A DNA stretch of 64,000 nucleotides from Morinoia aosen (Eukaryota > Arthropoda > Malacostraca > Amphipoda > Talitridae): assembly GCA_030386875.1 (NCBI GenBank), contig CM059566.1, positions 36,802,068-36,866,067 on the forward strand, given 5' to 3'. Shown one piece after another: positions 1 to 64,000 of the stretch. The notes beneath the pieces were generated by a model, which ran no database searches, had not been told where the DNA came from, and was given only the letters and a program-made list of their open reading frames with translations. Each line of letters begins with the position of its first letter. Position 1 is the stretch's first letter. The position numbers and the translations under genes are program-made.

Positions 1-802
1 ATTGAAATCGTAATTTTGGAAGTTGACCAAAGGCATAGCAAAATACTCGTCTACATTCAGAAGTTGAAGAAGGCTCGTTTTATAACCGGAATAAGCTCCT
101 CCGCATGCGTATCAAGAGAAGGGTTCAGTATACTCAGGATCCAGGAGCGTGCCCGGGATGCGGCAATAAGCACATCTCTCAGGCTGGAACAATAAAGACA
201 GCTTATCGCACGGACAAACACGTTGAGTGGCAACGGCTGCAATATAGCGACCCACAGATTCATTATTTCAAGGCCCAGCCCACACAGCAGCGACTTAGGA
301 AGACTACACAAATACGAGGAGATGAACTACTATGAATTAAAGCATGTTCGCTAATTTTACTGAAGAAATATCATCGAAGAAAAAAAAAGGAAAAATGAAA
401 CTACAGTAACGAATCTACTGAACTCTCAGTACGTTTGACACATATTATTAGCCGCAACCAATGAAAATTAAGTAGTGAAAGCGGCAAAAATGAACGAATG
501 GTGCGACAATGATAAAAAAGAATATTCGAAAGAAAGCCATCGCATGGCGCATCCTGAAAAATAAGCGCCAGCTCCGCATAAAAGATGATATTCCGGAACA
601 GCAGAACTGGCAGCTGCCCAACGCCGGACGATGAAAAATGATCCAAGCTTAAAGAAATTACACGCGGATTGCCTGAACAGTATCAACATATTTGAATATT
701 AAAGACTCAACGACTCTCAGATTTTACTAGTTTACGAGGGTAAAATAGCTCGAAAAAATTGAGGAGACAAAGACGCATCCCTCAAAAATTACTATTATCA
801 TT
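1..802. other. Intron or intergenic, no recognised feature
   Basis: AT-rich DNA with short open frames only (for example plus 105-335 and minus 401-646). None shows a domain or a codon pattern like the RhoGEF2 exons. Probably the large downstream intron of RhoGEF2. Confidence 0.5.
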
Positions 803-1112
803 ACATTAGTTTAAGACTCCCTAGCCTCAGTAAAGGTAACCCCAATAGAGCGAAGACATAAAGATAAAGGAGTTAGTTAAAGCCTCTAACTTCGACAGCA
901 GCGTTCCAGAAAGAGAGAAAGAATGAAGGCACCATTTATTACGAAGTCAAGGGAATGCGGAATCTATGCACAAAATGTGTTCCCAACGCAAAATCCACTG
1001 TGCATAGAAACAGTAAATTGATAGGAAAGGTTCAGAAACAAAATAAAAATTGAAAATAAAAGTAGAAGGTACTGAAAACTGGGCAGCAGTGAAAAGTCCC
1101 TAATAAAACAAA
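803..1112 (+). repeat. R370 repeat, fragment (5' and middle parts)
   Basis: Two pieces of the R370 family: a start piece at 803-845 (TTTAAGACTCCCTAGCCTCA) and 868-1112 with the conserved GCGTTCCAGAAAGAGAG, CTATGCACAA...TGTGCATAG hairpin and the TGAAAACTGGGCAGCAGTGA block. The 3' third is missing; another R370 copy begins immediately after. Confidence 0.7.
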
Positions 1113-1480
1113 ATGATTGATCGATTATAATTTAGTTTCAGCCTACCTTACCACAACAAAGATGTTTAAAGAGGGGATGGATGAAGGCCCCATTAAGTAC
1201 CGAGTAGAGGGAACGTGGAATCTATGCATAAGGTGTGGCTCAACATCCTGCGCATAGAAACAGTAAGATTAAGTAAGTTAAGAAGGAAGTTTGTGAAACT
1301 AGAGAAAAGTTGAAGAAGAAATTGGTTGGTGCAGAAAACCAGACAGCAGTGAACCGAAAATCAATGGTTTGTAACAAAAACCGTTCTCTTTTTAAACAGT
1401 ACGGCCTACCTACCAGCTAGGGACCCCACATTTTTTCTTCTCGGAGAACTTATTTCTTATATATACAACAGCATCGACCA
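1113..1480 (+). repeat. R370 repeat, near full length
   Basis: Starts GATTGATCGATTATAATTTAG and carries the family landmarks in order: ACCACAACAAAGATG, GGAATCTATGCATAAGG hairpin of the long-loop type, CAGACAGCAGTGAACCGAAA, GGCCTACCTACC. The 3' hairpins are decayed. Head-to-tail behind a truncated copy, which suggests insertion next to or into it. Confidence 0.8.
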
Positions 1481-2392
1481 CGAGGGGAATACAGAAGAAA
1501 GATTTTCATTGAAGCTGCGACACTAAACGTGAGTCAAGGCAAACATTAATAAAGGCATCTACAGCTTGACTATGATGATGAAAAACAACGTGCAGCATTG
1601 ATGAAAAGAACGCGAATACTGGAAGGAACAATTTAAAGAACATCACATTCAGACTTTGTGCTTGAATGAAGTTAGCGGTTGATAAGTTTGAAATCACACA
1701 CACCTCAGTGTATTTGTTACAGTTTTCAGGATAATTTTCTTTAAGCAGAAGCGCTCACTGCTTTCAAAGTGTATAACGATAATAAAATCCCCAGACTGAG
1801 CCTAGAAAATGTGGGAGACGTAAACTCCAACGGCTGAGGAAGAAAATCGGGAAGTGCAGGTCTAGAGACTGGCACAAAACCACCAATCAATTCTAAGGCC
1901 GTCTGAGCAGCCCTGGAAGCACAGCGGCGCCTAGCAGGCTATGGTCCACTTTTTAAACAAACAACGCAAAATTGGCCGACGAGAAAATAAAGGCTTCGAG
2001 CTGTGACAATCTCCACCAGGCTAGCATTGTGTAAGCTAAATGTCTGCTAGTACAGCGTGTGTGTGCTAAATGTAAGCTGGGGTCACCAAATCACTCTTTT
2101 CTTCCTCTTCAATAAGTATCGAAAGCGGCCAAGCTCATTGCAAGTTTCCTTCCGCTAAAATTAATATTTAAACACTCTTATAGAAATTTAACTCTTTTTT
2201 AGCTTGTTTGCTTGTCAAAGTCAACACTTTACTATTTAGCAACAATGTAAATTCAACACCCTACTTTTTGTAAAGGATAAAACAACATTAACAATTTCCG
2301 CACGCTCTAATGTTGATACAATCGGATACAAATATCTATCTTGCAAATAATATTTCATAAAAACTCTCCAAGTTCAACATAATTCGTTCCTC
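1481..2392. other. No recognised feature
   Basis: AT-rich DNA with one modest GC stretch (1860-1930). Nothing with coding or RNA character was seen. Confidence 0.4.
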
Positions 2393-2775
2393 AATAGGTC
2401 CCCTCAGGAGGCATAGGATACGCACTAGGTTTAGGTTAGCTAAGTATACGTATCTTATGCCATGGGAACTGGCGCACCCAGAGGAGATACTGTTCGGTTA
2501 CCTCAGCTAAAGACAGGCCTTCGGGACTTGTCTATCGCGCCTATTTAGCTCCCCTAACTTTCCATGCTTTCTTCGATATCACTCCTTTGTCATTTCTTCT
2601 TCTTCTTCTTCTTCTTCCTTAATAACAGTCTTTTGGCTCCTCAAGGTCTTCTATCCAGGAACAGACCCACAGTAAAGAGTCCCTATTTTCTAAAGTCCCA
2701 CACTTAAGTGGTCCCTTTTTCTAGTTCTGGTCAGCTTGCCTTCGTTGAGGCTAGGGAGCCATCAACTAACTAACA
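2393..2775 (-). repeat. Divergent R370-related element, minus orientation
   Basis: Read on the minus strand it begins TTAGTTAGTTGATGGCTCCC, then TAGCCTCAACGAAGG, and ends CTGGGTGCGCCAGTTCCCAT...CTCCTGAGGGGACC. These ends match R370 (TTAGTTTAAGCCTCCCTAAC and GGGAGCGCTAATTCCCATAG...CCCCTGAGGGG), but the middle differs and includes a (GAA)n run. It is the only clear member lying on the minus strand. Confidence 0.55.
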
Positions 2776-3296
2776 TAATATTAATAAAACTTCACGCTAG
2801 GTTCAGCTGTCTCTTCCTACTTCAAACCCATGAACTTGGCCCATGAACACTACATAGTGAATGTAGCACCTGGTTTTTCAAGTGAAAACAACTTACTTTG
2901 GTTGAAGTTTATTTATACTTATTGAAAATCATACCAAAATTATTCTAACACATAACTGGAATAGAAACATGAAAGAACACACGATCAAAGCATTCAGAAT
3001 GAATATTCCATTTCAACAAAAAGAAAGCCTACCTTACTCTCAGCTCGTGCCTTCACATTTTCCCCCAGGTAGTGCTAATTCTCAAGGATCTAAGAAAAGA
3101 ATTCACTTATATTAATACACGAACATGTTATTACCAGAGAAAATTTTTCAAAGAATCGTCACGTTGATTCTGCGTTTTTATTGGGGACATCAATCGCTCA
3201 TATCGTTACATATTCATTACTGACCCTGCGAGAGCGGCTCTTACCAAGGAACAAGCGCACAATTTCGTTCGATGCAGACTGACTTTCTGGCATTAT
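2776..3296. other. No recognised feature
   Basis: AT-rich spacer between two R370-type repeats; no open frame or repeat recognised. Confidence 0.4.
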
Positions 3297-3645
3297 AGAT
3301 TAGGTTAAAGTTTTAAGCCTCACAAACCGGAGCAAAGCCGTTCCAAAAAGAGGAAGGAGGATGGCACAATTTAGTTTAGACTTGACAGAACGCAGAATCC
3401 ATGCACTAAATGCATAGAAAAAATAGGTTGCGAAAGAAGTTAATGAAATAAGATAAAAAATTGAAGAAGCAGGTGATGAAAAACAGGACAGTAGTCAACC
3501 GAAAAAAGACGGTCCCTAAAACAACAAATAAACTATTCAATTTTAACGAAAGGCATGCCTACCGAACCTTTAGCTAGGGACCTCACACATTCCCCTGAGA
3601 GTGCAAATTCCCACAGATACAGTAGTTGTATCCCCCTGAGAAGTT
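3297..3645 (+). repeat. R370 repeat, full length, short-loop type
   Basis: TAGATTAGGTTAAAGTTTTA start, AGCCTCACAAACCGG, short hairpin (CATGCACTAAATGCATAG), CAGGACAGTAGTCAACCGAA, AGGCATGCCTACC and the 3' end GATACAGTAGTTGTATCCCC. The central loop lacks the about 20-nt insert present in long-loop copies. Confidence 0.8.
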
Positions 3646-6175
3646 CCGGTATTGTAATAGAAATTCATTTGTATTTATGTAAACTACAGTTATACTTGCA
3701 ACTTTATTACTTAAAGCGAGGGACAAATGTAAACACATGAAAGACCTAGATTTAGCTTCATCGTAACTGCAACACATCATTTCCACACCAATCATCACTA
3801 ATTTTTTCTTCTAAGTTTACATAATAGAAAAATATAGCTGTAACTAGAAGAACAAAAACAGGAATGAAAAGCTGTGCAGGTTCTTCGTCGATAATTAAAT
3901 CCTCGACAATGGAAAGCATTCAATAGTATGCCCTATTATCGCGAGTACCAGGGTGTTTAGAGCGTTATCACTACGGATGAACAATACACGGCAGTCTAAC
4001 TCGTGCACTAGAGGCGAGGGATACCACCAACCCTGAACACTCAAACTAACGTCCATTTTCGCAGGAAGTTCACATATCAAACCGAAAACTTTAGACGAAA
4101 AACTCTCTGAGAATGAAAACAAAACTTGAGGCAAAAAAAGCGAGAAAGTCGAGCCATACTTATTGATAGCGCGAGACTTTTTCCTCAACAACTGCACCTC
4201 GTTCGTCGATTTCTGAACCAAAGAGTTTAAAAAAATACCAGGTCCGCTGGTTTCTTGAAGAACATTCTCAACAATTAGACGGTTCTCCGTTATCACTCAG
4301 GAGATATAGGAACATCTATAACATGATTATGTTGACACAACACTGTCAAAAATAGGACCATGTTTACACACTTTTTCAAAAGTAGAAACTTGTGTTGACA
4401 AGTTGTTTGAGCAACATCTCAAAAATAGTCCACGTCTGTACGTCCTCAAGAGAGACTGCATTTCTACCAACCAGAGCGAGAATATTCACAAATCAGGCCG
4501 GGATAGTAACCGAAAGTTGGGGCCACTTAGAGCACTCTTAACTCGGAGGGGACGGGAGCGCGTATCCTACGTATGCGGCCCGCAGGCCACGCTGCATTTG
4601 GCGGCAGCAGCAGCGAGTGCAGCACACACACACAGCCCAGAGGACGAGGAGATTACCAGTAATTACACAATTAAGGGGGATATAAGTGGCACGGCAGAAC
4701 ACGGGGGAGCGCACAGGACGGCGCACGTGCGGCAGCAACAGCTGGTCGAGCACTGCTGCCGTGCCACTCGGTGCCCGGCCCGTGCACGCCCGCGTACCCT
4801 CGCCGCCGCCGCCGCGCGTAACACATGCACGCCAGCGTACGCTCCTCGAGTGTACTCGTCCACAACGCGTATTCCAGAGTCATCATTTGTTGGCAAAGGC
4901 AAAATAATTGAATTGCTTGTGCACCTTGGATTCTAGCCTCAGAATATGGAGCAATCACTGCCTACTTCGTGAAGTCCCAATCATTTCTCGCAAAGCACCG
5001 CAATATAATCCGACATTTTAACACTTATCTATTGAATACCAAAACCTTATAGAAATAGGGCTAAAAGAGAACCAACTCAATTTTCAGTTTCCTATATGTA
5101 TCGAAACTGTGATTGGATACATTTTTTTTTAAATGGACAGCCCGTTTATTGTCAGAAAGCCTTCCATACTAAAAACGAAGGCCCTATCTCATGGCAAACC
5201 GAATCAAGCAAATCTAGTTTCACTATCAAGAACTGATCGACGCACATGATTAACGGTACATGAAGGTATTTGCCATGATTGCATCAATGAACAATTCTCG
5301 CATAAATAGAGATAGGGAATGAAACGCCTCTTGAAAAGGATCATTCAACATAGAATCCTTACACTGTCTCATCAACTCACCAGTACGGATAAGTATGGAT
5401 GTATAGGTAAGATCGATTTTTTCAGATTAGCTCTCTGAACACTAACGAAATTAACAGCTCAATTTACGAAGGAAAAGTCGCCTGAACGACTCAAATACGA
5501 AAGAGGCGACGACAAATGCTGTATTTTTCCAATGCAGAACATCACAGCCAAGAACAAGCAAAACACAAGAGATGCTGGATATTTTTCCTCGCCATTCTAC
5601 CCACCTGAAACTTCACCGACACTTAATGAGATCAACATTTTCAGAGGCACGTTTATTTTCTGGCACGACAGGCGTGCAGCAGTCACAAGCCTGTAGTGCA
5701 ACACACGTGTAATTTCATGCAACGGTGTAGAAGTGAAACAGAAATTGAACACAGATGTGAGAACCAATACACTAAAATGAACACTGCGACCCAAGAGGGT
5801 CTTCGCAATAATTCCGTATGCTACAGAGTAACTGAGAAGACAGAAAGAATGAGACTTCAGTTCGTCAACACCAGGATTTTGTGGAGCGGCTCTACATATA
5901 TGCACGGGAAAACGTCACCGTCGAGAACTTTTTGCCTGTGCTGAAAGATACAATCAAACAGCTCCATTCTTTTTTGACAGAAGTGAGCTCAAGGAATTTT
6001 TCCAAGGCCGAGACAACAGCCAACTAAAAAAAAATCCTGGGGCCGGCGTTAGGAGATAAGAAAATTGCAAGCAATGGGAAGGACAACCGGATATCGCACC
6101 AGAGAACCGGCAAATTCATCAAAATCGGTTATGTTAATCATGTGACAATAATTGGGATAATTCAATGTAAATTAC
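3646..6175. other. Noncoding stretch with a CpG-rich patch; one unknown 133-codon frame
   Basis: Mostly AT-rich. A minus-strand frame at 3895-4296 stays open for 133 codons (includes GWWYPSPLVHELDC); no family recognised and codon use is not distinctly host-like. A GC- and CpG-rich patch at about 4550-4860 has a long plus-strand open frame rich in Ala, His and Arg codons, probably a consequence of base composition. It could be a promoter-type island. Confidence 0.35.
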
Positions 6176-6432
6176 ATCAGATGCATTAGTTTGAGCCGTC
6201 TCTAACCACAAAACGGTATTCCATGGAAAGGAAGACATTATTTCGCATAGAATTAAAGAAAAAGAGCATCAATGATATAACTCATAAGTGTGTTCTCACA
6301 GAAGATTCACGACGTATAGAAACAGCAAGTTAAGAGGAAAGTATGTTTAACAAGATGAGAGTTATCGAAGAGAGAAATAGGTACTGAAAAAAAGGACAGC
6401 AAAGAACTCAAATGAGATGGTTTGCTTAACAC
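6176..6432 (+). repeat. R370 repeat, 3'-truncated
   Basis: Has TTAGTTTGAGCCGTCTCTAA, ACCACAAAACGG, the hairpin arms around TGTGTTCTCACAGAAG, CAGCAAGTTAAGAGGAAAGT and GGACAGCAAAGAACTCAA; lost the terminal triple hairpin. Strongly diverged. Confidence 0.65.
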
Positions 6433-6649
6433 GCTCCCCGCATATGTATAACAATAGGTAAATTGCTCCGGTATAAACGAATAATAACTTCATCCGTTTC
6501 GCGACGTTTTTGAAAACCACTTATCACACGAGAAGAAATATCGTAGAAACGTTTTTTATTTTTGTTTGGAAGGAATAAAATGTATTCGAGCAGAAAAGTC
6601 AATTTCCCAATTCTGCTGCTTACAACCTAACCAAACTGTTAACAAACAA

Positions 6650-6706
6650 TACAAAGGGAAGAAATTTGGGGAAGCAATTAATAAGGGGGGGAAATATTAC
6701 AGATTT
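6650..6706 (+). repeat. Short dispersed block shared with 23386-23442
   Basis: AAGGGAAGAAATTTGGGGAA followed by GCAATTA and an A/G-rich tail with ATATTACAGA recurs almost unchanged 17 kb away. Two copies only; family unknown. Confidence 0.5.
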
Positions 6707-6889
6707 AAACAAAAATAAAGCCTACATAACCTCTAACTCGAGAAGTCAAAGAAGGTTAGAGAAGTCCTCACTGAGAGCGTTATCTCCGAAGAAAACAACA
6801 GATGGAAACCCCAGAGAGTATATTGTGCTTGACGAGCATTATGCCTGAACAAACGTGAGAAAATGAGCTAAATGCACTAAAAACAAAGA

Positions 6890-7192
6890 TTAGAATAAAT
6901 TTTAATTTAATCCTCTCTAACCGCAACAAAGGCGTTCCTAAAAGAGGAAGGCACTATTTAGTATGGACTCAAAGGAGCGCGGAATCTATGCACAAGGTGC
7001 ATAGAAACAGTGTGGTGAAAAAGAACTTTATAAAACAAGATAAAATACGAAGGAGAAAGGAGTAAGTGCTGAAAAAACACAACAGCAGTGAATTTAAAAA
7101 AGAAGTCCGCAACAAAACAAAAAGCATATTTTTCAACATAAGGCATAAACGCTAGACCCCCTTGGGAGTGCCAAGTCCCATAGATATCTCCA
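6890..7192 (+). repeat. R370 repeat, short-loop type
   Basis: TCTCTAACCGCAACAAAGGC, GCGTTCCTAAAAGAGGAAGG, short hairpin CTATGCACAAGGTGCATAG, CACAACAGCAGTGAA and 3' GGGAGTGCCAAGTCCCATAG. The last two 3' hairpins are eroded. Confidence 0.78.
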
Positions 7193-7964
7193 ACATACAT
7201 CAAGATACTAAACAACCTACGGATGGCGAGCTCGAGAGTCAAAGTAAGAAGGAATTCATAATCCGGAGTACACAAGCAAATGAGAGATGAGAGAGACTCA
7301 GACTTGCTAACTCCGTCCATCACAACAGATGTAACTCTAGCCAAGTTTTGTTACGCCACAACACTGCAAAATTGTCGGCATTACTATATATATCGAACTT
7401 CTACGCTAGACTAACGAAATTTGCTATAAATTTCCGATAAATACGATATTGTTAGAGAAAAATTGTTTAACAACAGTCATATGGGAATAAGATAAGACTA
7501 ACGATTCAAGTTCTTGACTGCATATTATTCACAAATTACTTGAAGAAACCCCTGATTGGAATTAAGGCTGTAATGCAAACGAACTTCAACTGTCCAAATT
7601 GAAAATTTAAATATTTACCTTAATTACTTAGAATAGTTGAAATACACTAGACAATCGGAAGTATGATTCCACAAATTGAACTGAATCTCATCAATAATTT
7701 GATCAACCGAGTAGACACTACTTGTGCAAGTTAATTCTCAGTTCTGAATAGTTTAGTTACCATTTCTTTTCTAATTAAGATACGATTTCAGAAAATATTA
7801 CTCCTTTAGAGTAAAACAAGATTCGTTTGGACAGCAAACAGGTAATAAAAGGCTTTTTGTAATCACGCGTGCTTTCATCCTTATCTTAAGATTCGGCGCT
7901 TATTTTCTATTCATGTCCTCTGAACATCGTTGCTCATCACATGAACATTTTCACAAGAAATTTT

Positions 7965-8038
7965 AGGTCGTCCTCATAGTCTGTGTGGGGAAACACTGGA
8001 ACACGTTTCGCAGCCCCGCGTCGCACGCAAGGGAACTG
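7965..8038 (+). pseudogene. Possible remnant of a non-LTR retrotransposon C-terminal zinc knuckle
   Basis: In one plus frame the bases read PHSLCGETLEHV, and one base out of frame PASHARELYERC. Together these resemble the C-x2-C-G...LEH-x(4-5)-C-P tail of R1/Jockey-type LINE proteins, broken by a frameshift. The match is short, so this is only a suggestion. Confidence 0.22.
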
Positions 8039-8897
8039 TACGAGAGATGCCGGAACGCGACGACTTGATGCAAGGTTTCTCCCACATTCTCACGCCGTCA
8101 GCCACAGGCGTCATCTCATCACAATGACCACGCGGTCTCTCCATAGGAATCTGGTACGCACTTGTTAAGGATTTAAACTCATCTCTAGACTGGATCTAAA
8201 GGAACAAATTGAATTATTTCTGTAAAGCAGGTTAGAATTATTTCTGTACGACAGGTTAGAGTTCTTTTCGGAGACAGTCAAAAAACAGTTAACGTTGCCT
8301 TGACGGAGATCAGACGCTAAAGACATCGAGTGCTCTTCCAGTCTAGCGCTATACGCTGAAAAAGTAACGCTAAAAGCCTTGCAATCATGGAATAACTAAA
8401 CGATTAACTAGCGACATGTGAGGCGCCTTTCTAGTCGTACGGAATGCTGAGATTAAAAAAAGGCTTTCATACTTATGAATATTTTAAAAGTATTTCGGGT
8501 AAAAGATCCGCTAAATATCGAAAAACAATGCAATTCATATATTTTTAACGCTAAAGAACTTTGATATCAACTTAAAAAATGCCAAACTTTAAATAGAAGT
8601 TCTACGCTGCACCGACTATTTATTCGTATATTATTCTACCATCAAAAAACACATAAACGATAGACATAACATACCTCAAGCCGAGGTTTAATATAAATTA
8701 TGAAGCGACCAGCCAAGAAGCACGATACCGAAAAAGTGGACGCACTTAACTAAAAAAACTTCCAATGCAGTGTTTCGAGTCCTGTAGAAGAAGAAATCAG
8801 AGCGACCACGAAGCACAAACAAGAAAAAACGACGGCGCCTGGGGCTTCCAATAGAAAATGACGTGTTTTGCTGAGTCCTAACAGAAATGAAACCAAA

Positions 8898-9059
8898 ATG
8901 GAGAAAGACGAGTTCAAGCTGGCGTCGGAGAACCGCAAGAAGAGCAACAAGAGCGGCGGCGGACGGACGCAATGCACGGTCCGAAAACTGAGGGCCGGTA
9001 TCGAGCGTTGCTGCCAGGACTGCCCGCAGCTCGTTACCTGCAACGACAGCTCTAATTAA
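8898..9059 (+). CDS. Short unrecognised open frame with host-like GC-rich codons
   Basis: From ATG at 8898 to TAA at 9057-9059: MEKDEFKLASENRKKSNKSG, then GGRTQCTVRKLRAGIERCCQ and DCPQLVTCNDSSN. Codon choice (GAG, AAG, CTG, AAC, GGC) is like the RhoGEF2 exons and unlike its AT-rich surroundings. CTGAGTCCTAACAG just upstream looks like a branch point with acceptor, so it could be a terminal exon of a plus-strand gene. Six cysteines lie in the second half. No family recognised; may be chance. Confidence 0.25.
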   Translation: MEKDEFKLASENRKKSNKSGGGRTQCTVRKLRAGIERCCQDCPQLVTCNDSSN

Positions 9060-9949
9060 GGGCAGAGACGCACCTGCTCTGCTTCTCATACGCTGCTGCA
9101 CATCGACGCACGCAGCCACAAGCAACTTTGGTTGAATTCCAGGTTTTGAGAACGGAAGCCCTAATGCAAAGCTGAGTAACTTCAATCGTATTAGATTTTA
9201 AAAATGAACCCCTTAATAAGACTTTTGTTGAAAACTGAGATATCAGAAAATTTTACGAACTTACATCCACTAAATTTCAGAGCATCTGTCATCATTTTTT
9301 GATTGCCCATGATATCACAAAATAATTTTGAAGTGCATGGTATTTAAAATACTTCGTGAAGCGTGTACAATCGATAACATTATGAGAGAAATAAAATGTC
9401 CGAAGTACGGGTACAACATTCACCCGTACCTTAATTACTTGAGGAACGCTGAAAGTTACGATAATTGCCAATAGGTACTTCATTCGAGTTGGCCCAACGC
9501 ACAGTCAAGCCCCAAAGAGCAAGACGTTAAAAGGGCAGCATCCTACACGCGAGCAAACAGCGGGCATACGTGCGTACAATTCAGAATCAAGCTGCGCAAT
9601 TCGACACCGAACTTAGCCGCTTACTGGGTCGGTTTGGCTGGGCATAGTAATGATGAGTTTGTCCAGCCTGCTGCTATGATGCTGCGGACGTGAGGGAGCG
9701 ACATAGCCAGCTCGACATCCCAGCAGCATAATTACAAGTCAGACACCTGCTACAACGGAGCGACATGCTCGGATCTGGGCTAAGCATTCCCCACTTCCAA
9801 ACAAGTGCTATTTGAACGTGACAGATGTCATTATCAGTTAGAATGTTCAAGTGTTATGCAATTGTCCTGTTTGTATTTTTGCACTAAAAAATTGTGAACG
9901 CTTTTTTTTACTGATCAAAACGCATATCGAAAGAGGTACTGCAATACAG

Positions 9950-10302
9950 CTGATTGATTGATTATAAGTTAATTTCAGCCTTGCTTACCACAACAAATAT
10001 GTTCGAAGAGAGGAATGATGATGTACCATTCAGTTTGAAGTTTAAGGGACCGCAGAACCTACGTACAAGGAATGTTGTCACAGGATCCCGTACGCATAAA
10101 AGCAGCAAGTTGAGAAGGAAAATTAGGAAACACGAAAAGAAGTTAAAGGTGCTGAAAACAGGACAGTAGTAAAGCGAAACAACATGAAACAAAAACATTT
10201 TATTTTAATAAAAACCAAACCTATTCAACTCTTTGCTCGGGACCTCACTTTTTCCTCTTGGAAGAACTACATCTCATAGATACAATAGTGGCATCCTTTG
10301 AG
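9950..10302 (+). repeat. R370 repeat, full length, long-loop type
   Basis: Starts GATTGATTGATTATAAGTTA; has ACCACAACAAATATG, long-loop hairpin with GTTGTCACAGGATCC, AGCAGCAAGTTGAGAAGGAA, CAGGACAGTAGTAAAGCGAA and GATACAATAG near the 3' end. Confidence 0.8.
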
Positions 10303-12540
10303 AGGAGAAACATGAAAATCACTCAGAAAGAGGTAAAGGTAAATTTTCCACCCAAAATCGATTCTTAGCATTTTTAAAATCGGGTATCAATATGCTTCGA
10401 AACGAAGAACACAATAATCCACACAGCAAAGTCTTTATGGAATCTTGAGCACGAAACCCTTTCAAACCAAACTCGGAAACTTTTCATACTGGCACACTTG
10501 CACATAAAAAAATACGATTTCAGCTGCAACCGAACCCAGCCGTCACTTGTTTGTGAGAATTAGTAGGGAATATTCAACGAGAGCGTCACCTGCGGCAAAG
10601 CCAGTTTTTGCGTGCGTGTACTTTGCACTCCTCCAGTCTACGATGTTAATAACAGTAATTTCAATGCCCAGTAAAAAAATGCAAACTTCTTAGATTGAAA
10701 ACGAATGTGCTAGAAATGTATGCATCGAATGAAGACTAAGAAATGCGCAGTTACATTCGGAAGGTCGCGCTGAAGCTTAAAATGCTGCGAAACTTCATGC
10801 AGTAATTTGCCTGACTGAAAGCACGACATTCATGAGCCGCACCACTTGAAACATTAATTTTTTCGATTTTGATACATTTTCAAAATAGTAAAATATCAAC
10901 AAACTCCATTAGTACAAAAGAGTAAAACAATTACCCCTACAATATAAGAATAAATTAATATCATTAGCACTGGCACGATGCTCAAACTCGAAGAACATAA
11001 GGGACAAATACTAAGAAGCAAGCGATAGAGAGACACCATGCACGCAACCACAAATGAAATTTTCGCGCTGGACAGAGTGCAGATAAGAAAAGAGTAACAA
11101 AACTAAATGATATCCACGAAAGCATAATGAGTTCGTAATGTTTTCAATAGCATGAAAACACTAGTCTAGCTCGATGCAACTTCGAAGGGACCAAGAATAA
11201 GCCAGGTTGGTTAGATAATTTTTGAAGTGTCGTCAGTGAATACAGGGGATGATCGGACCAAGCTTAGAGATGCGATCGATACGGTCGCGTCCGCCAATAT
11301 CAGTCATATCAGGTGATTGTGTAGCGCCGAGCAAATGGCAGATACAAACACTTCATCGCGTCTCCTCAGCAGAATAATAAATGAATACAATTGGAATGCT
11401 TCTGATCAGGATCTTTGTTAGCCATACTTAGAGAGCACACGTGCATGTTTACGAAACGTAGGTAATCTATAATAAAAGCAGCTTTACAACAAGTGCAAAG
11501 AAAAAGACGATATTCAACTTTTCTGCGTCAAACAAGCTTATAGCTAAGCCTCATAATGAGTATTATCAAAAGGGACGAGATACAGTAGGAGGATGCAAAA
11601 TAAAAACATTTTAGACAGTCGGAAAAAAAACCTAACAAATTGAACTATGAAATTATGGCAGAGCATAAAACGTTAAAATTAATAACTGTACAAAAATAAT
11701 CTAAAAAGTACCAACACAGCGACAAAGCTCGAAGAACAACCGCAAAACTACGATTGCGGCAGACAAACCTACACACGGCACGGCGCAAAACAATTCGAGT
11801 GCGAGAAGAGCGCAACAGGGGAGGTAGAGGCGCAGGAAGATGGGGCCCGCGGCGCAGGCGGCGGCGGCGGTGACGGCGACCTTTAAAGGGAAGCTCCTGA
11901 GGGACACAGGGACGCAGCTTAGAGGTGACGTCGTGTGAACGCTCGCCCGACATCACTTTCCGGCTCCAAATGCACGAGAGCAGCGGCAGCCTTATTTCAG
12001 TTCTGGTGTTACAGAAGCGCTGCCTTCCAGTCGCTGCATGCAGCGGGTGCAGGTTAGCAAACGATCTATTGAGCCTGCTACTGGCCACGTGTACCACGAA
12101 GTGATTGTTTAATAAATAACATATATCCTAAGCGGCAACCTTTTCGAGTTTTTTCTTTGAAGGTGAGAAATGGCCCTTCATGAAATGAAGAGCGATTAGA
12201 ATGACGAATATCCATAATTTATACTAATTAGTTGAAGTTGATTTCGAGAACCTTTTTTCAATCGGGAACGTCGCTTACATAATTACACATGGAAATGAAG
12301 TCGAGAATTACAGGCGGTAAAAACATTCAAAGTGTTCAATCTGTTACGCTCCACGCAAAGCAAGCCGCGCTTTTCGAATAATTGTCGATTAAACTCAAAG
12401 GGATTACTCTTGTCGCAATACTTGAATGCAAATGAACAGCTCTTGGTTCAAGTATACTTGTGTTGCGAGGTCTTTCTAGATAAGCACTAATTTTTATTTA
12501 CTTCAGCAAAAGCGGTACTTCGTTTTCGAACATTGACTAA
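10303..12540. other. Noncoding stretch with CpG-rich patch at 11790-12070
   Basis: AT-rich except a CpG island-like segment. Inside it a plus-strand ATG (11840) opens MGPAAQAAAAVTATFKGKLL RDTGTQLRGDVV and reaches a stop after 32 codons; LRG overlaps a GAG|GTGACG donor-like site. Could be an unlinked first exon; no support beyond composition. Confidence 0.25.
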
Positions 12541-12900
12541 GTTATTTTCACCCACACTTACCACAAATATAATGATCAAAGAGTTCAAGGATGAAGGCAA
12601 CACTAACTATGGAGTTAAGAGACCCCGGAATCTATGCACAAGGCGAGTTCTTCGACAAAAACCCTGCTCATAGAAACACCAAGTCGAGAAAGAAAGTTAG
12701 GAAACCAAATAAACATTTAAGAAGTCAAAGGCGCTAAAATCTGGAGAACAGTGAACCGCAAAAAAAGGAAAAAAAAAACAGAAACATATTTCATTACAAT
12801 AAAAAAAAAGCGTACCCAACTGTCGGTTCGGGATTTCACATTTTCCCCCGGGAGAGTGCCAATTCTCTTAGATACAATAGTTACATCTCCCTGAGGGCTT
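12541..12900 (+). repeat. R370 repeat, full length, long-loop type
   Basis: CACACTTACCACAAATATAA start region, CTATGCACAAGGCGAGTTC hairpin with CTGCTCATAG, GGAGAACAGTGAACCGC, and 3' end where the first stem reads GAGAGTGCCAATTCTC in place of the usual GGGAGTGCTAATTCCC. Confidence 0.78.
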
Positions 12901-13569
12901 TCATCGGAGACGTTTTCCGTGTTTGTCTCCAGCGCATCAAAGTTATTTATGCAGCTTAGGGATTAAAAACACAAGATAACAAACTCATCAATAAACTTCA
13001 CGTTTTGAGTTTTCTTTTCCATCGTGGTATTTGTATATAGGTGACGGAAGCGTAAGAACAGGAACGCATTATTCTTCCACTAATCCCCATCGCCCTATAT
13101 AAGGCTACGTAATGCTCGAGAAAAGCGTAATTATGAAGGTCATAACGTATTCAAATTTCATAATAATTAGAAATTTTCCAATCGCTAGACATCCGCTCGC
13201 TTTTCTGAATGAGCCAAATACATTTACATATAATTTTCGCCTTTCGATTCTCCCAGAAGAATTTTTCCCTACACGAAGCGAATGGCCAAATTTGACCATA
13301 TTTTTTACAAAAACCGCTCCAAAACTTACATACGATTCCATTTCCATTACATTTTTGACATGGACATTCACTAGAACTTCTAATAAAGCTGGGGATACAT
13401 TGACACTCTTTTCAACACTCTGAGTGTCACTTCGACGGGCACATACACTGTTGCCGGGCTAGCAGGCGGGCAAAGTGAGGTTCACTTGGACATTCTCCCT
13501 AGCCATTCTTTGCCGCCGCCTGCCCGTCGATCACTCCATCTACAGATGAGCCGTAGCCTGCAGCATGTC
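12901..13569. other. No recognised feature
   Basis: AT-rich with a short GC segment near 13440-13550. Opposing open frames at 13105-13423 on both strands have no recognised family. Confidence 0.35.
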
Positions 13570-15110
13570 ATCAGTAGGGATGTGACATTGAACATATTGC
13601 ATATATATGCTTTTGAGTATATTTTAGGTAGCATAAAATATGCCCGCAAGTATATATGCAGTGTGAGCATATCGCATATTTTACTCGGAACAGCATAAAA
13701 TATGGCGAACATGCATGATTAACTGTAAGTGGCAGTAAACTGAAACCTAGTAAAACCTTCCCATTACTTTTAAATTATATTCTTTTTTTCATCCAGTTTT
13801 ATCTAATTCTTTTTGAATAACTGGATCAATTTTGTAAATTGAAATTTTTCGTAAATCAATAATAATTGTAAGTTGCTACAGCTACTTCAAAAGTTTACTT
13901 TAATTTTGCGGGAACTAGCTCAAGTTTTTTTAGATATAGTTCCTTATGAAGTGTATTTGAGATTAGTGCGGCTAAAAGTGATCTACAATCATGCCGAAGG
14001 TGAACAAGGAGCATCATATTTAGAATATTTCAAGGAATTTGAAGATTTTCAAGCCCAGGAAGAATTTCTCTATCGCATTTATTGCGAGAAACAGGTGATA
14101 TATAAAACTTTTTTTCACTCAGAACACGTTAGAGAAGTTTTGCGTGGTACAAGGTTTTAGTTTCTAAATATTATCACGCAGAACTTTGTTGGGCTTAGTG
14201 CACACTTTATCAAATTATTGTTATCGAAGGATATGAATAATTATTATTGCTCTCGCATAACAATACAGGGACTTCTTACTTCGAGAGCAATAAAATTAAT
14301 GGATATCGTAGAGGAAACATTGAAGAACAGATATGATACAAGGTATTATGAAGAGTTAAATTGCATTTTGGTGATAAACAAAGGTTTTGAAAAGATAAAA
14401 ACAATCAACTCAATTTTGACTCGTGAGATCTCTGACGCAATGGATGAATCCATAAAGGAATATTCGAACTAACTTGCTTCACTTTTGCTCCACTTGTTTC
14501 TTGCGATGTCGAGTGGAAGTTTTCGCAGTGTAAAACTTGGCTGGCAGATAATCGTAGAAGATTTGTTTTTAAAAATCTCAACTACCACGCAATTATCAAG
14601 AGCAACCCTCGAATTTGATGCTAAAATATATTCCTCGTATAAAAGAAGGATTGAGAAATGTTCCTTGCATTCGTGAAAAAATATATAGTTCAGAACCAGC
14701 CTTGGATTAGATTACTTTTTTTTCGTTCGTTATCATCGTCCTTGACTCGTTCAGATTAGAATTATTTTTGTTTCAAAATATTTATGTTTAGATAAGTTAT
14801 AAAAATTAGTTGAGAATTGTATATACTCAATTATTAATAGAAAATTATGAAAGAAATTATTTTTTCCGTGTATGAAGAAGTACACTGTATCCTGTATCAT
14901 TGTTTCTGTATAATTTTCCTCACAAAAAATATAAATTTGGAGCTATTCATGTGAAGCATTTATATGGATGCATATTTCTGCTTAGCATGTAATATGCGCT
15001 TCCACAATTATGCATAGAGTGTAGCATATATGCATCGAGTGTTTCTACATATGGTTTTTCTAGCATAATTCTTGCCGAAGCCTTCATATTTTATGCTGCA
15101 TATGCGCAAC
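13570..15110 (+). mobile_element. Decayed hAT-superfamily DNA transposon
   Basis: A plus-strand coding remnant spans 13873-14618. Frame 1 gives three segments interrupted by stops at about 14158 and 14470. A shift to frame 3 then reads APLVSCDVEWKFSQCKTWLA, DNRRRFVFKNLNYHAIIK, ending at TGA 14616. This is the hAT C-terminal dimerisation motif (consensus APVSS-x-DVERSFS...DNRR..F.FEN). Flanks carry subterminal repeats: AGCATAAAATATG on the left and CATATTTTATGCT on the right, plus many GCATAT words. The left tip CAGTAGGGATGTGAC looks like a hAT end; the right tip was not found. Inactive. Confidence 0.72.
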
Positions 15111-15120
15111 AAAAATCAGC

Positions 15121-18100
15121 AAAAACAAGAACATTGAAGAACGTGCAATCAATGACATACGAAATAAATAATTATTAGCGCTATTCTACTAAGCATCAGC
15201 AGCTCCTGGCGAGAAGTACTAGAGCGCGGAGCGCAGTACCTCCCAACGTAGCGTCTGGATTGCAACTGAGCAGTGTGAGCAACACACTCTGCCTGCCGAC
15301 TTTGACGCTTCTGCTGCCTGCTAGCGCTGTGCCAATGTGAACGATCGCTGCCCTTTCGCTGCGCGCGCTTGCCCGCGCCCGATGGTTGTGAGCTTCCAAT
15401 GCGAGTGTCAATGTATCCCCAGCTTAAGGGGCCAGCGAGGCTGACACACATGAACAGCACGCGGCAATGAAGACACATTACTGGGAGTCGCGCGCTGTAA
15501 TGCAAGGTGAGAGAGTGAGAGGAGTCAGAGATTCATTATGCAGGGTGGACAGTGAAAGGAGGAGCTGGCAGGATTAAAGGCTTATTAGAGACGACCATAA
15601 GGCCGCAAAAGGAGCTCCTCAACATATGACGCAAGTGACAACCGTCAATTATGGGGCCGCCGCCTCAGCTCGCTAATTCCAGAGCGACGCGTTTTCAGGT
15701 AAGTGTAGGGTATTAGTGCCGGGTCGTAAGTGCAGCTCGACTTGCTGGAGACGGAGTGCGGTAATGATAAAGCTAGTGTTATGGGTGACGACGTGCTACT
15801 GGAGCACGGGGCACTGAGGATGGCGGTGACAGATACGTAACTTGTTTGGAGAGCTGAACATAGACTGACGAGTCTCACCTGGGCAGCACGTATATTGTAG
15901 ATGCCTGTTAATGATACACATATAGCTGGTAATGTCAATACAGATGATAATTTTAATTTTAATTCTGACGCATGCATATCCATCCCTTGCATTGCTGAGC
16001 AGCAAACATTGTTTGCTGAGCGTGCTAAATAGCGTACTTAGTATAGCGAATGATGAGCATTCCTCAAAAACCGTAAACACTCTGCACGGATCACGCTGTA
16101 GTTGTGGGAGTCGTTAACTGATGCAACTCGTACAGGGACAATGCTTAATGTAACAGTTGACGTTACCGCGCAAACCACTGGCGTAGTGTTACTGTGGCAA
16201 TGTTTTGACGTAAACTTATTCTCAGTCGGCATCGCTCCGTAAAATTAAACGTAACTGATAAACACTTTCTCTATTAAAGTTCATTTTTAACACAGAATTA
16301 TTCAGCCATATTGTTCCTCACAGAAAAACGAACCCAATTAAAATGCAAAAAGGTTATCTAGCAGTAGGGAAATAAAGACACATTTCTGTGCCTCGATAAT
16401 CGATTATCGAGCAAGGATACCCACTTCAGAAACGAAAATCATTAGGAAATTACGTGTCCAAATCGAGAACCTTTAACAATTCTCTTCGGAGTTCACACAG
16501 AAATTATTGACATTAGTTCAACTGGACGATGAATTCATGCACGGTAGGCAGCAGAATTAAAGTACAACACATTACTCGGACGCCAGAGACGTGCAATAAC
16601 ATGGCGCCTGCGCTACCAAATGACTCGGCAAGACACAGCTTAATAGAACTTCATTTTCACAAGCCCGAGGCAGATGTGTTCCAAATGAGCGAAAGCTGCG
16701 CAGCGATAGCACGGCGAGCTCGTCGCTTCATCGGCAACTCCGATGAAGGCCATAATTTACAACCGTCATTCGAGTGAGATATCAATATTTTTGGCATTGA
16801 GCACCAAGCAACTGTTTCTTTATTTGTGGTGCATTAACTTGAATCGACGATGCGCGTGTATATTTGATGGAATTTGTCGAGGATCGGTCATGAATTGGAA
16901 AAAATACGGTCAAAAAGGCAATTAATGATGCTAAAAATGCTACACGTAATGAGATCGCGTTCTACTTGACAGCAGACCAAAGAAAATTTGGAACACGTCA
17001 ATACTAGAAGTAATGTATCGCGGAAAGCAAATAAACGAAACACCAGCATGACTTGTGTTAATGAGCCTCAACTTTTGACATTGATGAACGTATCTTAGCG
17101 TCAGTATTATACTAATACTAGCATTTACCATGTATTGAAAATATGTTAAACAAAGGATCTGGTTTCGAGTTAATATCTGAACAAGTCTGGAATGGCGCGC
17201 TACAATATTGAGAAAAGAACGAGTCGAAGCAGTTTCAATCACGCTGCTTTTGGTCGACGACATCGATTTGACATTCTCTCGTACGACCAAAAGGAATACA
17301 AGGTAAAATCGACACCAGTCTCACTGAACGACACACGTGAAGCTTTGATATATGAACAGCCGTTGGTAGCGTTCAATGCACAATTTATCGATGTTGGTTT
17401 CAGAGTGTAGTTTAATTGCAAAAGAACCAATTTTTCCACTCTCAACGTTATTGGAGTATTGAATATTTTTTGGCTTGACTTGCGAAGACATAAAACGAGT
17501 GGGAAAAAATTATTCAAATTTTGAGTATGAAAATAAAAAAATTCATGAGGGTTAAAAACCGGTGAACTTGGGGAAACGTGAGAACAAACGGCCATTTGAC
17601 CGGTTTCCATATTTTCCAGAATATCTTTTTGAACCAGAATTCTTATAAAAAGTGAGTTCAGTGTAACTTCAAATCAGAGCAATTAACAGTATTTTTGATG
17701 AAAGAATGTGCTCAGTCCAGTAGCTTAGCTCTGTGAATTAGAGAAGTAACCGTTACTTAGGTGAAGCCCATTAAGAGTAATCTTCTCATAACATTGTGCT
17801 GAGGTCCGCATAAGCAATGCACGCACCTACTAAAGATATAGCGCGACAACTGCTTCTCTTAGACCTTCACGCATAATCAACAGAAATTTTCATCATCACA
17901 GTGCATTCTATATAGGTTTACGAACTATAAGTTCATTAACGTTTTTCCGGGGTAGATGTTCTCTGAAGAAATCTGAGCATAATGAGCTTCGCTCTCGAGG
18001 CGGCTTATGCCAAAGAGTTTAACTCTGTTTAAGTGATTTTTTAAGATCTATTAGTTAATTGGGGGGCGATGTAGAAGTGAGGTATTGTAAATTTTCGTTG

Positions 18101-18535
18101 AGCAAAATTGTACTCACCAATAATGCATACTCGTTTACTCCAGTTATAAAATCCCAATAGAGAGATGAGCTCGAGTTTCCAAATTAATTAAGAAACTTGA
18201 ACTCGTAAAATTTTGAAATGCTTGCGAATAGTGAGGGGAAAACACACGATGTCAATATCGTTTCAGTTAACGGTGTGTTGTGTGTTGAAATTCTTTGAAG
18301 GTCATTCACCTTTTCTACAAGAAAGAATTAAAATTTATCATTAAGCAAAGATTCGGGGTGAAAACATCATGTTTGTTTTAAATCGTGTACGTTTTTTGAA
18401 TGAATCATTTCCAAGACTGCTTTAATCTTACATAGAGATAGCCCTAACAGCCTTTTGTTGCAATGCGTCAGTTCTGTCAGTTTTATTTTTGCCTATGCCT
18501 GGTATGGCATAAATATTGAATTAGATTGAAGATTA
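15121..18535. other. Noncoding stretch with moderate CpG patches
   Basis: Patches at about 15190-15400, 15640-15860 and 16560-16760 are GC-richer than the surroundings, with open frames on either strand (e.g. plus 16529-16777, plus 17192-17410). None resembles a known protein or the expected DH/PH sequence. The rest is AT-rich with nothing recognised. Confidence 0.35.
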
Positions 18536-18830
18536 CATTAGATTATTAGTTTAAGCTTCCATAAACGCTACAAAAAAGAGCGTATCGAAAAGATGAAGGA
18601 AGATGGCACCATTTAGTATGGGGATAAGAGAATGGGGAATCAATGCAGAAGGGGCATAGAAACAGCAAGTTGAAACAGAAGTTCATGAGACCAGTTAAAA
18701 GTTGAAGAAGAAAGTATGTAGTAGATGCTGAAAACAGGACAGCAGTGAACTGAAAAAAGGTGGTCTTCAACATAACAAAAACATTTTATTTCATCAAAAA
18801 GAAGGCATACCAAACTCTGATATAGATAAA
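18536..18830 (+). repeat. R370 repeat, 3'-truncated, short-loop type
   Basis: TTAGATTATTAGTTTAAGCT start, CATAAACGCTACAAAAAAGA, GGGGAATCAATGCAGAAGGG with GCATAG, GGACAGCAGTGAACTGAAAA, GAAGGCATACC. Ends before the triple hairpin; a near-identical subfamily copy follows 40 bp later. Confidence 0.8.
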
Positions 18831-18870
18831 AGATATTGATAGATCACTGCGTAGTTAAGGGTCCCAAGGT

Positions 18871-19235
18871 TAGATTAGATTATAAGTTAGTTTAAGCCTC
18901 CCTAACCGCTGCAAAAATAGAGCGTATCGAAGAGAGGAAGGAGGAAGGCACCATTTAGTATGGAGATAAGAAAATGAGGAATCTATGCAGAAAGGGCATA
19001 GAAACAGTAAGATGGGAAAGAAGTTCATGAAATAAGATAAAAGTGGAAGAAGAAAGTCAGAGGGGCTGAAAAACAGGACAGTAGTGAACCGAAAAAAGGT
19101 GGTCCTTAACATAACAAAAAACATTTTATTTCAACAAAAAGAAGGCCTACCTAACTCTCAGCTCGGGCCCTCACATGGTTCCCCTGGGAGCGCTAATTCC
19201 CATAGATACAATAGTTGTATCCCCCTGAGGGGATA
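18871..19235 (+). repeat. R370 repeat, best-preserved full-length copy
   Basis: All landmarks are intact: GATTAGATTATAAGTTAGTT, AAGCCTCCCTAACCGCTGC, short hairpin, GGACAGTAGTGAACCG, GGCCTACCTAACTCTCAGCT, and three clean 3' inverted repeats: GGGAGCGCTAATTCCC, GATACAATAGTTGTATC and CCCCTGAGGGG. Useful as the reference copy. Confidence 0.85.
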
Positions 19236-20137
19236 AGGGTCCCAAGGGCTTCTCTTGGTAAGAAGTGCTTTACTTATGCAAAATTTCGATAAATTTTGAT
19301 AGCTTTGTACATATTCGATTGATGAATTTGAACGTGGACGTACGAGCAAGATGTAAAATATCTTGAACATCACAGTAAAGTGGTTGAGGTCAACATTCAA
19401 TTGGCATGCATAATAAACGGACATTTGGGAAATTGTTCTTTAATATATTCACTATACTATACTTGATTCACTTACGCGGGAAAAGAGAGCAGCTTCCGAA
19501 TTTCGGTAATGACTAGGTAACCGCACAAAACGAGACGGCATTTGAACTATTCAACTCACACCGAATATTTAAGTTTATTTTGCCTGTAATTTGAGTATAA
19601 CATAAAATTTTCAACAGGAAAAGGAGGAATCAAACAAGACTTTACAATTCAATGCCGCACAGAGCTCGCAGCAGTAACACAATCTGCTGTAAAGAATGCG
19701 ACACGCAGGCAATAAGTAAACGGCGTCAGAAATATGACAAACGAAGTAATGACTTTCATCGCGATAGTGACAGCATGGGAAGTGGTACATAACGCGCCAT
19801 GCTTGCGGCTCCTACTTGATGTAAAGTGACTTATTGACCCCTCACTGAGCACTGAATCTGGCATAATACAATTTACTAAGATAACGTTCTTCTAAAACAA
19901 TACCTCGCAATATTTTTGATTAGGGGAAGATTATTCATCTGTAATTATGACAGAATATTACCATCCGAGGAAAAAGCATCGTGCATGGCACCGTATCTAG
20001 AAATGGTAATGTTCTTCTGTCAAGATTGCAGGAAAATATATTTAATTTGATAAACATAATCTATTGCGCAGTAAAGGATTAATAAATGCAAGAAATGGGA
20101 TTGATAACAACCAAATAAAAGCAAAATGGGTACTCAC
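19236..20137. other. No recognised feature
   Basis: AT-rich DNA immediately 3' of the last placed RhoGEF2 exon; presumably intron. Frames on the minus strand (19158-19424, 19649-19864) do not continue the RhoGEF2 protein. Confidence 0.45.
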
Positions 20138-20188
20138 CCACGTAAGCCGCTCTCATGTTCAGGTCGGGTTCCCACAACGCTAACGTAC
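20138..20188 (-). CDS. RhoGEF2: RhoGEF2 exon 20: short linker exon (TLALWEPDLNMRAAYVG)
   Basis: A 51-nt exon with acceptor TTCACAG and donor GTGG|GTGAGT, phase 1 on both sides. It encodes TLALWEPDLNMRAAYVG after the split glycine. Fits a pre-DH linker. The next exon is not found in the remaining 20 kb; the gene must continue to the left of the window. Confidence 0.75.
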
Positions 20189-23100
20189 CTGTGAAGATAA
20201 AAACAGACCGTGTGAGTCAAATTATGGCAACTAAACATATGAAACAACTACCAATTAAATGAAAAAATAAATGTATAACTTTCCTATCGTTATCGTCCAA
20301 AAGTGTACGTGAACATGCATGGTAAGAGTTATGAAATAAACAAAGATCCGTGATGTTTGGTAGCCCTAAATATTTAAAAAAAAACTTGAAAATTTAAGTT
20401 GAAACAAGAGAATCTCCTTTAAAACACAAAATGCTATAGTGCAATGAAAAAAAATGTGTGTTGCTGAAACTCCACTCTACATCAGTTCCATAAATATTTC
20501 CCTATGACTACACAGCTCTAAATAACAATAATAAAAATCTTCCCCCAAGAAGCAGTGTGTCCGGTGGTCTGAGCCACTGCACAGGCATTATACAGTTTGT
20601 CTTAGAACACTGGCCTCCACATGGAAATATGCTAGGGTAATACTAAAATGAAAGAATTTTCACTTTATTCAACTTATGAAATTAGATTACTAGTTAGTAC
20701 AAGCCCCCCCCAAAATGCATAAAGTACAATCCCCAGAGAGGAAATGGATTGATTATAATTTAGTTTCACCCTCCCTTAACACAACAAAGATGTTCAAAGA
20801 AAGGAAGGATGAAGGTACCATTTAGTACGGAGTTGAGGGAACACAGAATCTACACACAAAGTGTGTTCCCGCACAGGGCCCCGTGAGCAGAGCAACAATA
20901 AGATGAGAAGGAATGTTAGGAAGCAAGGTATCAGTAGAAGAAGAATGTCACAGGTCCCTGAAAAGAAAAACAGCAGTGAACTGAAAAAAATGGTCCTTAA
21001 CTAAACAAAAATTTTCCGTTTCAACCTGAAGAAGGCGTAATTAACCCTCAGCTAGGAACCTCACATTTCCTCCTTGGGAGTGCTAATTCCTATAGACACA
21101 AGTTTTAATCCCCTGGGGGGAGATCGGAAGACAAACAACAACATAACTTTCATAACAAACGTGAGCAACAGGGTGGACACGCGTCTGATAAAACGAGAGC
21201 ATAAGCCAGAATATACATTTCAGGACCGACACGAGCAGCTCAGAGTGGCCTCCAGTACCCACCTGAGCCAGAGTCGGAGGGGAGGACGTCCGGCTGGTGG
21301 CTGAGCAGGTCCGCCACGAGCTCGTCATCGTTCGTGCCGCGCCGCTTGTCCACTGAACACAGCAAATGGGGCTGGTGAGATACGGGCGTCGCGAAGAGCA
21401 ATCTGCTCTTCTCTACACCGTGGTTGGTACTTCCGTGATGCGAAAGTGTTGCCAACGGACTAGGTTCAGAGGAGGGCTATACTCGTTCAGTTAGACGAAG
21501 TTAGGCCAGCGTGAAAATTTCACCTGACGGGTCTACAAAATGTAACATAACTTTTCCATGCCCACACATCCCGAGAATTACATCAGATTTGCTGTCATGC
21601 TGCCAAAATATAAATTATCATTTTAAACCTCAAACATTCACTCCAGTAGTTGAGGAAACGATAAAACGAGCCAAATTTCCTCATAGATATTTCAGTTTGA
21701 CATCAAAAAGTCAATATACAAGACCTATATGATGTAATACTAAGTTTTCTTCCAGAAATGCAAGCTAGAAATGAAAATAAATAAGAGTTAATAAAAAAGA
21801 AGGCGATTACTTCCTAATATCGGAAATTATCACACCAACTCTCCACCCTCATAAAGGCCAAAGTAATCGCATTCACGTCGGATATATGAAGTGTGCAAGT
21901 ACATACTGACAACTAATACTGACGGGAAACGTGCAGAAAACTCGAGGTATCACGTCAATCTCAACATGCCGACGCTGACGTCAACATGGCACAAGATACG
22001 AACGCCGTAGAGCGTAACTCCTCGACCTCACTCACATGACAACGACGAAGCTTAGTCATTTTCCTCTAATTAATTTAGATGAATAAATTCGTTTCAGTGA
22101 CTACTAATGAATAGCGCATTTGAAGCAATGAGACATAATAATGCTCTACGTAAAAATAAAACTATTTTGTTGAAGCAATGTAAAATGAACATGTATGTAC
22201 ATCGTCAAGTACAAATCAACAGATGCTAATTTGAGTACAAATACTGAGATTAAAAAGAATGAAGAGAATGTGTGTTTCAATCGCATGAGCACAAGTACTA
22301 ACCATGCAAATAAAAATGAAGAAAGTGGACATTCATTTACATTCATACTCATAACACAATTAACGACGATGTAATCGCAACCATGTTCACGAGGATATTG
22401 CAGATATTTCTATACATATGGAGGAAATGAACACAATGAACTTTTAGCCCAGCGAGGTGAACTCGAAATGCGTGGTGGCACACGTAGATGAGCAGCAAGA
22501 GATACTTGCCTCCTGTGCGTTTTTTTTTTCACGGAAGTTAGTGCCAAGTTAACAGGATTAGTTTCTTCAAATTCAAAATGACAATTGGAAAAAAAAGTCA
22601 ACCTCGATATCGCTCAAGCATGAATTCAACACTGTTATGAATACTTGCAAACAAACTCATCGATGGACAGCTGAAATCCATGCTCGTAGCAAATACAGTT
22701 GACCAACTCAACATTTTCACGGTCAGGTGACAGGTCTGAAAGTTACTATGAAGGTATCTCCTCAAAATTTCTCTCACTGTGATATCATACGCAAGCTGCT
22801 TTGCGACGCGCATCGTAGAGGAGGGGATCTATAGTGCTGTTCATCCACATCTAGAAAGATGCACGGGCATGTTTTTGAAAATCTATGTAGTTTTTATGTC
22901 GGGTAAAAAAGCTTTTATGAATAAATATATCTGTGAACCTCGTCTTTCAGTTACTTTCGATAAATCCTCTACTTCTCACATTCATTATCAAGCAAAGCAC
23001 ACACTTATGAACAATAAAGAGTAATGGGCATGTAGATGGGCACGCACCAGAGCTCAAGAATCCACTCGTGGGAAATTAACGAGACGTGCTCAGGTGGATG

Positions 23101-26100
23101 GCAGAAGCACCATCACATGAGAGAGAATGGAAACAAAGTAAAATGAAAAAGCGTGCAAGAACGCGTGCTGCTCTTACGTGTCCTCGAGGAGGCGTGGGTG
23201 TTGTGGTGAGGTAAGGGGAGGGTGTAGAACCTCGAGACTGAGGTGCAAAAAGCAAGTGTGAGGGTAGTTCGAGTACAGAACGGGCCAGAATAAGACCAAA
23301 GGGAGAAAAAGTGTCCAGGGAAAGCGAGCATACCGGTCGAGGTTCAGGAGAAGTACCAAAAAAAATGAAAGATTAAAAGAAAACAACATAAAGGGAAGAA
23401 ATTTGGGGAAGCAATTAAAAGTGGGAAAATATAACAGAAAATAACAAGAAACAAATCAGCAAAGAAAAAAAGTGCCATATTTAACCGTGGTGTAGGACAA
23501 AAATAAATGTGACAGAGCAGAATTTAAGTCCGACTCAGCAAAGGAGGCGCAGAAAACAAAACCAAGTAGAAGGGAAACACGGTCACAAAACCCAACATGC
23601 ACCAGTGCAGAGCAATGAAGAATAATTTGAAAATTATTGCGAGATGAAAAGTTAGTTTACGGAAAAAAGTAGAAAAATCAAGATGGTTTTTCATAGGTAA
23701 AAAAGTGAAACGAAACGATGATGATTAAAATACAAGTAGTAAGGGATATTGAAGAGAAAAATAAGAAATGTTTTTTAAAAGCAAAAACGTTAATTAATGG
23801 AAAAATAAAATGACAATGTAACAGAAGGAAAAATGGCCAACGGCAAAAATGCGCGATGGATAGTAGAAGGAGAAAAAATTATTATAATCATTGAAGGAAG
23901 AGCAGAGAAATGAAAAGCAGAGAAATGGAAAGCAGAGAAATGGAAAGCAAAGAAATAGAGCAAATGAAGAAAAGATAAAAAAGAGCAAGAAACGATAAAA
24001 AAAATAGGAAGAAACAATAAAAAAGAGATGAAGAAATGAAATGATAAAAATGAGGAAGAAGCGATAAAAATAGAGGAAGAAACAATAAAAAAAGAGGAAG
24101 AAACAATACAAAAAAAAGAGGAAGAAACAATACAAAAAAAGTGTAAGAAACAATACAAAAAAGAGGAAGAAACAATACAAAAAAAGAGGAGGAAACAATA
24201 AAAAAAGAGGAGGAAACAATAAAAAAGAGGAAGAAACAATAAAAAAAGAGGAGGAAACAATAAAAAAAAGAGGAGGAAACAATAAAAAAAGAGGAAGAAA
24301 CGATAAAAAAGAGGAAGAAACGATAAAAAAGAGGAAGAAACGATAAAAAAAGAGGAAGAAACGATAAAGAAGAGGAAGAAATAATAAAAAAGAGTAACAC
24401 ACACAAGAGAACACAAATGACGTGAACAGATGAACAGTGCGGAAATAGAGGCCACAAGACGGAGTGAGGGAGATGGTCACAGTACGCGTGGGGGAGACAA
24501 TCATGTGATTAATGCACGCTCACACAACACAGGCTAAGCGCTACCACGCACAACTTACTTGTATTTGCCGGCACACAAGCTGTTCTTTCAGACTAGTGCA
24601 AAAATAACTTTATCAAAGTTGCCATAAAATCGATCTACACCAAGACATGGCTTGGGCGTGTAGTCAAATTTGTTAACATGACAAAATTGTGCATCTCACA
24701 CTTTGACAAACTCCAAAGTTATTCCAATACATCGGCTTGTGCACGAAATTATCAACTAGGCGTCTACAACTGAACGATATCCAAAAACGAACACATCAAT
24801 CTGCACGACCAAGATGGTTACATAAATCACGGATTAACAATTGGACACGCAGCTCTAATTTTTTGGTTGTATGGACTTCAGTACAAATTCAGGTAATATA
24901 AAATGACGAGACTAATTATAACTTATATAATTACGCCATCACATCATGCTGAGACTGCTAAAATAAAATTTCTAGCGAAGACTTCCAGGCAAACGTGTAT
25001 TCACGAACAGAGATTAGCTAAGCGACAACCTACAACATTACTCATACGGTAATGGATGTAAATAATCAACTTTTGAGCTACGCCAAATTGCTATAACACA
25101 CTAGGCTGAACTAAATTAATAACTTTTGTAGAAAAGAACCCACTCGCACCAAAAGCTACAAGACGACACCGACTGTGCGAAATGAAGCAGCTGTGTGACA
25201 CACACAGACAAAATAAAGAACGAGGTGTTGGACATTCATAGAAAAATTTGTCATAAGCTAACTGGATGATAAACTACAGCTGGCTACAACTAATGACCAC
25301 CCTATTCATTATTCTGCCTCTGGCTCTAATTAAATTTAATCTAGTTAGTTTCTGCTCAAGCGGGTAATTAACGCTGTGCACACAAGTCAAAATTGTTATA
25401 TCGCTGCAACGATAAATTGTGAACGTGTTATTCCATTATATTACTCAGTAGAAAAAAAAACAATAGCAGTTACGTTCTATTGAACACAAGAAATTCGACA
25501 GTAAGACAAGAACATACACAACCACAACACACGCCTCCTTCATAGCGGGAAGCTCTCACTTGAAGACTTTGGAATGCGCTGCACAACACTTCATCTATTC
25601 TCACTCGACTCCGTCAACACGTGGGGAGTGCACACAAACATACACTGGAGAACACAGAGCAAATTTGAACACACAAACAAGTGACGCGAAACACACGGAA
25701 CACAAAATCGCTGAGCACAACATACTCTGGAACAGAAAACTCTTTGTAGAAAATACTCTTCAACATTCGAACACTTGGCGCAATACACACACTAGAGCGC
25801 AGAATCATAGCATAGTGCATAAAATTGAGCACACAACACCATGACGCAACATACAACACCATCACGCAACACACACCCCGACGCGACGCAACACAACACA
25901 ACAATATCACGCAACACACAACACCACGACGCAACACCACAAAACAACATCACGCAACACCTCACAAAAATATCACGCAACACACAACACAATGACGCAA
26001 CACATACAACACAACAATATCACGCAACACCACACAAAAATATCACGCAACACACAACACAATGACGCAACACACACAACACAACAATATCACGCAACAC

Positions 26101-29100
26101 AAAATACCACACAACACCACCATACAAAACTCACTCGGGAAATTGGAGCCAAGCTGGGAGCTCTTGCGCTTGGCCTCGCGGTCGTCCGGGATGATCTTGC
26201 CGAGGAAAGAATGGAGCTTCTTGTCCCTAGGCGCCTTCTTGCGCACCTGACCGATACACAGCTCCTCCACCAGCTTGGCGCACGTCTTGTGGATGTTCAT
26301 CTCGCAGTCTGCACGCAGATTAGATGTTAGTTCAGGCCTCCCTAACTGAAGCGTTCAAAAAAAAGAGAAAGGAGGAAGGCACCACTTAGTCTGAACGCAT
26401 CAAAATACACAACGCATAACGTAATCATGACATGCATAACGTTCTCGTTCTCTGAATTCTCTTCCGTTGCCTTAGGTCTCTCAATTCGTTTCTCAAAATC
26501 ATTTTTTTCCAGTCATTTCTTCCCCCGTGGCAGCATTTGTCTACTTTTCGCCAGTCGGATTGGTTATGGGTCTCATTCAGTATTCTTCCTGAAACTTTTC
26601 GATTCGACATTTCTTCTAAGCAATAAACCTGTTCTTTTGTTTCGGTTTCCCACCGTTGTGAATACTCGATCTTGCTGTACATGCTATTTCATTCAATCCT
26701 GAGAAGCGCTTTGATACTTTAAATGTCATGCGATGGCAGGCTTCTACTTGAACTTGAAATACAGTAGTTTTGCCTAATGTTTCATTTCTTTTACTGGACT
26801 TTCTCTGCTTCTTCCCAGAGACAATTGCATTCCAGTGTGCAGTTTCGAGTAGATACAGAGCACGTGGCAATAAAACGCGAAAAGTTTAAAAGTTCTTGGA
26901 CGTTCAGCAAGATATAAATTAAATTGGAATCCTGAACCCCGCACAACAAAAAGAAGCAAGTCATTAAAAACATAAATTAACTGTATGCTGTAATCGTCCA
27001 AGTGAAGTGTGCATTTTCTGTATCCTGACTACAAGTTAAAGGGATGAAAGACATGTATTGATTGCACTCGTGGAATTGTCTTAGCGGTCATATGGAAAAC
27101 GTGTGAGTGTTACCAGGATAACACTCACTGGCACACCGGTACACACACTCACTTGCACACTGGTACACACACTCACTTGCACACTGGTACACACACTCAC
27201 TGACACACTGATACACACACTCACTGGCCCACTGGTACACACACTCACTGGCACACTGGTACACACACTCACTGGCACACTGGTACACACACTCACTGGC
27301 ACACTGGTACACACACTCACTGGCACACTGGTACACACACTCACTGGCACACCGGTACACACACTCACTGGCACAACGGTACACACACTCACTGGCAAAC
27401 TGGTACACACACTAACTGGCACAACGGTACACACACTCACTGGCACACCGGTACACACACTCACTGGCACACTGGTATACACACTCACTGGCACACTGGT
27501 ACACACTCTCACTGGCACTACGGTTTACACTCACTGGCACACTGGTATCCCTGGGGAGCGACGCCCCAGATCACGTCCTGGCAGTGGTTGCAGTAAGTGA
27601 CGCTGTAGTAGGTCATCTGGTTGAAGCAGTGCTCCCGCACCAGTTGCTGCAATGGAACATTCAATAATTAGCACAGAAACGATAACAAACTGTGATTAAA
27701 ACTGAACAATAAACATGAACTGCAATATGATGGATTGGATTAGATGTTAGTTGAAGCCTTCCTAACCGCTACCAAATGAAGCGTTCCAGAGAGAAAGGCT
27801 CCATTTAGTATGGAGATAAGGGAACGCGGAATCTATGCAATAGAGGTATAGAGACAGAAAAGAAGTATATGAAACAAGATAAAAGTTGAAGAAGAAAGTA
27901 GTAGGTGCTGAACAACAGGACAGCAGTGGAGCGAAAAAAAGTAGTCCTTTACATAACAAAAAACCTTTTATTTCAACAAAAAGAAGGGCTACCTAACTCT
28001 CAGCTAGAGCCCTCATACATTCTACCCTGGGAGTGCTAATTTCTATAGATGCAATAGTTCTATCCCCCTGAGGGGACCAGTTTCTACAATGGAAGATTCA
28101 ATAATTAGCGCTCAACTGTGATGCTCGACCTTAACATAGAGATACACAAGGGGGAAGTTGATTTATTTGAATTCCATCAACAATGCGCAAATCACAGATT
28201 TTAGGATGTATCAGAGGAGCCAAGTGAAATTTCAATTTCCTGAAAAAATTATAACCAAAGAATCGAAGGCAACTTTTACGGTGACATAAAATATTTAGTC
28301 CAATCGTTTGTTTAGGATTGTGAGACTGAAGGTTATTTTGAACCTCGTACCATGAGAAGCCAAGATAATATTCTTTGTTATGTTTCACAGGCAACAGCTC
28401 ACTCCTTGATGAGCTATTATATGTCCTAACAAGATTTCTTAATCAAAAAACACTACTTTTGAAAACTGACCGTACAAGCACACTAATGAACGCAACTGCA
28501 CCCTAGATCCTTAACATTCATCTTAATGAGAAAGAGACGGTAACAACTGCCAAGAAAAGACATAAACTATGTCTTCCGTTTTTATTTTACAAGGCACGTA
28601 TAAATCAACTTTGCCTCCCTCTCTATTTAACTATGCACGTATAAACCAACTTTGCCTCCCTCTCTATTTAACTATACACGTATAAATCAACTTTGCCTCC
28701 CTCTCTATTTAACCATGCACATATAAATCAACTTTGCCTCCCTTTCTATTTAACTATGCATGTATAAATCACCTTTGCCTCCCTTCTCTACTTAACCATG
28801 CACTTGACCCAAATATTGCCCAAACCTTCTTGTTGGCCTTGAAGAACTTGCTCCTGAGGGGCCTGTCCCTGTTGACATAGAGAGGGCACCGGTCGATGAG
28901 CGCCATAGCCTTAGGACTGCGCACATTGAACCACTTCCACAGCAGCGTCGCCAAGCTCGAGGCCATGATCAGCGAGTGGTCGTCGTGGTTCCAGTCGTCA
29001 CTGCAGAAAATAAACCATGTAGTCAGTATGTTAGGCAGTGTGAGCCAACCTGTCAACTGTTACTGAAACGATAGCAGAAAATAAAAAGTGGTCAGTATGT

Positions 29101-32100
29101 TAGGCAGTGTGAGCCAACCTGTCAACTGTTACTGAAATGATAGCAGAAAATAAAAAGTGGTCAGTATGTTAGGCAGTGTGAGCCAACCTGTCAACTGTTA
29201 CTGAAATGATAGCGGAAAATAAAAAGTGGTCAGTATGTTAGGCAGTGTGAGCCAACCTGTCAACTGTTACTGAAACGATAGCAGAAAATAAAAAGTGGTC
29301 AGTATGTTAGGCAGTGTGAGCCAACCTGTCAACTGTTACTGAAATGATAGCGGAAAATAAAAAGTGGTCAGTATGTTAGGCAGTGTGAGCCAACCTGTCA
29401 ACTGTTACTGAAATGATAGCGGAAAATAAAAAGTGGTCAGTATGTAAGGCAGTGTGAGCCAACCTGTCAACTGTTACTTAAATGATAGCAGAAAATAAAA
29501 AGTGGTCAGTATGTTAGGCAGTGTGAGCCAACGCAACTGGAATGCTAGAGCTAATGGTATGCACGATAACTTTTAATACCAGGAAGTACAAGCTAATACT
29601 TGTAGAGATAAATATGTGCGTCTACAAGTGAGCTATTTAGCTCAAAGTTCACACGTCAAGCAACTTTTCGACTCGCTATTTTTACAGGTGCATTAATGTG
29701 TGTGTGTACTTTTTCTGAAGGAGTGGATTCTTATGTACATAAATAAAAGCATGTTACGGCTGTAGTCCTACAGTACTATAGAGCAAGTCACTCTACAAGT
29801 TACTACTGAGATGGAATGTGAATAACAGATATTGCACATGTTGATAAGAAAGTGTGCGCGAGCCATCTGAACGATAGTACTGCAGCTGAGCACGTTGAAT
29901 TTTCATGATTAGAAGAAAGGATTTTGTGGCTGTGATGCACATGAATATTTAAATTAGCATGTCAGATAACCATTTATGTTTCTACTGGTATCTACCAGAT
30001 ACAAGAAGATAAAAATTTGTAAGAAAATGCTTACATGCAAGCCATATCATAAGCACTGCAACATAAAAAAATCCTTTCACACTCAATCAGGCGTTGCAAG
30101 AAAGAAGAACACAAAATCTACCAAAGTTATTTTTGCATCAAAAAATTTTGATAGATATTTGACGTCAAAATTCTTGAAATTGAACTTATATTAACAGCTA
30201 CTATTGTATAATTGAAAAATGTCGCTAGTGCCTATTTTGCAAAGGAAGTCATAACTCGGATTACCCAGACCTGTTCAGCTAGGTCCCTGAACCTCGACTA
30301 TGGGTACTTTCGACACCCATGGCAGTGTGTTGAGCCCGGCACTACACAATTAACTGTGGTGCGGGTGAAAACGTAGAACTATGAGCATAACAATCAAATT
30401 ATCAATGGTTAAATTAGCCCGCAAATTGAGAGTTAATCAACAGAAGATTTTCACTCTGTGCGCTTGTATCCTTTCTCTTGCTGTGGACTTACAGGCATTC
30501 TGAATTTTGCTATCATGACATATTTCAACCATCTAACAAATAACGACAAATAGAGACTTGCAGTCGCGTAAGCTGTTCAACCAGCCAGGACACACACACA
30601 GCACCAGCAAGATGCGTGACTCACATTCGCTATCGCGACTCATCTAAACTGTCCAACAGGTTACAACAGAAAGCAACTAGCAGCTGGTGTAAGTTGAACA
30701 GGTCAGAACACACATCACCACCAAGGTGCGCGACACACTGCCCCAGCAAGGCCAAGGCGCACCCGACGCGTACCTGACGCTCTCGAGGAAGGGCACCAGG
30801 ACGAGCTCGATGATGCTCATCTCCTTGTTCTTGTTGTGCTGACTCTCCATGAGCTGGGCGTCGGGGGGCCCAAAGATGTTGCCAAGGCCCGCCATGCGCT
30901 TTGAGCGGAAGTCTGCGAGCTGCTCGTTGAGCACCTCTCTCGCCCGCTGCCGCACTTTCAGGAACACCTGCGGCACCGCTCGCCATCAACATCTGGCTCA
31001 ACATACTCGCCAGTGAGCTACAAAGCTCAGCACCTACTTCACAAGACCAGCTTTTATATACAGGTCGTTCATTAACATCAACAGTCCAAGTAATCTTTTA
31101 GTATAAAATAAATCTCCAAGTCCAGCACTTCTGCAGGTAAGAGACTAGACTTTAAGTTGAACACGCTTCCTTAACCCCATAAAGTTGCTTACAACAAATA
31201 AAGGAGCAAGGCACCTTTCATTGTAGTATGAAAGGAAACTGGAATCAATCTAAATAATGCACCTTGCGTATCAAAATAGGAAAATTAAAAGGAGATAAAA
31301 GAATGTTAAACTAGTAAGTACCAAAAAATAAGACAAAAGCAAACCAGAAAATTAATGTCCATAACAAAAACTATTTTAACAAGGTAAAAGCCTACCTTGG
31401 GACCTCACATTATACTCTTGGGAGTGCTAATTCCCTCAGAGACAATAGTTTTATTCCCTTGAGGGGCTTCAGATCGATAGATTTTTGCAAGTTTTTAGTC
31501 TAAATAAAAACAAGACATCTCACGTCACAATCGGCAACTTGAACCACACTCACTGCCCTAACTACATGAATCACCCAAACCACATAAACTAATAACTACA
31601 CCAACTATCTCCATCACTCGCGACTCACATTAAACGAGCCAACATTTCCAACCTCACACACCTGGCCTAAGCTACGCTGGACTTCAAATACGATCTCTAA
31701 ACAAACTCACTTTACGGAGAGTCTCCTCTTTGTCCAGGTCGTGCCGCAAGGTCTCGTCGATCTCATTGAGCACAGCGTCATCTATTGTGCACCCCACAGG
31801 CATGGGCTGCACAGTTACAACAGAAATATTCTTAACGTCCGGCATCATGGAGGTACCTAACGGAGGAATAGAAATGTTACTAAATAATAGCATCTACTTT
31901 AGCATCGTGAAATTCGCTTGAATGAAGGAATAGGCTTCAGCCCTGATATCGAAGCGATAATTTTACCTCAGCTTCAAGTCAGCGGGGAAACTGTAAGAGT
32001 AGCTTTGAGTTCAACCTAATGCCGGTCACTCGAAACAACACTGAAAACTTTTCCTACACACAGGCGAGAGAGAAAGAGTATTTTAGTTCAAGGGAGCACT

Positions 32101-35100
32101 ATTCACTTACTGCGCTTGGAAGCAAAAATGAGGAATGTATTTCGTAGGCCCACTTCTTCATTTCTTTGGCAGCTCCTTCTTTGTACAGGTCGGTGATCAT
32201 GTAGAAAAACTGAAAATAAATGTAAAAGATTACCAGCAGATAATTTTTGATACCAGCAAATATCGATGTATAAAAACAGAATGACAATTCATAAGAAACA
32301 TGCCAGAAATCAGAGACAGTACGGGATCAATTCACCAAAATATTTCAACACTTAGCCATAGAATTACTAAATCAACTAAAACATGAAATAAAATGATGAA
32401 AATGTCCACAATTATAACCGTTGTTCTCACTTGACTCTTGATTCACAGAGAGTACGTCATGGAGGACTTCATTATACACAATAAAATAATCTCTTATAAG
32501 CTATACAATAAGTGTAAAATAATAGCTGAATTAGATCTGCTTCCAAAGCAAGTAGGAGCTCCTACTCTATACTGCAGCTGCACATACAAGCTCACAACTG
32601 TAGGTTGAACGAGTGTGCTAGTTTAATATTTACTGGAATATTTTCTGCGCCGAAATTTTGTAAGCGACTAACAAACCTCAGCCATGGGTGCAAAAAGTTA
32701 GTACCAAGGACAATCAGACAAGTTATAAAATTTCAAACTACTCTGAGGCAACTAGAAACTGCGGCAGATCAGCGATACGATTCATGTGAATGAACCTACG
32801 CATTGCATGACAAATTTCCTACCCTTCGTGAAACGAGTCAATTCCGAAGTGTTTTCCTTCATTCCCTCTTATTGGTAAAAAAGAAGCGAGTCCCAAAATA
32901 GTGATAACTTTCACCGAAGTTATTGCGACTTACTGCAGTGGCAGGAGAGCAGTTTGAGATGATGAAGTTCATGAAGACTGCGAGGTACGCGGGGTGCGTC
33001 CAGAGCTTGCTCAGCGACTGGAAGGGGCCGTGGTCGCCGTACTGGACACAAACACAGGGCATTGGGAGATTATTTTGTTACCTAGGATGTTTCCGCTGTA
33101 CATGACACTTCGACGATATCACAGCACAACTCAGTTGAGACTTAGCAAGGAGTTGCGAAGGTGGAAGAGAAAAAGCGAGGGGGAATCCATTTTTAGATTA
33201 CAGATGTTTAGTATAATTAAGCTTCCCTGATCATGACAAAGGTGTTCCAAATAGAGAATGGAGGAATGCACTATTTACTATGGAGTTTGGAAAATGGGGA
33301 ATCTATGCCCAATGTGTGTTCTCACAAAAGATCATCTGGGCACAGAAACAGCAAGTTAGGAAGTGAGATTATGAAACAAGATGAAACTCGAACAAGAAAG
33401 TAGTAGACGCTGAAGAACAGAACAGCAGTGAACTAAAAAGATGTTCTGGTAAAACTAAAAACCAATTCCATTTCAACAAAAGGCCTACCCAATTTTCTGT
33501 TCGGGATTTCATACTTTTCCCCTGAGAGGGCGAATTCCCTGAGATACTACAGTTGTATCCCCCTCGAGGGGGGAAAATCGATCTGAAAACGTGAAGTAAT
33601 AAGTGCGCCACACTTAATACGCATCACATTTCTTATACGAGTAGCTACAGACAAAACGGGAGTAATTTACAGTGACATCAATGAGAGAATATCTAAATGA
33701 ATTCACGTCATTATAGTGATCAAGGTACGCACTAAACCTTCTTGTAAATAAATTGAATTAGTCTTGAGGTATATATATATATATATTGTATATGGTATAT
33801 AGGTATATACCAAGCCTTTTCCTCTTTTCAAGTAGAGGGTGGCTAGCATCATTTACATGATACTTCACAGGGAATGTACATGATAAGGGTTCCCCAGGCC
33901 CCTAGTCACGCCCGAGCTTTAGGCCTCATTTTCTCTCGTTTAGTGCTCAGGTAACATTCCTTGAGGACAGTGACCATACTGCAGGCAACGACCCTGATTT
34001 GCCGCATCAGCGTTTTTCACGCCAACTGCCGCTCACAGGAATCGAACCTGGGCATGAAGCATAGAACGCAAGCGCTCTATACACTCGGCCACTGCGAGGC
34101 CACTGCGAATTAGTCTTGAGAATAGTCAGAAAAGATTACAAATTGGAAAACCCGTATGAATAAGATGATATTGAGCACTTCCGTACCTAAAACAAGCAAA
34201 AATACCCAGTACTGGTTAATCAAATCAGTGGAGACAAGAAACAGAGCTCACAATAGTAATGATAATCAGGATAATGATGACGATAATCAGGATAATAATG
34301 ACGATAATCAGGATAATAATGACGATAATCAGGATAATGATGACGATAATCAGGATAATAATGACGATAATCAGGATAATAATGACGATAATCAGGATAA
34401 TGATGACGATAATCAGGATAATGATGACGATAATCAGGATAATGATGACGATAATCAGGATAATGATGACGATAATCAGGATAATGATGACGATAATCAG
34501 GATAATGATGCCGATAATCAGGAAAATGATGACGATAATCAGAAAAATGATGACAATCAGGAAAATGATGACAATAATCAGGAAAATAATGACGATAATC
34601 AGGAAAATGATGACGATAGTAATGATAATTATGATAATAATAGTAATAATTATGAGCTCAGTTAAGGACAACTTCGGTCATAGAATATTTAGTTGTCGCA
34701 GAGCTCACCATGGCCTCGGAGTCGGAGAAATCGTCGTCCTCCATGCTCTGGATGGCGGTCTGTGCCCAGGTCGTGTGGCCATCCATCACGCCCATCATGC
34801 TTGTGGTCATCTGCCCGGGTATGTGCGTGTTATAAAGGGCAAGGATACAGCGGTCAGGTCGCACTGCCGGCCGGAGAGCTAAGGAAATCAACCGTAGCTT
34901 TGTGTGGCTCTTTTAAGTAAAACATGTGTGTAAAGTTTGATCTTGTTTCTCCCGAAATTGCAGCGTGAAGCTGATCCAAAACCTAAATTTCCTCGCATTT
35001 TCAGGTCAGAACAACGGTGATGCACCATTGAAGTTGCGTAAGTTTCTCTGGATTAAGTGCTAAGATAAATATGGCTGGTGACAAAAAATATCACAGATTT

Positions 35101-38100
35101 CTAAGAAATCTTATAATCCTATTACATAGAACGAATTACTTGGATGACACAAATCATTTCATCATCAATTACTTGACTCTTTCAAACCGTGATATTTCAG
35201 GTAATTCCAAATATTATCCGAATTTTCTCAACTCTTCATTATATTTCATCAGTACAAATTCTTCAACTCCACCTCAAAAAATACACCTGCTAGGCAACTG
35301 GCTTGCTTTGAAGTGAACAACCAGTCTCTAGCTACTGTTTAAATACTGTATTCACAGAATAAGTTGTAGGTGACGGAAAACACAGCCTTTTTTACAGCTG
35401 TGATTTAGCATTCTCAAAAATATTCATTTTCGTGCTTGAAATAAACTGAATCCCACATCCTTCAACTTATAACTACAGAAACTCCTGAAATCGGGCATTT
35501 CACAAGCAAGTAGCAGCTTACCAGGCCCATTCACAAGAAAAAAATACTAATACCTTCAGAGCGCAGCAACATCACCTTCACTTAACTGCTTGTAGCGCCT
35601 TCGATGGAAGCAAAGAATACTTTTCTGGGTTTTGATAGCTCAATACATGACCCCCAAGTCTGGTTTGTCCGTTGGTTACAGGAGTTTTACATTACAAGAT
35701 TTTTTAATTACGACGGTAACATCACGAACGCTGTGCCGAGTTAAGACGAACGCGCGTAGGATGTGATAATACTCCCGTTTCGGAAACTCAAAAATCCCAT
35801 TTCAATAACTCGAAAATCCCATTTCAAAAACTCGAAAATCTTATTTTAAAACTTCGAAAATCTCATTTTAAAAACTGTAAAAATAATTTTAAAAACTCAA
35901 GCACTAAAGAAGCTCTTACAAAAAAATGCTTTTTTACTCGAGCCCCCATGCACTGGTCACCGCAGCTGGCGGTACACAGCTCTCTGAGGACTGCTGATCA
36001 GTGCAAGAATTTGGACGTAACACAGGCGCAATTGTCAAAAACAAAGTAAACATTATATTCCACATAAAAGTGAAATATTCTATGTTCTCTGGATTCCAAA
36101 GTCATGCTGATATTGCAAAAAAATGCAGAACATATTGGCTTCTGTAAGCCCAACCTCGATCAAATAATCAATTGAAGATAAGAATATCGAACTCTGTTCG
36201 CACGTAAATCGTTCACATAATAAGCACTAGTATTCGTTCGACTCTTCCACTCAAAAGCGCTTTAAGCAGAAATCATAACTTGGTGAAATAAGCTAAATAA
36301 GACTTGAAATAACATCAACTTCATGATAACCAAACTCCTGGTGTAGAGAAATGAACATCTGAACAAAAGTGAGCTGTAAGTCTATAAAAAAAATAGTGCA
36401 CATATTGCTCATGAGCTGAGACACACTTAAGGTGCCACTAGCATAAAGCTGAACTCATCGTGCAGTGTGCAAGTGCGACGTGAACATGCAGATGCGCTGA
36501 CGGCTTTCGGTTGCCCTAGCACAAAAACAAAAAAAAGTGCTCAACTAAAAACAGAACAGCATAGCGCCAGCTCTACATGCAAGCTCAGACTAACACGTCA
36601 TGCAAACCTGACATATCTACCTGAACGTGTTAACTCAAAAAAATGGAAACTATTCAATAGTGCTGGAGTTGTGTAACAGGATGCGTGCTTGAGTAAATAA
36701 CTTGATATGGCCATTCATTACCTGAGAGTTGTTATGCGCTGCTGAGAGCACTGGGCTTGTTAGCTCACACGACGCCGAGGTAATGGAAGACGTCATGAAT
36801 GATGATGTCATGAACGAGTACGTGAGAGCACAGGAGGAGGTGATAAGAGAAGCAGAAGAAAGAGGGGAGGACGAGTTCACATGAGAGACGTAAAATGTTG
36901 ACGAGGAGGAGTGTGATGGCACCACGTTCGAGTGGGGGTAGGAGTGAGGCTCGTCAGTGGGGGGTGCGATAACAAAGGGCGGAGGCATGGCTTTGGGAGG
37001 CATGAAGTGGAAGGTGTGGGTCGTGTACCCTGGGGAGGAGTTGTCTAGCGTTTGCGGTGCAGGCTCGTCTTCCTCTTCAGGAGACGCCGTCGTGTGGTCA
37101 GAAGTGGAGGAGCTAGAGAGCATGTGGCTGTTGCAAGGTGGGGGGGATGAGCTAGTCTGTAGGTGGGAGGCCAGCTAGCAGAGGGGCAGGTCAAGAAGGA
37201 AACAATGATGCAAAAGTCAGAGTGGGTAAAGCAGTTAAGGGACGAATATAAAGTTGACGATAGAAGAAAAAATAAAATGCCAGTGATCAATATGATGAAA
37301 ATTAGCTAGTGAGAGCAACATGAATAACCAAAAAATTATTTCCAATGGCAGGTAACGATTCGGTGAAGTTAATAAGAACGTTTTCAATTCAGAGAAATAT
37401 TAGTATTCCTCATAGATGAATGAAAAATGATATATTATAGGTGATAGAAGATAAGATAGTTAAAAACATTAATGGTACACATTGTAGCGACCAGAATAAC
37501 GATATTAAAAAAATAGATTGGCCAGTTTGAAAACAAAAACAATGTTGGTATTAATGGAAGAAACAAATTGATCAACACATACATGGAACGAGAAAGAATT
37601 TCCCCAAAAGTGAGAATGTATGCGGTGGTAGGCGCGAACCCAAAATGTAATCGTTCATAAGTAGCATTGAAAAGGCGAATAAGATGAAATACACATATGA
37701 AAAATTCCAGTACGCTATTTGCAAAAATTAATGACATTATAAATAAATAAGAAAGAAGAAATTACAAAGTTGAATTCAAAGTACAGTTGGGCGAGATTAT
37801 GAAGTTGAGCGAAATTGAGAAGAAAAGTGAAATCATGAAATAGATGAAACCATGAAATTAAATATCAGAAATTAGAGTGAAATCATGAAGTTTAGCGTGA
37901 GTGGCTTATGATGGATATTTTGACAGTAAAGAAGTACGAAGATGAATGTTACCAAACGTAACCACATAATTAAAGCAAAATGGGTGTAAAAGGTTTTTCA
38001 ATAAGAAATCAACCGAAAAATAAAAGATAAATAATGGAGAATAAAATATTATAAATAATGATCTCAGAGATAATTGAACACAATACGATGCAATGAGCCA

Positions 38101-41100
38101 TGTCCGTGTAAAGATACGTTTAATATAGAAAGTTATGGCAGCCCCATAGAAGATATTGTACAGCTTGGCATAGATGTAGCCGTAAGTTATTTTCTAACAA
38201 AAAAGTCACATTCAAAAATATTAGGAATAGTCGAATAAAAACAATAGTAGTTATAAACGTGACGGTGATGAAACAATGATGATTCGGAGAGGAATAAAGA
38301 TAAACTTAGTGGGCAGCAATGTCAGTGATGGTAGCGTAATGAAAGGAACATTAGCAGCAACATAAATGGAAGTGACGATAGCAATGAAGGGTGGAAAGTT
38401 AGTGATGATGGGTGGAAAGTTAGTGATGATGGGTGGGAAGTTAATGATGATGGGTGGGAAGTTAATGATGATGAGTGGGAAGTTAATGATGATGAGTGGG
38501 AAGTTAGTGATGATGAGTGGGAAGTTAGTGATGATGAGTGGGAAGTTAGTGATGATGAGTGGGAAGTTAGTGATGATGGGTGGGAAGTTAGTGATGATGA
38601 GTGGGAAGTTAGTGATGATGAGTGGGAAGTTAGTGATGATGAGTGGGAAGTTAGTGATGATGAGTGGGAAGTTAGTGATGATGGGTGGAAAGTTAGTGAT
38701 GATGGGTGGAAAGTTAGTGATGATGGGTGGAAAGTTAGTGATGATGGGTGGGAAGTTAGTGATGATGGGTGGGAAGTTAGTGATGATGAGTGGGAAGTTA
38801 ATGATGATGAGTGGGAAGTTAGTGATGATGAGTGGGAAGTTAGTGATGATGAGTGGGAAGTTAGTGATGATGGGTGGGAAGTTAGTGATGATGAGTGGGA
38901 AGTTAGTGATGATGAGTGGGAAGTTAGTGATGATGAGTGGGAAGTTAGTGATGATGAGTGGGAAGTTAGTGATGATGGGTGGGAAGTTAGTGATGACGGC
39001 GATGAGACAGCGTGAGGCAGCGGCAGCAGCACATACGGCGGCGTGGGCAGGGTAGAGGGACGGGGGTACAGGCCAAGCGTTAGTGGACACGACACGAAGC
39101 TGGTCGCAGCACCGCCGTGGTTTACACCACTTCCGTGTACACAGCCGCTGTGTACTGCACTCAGCACACCATGTACACAGCGGATGTGCACTGTACACAG
39201 CATAGCATGTATGTATACAACGGCTGTGTACTGTAGGCAACATAGCAGGTATGTACACAGCAATTGTGTTGCGTTCTGTACACAGTACAATATGTACACA
39301 GGTGCCGTGTACACAGCACAATTTGTACACAGGTGCCGTGTACACAGCACAATTTGTACACAGGTGCCGTGTACATGGCACAATATGTACACAGGTGCCG
39401 TATACACAGCACAATATGTACACAGTGGCTGTGTGGTGTACACAGCACAATATGCTCAAAGCAGCTGCACGGCGTACACGACACGACACAAGACACGACA
39501 CGTTCACACGATAGCAACCTGAACACGTCACTAGCATCAGTTTGGGCAACACGCAAGAAGCTCAGCATGAGCTAAGACTTAACTGAAAGCAATAGTAATT
39601 CAATTACCTTGAGATCAGAAACAATTGGAAAAGTTAACAAGAAAACTCCCAATAATTTGTGTCTCTATCGGCAGTGTAGACCCAGTAATATTGGAATGCG
39701 GCTATTAACAAGTAAATTTTCTATAGAAATATCATAGAGACTACCATTCAACTATTATCCAGTTGACGCAAAAATAGCATTCGACTCCCACACTAATAAT
39801 TAATATTGTCTTTATTTACCGTCTTCTTTATGTACTTTATTTGAGTCGTACAATCGTTCCTAACGACATGGTCGTTTTTCAGAATTACTGCGCGTTGTTT
39901 GCTTATTTTCTGATACTCTGCGCAAATGTGCCGCAGCACGCCAAGCCGCGACTGGAGTCGCTGGAAACAATTGCCGCCTACTACCTCTGCAGTCATATTT
40001 CAGAACTGATTCCATTCTATTTTAATGAGTTCAAACTTGACAAAAGAATGATAAATGACGGAAAATTTAATTCGGAAATATTTTTCAAACGTAAAAACGA
40101 CTGAAAATGTGAAAAGCATGGAAAAATTTGGCCAAGTTTTCCACCACCAATGTTGTGCGAGTCAACATGAACGTCGCCTTACCAATTAGTTATTAGCTCA
40201 AAACGTATGTTCATATACAATTTTTGCACACATTTTTATCAACATAAACACTGATATTATTAGCGACGTATTAGAAATCGAATAAATGATCCTCAGAGTT
40301 TTAATGTACAAGAACTGACACAAGATAATGTAATTGAATCAAAAGAATTCGAATATACCAAGCTTCCAACTACCATCGCCACGTCAGCAACGGAATAGAG
40401 ATGCCCTATCCAACACTTGTGCTGCCTCAAGAGCAGGTCGAAGCTGCAGCTGCTCTCAGCGCAGCCTTTACAAAGACTAAGGGATCATCCCCGACAGACC
40501 TGGGCACGAAGGGAATTTCCATGCACGTCGGTACACAACACCACACACTCTCACTAGCAAACACTAAGCACAGGACTACAAGTTTAGGAAGTTTCATCTC
40601 TATAGATGAGGGCTTCTTAGTGATGTGCACCTGAGTCCAAACGTAATGTTCCAGCACGCGGCACTAAACACAACCATGATATCACACAGGTATATATTAC
40701 TCTAACCACGAGCATGGAGACTTGAAAGTAATGAAAATTGCACCTCCTATTTCATTACTGAAATAAAAAACAACATTTTTAGGTATGGTTTGCAAGTCAA
40801 TGCACAGAAAATATGAACCACGCTCATATTTAGAAAAATTTTACTTGTAGAAAGAAAATTGTTAAAACTTTGCATGTTCGTCTTGAATGAATGAGAGTAA
40901 GTTCCATTCGGCGGGTGCCTCTCACCTCGTCAGGAATCGTGGAGTAGTTTTCATCATCATCCTGGTCATCATCGTCAGCAGAATTGACCGCACCGCCGCC
41001 GCCGCCGCCGCCACCGCCACCACCACCATGGTCGGCCCCACCAACAGCGCTCACTGCAGCGACCGACGCAGCACCAGCAGGCGTTGCCAGCGAGCTCGAG

Positions 41101-44100
41101 GGGTTCGTAGAGTCGCCCTCGTTGTCATGCTCTTCGGCGGTGATGGTGGAACTGGTGATGTTGTTATTGTTGTTGTTGCTGGCATTGTTAGCGTAGGGAG
41201 GGGGCGGAGTGCCAGGCGGAGGGTCGTCCTCCATGAGTGCGGAGGCTACCCGGCTGGAGGACCTGTTGCTGTGGTTGCTGTTGCTGCTGTGCAGAGACGC
41301 CAGGTCGCCCAGGCTGTCCGACCCGCTCAGGTGACCTGAGAATGCTGTGCCATCAAGGGCAGTTACGCTTATGTACTGCTAATATTCAACTCCTATAATG
41401 CTATAACAGCTAATCATATCAAGCAGAATGAGTACAAACAAAAATGTAGTTCAAGCCTAGGTTTAGAACGCAAAAGTTTTCATACGCTTTGTTTGCCAGA
41501 CTTTTCATGACCAATCAATCATGAATGGCAAAGTCTGAGTGTGCTTGAATAAACGCAATCCATTTCATTAGGCCTGAACGCCAATCCAGCATTAAGGTTT
41601 TTGGTAGTCGTGGCATTCCTATAGTAATTGGACACTATTGAGCTGCGAAAAGCTTCTGTACAGTTAAGTCGGTAAACAGGTCAAGGTCAAAATTGATCTA
41701 AAATGAAAAGCTTGATCCCAGGAGCGTGAAATGTCATACTAATTAACACAGTCTCATAGCCACAATTACCATAAATTCACTCTTGCATCTTATTCCTTAC
41801 ACAGGGCTCTGTTCAAAACGTCATGCATCTTAACAGTTCAATCATTCCAGTACCGCCAATGAATCCACAAAATAATGTTCAATTGGAACAGTCATTCCAC
41901 ATTGAGGTGTTGAGAACTTGAATATACGCAGGAAATGTAAGTGAAAAAGCCACAAATTTGCCCGAGATGGCCGACAGACGAGCCCTGCACGGTCAAGTTA
42001 GACTAAATATGTTAAAGTGCACTACATGAAGTCAAAACGACACTGGAGAAACGTTAAAAATTACGATAAAAATGAACGAAAAACTACAAATTCACGCCAT
42101 AAATAAAAGATAAAACTGAAAGCTTTCAAAGAAACTGAATTATAAAACAAGAGATTGAGCATGAATATCATTTCCAAAAGTACCCATTGAAAGAAAGAAA
42201 GAAAAAGAAAATCAGTTTATTTCCAACAAAGTTGACACATTAAATGCATAAAATTGGGTTTCAAAACATCTTAACATAAAGATCCTCAGTTGATATTCAC
42301 ACATAGGAATCGTAATACTCATGTCAATTGTCGAGAACCAATGAGAGAAAATCACAAAAAAATGCATTCAAACCTCTCGACATTAAGATTCCTAGGAGAT
42401 ATTGAAACGAACAAGAAGAATTGAAACGAACCTTCATGTCGCGCCTGAGGGTTGGCAGTGATGGTCTCAGGACTGCTCTTGGCTCGGCAGTGCTGTGAGG
42501 GCGGCCTGCTGCCCCCGCTGCTGCTGCTGCTGGTGCTGCTGCTCTCCGATGTCACGCTCTGCACACAACGCAGCAACCATTACAGCACTCGTTACAGCAC
42601 CTCACTACGATGGCTTAGTGAGCTTTTTCTTGCTATTCTGCCCTATTCTACGCTGCGATGGCCGAGGATGTATGATAACCTTACAGCAGCACCGCACTTC
42701 CAGCCTCTGTCCCCCGTTAGGGAGTGCGGTGCTGCTATAAGGTAATCGAACACCCTCGGCCATCAAAGATCTAACATCAATTTCAGGGTAGGGTAAATTT
42801 CAGGAATTACGGTACAGATGTAAATCACGCATCAGTGACTGTAAACGATGAATGTCCAGCTGTTCCTAAGGAAGGCGTGTGTATAGCGGTTAAAATGTCA
42901 ATACTGCTGGAAGAATACAACACTTCGTTGTTGATAGATGTGATATCTATTTCAGTGTGGAATGGTGTACGGATGCTAGAATTGCAGTACTGTTCTTAGG
43001 CCATCAAACTTGTCAAGCCATTGAAGATTTTGAAGGCATATAACCAATAAAATCAATTTCAGTGTAAGATGATTAATGGTGGCTGGAATTACGACACATC
43101 TATAAATTTTATTTGCGTAGTGACAAAATGTAAAACTAACAATTCAGATTGACACTTAGCTCGGCTGTCGCAACATAACTATAGGATGCTATTACAACGT
43201 ATGTAAAGAACGTCCTCAAACCGGCTTTTCCCTGAATTTGACTGAGTGATGTATTTGAACCTTCGATGTATATCGACTAAATATCATGAGACAGAAGGAT
43301 GCAGGTGTGTTTTCATAGGAAGAAGAGAAAGGGAAACGCGCAATGGTACGCAAGACCCGAAAACATTCGTCACATCAGCTGTGGAGATAAAAAGAGTGAA
43401 ATCTTCTTTCTGCACAAATACCGCAAAGGAATGTATGGTGAAGATACACAGGGCAACATACAAAATTGTGCTAAAACTAACACAGACTGACCAATTGGGT
43501 AATCAGTTACAATGGGTATTAGTGAACTAAACGAGTTAAACACATACCAGTTGGTAGTTGTCACCAAAATCAATGCACGTACGATATCATCACTGGCCCA
43601 ACACTATTCACGTGGCGATAATGAGAGAATGAACGTGACAAACGCAGCAATGAAAATCCGCCACCACTGTAGGAGTGAATTACTGAACGAAATGAAAAGT
43701 TGGACGAGTGTAGAAAGCAAACCAAAACAGTGCTAAAAACATAACAGAAGGTTAAGTGCTACCAAGACACAGAAAAAGATTTCCTCAGAAAATCAAATAG
43801 CATCAACAAAAATCCTAGAATAAATATAAGCCGTCAATAAAGCAATAAAGTAGAAAATATATCAATGACAAACGCTTTACAGAAAGAATAATCAACATGT
43901 TAATAGTGGTAGGTTAAACTGAAGTTCAATATTCCACTGAATTACAACAGGCAACATTAAAATGAACGAAAGATTAATTAGAAGGTAACTTCATTTGGTA
44001 CAAAAACAGGTAAAAATGCAGTTTGTGAGCCCAAGCGGTCAGCAATTGGGGGTGTTGATAGACCACCCCTAATAAACTATAAACGAGTTGAGCTAAAATA

Positions 44101-47100
44101 TCCTTTCAATTTATTATCCATGAATGAAACGATGACTTTAGTACATGTCATCTACCTTCTGTCTAAGCAGTGCGTAGGAAAAATGTTTCTTACCACGAGA
44201 GGTAAGAAAATTATACGAGCTGCAAAATCTCAAATTCCTGTTCTCAAAAGCCAAATCATTTGCGGGAAAAAGTAGGCAAAACAAATTGTTCATAAGATTA
44301 TGAATTATGGCAAAATAATGGCGTACAACACTATCTGACAAACTAAGAAAAAAAAATGGTTCCCTTCTCGTCAAAGCTTCATTATTTTCCTAGAGTTTTG
44401 GCACAGCATGCCAATGAACACATGAACAGGATAAGTTTGTAATTACGGGTAGATGTATGATGAAATTATACTGAAGGTTACGTATCAATGTTTTGCTAAA
44501 GTCAACTTAATAAAAACTAATATAAAGGTAAAAATGACGAAAAAGAGGCCCAATGTGTTAACAAAAAGTCAACAAAGCAAAGGTGAACATATGCAACAAA
44601 CTAAAACTAATTGTCAAGGAATGCACAACTTGAATGTAAATTCAATGAATTACAAAACGAAGTAAGTCAAAAAGTGGTATTAAAAAACATGAAACTGGGG
44701 AGGTTACGAAGAGAAATTACATAGTCCATAAACAAGATTGCCTGACGTTTCAATAAACGCAAATCGAAGCCACTGGGTTGGCTATCTGATCTTAAAGAAA
44801 GAAAAATCGTCCATCTTATTAGAAATCAGGATGAAAGAAAAAAAAGCTACATAAACTAAAGCTCACACAAGCTCAAAAGATCCCAAAGAAGTCAGTATGT
44901 TTGCCACTTATTTACGGCAAACTTTTAATGAACATCATTCTTTAGTTAGTGGATACTGGTTAGAATAAAACTCGCCCAGTTCAAGAAAAGCAAAGGAAAT
45001 AATAAGAGCTACACAGAGACAACAGAAGACAGAAATGTCAAAAAAAAAATTAAATTTCTCCCAACAAAATGATTCAAGCATAAAAAATACCCAAGCCACC
45101 CAAATTAAACAAGAATTTGCATTGAAAAACCACGAAATTCACTCAACAGCAATAGCTAACCTTAAAAGAAATAGGAAATTAGTTCAAGAAAAGAGCTCAA
45201 CGTAGACAAGATGTACAAGAATAATCTGGAAATTCTAGCACTGAAGGGAACTTCACCAGCGAGTATACACAAATTTTTCAACAATAGACAGAAGTGGTGG
45301 CAAAGAATGAAACATCCTACGTCTACTGCAATCGTTTTGAAACAAACGCAAAACGAGTGTCACCAGAAGTTACCGCTCAAATACCTTTGGAATGCTGGTA
45401 TCAATCATACGAGTGCAAGAGGCTCGATCACAAAGGAATACTCAGAGTGAAACAAAACAGAAGTAATGCTGGAAAAGTAAGTACACGTACGATCCACTAA
45501 GAATAATCAGTGCAGTTAGTACCCACGGAGCGGACAGACAAGCGATGTGTCCACAGTAACCATACAAGATACAACAAGACGGCCGCTCTGCAGCGCTGTT
45601 AAGAGCAAGCAGTTCTCTCCAAAACGGGAATCAAGAATACGAGGAATGCAAGCGTCTGCCAACACGATGCAGGAACGGACCGAGTAGCGACTTACATGGA
45701 GCCCCCCCAATGCTTGGGCGTCCCTAGCAGGGCCCCCCATACTGGGAGGGCGAGGGGGAAGGGGAGGAGGGCACAAATTAGGTGGTGCAGATATCGTCGA
45801 CACGCAGCTCGGGGACGCAGAGAGGCTTGTGCTGCCTTTAGGTGTTTTGAACGAGCTTGACTTGCTCGCTTTGCTAGAAGGATTACCAGATGAAGCGGAA
45901 GAGATAGATGAACAAGAGAGAGAGTCGTGAGGTTTAGCAGAGCTCTTACTGACAGTCTGGGGTGCAGAGGCCGGAGTGGCATTCAAGTTATCACTTAGAG
46001 GAGCAACGACAGTAGAAGATGAGCTAGCGCTGCTACCGCAATCAGAAACACTGTCACCACCTGTTAGGTTAGCGTTACCACCACCACCACCACCACCACT
46101 GTTAGAGTTATTCCCACCGTCAGTAGTGCATGTATTATTATTTGCATTATTGGAATCGAAGGCAGTGAGGTTGGGAATGGACACTAGAGAAATAGGCGCC
46201 ATGTTTGGCTCTGAGATCTGCGTGAGAAGAGCCCTGTTTCGAGCAGGCAGCGGGGGCGGGATATCAGAGGCGGAGCGCGTGTGTTTCTGTTTAGGGTTCC
46301 TATGCAAGAATTTATTTTGGTGCTGCGAGTGATGGTGCTGGGCGAGGTTGTGTTGCGAGCGCGACTGTGGTGGTAGAGGCGGAGGCATGTGCGAGTCTTG
46401 TGAGTACTGAGCGCGGTACTGCGATCCCGCTTGGAGAGGTTTGTTGTGTCCCTGTTGCTGCTGCTGCATCAGGTAAGGATGGAAAGAGGGTGGGTGAGAA
46501 GGAAGTGAATGGAGAGAGGAGCGTGATACAGCGGGGGAACGCCGATTTGATGAGGATGAACTATGCAACTGAAACAAAGAATTCACAACACAATAATAAA
46601 TAAATGAAGATACAAAGGAATGTGGTACGTACTTTACTTTTCTTAATTACACAGGTGCTTCGATGTACAGGAGAAAAGCAGGTAAAATACAAGCTAAAAT
46701 GGTTTTACAGTTACAATGAAAAATTTATAAATGCTATAAAAAACACTACAGTACATTAAAATTATGAAAGTTGAACAAAACATGAATGAAGATACTTGAC
46801 GCAGGTCCTCACAGACGCACAAGATGACAAAAAAAGGAGAATTGGCAATGGTTGACACCTCACAAATGGACAGAAGCGAGTAAAGCCAGTGTTCTTACCT
46901 CGAATGTTCTTCCAACGCCTACTAATTCTTTCAAGAAGAACGCTCAAAGACAAGTAACTCTATGAAGAACACCAAAGACATTTTCTTATTCAGTTAGGTT
47001 CATTGCTGAAGAATGGGTGAGATAAGTGGAAAAACACAAAGACTAGAAGAATAAATAAGCCGCCATTCATATATATCGAGTAGAGAAATAACAAAATTTA

Positions 47101-50100
47101 GATTCTCACAACAAATCAAAAATACTAACACTAATAACTTTGTACAGCAGATAGTATCAGTTTGCAGTCTTTGTTATGTATGAATGTTTGGTTACTTACT
47201 TGACAGGAGAAAAAATTGAAATCTCAGGGCGACAACTCAGTTGGAAGAGACAACGATCATTTCTAGATGTTCTCACCCAACAAATGGGACCCATAAAAAA
47301 TGCCCTATTCTAAATCAAAATTTCTTTGCGGGATAACTTAAATTATACAATACTCTCTCCACTGCCTCATGAACGGAATTGCATGCCTAAAACGTAGGAT
47401 ACAGGAAATTGTGGACATAATTAATACAAAATAACGGTAGTCTTCCCAGCTTAAAGCCGTTGTTTGCAGCCTCCCTCCCCCCACACCAATCTGCATCAAA
47501 CCAAGGCTGCTGATGGTATGCTCAACAACACAAGACACCATTTTAATTACCAAAGAAAATATATTCAGTTGAAAATTTAGAATTTCATTTCAGTTATTCC
47601 CCAAAAAGCATAGCAGCAATTGTTTCTTAAATACTGTAACTTGAGAATCAGAAAAAAATGTCTCAAACATTCACGTGAGACAAATGAAATATATGTCAGA
47701 CTGCACTGACACTATTTAAATAAATTTTGTTTTACCAACTACCTTCAAGTTTACGACGAGGATTGTTCTGCAATTAAATAAGGTAAAAATAACCAAATTC
47801 TAGCAGAAGATTCTTCACACATCAACATCGTTCCCCATGACCAACGAGCGTAACACACTCTACAAGTGCAAGTATGGATACAAAGTGCAATAAGTAAATT
47901 AAAGAAGCAGATGAATACAAAGCAGGAAATTTCATCAGTATGTGACCCCCAGCTGACGCCCTCAATGCTCCAAGCCACATCAAACAAAGGAGGACCGTAT
48001 CTACAACGAGGCAACAGAAATGACTGGGATATGAACGTACTCTGCTGTTATTTAGAGCAAATTATACTAGCAGCACATGAATTGATGAGCCAAAAACTAC
48101 ATCATTAGAAAGAATATAACCATGAGAAGACAGCCCCTGTAATTCGCAGCATACATGGCTCCTATAATACACGCGGCATACAGGGCAAGGCTCCTGTAAC
48201 ACTCACAACACGAGTAAGGCTCCTGCAACACACCTGGGACAAAGGGTTTTCAGCCTCTGTGGCCTTCAGCTTGGTCTGGATGGTGCTCACTAGGTTGTTG
48301 ATTGTCTCCAGCTCTTTCTCCAGCGTCTTCTGCAGCGCCTGAGAAGATGTACTCTTAGTATTAACTTACATTGACAGCAGAGTAGCATTGTTCAGAGGGA
48401 TAGGTCAGAAGGATAACTAATGAAAATACTAACACCATCTTACACTAAGTCACACACAGAAACAGGCTTTATCATGTGCACCCATACAGATCAGAAAGGT
48501 TAGTTAGAATTTATGTCTGGTCGAAGTGAATAACCAGTACAACACAGTTAGAAGTTTCAGTCACACTGGCAAGAATGTCCTTCACTTTGCACTTATAACA
48601 TACCAGGCAATCTTGCCATCACTTGAGAAATGAAGAGCTGATTGGAATAATGGAAAAAGTTGCGTATGCTGGCACCCATAAATGCCAGATGAGACAGCAG
48701 AGCACAAGCTACACAGAAGATGCATGCACCATGAGCTTAATGGTTCACATACAGTCTCCAACTTTCCCTTGCAAGTCCACATTTTTGTATTCCATGTGAA
48801 TTTATTTCCCATCTTCTACTGCTCTTCCTCTAAATATACCTTGGTCACTCCTGACACATCTCCCTAAACTGATTTAGATTTATTCGAGAGGACAGAGAAC
48901 AAAAAGTTTGAATATAGAATCAAACCTCCTGACCACCCGAATCAATCTACATCAAACTTCATGAGAAAGTAATTAGTAGTAGGTAATTCAGTCCAGAAAC
49001 TCGTTTGCATCACATGTCCTAGGTTGTGTCTTTATACTTTGTAGTATGTCTAAACCAGGCCACTTCTGCCTCCTAACTTCTTGAATCTTTCAAGCATCAT
49101 TTGGAATGATTAGAACACAAACTCACCTTAGTAATCTCATAAAAACCTCTAATTTGCTTATCACAGCTTCACCTCCTTACACGTATGTAATCATTATTCA
49201 ACCACTTCATGTTGATCTCTTAATTTGAAACCCTACAGTGAAACTTGTGAAAATTTGAGGAAAACAATACAAAAATTTTTGTGTAGAGAAGATACTTTCA
49301 TTTCCACAAGTAGGGTATTGTGTCACCAAAAACAATTCCATTTCTTGAAACTGATCCCTTCAGCAGGAAAATATCAAAATGACATTTTAATTCTTCACAA
49401 AAAATATATTTTTTCTTTGGTGCATTGCGAAGTGTTTTAAATGAAACCTACTTTTGAAAACGTATATTACTTTTTGAAAAGAAATTAGGAAAATTCATAA
49501 ATACACAACAAAGAGTGTGCAAAAAACAAGGTACCTTGGGAGGTTTCTTCTCGAGCTCAACAAGAATGCTCTCCCTTGTCTTGAGCTGCGTGTCCAGCAT
49601 CTTGCTGAGCATCTTGTGTCGGTTGACATCAAACTGGTTCTGCAGCTGGTTCTGAAAAATGGGTGTCCAAATTTTATTGCTAGTACATTAGCTGAGGTGG
49701 GATCTATAGGCAGGTAACTAACTCAATTAGATGGATGTCTATATAACCAAACTGTGACCTATTAGATAACTAAGGAAAGCCTAAAAACAATCCCAACACA
49801 AAACAGCACACTCTGAACCAGGCAACTGGTCAAACTGGCTATAACACACAAAAACCAGTGTACACAATAGCAAAGACAAGAAATAAGGAGTTACGTTGAC
49901 AGGCAGAGGTGCAGTGATCTTGTTGTGCTGCTTGTCCTTGGTGTGGTGACGCAGTAGCACAGATGCTGGCGCAGAGTGTGAGCCTGCACCACCATCACCA
50001 GCCTGTGAGTCTGCAGCAGCAGTGAGGCTCCCACCCGCACACACCGTCAAGCGCACAGAGTGGGACGCTGTAGTCACACGGGTAAAAGTTAAGCTTAACC

Positions 50101-53100
50101 TTCATAGTCAATTCAAATACTGTATGGTGAAAGTCAACAGAATGTTGATCATGTTTACAATTGTACAGGTTGTTTCATAAGTTGGGCTTTACACCAAGGA
50201 TTGTGAACTTTAATACAATAAAATAGATTATTTTGTGTTTAATAAAATAGATACCTTTGTGTTTATTGCGCTAACACAGGTTTGAAACACAAAATATCAC
50301 TCCTACTCAATTAAAGAATGAAAAATTCAAGCCCCCAGCTTCCAAAAAAAAATGCAATAAAAATCTTGTAATATAAAGGATATATAAACTATTATAAAAT
50401 GAGGTACTGGAATAAAATTGGACCAAACTTGCTTTCAGCTCCTTTTGAAAGAATTCAGCCACTCTCTGGAGAAAATAAAATTGGCAAAATGCATTTGAAC
50501 AAAATTAAAAAAGCTGAAAATACCACTAATAACAGAAGTTGGTGTGACAAAATACCTCACAAATAGTGAAGTGACACAAGAAAACCTAACAAGAACTGCT
50601 ATATCAAGCACTAATGTGGACTAGGAATGGTGAAAACTTTAAATTCTCAATTGATAAGAACATTGAAGGAAAGACTACAATATCCTCACTATCTACCTTA
50701 CCACAATTAGACAACATGTCAGCTAATGTGTACAATATTAGCCAAATTATTCAGATGAAATGAAAAACATTTACAATTCTTCAACAAGAACGATTATCAA
50801 ATGAATGTTCCAAAATGTTACATAAAAGAAAGCATTAGTCATGAGAGTAAGGGGGAGAATGACTTACATTTGATGATCTGCACGACCTCCCTGTGGTTGA
50901 ACTTGGACACGGGTGTGCCATTTACCTTCATGATGCAGTCCCCCACCTGCACCCCAGCCAGACAAGCAGGGCCTCCTGCAAACACAAGCCATGCATCATC
51001 TCACTCTCGACTACACTAGAGGCATGGCATGGCTTGAGGTTGCTCTAATTCTAGTGTGTGTGCTTCTTTCAAGTTCTTCATGTGTAAAAATAGGAAAATC
51101 ACTCAATATTTTTCATCAACAACTCAACATTCTAAATAACAGCATTTTCATTTATTATTTTATCACGTGAAGAGCTTGTTATGCTTTTCTATGATTATAC
51201 AGTAGTATGTGCAACACTAAAGGTGATGTGAGCATCAATAGGTTTGTCATTCTGCATATGTGGAGTGTACACTATAGAGGGTGGAGTAAAACATGACAAC
51301 TAAATAGAATGCTTGAGCAAAACAAGTGGTATGTCCATGAGAAAGTGGTGGTGGTGGTAGTAGTAGTGCAAAACGTGTGATGTATGCAGTATAAAGGTGA
51401 GGCTGAATTCTGGAGCACCATTCTGAATGCAAGATGTGCACTTCTGAGGTTATAAAGTCCATATTTTTTAATAACATTCACATATGCTTTTCGTAAAACT
51501 ACTCCTTTCTATGCTCAGACATTCATTACAAAACCAGTAAAGTGGACCTCCGAGTAATGTCGTTCTCAGGTTTCGTTTTTTCATATTATACAGTGAAATA
51601 GGAAGTTTTTGTCCCCTTGTTACGGCTTTTCCTCTGCCTTATGGCATCAACCAAAAAATTCCAAAATTCAAGCTTGGCGGTCGGTGTGCGTATGACTGAG
51701 CCTCACCCCACGCTTATACGTCACTACACCCATACCTCAGTTTTACGCATCCTGTTTCAGCAAATTTTGGATTCTAGGGACAAATTCTTGAGTTACCAAT
51801 TTTATTTGAACGTTGCACACATTACAGACAAAGTCTGTTAGTTCCAAAACTGACCGCTAGGTGGCAGGTAGTCGCCTTGTTGTCAACACTGTTTCAGCAC
51901 CTGCATTGCATTGCTCTCAATTTTTGCTCCTTTTTCTGTGTTGTGCTCCATTTTTTGTACCAGTGGTTTGTTCATTTACAGTGTATAGGTGTTTTTCAGC
52001 ATCAGATTGAATGGTGTGCTTTATTAAAGGTACAGTTCTTTCTCTTTTGTAATGTTATTGTTGATATTAGTCATTCGTAGCGTACAGTATACGTATGCTG
52101 GATGCTTCAAACAACCAGGACTATCAGACAGGAGTTCCCCCAATTTGTCCATAAAACCAAGGTATGGGTCTATAAACTTTACTGCACACATCAGCGACAT
52201 CACTAAGATGCCAATATGTTATTGGCCTGCCATGCGATTTCGTCTTACGATCCAAATTCCAGAACAGATTAATGTCGTATGGAAGGGGTCCACGGCATAA
52301 CTTTGTGCCAAAGCTTCTCAAACATTGGAGATTCACAATTACAATGCATATAATTGTTTCATGGTGCATGAATTAATTTGAAAATTAGATAGATAAGGAT
52401 ACATGTACTTGTATTGACAAAATATAGTGATAGTGAAATATGTTAGGAAAAGTGTAAATAAGTTATTAATTACATTGGCTTATGAAAAGAGATCTGCTTC
52501 TAAAGAATTGTACACAATTAGATATTACTGACTGCATGGCTTCAAATTTCTCCACTTTTGGCACACCTGCATCAATCCAACATGGTTCACAATGAGTTTT
52601 TCTGTATTCTATACTACTGAACAATTCCATAAGGCAATACTACTAATTATCAATAATTCAAATTCAGCACAGAAACTAGGCAAGACCAAGGAAATGACTG
52701 AATTTTTTCATTTTAGTTTCATTCTATAAGCATAAGTTATCACCAGTCTGTTGATAGCTAAAAATGCAACATACAATAGAAAGAATTTTATATCAAAAAT
52801 AATCAATTCGATCAGAGATGGTATAATATAAATTCAAAATGGCTGCACCTCAATAATATTTAAGATTGAACGTAAACTTGGCTTAAAAATTTTCCTTTCA
52901 TCCCATTTGGTGTTTAATTTGGCTATCCTCTTCCAAAAACAGTTAAATGCATTTAGAGTGAGCCAATAATCAAAAGAAATTATATACTCAGCACCAAATA
53001 GTGTCAGGACACTCAGCATTAAAGAGAACAGGAGCCCAAACTTGTGCAAATGTAGTTAATTATATTGGCAAGAAGCAGGATTATTAGACTGGTCTTTGTA

Positions 53101-56100
53101 TTAACCAATCCAATTCAACTTTTTTAAACTGGCTTTAAAATACACGTTGTGCTCTCCAAGCACAAATTTCAGTTGTAAAGTACTTATTTTAAAAACTCAA
53201 GCCAGACTGAAAAAGGTTAATTAGAAAATGCCATCATTATATACTAATTCTTAGTGCTAAGACTTGGGCTTAGTTCTTCAATTTGAGAGAAATAATACTT
53301 GACTTCATAGATTTTTTGCCTATCATTGCCATTCCAATGCTGTATAAATATATCAAAGAGAGAGGAATAACTATCAAAATATATTAATTACTCTTTTCAT
53401 TTGATCATATCTACTGCAAGCAGATATGAGAGATTTCAAAAACAGAAGCTCTATCCTGAAGCCCAAATTACATATTGTACTGCAATGTAAACAAAGAAAG
53501 ATTTTACACCAACATTTTTGGGCCCAATTCTGCAAGTTTCCCTGATGTTTTTGTCAACACAGAGCCATATCTTGAAGTCAAATACTTGAACTAATTTAAA
53601 ATGTTTATTTTATTTTTTCTACAGCATTTACACTTGAAAAAAGAAAAATTATTAAACAATGACACCTAATCTACATAATTCATTTTGATTAATTTATTTT
53701 GCAAATTGAATAGAAAGATCCATACAACTTTTAAAAACTTGTTAATCATGTGCATAACTGTTCCAAACAGCATTTTTTCATTCAAAAACTATGAAAGATT
53801 TTGGAGTTTGATAACTTTCTTTCAATACCATTGGCCAAGACATACTGCAAGGACATATTCAAACATTTGTCATCAGTAAAATCCCTTTGAGAGCTAACAT
53901 CATTAGGCTTTGTCAATCACATAAAAGTACTAGAATGAGCAATATAGATAAGTATTAAATGAATAATGAGACACAAAACCTGTTAATAATTGAATGTTAA
54001 TCCAAATAATCTTGTAAATCCATTTTTCATTTCAAATCAACATACAACATGGAAAAAAAATTCTCAGTGCAAAAGCACCTGTACAAATAGGCCATACAAC
54101 AATTTACTACAAAGCAGACCCTATTCATTCATATAATGGTCAGTGATGAAAATAAAGACAAGTAAAGATTGTGCAGCCAAATAAGCTAACCTCAGAGTAA
54201 ACATCACAGCTGAAGTTGGGGGCTTTAGTTCATAGATACAGAAAGTAATTTAGAATATGGTACCTGTAGATAGGGCATTCTTCAAAGTATTTTGAGCTGT
54301 TCTAAGTATAACAACTTACCTTCTTTGACGTCCTGCACCATGACAGGACTCTCGCCAGACACTGTGAGGCCATAGCCCCTGTCATCACTGCGGGTCACCA
54401 CCACCTCGCGCAACTGGCTGTAAGGCAACAACATGATCCATCAACATGTCGCTCACTGGGACGAATGTCATAACTCAAAGTTTTGGAAAATTGGCTCATC
54501 CATATTGTTGAATTTGCCCTTTCGTTGTACATATTTTGGTAAAGCCATCATAACTTTTTATCTTCAAAATTGACCGAGAGGAAATAGTTTTTTTTTTTGA
54601 TCAAAACAAATTCCATAAAGCAGCTCGCAGAGATAAAATCTTTTCTCCCAAAATATCAAGAACTTTGACTTGTGACGTTCTTGCTACTGAGCAACTTCTA
54701 TAACAGCAAATAATGACTTCCAGTATAACCCACATAGAAGCATTAAGTTAAAATTGTACATAAAAAATTACTACCATATGATGGCTATAAAGTAATTTAG
54801 GATGATGCAGTTATGTACTTGTGAAGATTGATTGATTATAAGTTAGTTTTAGCATACCGTACAACAAAGATGTTTAATAAATACGGAAAGGATGAAGGCT
54901 CAGTTCAACATGGAGTTAAGGGAACATAGAATCAATGCATAAGGTGTGATCCCACAAGTATCCAGTGCATATAGAAACAATAAGTTAAGAAGGAAGGATA
55001 GGAAACTAAATATAAGTTTAAGAAAAATGTCAGGGGTGCTGAAAAACAGGGTAACAGAAAATGAAAAAAAATGGTTCTCAACAAAAATTATTACGTTACA
55101 ACAAAAAGAAAGTCCACCCAACTCAAAGGTTGGGACCTTGCCTTTTCCACCTGGAAGCGCTAATTAGATACAATAATTGTATCCCTCTGAACACTTGGAA
55201 AGTTCTTATTGACAATAGATAATGATTTATATCCTCAACATTCCACTAAAATTTTACAGATTTCCTTGTCACAATTTACTCGTTAATTACATATGATGCA
55301 CTGTGTTCTAAAACATCTAAACATGTATACATGTTTTGTAGTATTTATTCAAATTTTTCTGTTTCTAAATATTTATTTAAATTTTCTATTTCCTTAGGTC
55401 TTTCCTTATGGCCCAAATAGAATTTTTACCTTTTTACCTTTTCAACTGTTATTGTAGTGAGAACAATATTGAGCTAATGCACCCCTGAGAGCAGTTCAGC
55501 AACAGTACTACACACTGGAAAGCATACAATTAGCTGTTGATCAGTTGGAAAAATGCTTTATTACTACACGAGATGCACAGAGAAAGTAAATTTACTCTGA
55601 AAACATGTATACTTCAGTCGCCTCTTTTATATATTAACAACCCTTGATAAAAAAGATGGAGATATTTTTCTTCAGCTTAAATGACCTAGTCTATACTAAT
55701 CATAACTTAATTCATTATGACCTATTTTAAAAGAAGATATCCTATTCCAAAGAAAAAGCTTCTTAGGTTGGCAATAAAAAATCTTCCAAAACAATCTTAA
55801 AAGGTTAATGAAAACCTTTCTTTAAATGTTTTTCTTCAATTTCTGAAAACGGTTTTGATTTTCATAGTAAATTTTCCATCCATAAATGAAAGTTTTTTCA
55901 ATACTGGGTCATAAACAAGTATCCTAACTTGTTACTAGAAGAAAATCATGATTACTCAATTTAGTATATGTAATGTATATGGAAAATTTCCAATCATTTG
56001 CTAACTATACATTTTCAGAAGTGTTTGGGCTTTGTCATTCCAATTTTGTTTCCATGCTGCTTCATATAAAACCTGAGATTGAGAAACATATCTTTTCAAA

Positions 56101-59100
56101 TGAGCAGAAACTAGCCAGATGTGCATGAGGCTGCATCATAGATAAGCAGACATTACTTGAAAACTAATTGTTCCTTCAGGTAAAATTCCTGTTTTTGCTA
56201 AATTAGCATCAATTTTTTTTTGTGGTTCAAGGTAGAGATAACAATGAATCAGTAACATGTGAAGCATCATAACACACAAATTACATTCACTTCCCACTCC
56301 ACTAATCTATACTATAATAAGAGCCGCGTCCGTCCGTCTGTCTGTCCGAAGCAGCCTGCAGTGTGTGATGAGCGTATCTGTGATACAAGCTCAAGCCCTA
56401 TATATTTTGACGGGCTGTGTTCACGCGGCCTAATCAACTCTTGAGAGATTGTATTTTTTAATTTCTTATGGCCTTTCTCTCATTTCGCCCTGTTTTTCTT
56501 ATTTCAAATTAAGGGGGATGGACTAGTGAACATAATAATGCAAATAATAATACTAAATTTAAACTTTTAAAAAACCTGGATGCCAAATTTGATGAACTGC
56601 TGCATATAATGATATAATGGTATATTAGACATACCCAAATTCAGCATGTCAAATTCAAGAAAAAAAGTTTTGAATGTATTCAAGCATGTATTGCTCTTAT
56701 TTGATGTGATCCAGATGCTGTGATGTGTGCAGAGCCACTTTTCAAGCCAAAATTTATGAAAAATAGTGAAATACTGTGTCCTATCTGCCACCTTATATAG
56801 CACTTCATAATCTAGTTCTTGTCTAAAAATTGAGAAATCAGTCCTTGCTCATAATACAAAATATAAAACCAAAATTAATGCATACTGCTATTTATAAGAT
56901 TTGACGGCTTCAGTTCCAATTAAGGCCTGCTTCAGTTTCACGTCCAATTCAATAGATGGCGCTATAGGTTAAAATGCCTTTATGATCCAAATAACCCTGT
57001 AAATCCAAATGTATTGAATTAAAAAAAACTTTTGTCGACTTGATACATAGTAACTTCGAATATTTCATTGGGTTGGCCACTCTTCGGTTAGGTTGGGTTG
57101 GTCACGCTTGGGTTAGGTTGGGTTGGTCACGCTTGGGTTAGGTTGGGTTGGTCACGCTTGGGTTAGGTTGGTCACGTTTTGGCTAGGTTGGGTTGGTTAT
57201 GCTTCGGTTAGGTTAGGTTGGTCACGCTTTGGTTAGGTAAGTCACGTTTCGGTTAGGTTGGGTTGGTCACGCTTGGGTTGGGTTGGTCACGATTCGGTAA
57301 GGTTGAGTTGGTCACGGTTAGGTTAGGTTGGTCCCAGTTTGGTTGGGTTGGTCACGCTTTGGTTGGGTTGGGCTTCTTTGGGTTGGGTTACCATTGGCTC
57401 CGGCTGGTGGAATGTTTTGAAAGTTTTGCGGGTCTTAATCGGAACCGTACCCAATTTGACTAAGAAATTAGGGTAAATGTTGAAGACTTGACCATAATTG
57501 ATTTTGGATTTTTCGATGCCGAAATAATGTTAATCAGATCAAAAGAAACAAGTTTTCTTCAATGCACTTTTCGGCGGAAACGAGTATTTTAAAAGTTATA
57601 GCGGTAAATGAGTTACAGGAACTCCAGTGTTTCAGGCGGGGAAAAATATACCGCGCGGTCTGACGTGAAAGTAAACAGGCGTTGCCGCGCGCCAACCAAG
57701 CCGACTTCGCTAGAAAAAATAAAGAAGAGAAGCAAACCCCCTATTACAAACGTAAAGATGTTGGGTTGTGAGGGCTAGCAACAGTTCTTTTAGTGAAAAT
57801 TATATAGAAAGGTTTTAACCGACCCATTTCGTCGAACGTTCGACGTATCTGAGAGCATTCGAATGAATTCGTTCGGATCGATAAATGAACTCGTCATCTC
57901 ATTAATTATGTTTATGCATAGTAGAATTTCAATTGATTTCCAATTTTCACTAAAAGAACTGTGCTACCCCTCTCGACCCAACCTCTTTACGTTTGTAATA
58001 GGGTGATGCTTCCCTTTTTCATTTATTCCCGCCTTGAACACTGGAGTTCCGTTAACTCATTTACCGCTATAACTTTTAAAATACTTGTTTCCGCCGGAAA
58101 GTGCATTGAAGAAAACTTGTTTTTTTTTCCTCATTAACATTATTTCGGCATCGAAAATTCCAAAATCAATTATGGTCAAGTCCTCAACATTTACCAAAAT
58201 TAGATATTCAACAAAAAAATTGGTCAATATTTAATATAATGTTGTCAACAAATTTCATAATTTTGTAGGTATAGATGGGTAATATAGTCGATTATAAGAC
58301 GTTTCACATGAATGACATTTTGCCCGGCGATGCGTTATTTTTGAATTATTCAACTTTGAAGCTGGCTTGTGCGCGCCATGGAAGCAAGCAGGGCTAGCGT
58401 AATTTAATCAATACCAGAAGGGAAGCTAAACCCCTATTACAAACGTAAAGAGGTTGGGTCGTGAGGGGTAGGCACAGTTCTTTTAGTGAAAATTATAAAT
58501 AAAGGTTTCGAGTGACGTTTGTTTACTTCAACGCCAAGGTGGCTGCCGCCATGGCGCCAACCGGCTGAAGATGGCGGCAGCCATCTTCAAGTCGATGTAA
58601 ACAAACGTCACTAGAAAGCTTTATTTATAATTTCCACTAAAAGAACTGTTGCTACCCCTCACGACCCAACCTCTTTACGTTTGTAATAGGGGTTAGCTTC
58701 CATTTTCATTGCTAAAACGATGACTGTTTTTGCGTTAAAAGGGCCATTCAGGAGCGCCGTTTGTATAACTTCAAACTTAAATAACTCGAAAACTAAGCAT
58801 TTCCGGGCACATTGTCATTCGTGTAAAACGTCTTAAAATCAACTATATTACCCATCTATACCTACGAAACTATGAAATTCGTTGACAACATTATATTCAA
58901 TATTGACCAAAAAATTATTTAAATAAGTTCTAATAAATAATCAGAAATGGTTCTCAAAATTGGTTGACCTGTAGCAGGACATGATTTTGCAATGCTCCAT
59001 AATCTTCCACTTGAATGTTATGCTTAAGTTACACCTATTAATGCACGTATATCATTCATTTCTTTGGCCAATATATGAAGCATTGTTTCCTAGGAAAAGT

Positions 59101-59262
59101 AAATTTACTATTGTGCAGCTGAAGCTATGCTACAATTTCTTGTCCATAAATAACACAATGGGCTCTCAACTTGTCCAATTCAAAATAATGACCCAACTTG
59201 ATTCGAGACAGGTTGCCTCTCTTAGCCCTGACACCCGTTAGCCTAACTCACCTCTCGTCCAT
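20138..59262 (-). CDS. RhoGEF2: RhoGEF2/LARG-type Rho guanine nucleotide exchange factor, N-terminal part (20 exons)
   Basis: This is the spliced minus-strand gene that fills most of the window. Family knowledge: it links G-alpha 12/13 receptors to Rho1 activation at the membrane and drives actomyosin contraction; the RGS-like box binds G-alpha, and the DH-PH (not seen here) loads GTP on Rho. I joined 20 exons by reading GT/AG sites and phases: 59252-59262, 54320-54417, 50868-50975, 49895-50067, 49535-49651, 48234-48338, 45696-46568, 42432-42558, 40926-41335, 36722-37156, 34709-34810, 32934-33041, 32111-32209, 31711-31806, 30774-30967, 28826-29000, 27535-27646, 26135-26308, 21263-21352, 20138-20188. 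Every junction keeps frame; the last leaves phase 1, so the gene continues left. Domains by residue: PDZ 4-82, coiled coil about 131-204, disordered 205-820, rgRGS about 845-1065, C1 1083-1132. The C1 domain favours the arthropod RhoGEF2 type over vertebrate ARHGEF11/12. Alternative exons cannot be excluded. Confidence 0.93.
20690..20746 (+). repeat. R370 start fragment
   Basis: ATTAGATTACTAGTTAGTAC and AAGCCCCCCCCAAAATGC with CAGAGAGGAA; only the first ~55 bases of the family. The next full copy begins directly behind it. Confidence 0.55.
20747..21122 (+). repeat. R370 repeat, full length, long-loop type
   Basis: GATTGATTATAATTTAGTTT start, ACACAACAAAGATGTTCAAA, long loop with GTGTTCCCGCACAGGGCCC, AACAGCAGTGAACTG, GGGAGTGCTAATTCCTATAG and CCCCTGGGGGG at the end. 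Its last base pairs lie about 140 bp before RhoGEF2 exon 19. Confidence 0.82.
21263..21352 (-). CDS. RhoGEF2: RhoGEF2 exon 19: linker between C1 and DH
   Basis: Joined in phase 1 it reads MDKRRGTNDDELVADLLSHQ then PDVLPSDSGSG. High GC, good codon use, acceptor TGTTCAG and donor TCAG|GTGGGT. No domain, but order and phase fit, and acidic/Ser-rich linkers are usual before the DH domain. Confidence 0.8.
23386..23442 (+). repeat. Short dispersed block shared with 6650-6706
   Basis: AAGGGAAGAAATTTGGGGAA then GCAATTA and ATATAACAGA; near-identical to the block at 6650. Unknown family. Confidence 0.5.
23985..24395. repeat. Purine-rich minisatellite, unit about 20 bp
   Basis: Degenerate tandem copies of GAGGAAGAAACAATAAAAAA, about 20 units. 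All purines but few on the plus strand, hence a potential triplex (H-DNA) tract. The long minus-strand frames here (Phe/Leu/Ser repeats) are artefacts of the repeat. Confidence 0.9.
25841..26125. repeat. CACGCAACACA-type minisatellite beside exon 18 donor
   Basis: Irregular tandem copies built from ATCACGCAACACACAACAC and ATGACGCAACAC blocks. It reaches to within about 10 nt of the exon 18 splice donor (26134). On the gene's sense strand it is GT/T-rich. Confidence 0.88.
26135..26308 (-). CDS. RhoGEF2: RhoGEF2 exon 18: second half of C1 domain and basic linker
   Basis: Completes the zinc finger as NCEMNIHKTCAKLVEELC (C-x2-C-x4-H-x2-C-x7-C with the previous exon), then IGQVRKKAPRDKKLHSFLGK and a Lys/Arg/Ser-rich tail. 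All eight metal ligands of the C1 fold are present. It leads toward the DH domain. Acceptor CGTGCAG, donor CCGA|GTGAGT; an ACACAACACC-type simple repeat begins about 10 nt past the donor. Confidence 0.94.
26325..26394 (+). repeat. R370 start fragment
   Basis: GATTAGATGTTAGTTCAGGC, CTCCCTAACTGAAGCGTTC and GGAGGAAGGCACCACTTAG; first ~70 bases only, 17 nt upstream of the exon 18 acceptor in gene terms. Confidence 0.6.
26395..27109. other. Intron 17 body, nothing recognised
   Basis: AT-rich sequence between the R370 fragment and the 24-bp array; overlapping short frames on both strands have no recognised family. Confidence 0.45.
27110..27545. repeat. 24-bp minisatellite that duplicates the exon 17 splice donor
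   Basis: About 18 copies of a 24-bp unit; on the gene's sense strand it reads TACCAGTGTGCCAGTGAGTG plus TGTG. The first 13 bases are the last 13 of exon 17 and GTGAGTG is its donor, so the exon/intron junction is the array's outermost unit. Because 24 is a multiple of three, sense-strand units stay open (YQCASECV), but the first unit past the exon carries an in-frame TAG. Confidence 0.93.
27535..27646 (-). CDS. RhoGEF2: RhoGEF2 exon 17: first half of C1 domain
   Basis: Encodes QLVREHCFNQMTYYSVTYCN, HCQDVIWGVAPQGYQCA. The H-x12-C-x2-C-x13-C spacing is that of a C1 (phorbol-ester/DAG type) zinc finger. The exon ends TACCAGTGTGCCA|GTGAGT, in phase 1. That terminal sequence plus donor is the repeat unit of the adjacent 24-bp minisatellite. 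Reading past the donor would add SECKP and then a stop, so correct use of this donor matters. Confidence 0.95.
27732..28078 (+). repeat. R370 repeat, full length, short-loop type
   Basis: GATTAGATGTTAGTTGAAGC start, CCTAACCGCTACCAAATGAA, GGAATCTATGCAATAGAGG hairpin, GGACAGCAGTGGAGCG, GGGAGTGCTAATTTCTATAG and ATCCCCCTGAGGGGACC. Confidence 0.82.
28591..28803. repeat. 41-bp minisatellite beside exon 16 donor
   Basis: Five copies with period 41 (ACG at 28596, 28637, 28678, then degenerate), unit containing ATAAATCAACTTTGCCTCCC and TCTATTTAACTATGC. It starts 22 nt past the weak GTTTGG donor of exon 16. On the sense strand each unit carries GAGGGAGGCAAAG, a G-run type that can strengthen donors. 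Confidence 0.9.
28826..29000 (-). CDS. RhoGEF2: RhoGEF2 exon 16: C-terminal helices of RGS-like box
   Basis: With the split serine it reads SDDWNHDDHSLIMASSLATL, LWKWFNVRSPKAMALIDRCP, then a basic tail with FFKANKK. This is the extra helical layer and basic stretch that follow the RGS core in the family. The acceptor (TTTTCTGCAG) is bordered by a 69-bp tandem array and the weak donor (AAG|GTTTGG) by a 41-bp array. Phase 2 in, phase 0 out. Confidence 0.9.
29003..29535. repeat. 69-bp minisatellite beside exon 16 acceptor
   Basis: About 7.5 copies with exact 69-bp spacing (TCAGTATG at 29023, 29092, 29161, 29230, 29299, 29368, 29437, 29506). On the sense strand each unit has TTTTTATTTTCTGCTATC followed by GTTTCAG or ATTTCAG, a decoy 3' splice site. 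The real acceptor (TTTATTTTCTGCAG) shares the same core and lies at the array's edge. Confidence 0.93.
29536..30773 (-). other. RhoGEF2 intron 15 body with a three-hairpin cluster
   Basis: AT-rich. The only structure seen is 30273-30365: GTTCAG...CTGAAC, ATGGGT...ACCCAT and CCCGGCAC...GTGCGGG, three perfect inverted repeats in a row. Function unknown; may be the remains of a mobile element. Confidence 0.5.
30774..30967 (-). CDS. RhoGEF2: RhoGEF2 exon 15: end of RGS core, MAGLG motif
   Basis: Encodes VFLKVRQRAREVLNEQLADF, RSKRMAGLGNIFGPPDAQLM and on to LVPFLESVR. The F-R-x-K-R-x-x-G-L-G signature is shared by the p115/LARG/PDZ-RhoGEF RGS-like boxes and ends the core fold. Acceptor GCCGCAG, donor TCAG|GTACGC; phase 0 in, phase 2 out. 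Confidence 0.95.
31143..31468 (+). repeat. R370 repeat, diverged
   Basis: AGACTAGACTTTAAGTTGAA start, CCTTAACCCCATAAAG, GGAATCAATCTAAATAATGC in place of the hairpin, AAGCCTACC, GGGAGTGCTAATTCCCTCAG and CCCTTGAGGGG. Lies in the intron between exons 14 and 15. Confidence 0.72.
31711..31806 (-). CDS. RhoGEF2: RhoGEF2 exon 14: RGS-like box
   Basis: 32 codons, PMPVGCTIDDAVLNEIDETL and RHDLDKEETLRK. Corresponds to the segment where family members read V(P)xxM..D(L)E.R; acidic helix with the D-x-V-L-x-E-I-D pattern. Acceptor GTGCAG, donor AAA|GTGAGT; phase 0. Confidence 0.92.
32111..32209 (-). CDS. RhoGEF2: RhoGEF2 exon 13: RGS-like box
   Basis: 33 codons, FFYMITDLYKEGAAKEMKKW and AYEIHSSFLLPSA. 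Matches the LLCYLYSDLYK helix of ARHGEF12 and the following helix before the LFLDRSA-type turn. Acceptor TTTTCAG, donor GCA|GTAAGT; phase 0. Confidence 0.94.
32210..32933 (-). other. RhoGEF2 intron 12, nothing recognised
   Basis: 0.7 kb AT-rich intron between exons 12 and 13; no repeat or coding signal recognised. Introns 13 (31807-32110) and 14 are similarly plain apart from the R370 copy at 31143. Confidence 0.6.
32934..33041 (-). CDS. RhoGEF2: RhoGEF2 exon 12: start of RGS-like box
   Basis: 36 codons, YGDHGPFQSLSKLWTHPAYL and AVFMNFIISNCSPATA. HPAYLAVFMNFIISNCSPAT aligns with RPAHLAVFLHHVVSQFDPAT in ARHGEF12, the first helices of the rgRGS fold. Acceptor TGTCCAG, donor GCA|GTAAGT; phase 0. 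Confidence 0.95.
33190..33570 (+). repeat. R370 repeat, full length, long-loop type
   Basis: TTAGATTACAGATGTTTAGT start, CTTCCCTGATCATGACAAAG, hairpin with GTGTTCTCACAAAAGATC, AACAGCAGTGAACTAAAA, AGGCCTACCCAA and GTATCCCCCTCGAGGGG. Confidence 0.78.
33755..34120 (-). mobile_element. tRNA-derived SINE with 14-bp target-site duplication
   Basis: Perfect 14-bp duplications (GAATTAGTCTTGAG) at 33755-33768 and 34107-34120 bracket a body at 33769-34106. On the minus strand the head reads AGTGGCCGAGTGTATAGAGC (A box) and, some 30 bases on, CAGGTTCGATTCCTGTG (B box), the pol III promoter of a Ser/Leu-like tRNA. The body continues into an unrelated region and ends in a (TA)n tail next to the left duplication. 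The SINE lies in the same orientation as RhoGEF2, in intron 11. Intact duplications suggest a fairly young insertion. Confidence 0.9.
34250..34652. repeat. 21-bp minisatellite near exon 11 donor
   Basis: About 18 copies of GATAATCAGGATAATGATGA C (21 bp), decaying on the left and right into GATAAT/TAATAA. Begins about 55 nt past the exon 11 donor. Open frames in it (Asp/Asn-rich on plus, Ile-rich on minus) come from the unit length being a multiple of three. Confidence 0.92.
34709..34810 (-). CDS. RhoGEF2: RhoGEF2 exon 11: acidic EDDDF element before the RGS-like box
   Basis: 34 codons: MTTSMMGVMDGHTTWAQTAI, then QSMEDDDFSDSEAM. The MEDDDF element lines up with AEDDDF in ARHGEF12. In the p115/LARG group this acidic segment just ahead of the rgRGS box contacts G-alpha 13 and is needed for GAP activity. 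Acceptor GGGCAG, donor ATG|GTGAGC; phase 0 both sides. Confidence 0.9.
34811..36721 (-). other. RhoGEF2 intron 10
   Basis: 1.9 kb AT-rich. A degenerate tandem repeat of about 26 bp (AACTCGAAAATCCCATTTCA type) occupies 35776-35905. Nothing else recognised. Confidence 0.6.
35776..35905. repeat. Degenerate ~26-bp tandem repeat
   Basis: Five decaying copies of AAAAACTCGAAAATCYCATT TT-type sequence. Mid-intron, no link to a splice site. Confidence 0.7.
36722..37156 (-). CDS. RhoGEF2: RhoGEF2 exon 10: Ser/Thr/Pro-rich linker
   Basis: 145 codons, TSSSPPPCNSHMLSSSSTSD onward, including SPEEEDEPAPQTLD and MPPKAMPPPFVIAPP, ending SAAHNNSQ before CAG|GTAATG. No domain recognised. Acceptor CTACAG and intact phase 0 at both ends over 435 nt support it as a coding exon between the acidic linker and the rgRGS region. 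It could be alternatively spliced because removing it keeps frame. Confidence 0.78.
38370..38998. repeat. 21-bp minisatellite, about 30 copies
   Basis: Unit GATGATGAGTGGGAAGTTAG T with an A/G variant (GATGATGGGTGG) and runs of GGGTGGAAAG. The variant order (blocks of GGGTGG against GAGTGG units) suggests repeated unequal exchange. It produces long artefact frames on both strands (Lys-Leu-Val-Met, Ser-Leu-Thr-Ser, Ile-Thr-Asn-Phe). Confidence 0.93.
39130..39480. repeat. 31-bp minisatellite (GTACACAG type)
   Basis: GGTGCCGTGTACACAGCACA plus ATTTGTACACA repeats with a 31-bp period at 39301, 39332 and 39363; flanks are degenerate with CGGCTGTGTACTG variants. CA/TG rich. Confidence 0.88.
40926..41335 (-). 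CDS. RhoGEF2: RhoGEF2 exon 9: poly-Gly and acidic linker
   Basis: Starts GHLSGSDSLGDLASLHSSNS, passes MEDDPPPGTPPPPYANN, an Asn run, a run of about twelve glycines encoded by GGN repeats, then SADDDDQDDDENYSTIPDE before GAG|GTGAGA. Disordered; the simple codon repeats are likely length-polymorphic. STIP near the end is a second SxIP-like tetrapeptide but sits among acidic residues, so EB1 binding is less likely. Acceptor TTCTCAG; phase 1 in, phase 0 out. Confidence 0.85.
41336..42431 (-). other. RhoGEF2 intron 8, nothing recognised
   Basis: 1.1 kb AT-rich intron; no repeats or coding signals recognised. Confidence 0.55.
42432..42558 (-). CDS. RhoGEF2: RhoGEF2 exon 8: Ser-rich linker
   Basis: Encodes SVTSESSSTSSSSSGGSRPP, then SQHCRAKSSPETITANPQARHE. 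Low-complexity AGC repeats give the serine run. Acceptor TGTGCAG, donor GAAG|GTTCGT (weak). Phase 0 in, phase 1 out, matching exon 9. Probably disordered and a phosphorylation region. Confidence 0.82.
42559..45695 (-). other. RhoGEF2 intron 7
   Basis: 3.1 kb, AT-rich. Apart from the hairpin at 42657-42764, small plus frames at 43246-43736 and 45211-45500 are present, none recognised. Confidence 0.55.
42657..42764. repeat. Hairpin with 44-bp imperfect arms
   Basis: Left arm GATGGCCGAGGATGTATGAT through GCAGCACCGCACTTCC (42657-42701); right arm 42721-42764 is its reverse complement with a few differences; loop of 19 bases. GATGGCCGAG resembles the A-box start of a Ser/Leu tRNA, so a tRNA-related foldback is possible. 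Confidence 0.75.
45696..46568 (-). CDS. RhoGEF2: RhoGEF2 exon 7: long disordered Ser/Pro-rich linker
   Basis: An 873-nt exon, 291 codons, opening LHSSSSSNRRSPAV and ending ALGGLH before CAT|GTAAGT. No folded domain is visible. It carries a Gln run, His/Gln-rich stretch, an Asn- and Gly-rich region (seven consecutive Gly) and three proline motifs (PPPLPP, PPPLPAR, PPPLPPRPP) typical of SH3 ligands. SASDIPPPLPAR with upstream KQKHTR contains SDIP, an SxIP-type EB1-binding motif in a basic setting (46257-46268); fly RhoGEF2 is known to ride microtubule ends through EB1. Frame 0 at both ends and acceptor TTTCAG fix the boundaries. Confidence 0.85.
46569..48233 (-). other. RhoGEF2 intron 6
   Basis: 1.7 kb. 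Apart from the tandem repeat at its start nothing was recognised; a plus frame at 47866-48108 has no known family. Confidence 0.55.
48130..48233. repeat. Degenerate ~30-bp tandem repeat touching exon 6 donor
   Basis: Four irregular units sharing, on the sense strand, TGTTGCAGGAGCC / TGTTACAGGAGCC / TATTATAGGAGCC / AATTACAGGGGC. The first follows the GTGTG donor of exon 6 directly. Confidence 0.55.
48234..48338 (-). CDS. RhoGEF2: RhoGEF2 exon 6: coiled coil, part 2
   Basis: 35 codons, ALQKTLEKELETINNLVSTI and on to EAENPLSQ; continues the heptad pattern of the previous exon. Acceptor TTCTCAG, donor CCCAG|GTGTGT. A degenerate tandem repeat starts at the donor itself (see the 48130-48233 entry). 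Phase 0 on both sides. Confidence 0.9.
49535..49651 (-). CDS. RhoGEF2: RhoGEF2 exon 5: coiled coil, part 1
   Basis: 39 codons from NQLQNQFDVNRHKMLSKMLD to LVELEKKPPK, with heptad-spaced Leu/Met. This is the helical segment that follows the PDZ in the family (compare VEILRKMLQKEQERLQLL in ARHGEF12) and probably helps self-association. Acceptor TTTTTCAG, donor AAG|GTACC; phase 0 on both sides. Confidence 0.9.
49895..50067 (-). CDS. RhoGEF2: RhoGEF2 exon 4: last PDZ strand and linker
   Basis: Opens with SSHSVRLTVCAGG, the last beta strand of the PDZ domain, then an Ala/Gly/Ser-rich stretch and KDKQHNKITAPLPVN. The ITxPxP element precedes the coiled coil in ARHGEF11/12 (ITSPVLM), which supports the order. 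Acceptor CTACAG, donor AAC|GTAACT (a weaker donor). Ends in phase 0. Confidence 0.9.
50868..50975 (-). CDS. RhoGEF2: RhoGEF2 exon 3: second half of PDZ domain
   Basis: Encodes GGPACLAGVQVGDCIMKVNG, then TPVSKFNHREVVQIIK. The pattern AGVQVGDxIxKVNG and the final helix HREVVQIIK are diagnostic of PDZ domains and align with AGVQTGDRIIKVNG of ARHGEF12. Acceptor TTTGCAG, donor AAAT|GTAAGT; phase 1 to phase 1. Confidence 0.95.
50976..54319 (-). other. RhoGEF2 intron 2, mostly featureless
   Basis: 3.3 kb of AT-rich sequence. A short GGT run (51345-51366) and a minus frame at 52124-52369 (PLPYDINLFWNLDRKTKSHG and onward) are the only items noted; the frame looks protein-like but I do not recognise it. 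Introns 3-5 (50068-50867, 49652-49894, 48339-49534) are plain. Confidence 0.55.
54320..54417 (-). CDS. RhoGEF2: RhoGEF2 exon 2: first half of PDZ domain
   Basis: Flanked by TTACAG acceptor and GTAAGT donor. It encodes QLREVVVTRSDDRGYGLTVS and onward to MVQDVKE. GYGLTV is the carboxylate-binding loop of a PDZ domain and lines up with GFGLTV of human ARHGEF12. Family members use this domain to bind C-termini of plexin-B and lysophosphatidic-acid receptors. Starts in phase 2, ends in phase 1. Confidence 0.93.
54827..55190 (+). repeat. R370 repeat, full length, long-loop type
   Basis: GATTGATTGATTATAAGTTA start, CCGTACAACAAAGATG, hairpin with GTGTGATCCCACAAGTATCC, AAAAACAGGGTAACAG, AGTCCACCCAAC, GATACAATAATTGTATCCC. 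Lies in intron 1 of RhoGEF2. Confidence 0.8.
55191..56305. other. Intron 1 sequence, nothing recognised
   Basis: AT-rich; no repeats or coding signals recognised. Confidence 0.5.
56306..56460 (+). mobile_element. Possible Helitron 5' end
   Basis: TCTATACTATAATAAGAGCC followed by CGTCCGTCCGTCTGTCTGTC and a GATACAAGCTCAAGCC...GACGGGCTGT...GCGGCCTAATCAACT segment. TCTATACTA-TATAA with a CCGTCTGTC stretch is a form seen at 5' ends of animal Helitrons, and the insertion lies between A and T as expected. No 3' CTRR end was found, so this is tentative. Confidence 0.35.
56461..57063. other. Intron 1 sequence, nothing recognised
   Basis: AT-rich, no feature identified. Confidence 0.45.
57064..57395. 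repeat. Telomere-like GGTTAGGTTGGGTTGGTCACG minisatellite
   Basis: Irregular tandem units of GGGTTAGGTTGGGTTGGTCA CGCTT, about 25 bp, with variants losing one GGTTAGGTT block. The TTAGG-like words match arthropod telomere repeats but the CACGCTT insert shows it is an interstitial array, not a telomere. Confidence 0.88.
57465..58205. mobile_element. Long foldback (inverted-repeat) element 1
   Basis: Outer arms are reverse complements: GTAAATGTTGAAGACTTGAC at about 57473 against its complement at about 58177-58196, through GCCGAAATAATGTT, CAATGCACTTTCCGGCGGAA-like and GAGTTA...CACTGGAGTTCC-type sequence. The inner core (CCTATTACAAACGTAAAGA, GTTCTTTTAGTGAAAATT) occurs in both arms. The left arm holds about 90 bp missing from the right, and the centre contains the palindrome CGTCGAACGTTCGACG at 57830-57845. 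No ORF; a non-autonomous element of MITE/foldback type. Confidence 0.82.
58211..58920. mobile_element. Long foldback element 2, near-perfect palindrome
   Basis: Arms of about 340 bp fold on a loop of under 25 bases near 58565 (GGCGCCAACCGGCTGAAG). Outer arms: TTGGTCAATATT...AATATAATGTTGTCAAC, ATAGATGGGTAATATAGT; inner arms: the same CCTATTACAAACGTAAAGAG core as element 1, then GTTTGTTTAC and GATGGCGGCAGCC. Starts about 5 bp after element 1 ends. The outer arms differ from element 1, the core does not. Confidence 0.85.
59252..59262 (-). CDS. RhoGEF2: RhoGEF2 coding exon 1 (start codon, 11 nt)
   Basis: A tiny first coding exon: ATG GAC GAG AG followed by the donor GTGAGTT. It ends in phase 2, which is exactly what exon 2 needs; the joined product starts MDESQLREVVVTR. 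The start sits in a good Kozak setting (AAC before ATG, G after) and an in-frame TGA lies three codons upstream, so this is a genuine start rather than an open internal frame. The PDZ domain therefore begins almost at the first residue, unlike the longer N-termini of fly and mammalian homologues. Other first exons are possible. Confidence 0.7.
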
Positions 59263-59617
59263 GTTCACATATCATGCAAACGAAGAAGAGGACGTCCCTT
59301 GTTGCCAACAAGTTAGCATAAGAGATAGTTAAACCATTAGTCAACTTATAACAGTTAACAGTCAATGGGTCTCGAATATTCACTGAGTGTTTTGCTACTC
59401 ACTACTGAGTCACCACAACACTGGACTGCTAGTAAAATAACCGATGAATTCTCTACAGATTCACTTATAAAATGTTAATAACTCTTAATGATATATTCAC
59501 AGTCACATTTTTCCAATTAACCACTAGGATTCTTAAAAAGGCACAAAGCTACATACAAACGAATCAAAATTGACAAACACAAACACTACGAGCTGCCATG
59601 TTGAACGGATACCAACT
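59263..59617 (-). promoter_or_regulatory. Candidate 5' UTR and transcription start of RhoGEF2
   Basis: Reading leftward (minus strand), TCAGTT at 59619-59614 matches the arthropod Initiator, with the A+1 at 59617. Transcription from there would give an unspliced leader of about 355 nt before the start codon at 59262. A short upstream ATG (in AACATGGCAGC near 59600) opens a reading frame of about a dozen codons, a possible translational brake. No TATA box is evident. An additional 5' UTR intron cannot be ruled out. This is inference from motif and position only. Confidence 0.3.
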
Positions 59618-60021
59618 GATGCAAATTTCCACCGAAAGTGATGGAAACTTACCTTAAAAATAGACTTTTACCCTAGCATAGGGTTGCAAATATCTTGCAT
59701 TACATTGCTGGAGTTTAGTTAAAATAGTAAACGTGTATTTCGTGAATTTTAGGAGTATTTTATATTATAGCAAAGTTCACCAATTTTGTACGCAATATTT
59801 TGATCAAGGTAATGATACACCTTCGTCTAAAATTAATCAGCTTGTGACCTGTTTAGTGTTTGAATTAATTTTTAATCTAATTTGAATATTAACTCATCTT
59901 AAGACAATATATTATATAGATGAACCAAGAGAACGATCTTTATGAGCAAAAAATATTTTAAGGTACTTGAACGCTAAACTAATCTTAGCAGCTGAAATGC
60001 ACTGGTATTAATTTACTACAG

Positions 60022-60290
60022 AGAGCCGTTTACACTAGGGGACATTTCGGCCGTGAGGCGCGACACGTGTATACGAGGCTCACCACTGAGGCTCATATTT
60101 GTGCGTGTTTATATGAAGTTCCCTATTCGCTCTGATCGAAATCGAAATCCGCGACATTCAAGAGCCTCGTAACTACCGTGGCAAATAGGGAACTTCGTAT
60201 AAACACGCACAAATATGATACTCAGTGGGGAGCCTCGTACACACGTGACGCCCCTCACGGTCGAAATGTCCCCTAATGTAAATGGCTCTT
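60022..60290. mobile_element. Foldback element 3
   Basis: Arms of about 110 bp: AGAGCCGTTTACACTAGGGG, ACATTTCGGCCGTGAGG, ACGTGTATACGAGGCTCACC and CATATTTGTGCGTGTTTATA on the left, all mirrored on the right up to AATGGCTCTT. Loop about 50 bp in the middle. No ORF; unrelated to the other foldbacks. Confidence 0.8.
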
Positions 60291-63190
60291 ATAAGGATCT
60301 TTATGTTGAGACATTTCAACACACATGAATGATGGCTGTTAAATCGTCTTTTTTGTATATAAACTATTTTCTTTTTTTACAAGGCAATAATTATGAGATG
60401 AATGGAATGAAAAAAGGAAGAAAAAATAAATACCGTAGAGATCCGAAAAAGTTGATACGTTAAATGTATTATGAATCTAAAACCAAGTCACAGAAAATTA
60501 GTTGAATAGTAGATAGCTAAAAATGTTATTCCAAACTAAAAAGTTTATTACGTCGCATCAACATGTCTTTCTAATGAAACACCATGTGTTGCCAATGGTA
60601 ATCGCGGAAAAAACGATCCTCTGTTGGGTGAAGTTTAAAAAATCTGTTGGTTGTTTTTAAACAGGTAGCAGGTAGCATTCTCAGGTCTTACAAGATAGAA
60701 GAAATTAACCCAGCTTTTCCATGCTCTGCGTGGGAAGGTTCGGTTATTGTTCTCTTAATCGATTTCATACGGTTTTCCATTTAATAAAACTCTTATAAAC
60801 GTTTTGTAATTGAGTGTTCCATTTTCCAATAAATGATTTTTCTTTCTTCACGTTACAGCAAGATAAAGCAACCGCTAGTGTTGCGAAGTATGTAGCATAC
60901 CGCTACATAAGCGTAAAAATCAGAAATTTGCCATTCGCACTTAAATAAATTAATTAGTAGCATTAAAAATCTTACTCTAATTTATTATTAATTATTTTCT
61001 ACTTCTAATTCGTAATCATTGAAGTTTTTGTGTAAATACATGAGACGATAAAATAACAATTGACATTTTTCGAGAGAGAAGCCCTCTGGTGGCAATACTG
61101 CGCAAGGCGCGTCTCTGTTTCAAAAAGAGCACTCTTACTTTGGCGGTCGCCTAGCTCGCTCACAGCACTTTTCTCGTGAGTAATCAGTGTTAGAAAATAA
61201 TCGTGTTCTTTCTTCGTGTTCAGTGAGTATTAATAGTGACAGTGCAAGGTTATTTGGATACTTAGTTATGCGTAGGAATTGTGATGTAGCATGTTTTCAT
61301 TCAGTGTTTTGTTTTTTTCTCAACATGACTTAGCGTAAAATTTTGCGTCAGATGTGCATTGTATTTCCGTGTCATGATTTTTAGTATCAAAACATAATCA
61401 TGTTCGTTCCTTTCTTTACTACAATAGTATATACCTGCAGTTTCCATTCATGATTCGATACTCGGAACGAACGCGGCGGAATTGCCGGCGTTCGTTGTCG
61501 ATAGCGTCTTTGTGTAATGGCGGAACATCACACCGTCGTCTCTTGTCACTACTCCGTGACTATAATTCACTATAGGCATGTGTTATAGTAGCATTTATTT
61601 TTTTTTACAAACCGACTTGCAGTAGTTTTTAAAGTACGAAAAGTATTCATGTCTATGCTTGCTAAGTTTTGGAATTTCATTTCTTAATTCCATACTCTTT
61701 GAAACCTTTACGTAACCGCACTTATTTCAATATAAAACATTTCAATAAAATTTAATTTAACTCATCGCATTCGTGTGACAAACACCCACTACCATCTGCC
61801 TATCTTGAGTGTGTGCAAATTGCTGGCGGCTTGGCTGAGGCCGACGTGTAAAGCCGCCCGGCTAAATCGCCGCACGGAATTTTCATGCTTTCGTTTTTTC
61901 TTCGCGTATTTTCCTTCTGTGAAATCAACGTTTAGGTTTCCTTTTCCTTTTATCATTGGGGATATATATATTCCTTTTATTCCTTCATTATTGCAAACGA
62001 TATTTATCAGTAAATTTCAGTAGAATTTATAAATGAACTTTAGGAATTTCTTTTCTCTGTATTCTTGTACCGTTATGGAGATTTTCTAGAGTACATAAAG
62101 AAGCTTAAATCTTCATGTTAAGCATTTCCTTAATTACTAAATTCTTAAATTTCATGCCTTGCATTTAAAGCAAGAGCATTTGTATCAGAATCTCTTAATT
62201 GATTTTTTCCTATCCGTCCTTAAGTTAGCTGGTGTTGGATCTGTAGGACTTTCTCGGAGTGATCTACTTTATGGGAGTTTTATCCTGTACTTTGGGATAA
62301 CTTCAGTGTGAAATTTCCTTGATGTCTCCTTGGACTGCTCATCCAGCTTCTTGGACTCCTTGCAGGACCTCTACATCATCGCCATACACACAACACTCAC
62401 AGTTTTGAATCTCCCTGGGTTCCTGAGTGCCATGCTAAATGCTATTCTCACATAAGCTGTGACTTAACTTGCTCCTACCAATATGAGCTGTGACATAATA
62501 TGCTAAATGCTAAGGACCTGGGCTTACTAGTATCCTAGTATGCTATGCTAATATGAGCAGTAACTTAACTTGCTCCTGCTAATGTGCTAATGTGCTAATG
62601 TGCTAATGTGCCGACTTGCTTCTGCTCACATGAGCCGGATTTAACTTGCTCACACCTCACCTTATTTTGAGTCATTAGTTCTACCTGAGTTACGTCATTG
62701 ACCCTCGCTCAATTCTCTCAAATTGCCTAATTCAAGTTCCCAAATACAACTCACTCACCCTGCCTACTCCATCGCGTGACGGCCTTCGCCCACGCCAGCC
62801 TGGCTCTCCGGCACGGATTGCCCACCTAGACAAGCTCTCCGAGATCAAGATCCAAGCCAGTTCTCCTTGGTTTTCCTTCAATAAACTACACGGCAGGAAA
62901 AAGCTGAGTTAACCAAAAATTGTCATTCATTATCCCTCTTATAGTCGCTCAAATTTACTTGTCGAGAGATGTTGTAGTCTTTGCCCGTCAATTCACCCCA
63001 GCAGACAATCAGACCTACACAAGTAACTCGGTTTCATTGGCAAGCAGTTTCTTAATGGAGACTAAAACATTTCAATCTTGAATTATTGAAGTAACCTTGT
63101 GCCAAATCAAATAGATAAGTAAACGAATAGAACGTTCTGAAAAAAAAACATATGAAAGGTTGAGTAGGCTTCATAATGAAATAACACTTT
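60291..63190. other. Unannotated flank with a possible divergent promoter
   Basis: AT-rich with a GC-richer stretch at 61080-61230 holding two TCAGTG Initiator-like sites (A+1 near 61186 and 61222) on the plus strand, facing away from RhoGEF2. No exon of a following gene was found. 62440-62640 has short imperfect GCTAATGT repeats. 62740-62900 is C-rich and ends with AATAAA. Confidence 0.35.
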
Positions 63191-63916
63191 TATCATTATG
63201 ACTGTATGAAAGCTTGATTGTGCCAATTTTGTTGTATGGACCAGAGTCCTGGGGGTTGAGAGCAGCTGAGAGGAGGAAGTTGAATGTGTTTGAGATGAAG
63301 TGTTTGAGGAGCATGTATGGAGTAACAAGAAGAGATAGGATCAGGAATGAGTTGGTTAGGGGGCAGACGGATGTTATCAAAAAGTTGAGCAGGCGAGTGG
63401 ATGAAAGAGTGCTTGAATGGTTTGGGCATGTTGAAAGAATGAATGTTGAGCGGCTGGTGAAAAAGATATATATGTCGGAAGTGAGTGGTCTTCGAGCGCG
63501 AGGTAGACCACGGATGAGTAGGATGGATGGGGTGAAACGTGCTTTGTATGAGAGGGGTCTGACTGTGGATGTGGCGAGAGGGATGGCTACGGACAGAAGT
63601 GAGGGGGGGGCAGTGCATAAGAAGGTAATTTTATTTATGACGCGGTACTGGAAGCTGCCCGCGTGTGATGGGGTTGACCTGTTTTGTGCGGGGGGAGGGG
63701 CTGCACTCAATGAAGCGGTCGGGGTAAGGCAGCTATGGCTGTCGGGCCTGACTGTGGAAGGTGGTTCACCGTGGTTGTGCTGGGCTGCTGCTGATCCTGG
63801 CAGTTCAGGTGCGGCCAGTTCTGCCTCTCTCGCCTCCTAGTGACTAAGTGTGGTGATTGTGGCCTGCTGTCGGCTACCCTCCCATAGGGAGGATAAGCCC
63901 GGTATATGTATGTAAG
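63190..63916 (+). mobile_element. LINE (non-LTR retrotransposon) 3' fragment, 5'-truncated
   Basis: Plus-strand frame reads LIVPILLYGPESWGLRAAER, RKLNVFEMKCLRSMYGVTRR, DRIRNELVRGQTDVIKKLSR, RVDERVLEWFGHVERMNVER and GRPRMSRMDGVKRALYERGL. This is the conserved region after the reverse transcriptase of arthropod LINEs. LINE-like sequence ends near 63600 (no W-R tail residue seen). The 3' end runs CCTCCCATAGGGAGG, GGTATATGTATGTAAGTA, a hairpin and short tandem tail as in such elements. Likely 5'-truncated on insertion; it sits upstream of RhoGEF2. Confidence 0.85.
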
Positions 63917-64000
63917 TATCATTAAAACACTAAGTGCTCCATCAACGGGAGTTAACCATCATCATCCGTTTACGAATCGAAACTTACTTAAGTGCACTTT
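63917..64000. other. Sequence to window edge, nothing recognised
   Basis: Plain AT-rich DNA after the LINE tail. Confidence 0.4.

Follow-up and report, generated by a model that had tools for sequence, protein, structure and literature searches.

The putative RhoGEF2-type gene of the amphipod Morinoia aosen contains an exon, coding for the first half of a C1 domain, that ends inside a 24-bp minisatellite whose first unit is the exon-intron junction itself. We propose, with a probability of roughly 0.83, that this array is a 'mirage': local tandem duplication at the boundary of exon and intron would have given rise to the minisatellite, and it would be tolerated since splicing still takes the first donor. 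The array lies in a window of 64,000 nucleotides, the whole stretch of DNA that was analysed (G000:C11:36802068-36866067), from a genome of 2.0 Gb in 29 contigs. Positions are those of the window unless a contig is named.

A C1 exon that ends inside a minisatellite

Pieces of PDZ, RGS-like, C1 and DH domains were found on one strand (Table 1). From their order and strand we infer that they belong to a single minus-strand gene, probably of the RhoGEF2 type; the order PDZ, RGS-like, C1, DH is presumably that of insect RhoGEF2. The RGS-like matches (Pfam PF09128) fall within 32862-33077, 32102-32326 and 30680-30985 on the minus strand, profile positions 3-33 and 35-67 being matched above the cut-off and positions 96-157 falling short of it (22 bits against 27). 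DH matches, of which the second is weaker, lie about 230 kb beyond the C1 exon. The exon with the second half of the C1 domain, 26135-26308, stays by itself under the curated cut-off for C1_1 (E 0.0022), and when it is joined from its first base, 26308, to exon 27535-27646 the match covers C1_1 positions 1-52/53 with an E value of 2.3e-15.

TRF reported one array at the C1 exon (27121-27547, minus strand, period 24, 17.9 copies, 91% matches). The first unit of the array is the junction at the end of exon 27535-27646, where the terminal TACCAGTGTGCCA is followed immediately by GTGAGTG. The last 13 exon bases and GTGAGTG make up the first 20 bases of the repeat unit and a TGTG tail completes it, a composition that had been proposed in the sequence-only reading and with which both TRF and our table of units agree. 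The same reading had counted about 18 donor copies after the true one; the row is indeed that large, but 17 copies follow, and 18 is the number obtained when the true donor is included. The first spacing between units is 22 bp and the remaining sixteen are 24 bp, the last copy begins at 27128, and the two variant copies are GTGAGA at 27512 and GTTAGT at 27416. All 20 bases of the exon end are matched in six of the 17 array copies.

Table 1. Coordinates of the domains, splice signals and neighbouring arrays discussed in the text
Feature	Position	Strand	Remarks
PDZ match	50866..50979 (C11:36852933-36853046)	minus	E 1.6e-4, over the cut-off; upstream in the gene
RGS-like exon stretch	30774..33040	minus	Pfam PF09128; identifies the gene
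69-bp tandem array, 7.7 copies	29003..29532	minus	TRF; in the intron before exon 28826-29000, ends at its acceptor
41-bp tandem array, 5.4 copies	28583..28803	minus	TRF; starts about 23 bp after exon 28826-29000
C1 domain, first half, coding exon	27535..27646 (112 nt)	minus	Pfam C1_1 positions 1-32, E 1.9e-8
Putative authentic donor GT	27533..27534	minus	CCA followed by GTGAGTG; in-frame joining to the acceptor preceding 26308 restores C1
TAG in the reading frame of the exon	27518..27520	minus	encountered by all 17 extensions
17 further donor-like copies	27127..27512	minus	15 GTGAGT, 1 GTGAGA, 1 GTTAGT
C1 domain, second half, next exon	26135..26308	minus	C1_1 positions 33-52
Tandem array	25830-26101	-	TRF; begins 34 bp past exon 26135-26308
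DH (RhoGEF) match	C11:36598495-36598785	same as C1 exon	E 7.4e-12

Other arrays accompany exons of this gene. The 69-bp unit contains a branch-point-like CTAAC and a pyrimidine tract, and a probe taken from the exon-side end of its array gave four matches, all within that locus. Among eight arrays between 25.6 and 41.6 kb of the window, five lie within 70 bp of an exon (p 0.0016) and three within 30 bp (p 0.017), these p values being post hoc and the exons partly drawn by eye. Long plus-strand open frames accompany two 21-bp arrays, 38384-38996 (29 copies) and 34261-34641 (18 copies), of which the latter is 68 bp from an exon of the RhoGEF2-type gene as drawn. The window also holds an irregular array at 57068-57390, rich in GGTTAGGTTGGGTTGG, which resembles the telomere-like repeats of arthropods.

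Evidence for a local origin of the unit

The exact 20-mer formed by the exon end and donor occurs seven times in 1.99 Gb, every time at the C1 exon locus, and the same 20-mer read backwards, used as a control, gave no match in 1.99 Gb. Its repetition at the C1 exon is not due to chance. A looser search, the sole one to cover inexact copies, listed 86 other places in the genome with 65-79% identity to the query, and the seven of these that were typed are all arrays of other units. One unit recurring at several sites, as in a dispersed satellite family, was not found, the exact 20-mer being confined to the locus; a dispersed satellite origin is consequently disfavoured.

The exon-derived part of the unit is largely C1 coding sequence: nine of its 13 bases specify the core residues Y-Q-C, and other C1 exons of the genome share the flanking cysteine and glycine. 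Among the 20 C1 matches listed, six (L025-L028, L030 and L038) end at profile position 32, as does the match in 27535-27646, and in all six a donor-like GT follows one base after the match, in the same phase as at 27535. Three of these are copies of one sequence, L025 and L026 agreeing to 99.9% and L027 coding for the same residues. The 20 matches came from 150 of 225 candidates scored, and the C1 exon of the window is absent from them. Because other C1 matches stop at the same profile position, the data suggest that the intron position is old. Since the 20-mer is unique to the locus and its exon part consists mostly of C1 core residues, the likely direction, judged from domain conservation and uniqueness, is from exon to array. 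Growth by duplication of the junction, already put forward in the sequence-only reading, is thus well supported by the local unit, its C1 core content and the shared stop position of the exons. Furthermore, the junction holds an 8-base near-duplicate, CCAGTGTG adjoining CCAGTGAG.

Predicted outcome of using a later donor

Every extension to one of the 17 later donors adds 1 mod 3 bases, and hence would shift the frame as well as run into the TAG; the frame is, on prediction, a second barrier beside the stop. An in-frame TAG had been noticed before and is present, met by every extension, although it is better placed in the second unit than in the first. The predicted U1 duplex has the same energy, -7.6 kcal/mol, at the true donor and at 15 of the 17 copies; nine other donors of the gene, picked by eye within the window, give predicted values from -5.4 to -9.7, a range that includes it. 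Predicted U1 pairing does not separate the true donor from these 15 copies, and the proposed row of U1 sites is, as far as predicted pairing goes, real as sequence. Hiding of the copies by RNA structure was considered and rejected, the fold of exon and array being no better than that of shuffles (z 0.97).

The full C1 domain is restored solely by joining the first donor to the exon beginning at 26308, and for this reason the normal mRNA, judged from the protein alone, probably uses the first donor. Where neighbouring donors compete, the intron-proximal one can win, as the excerpted text of one report describes for SRSF1 at DOK7 (PMC5585400). Such a preference, if applied to the array, would favour the last copies; faithful use of the first donor is accordingly a prediction here and not a given.

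Junction repeats at other exons

The frequency of repeated junctions was estimated in 83 exons picked by protein domain and not by repeats (17 C1, 21 PDZ, 25 SH3 and 20 RhoGEF), with a probe of 18 bases (12 of exon and 6 of intron) allowing up to 4 mismatches within about 560 bases of the predicted edge. At least one extra copy of the predicted donor junction was found in 8 of the 83 exons and at least two in 6; for the predicted acceptor junction the numbers were 10 and 5. Shuffled sequences would be expected to give totals of 0.33 donor and 0.17 acceptor copies over the 83 exons. The 11 exons with at least two extra copies (6 donor and 5 acceptor) are all distinct, and the same probe placed in exon middles found at least two copies in 0 of 78. 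Fixed intron positions gave at least two copies at 5-21% of loci, with counts between 2 and 8 out of 38 for each position. The junction rates (6 and 5 of 83) are at or below this intron control and lend no support to a special attraction of arrays to junctions. The splice sites in this count are predicted, those of L092, L039, L029, L032 and L022 are doubtful, and a few frames are very long.

Several cases were read by eye. On the donor side, L109 has a 60-bp unit with the exon end and GTGAGT, and L098, L028 and L050 are further cases, the repeated donor junction of the last having been missed by the probe. On the acceptor side are L051 and L078 (C12:58969750-58971090), an SH3 exon with a 34-bp array of about 18 copies in which the acceptor and first exon bases recur in 16 further copies, the mirror image of the donor array at the C1 exon. 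A PKC-like C1 exon (L023 and L114, C21:31038523 to ~31042300) has 30-bp units that start in the coding match and extend over about 3.8 kb. Its exon end, Q-G-Y-Q-C-Q-V-C-C-V, is repeated and stays in frame for 552 bases past the match, which ends at profile position 34 and not at 32; no partner exon was found within 4 kb, and its donor is a candidate.

Five pairs of loci (L019/L020, L025/L026, L044/L046, L047/L048 and L051/L052) agree to about 94-100% over their main aligned blocks and lie 0.7-1.9 Mb apart on one contig, reflecting, on their sequence, either an assembly effect or recent duplication. Copy numbers differ by about one unit at two of them, L051/L052 (1.9 vs 2.9) and L044/L046 (4.5 vs 5.7). 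Elsewhere, at about 55-72 Mb of contig C27 of G000, many PDZ matches lie in long unbroken, bacterial-looking frames; the contig may include pooled bacterial sequence.

Coverage by arrays of 2.9 copies or more (distances measured from the domain matches, uncorrected p values in five tests) was raised 0-300 bases downstream of exons: it reached 0.204 there against 0.127 at 300-550 bases (n=78, p 0.0014). In the comparison with upstream sequence the values were 0.210 and 0.099 (n=83, p 0.01), in that with 900-1200 bases 0.244 and 0.092 (n=38, p 0.008), and coverage at 50-250 bases downstream exceeded that at 1000-1200 (n=38, p 0.004). No corresponding rise was seen upstream (0.089 vs 0.108, p 0.80), and for SH3 exons alone downstream coverage (0.140) was not above upstream coverage (0.154). 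Duplication on the acceptor side may be weeded out more strongly than on the donor side.

Discussion

Under the duplication reading, the near-duplicate at the junction could have seeded a first slippage, and 24-bp units could then have multiplied through unequal exchange, an ordinary tandem-duplication process having happened to strike a junction. Transcripts spliced at a later copy would presumably be removed by nonsense-mediated decay after the frame shift and stop, and the array would be mostly passive, with possible leakage into unproductive RNA.

It is unlikely, in our judgement, that the array is regulatory, its copies being landing sites or decoys for U1 and the amount of RhoGEF2-type protein being adjusted through unproductive RNA made at later copies. 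Such a role would agree with the 15 of 17 copies that keep GTGAGT and equal the true donor in predicted U1 energy, with the TAG and frame shift that await 17 of 17, and with IFI6, whose repeat units serve as donors (PMC4526556). Changes are also scarcer in the donor hexamer than in the exon-derived part (2/102 vs 17/221, p 0.044; 1/90 vs 12/195, p 0.069, without the two end units), but the unit tail is as unchanged as the donor (4/85, or 1/75 without the end units), and in changes relative to the unit consensus the donor compares with the tail at p 0.41 and with all other positions at p 0.08. Because the units are related by descent the counts of changes are not independent, and conservation of the hexamer is at most a hint of selection. 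Arrays are, moreover, common at intron positions generally (5-21%), and the array folded together with the exon does no better than shuffles.

We regard it as very improbable that the array existed first as an independent satellite from which the exon end was captured, or which the exon merely abuts: 86 looser matches do exist in the genome, but the seven typed have other units, the exact 20-mer is found at this locus alone, and the exon part is C1 core coding sequence with neighbouring residues that recur in other C1 exons. Scarcely likely at all is an assembly artefact that gave the array a wrong length or a wrong contact with the exon. The near-identical pairs of loci on one contig mean that duplication errors are possible elsewhere in the assembly; here, however, the units differ by point changes, the exon unit stands within an intact coding sequence, and exon-edge arrays are present at other loci too.

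Should splicing keep faithfully to the first donor in a row of about 18 near-identical ones, U1 pairing alone cannot set donor choice, and the C1 locus would be a ready natural test of rules of position and exon context. A broader and more doubtful suggestion, which we put forward tentatively, is that junction repetition is pervasive in this genome, affecting about one exon in eight (11 of 83, by predicted edges) with arrays 1.6-2.7 times denser just downstream of exons than at greater distance, and that the spliceosome routinely chooses among near-identical sites. If true, the genome would serve as a natural library in which to study how one donor is selected out of identical copies, and it would keep supplying shifted exon ends.

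Comparison with known systems

A minisatellite with multiple splice donors in IFI6 (6-16) was reportedly described by Turri et al. in 1995, and Zhuo in 2007 is said to have described intron change or gain via tandem repeats or duplications holding splice signals. Excerpted reports state that tandem repeats at exon-intron boundaries can alter splicing (PMC2812944) and that introns can be gained through tandem duplication (PMC4974935 and others); unlike those gains, no new intron is evident at the C1 exon, where an existing intron position was enlarged. The C. elegans minisatellite CeRep25B is, like our array, built on 24 bases; it is intronic, linked to splicing decisions and located near alternatively spliced exons, but it is dispersed, and derivation from an exon end is not stated in the excerpted text of PMC4039745.

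We found no array in a C1 exon in the literature search, and none of the titles and abstract openings covered concerned a minisatellite across a junction of an insect or crustacean gene, which is no proof of absence. The earlier statement that no example is described in a C1 exon holds for the literature in this sense; the general shape has been described, and further C1 exons with repeats occur in this very genome (L023 and L028). As far as we searched, the gene, the animal group (within that literature) and the count within a single genome, taken from 83 exons whose edges are predicted, are new.

The closest counterparts are the mirages of amphioxus, which excerpts of PMC3087553 and PMC3902484 describe as minisatellite-like tandem duplications of exon-intron boundaries in the Adh3, globin, troponin C and PGBD5 genes. 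Units in Adh3 measure 10-72 bp. Many copies in mirages bear AG/GT signals, 5' as well as 3' boundaries are involved, and regular splicing is apparently undisturbed by the mirages (PMC3087553, PMC3902484). The array at 27121-27547 shares with them a tandem minisatellite spanning the boundary and many copies bearing the splice signal, GTGAGT being kept in 15 of the 17 further copies; it differs in belonging to an arthropod genome and a RhoGEF2-type gene, in its approximately 18 units, and in being known here from sequence alone. In human IFI6 two downstream minisatellite units are said, in the excerpted text, to act as donors and to give three mRNAs (PMC4526556). In both, an exon end is followed by minisatellite units that hold splice donor sequences, but downstream units are said to be used in IFI6, whereas each downstream unit at the C1 exon would give a stop. 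By its likeness to amphioxus mirages and IFI6, the C1-exon array is, on this comparison, of a kind already described, and the recurrence of such repeats at other exons of the genome suggests that junction-spanning minisatellites may exceed the amphioxus and human cases in generality.
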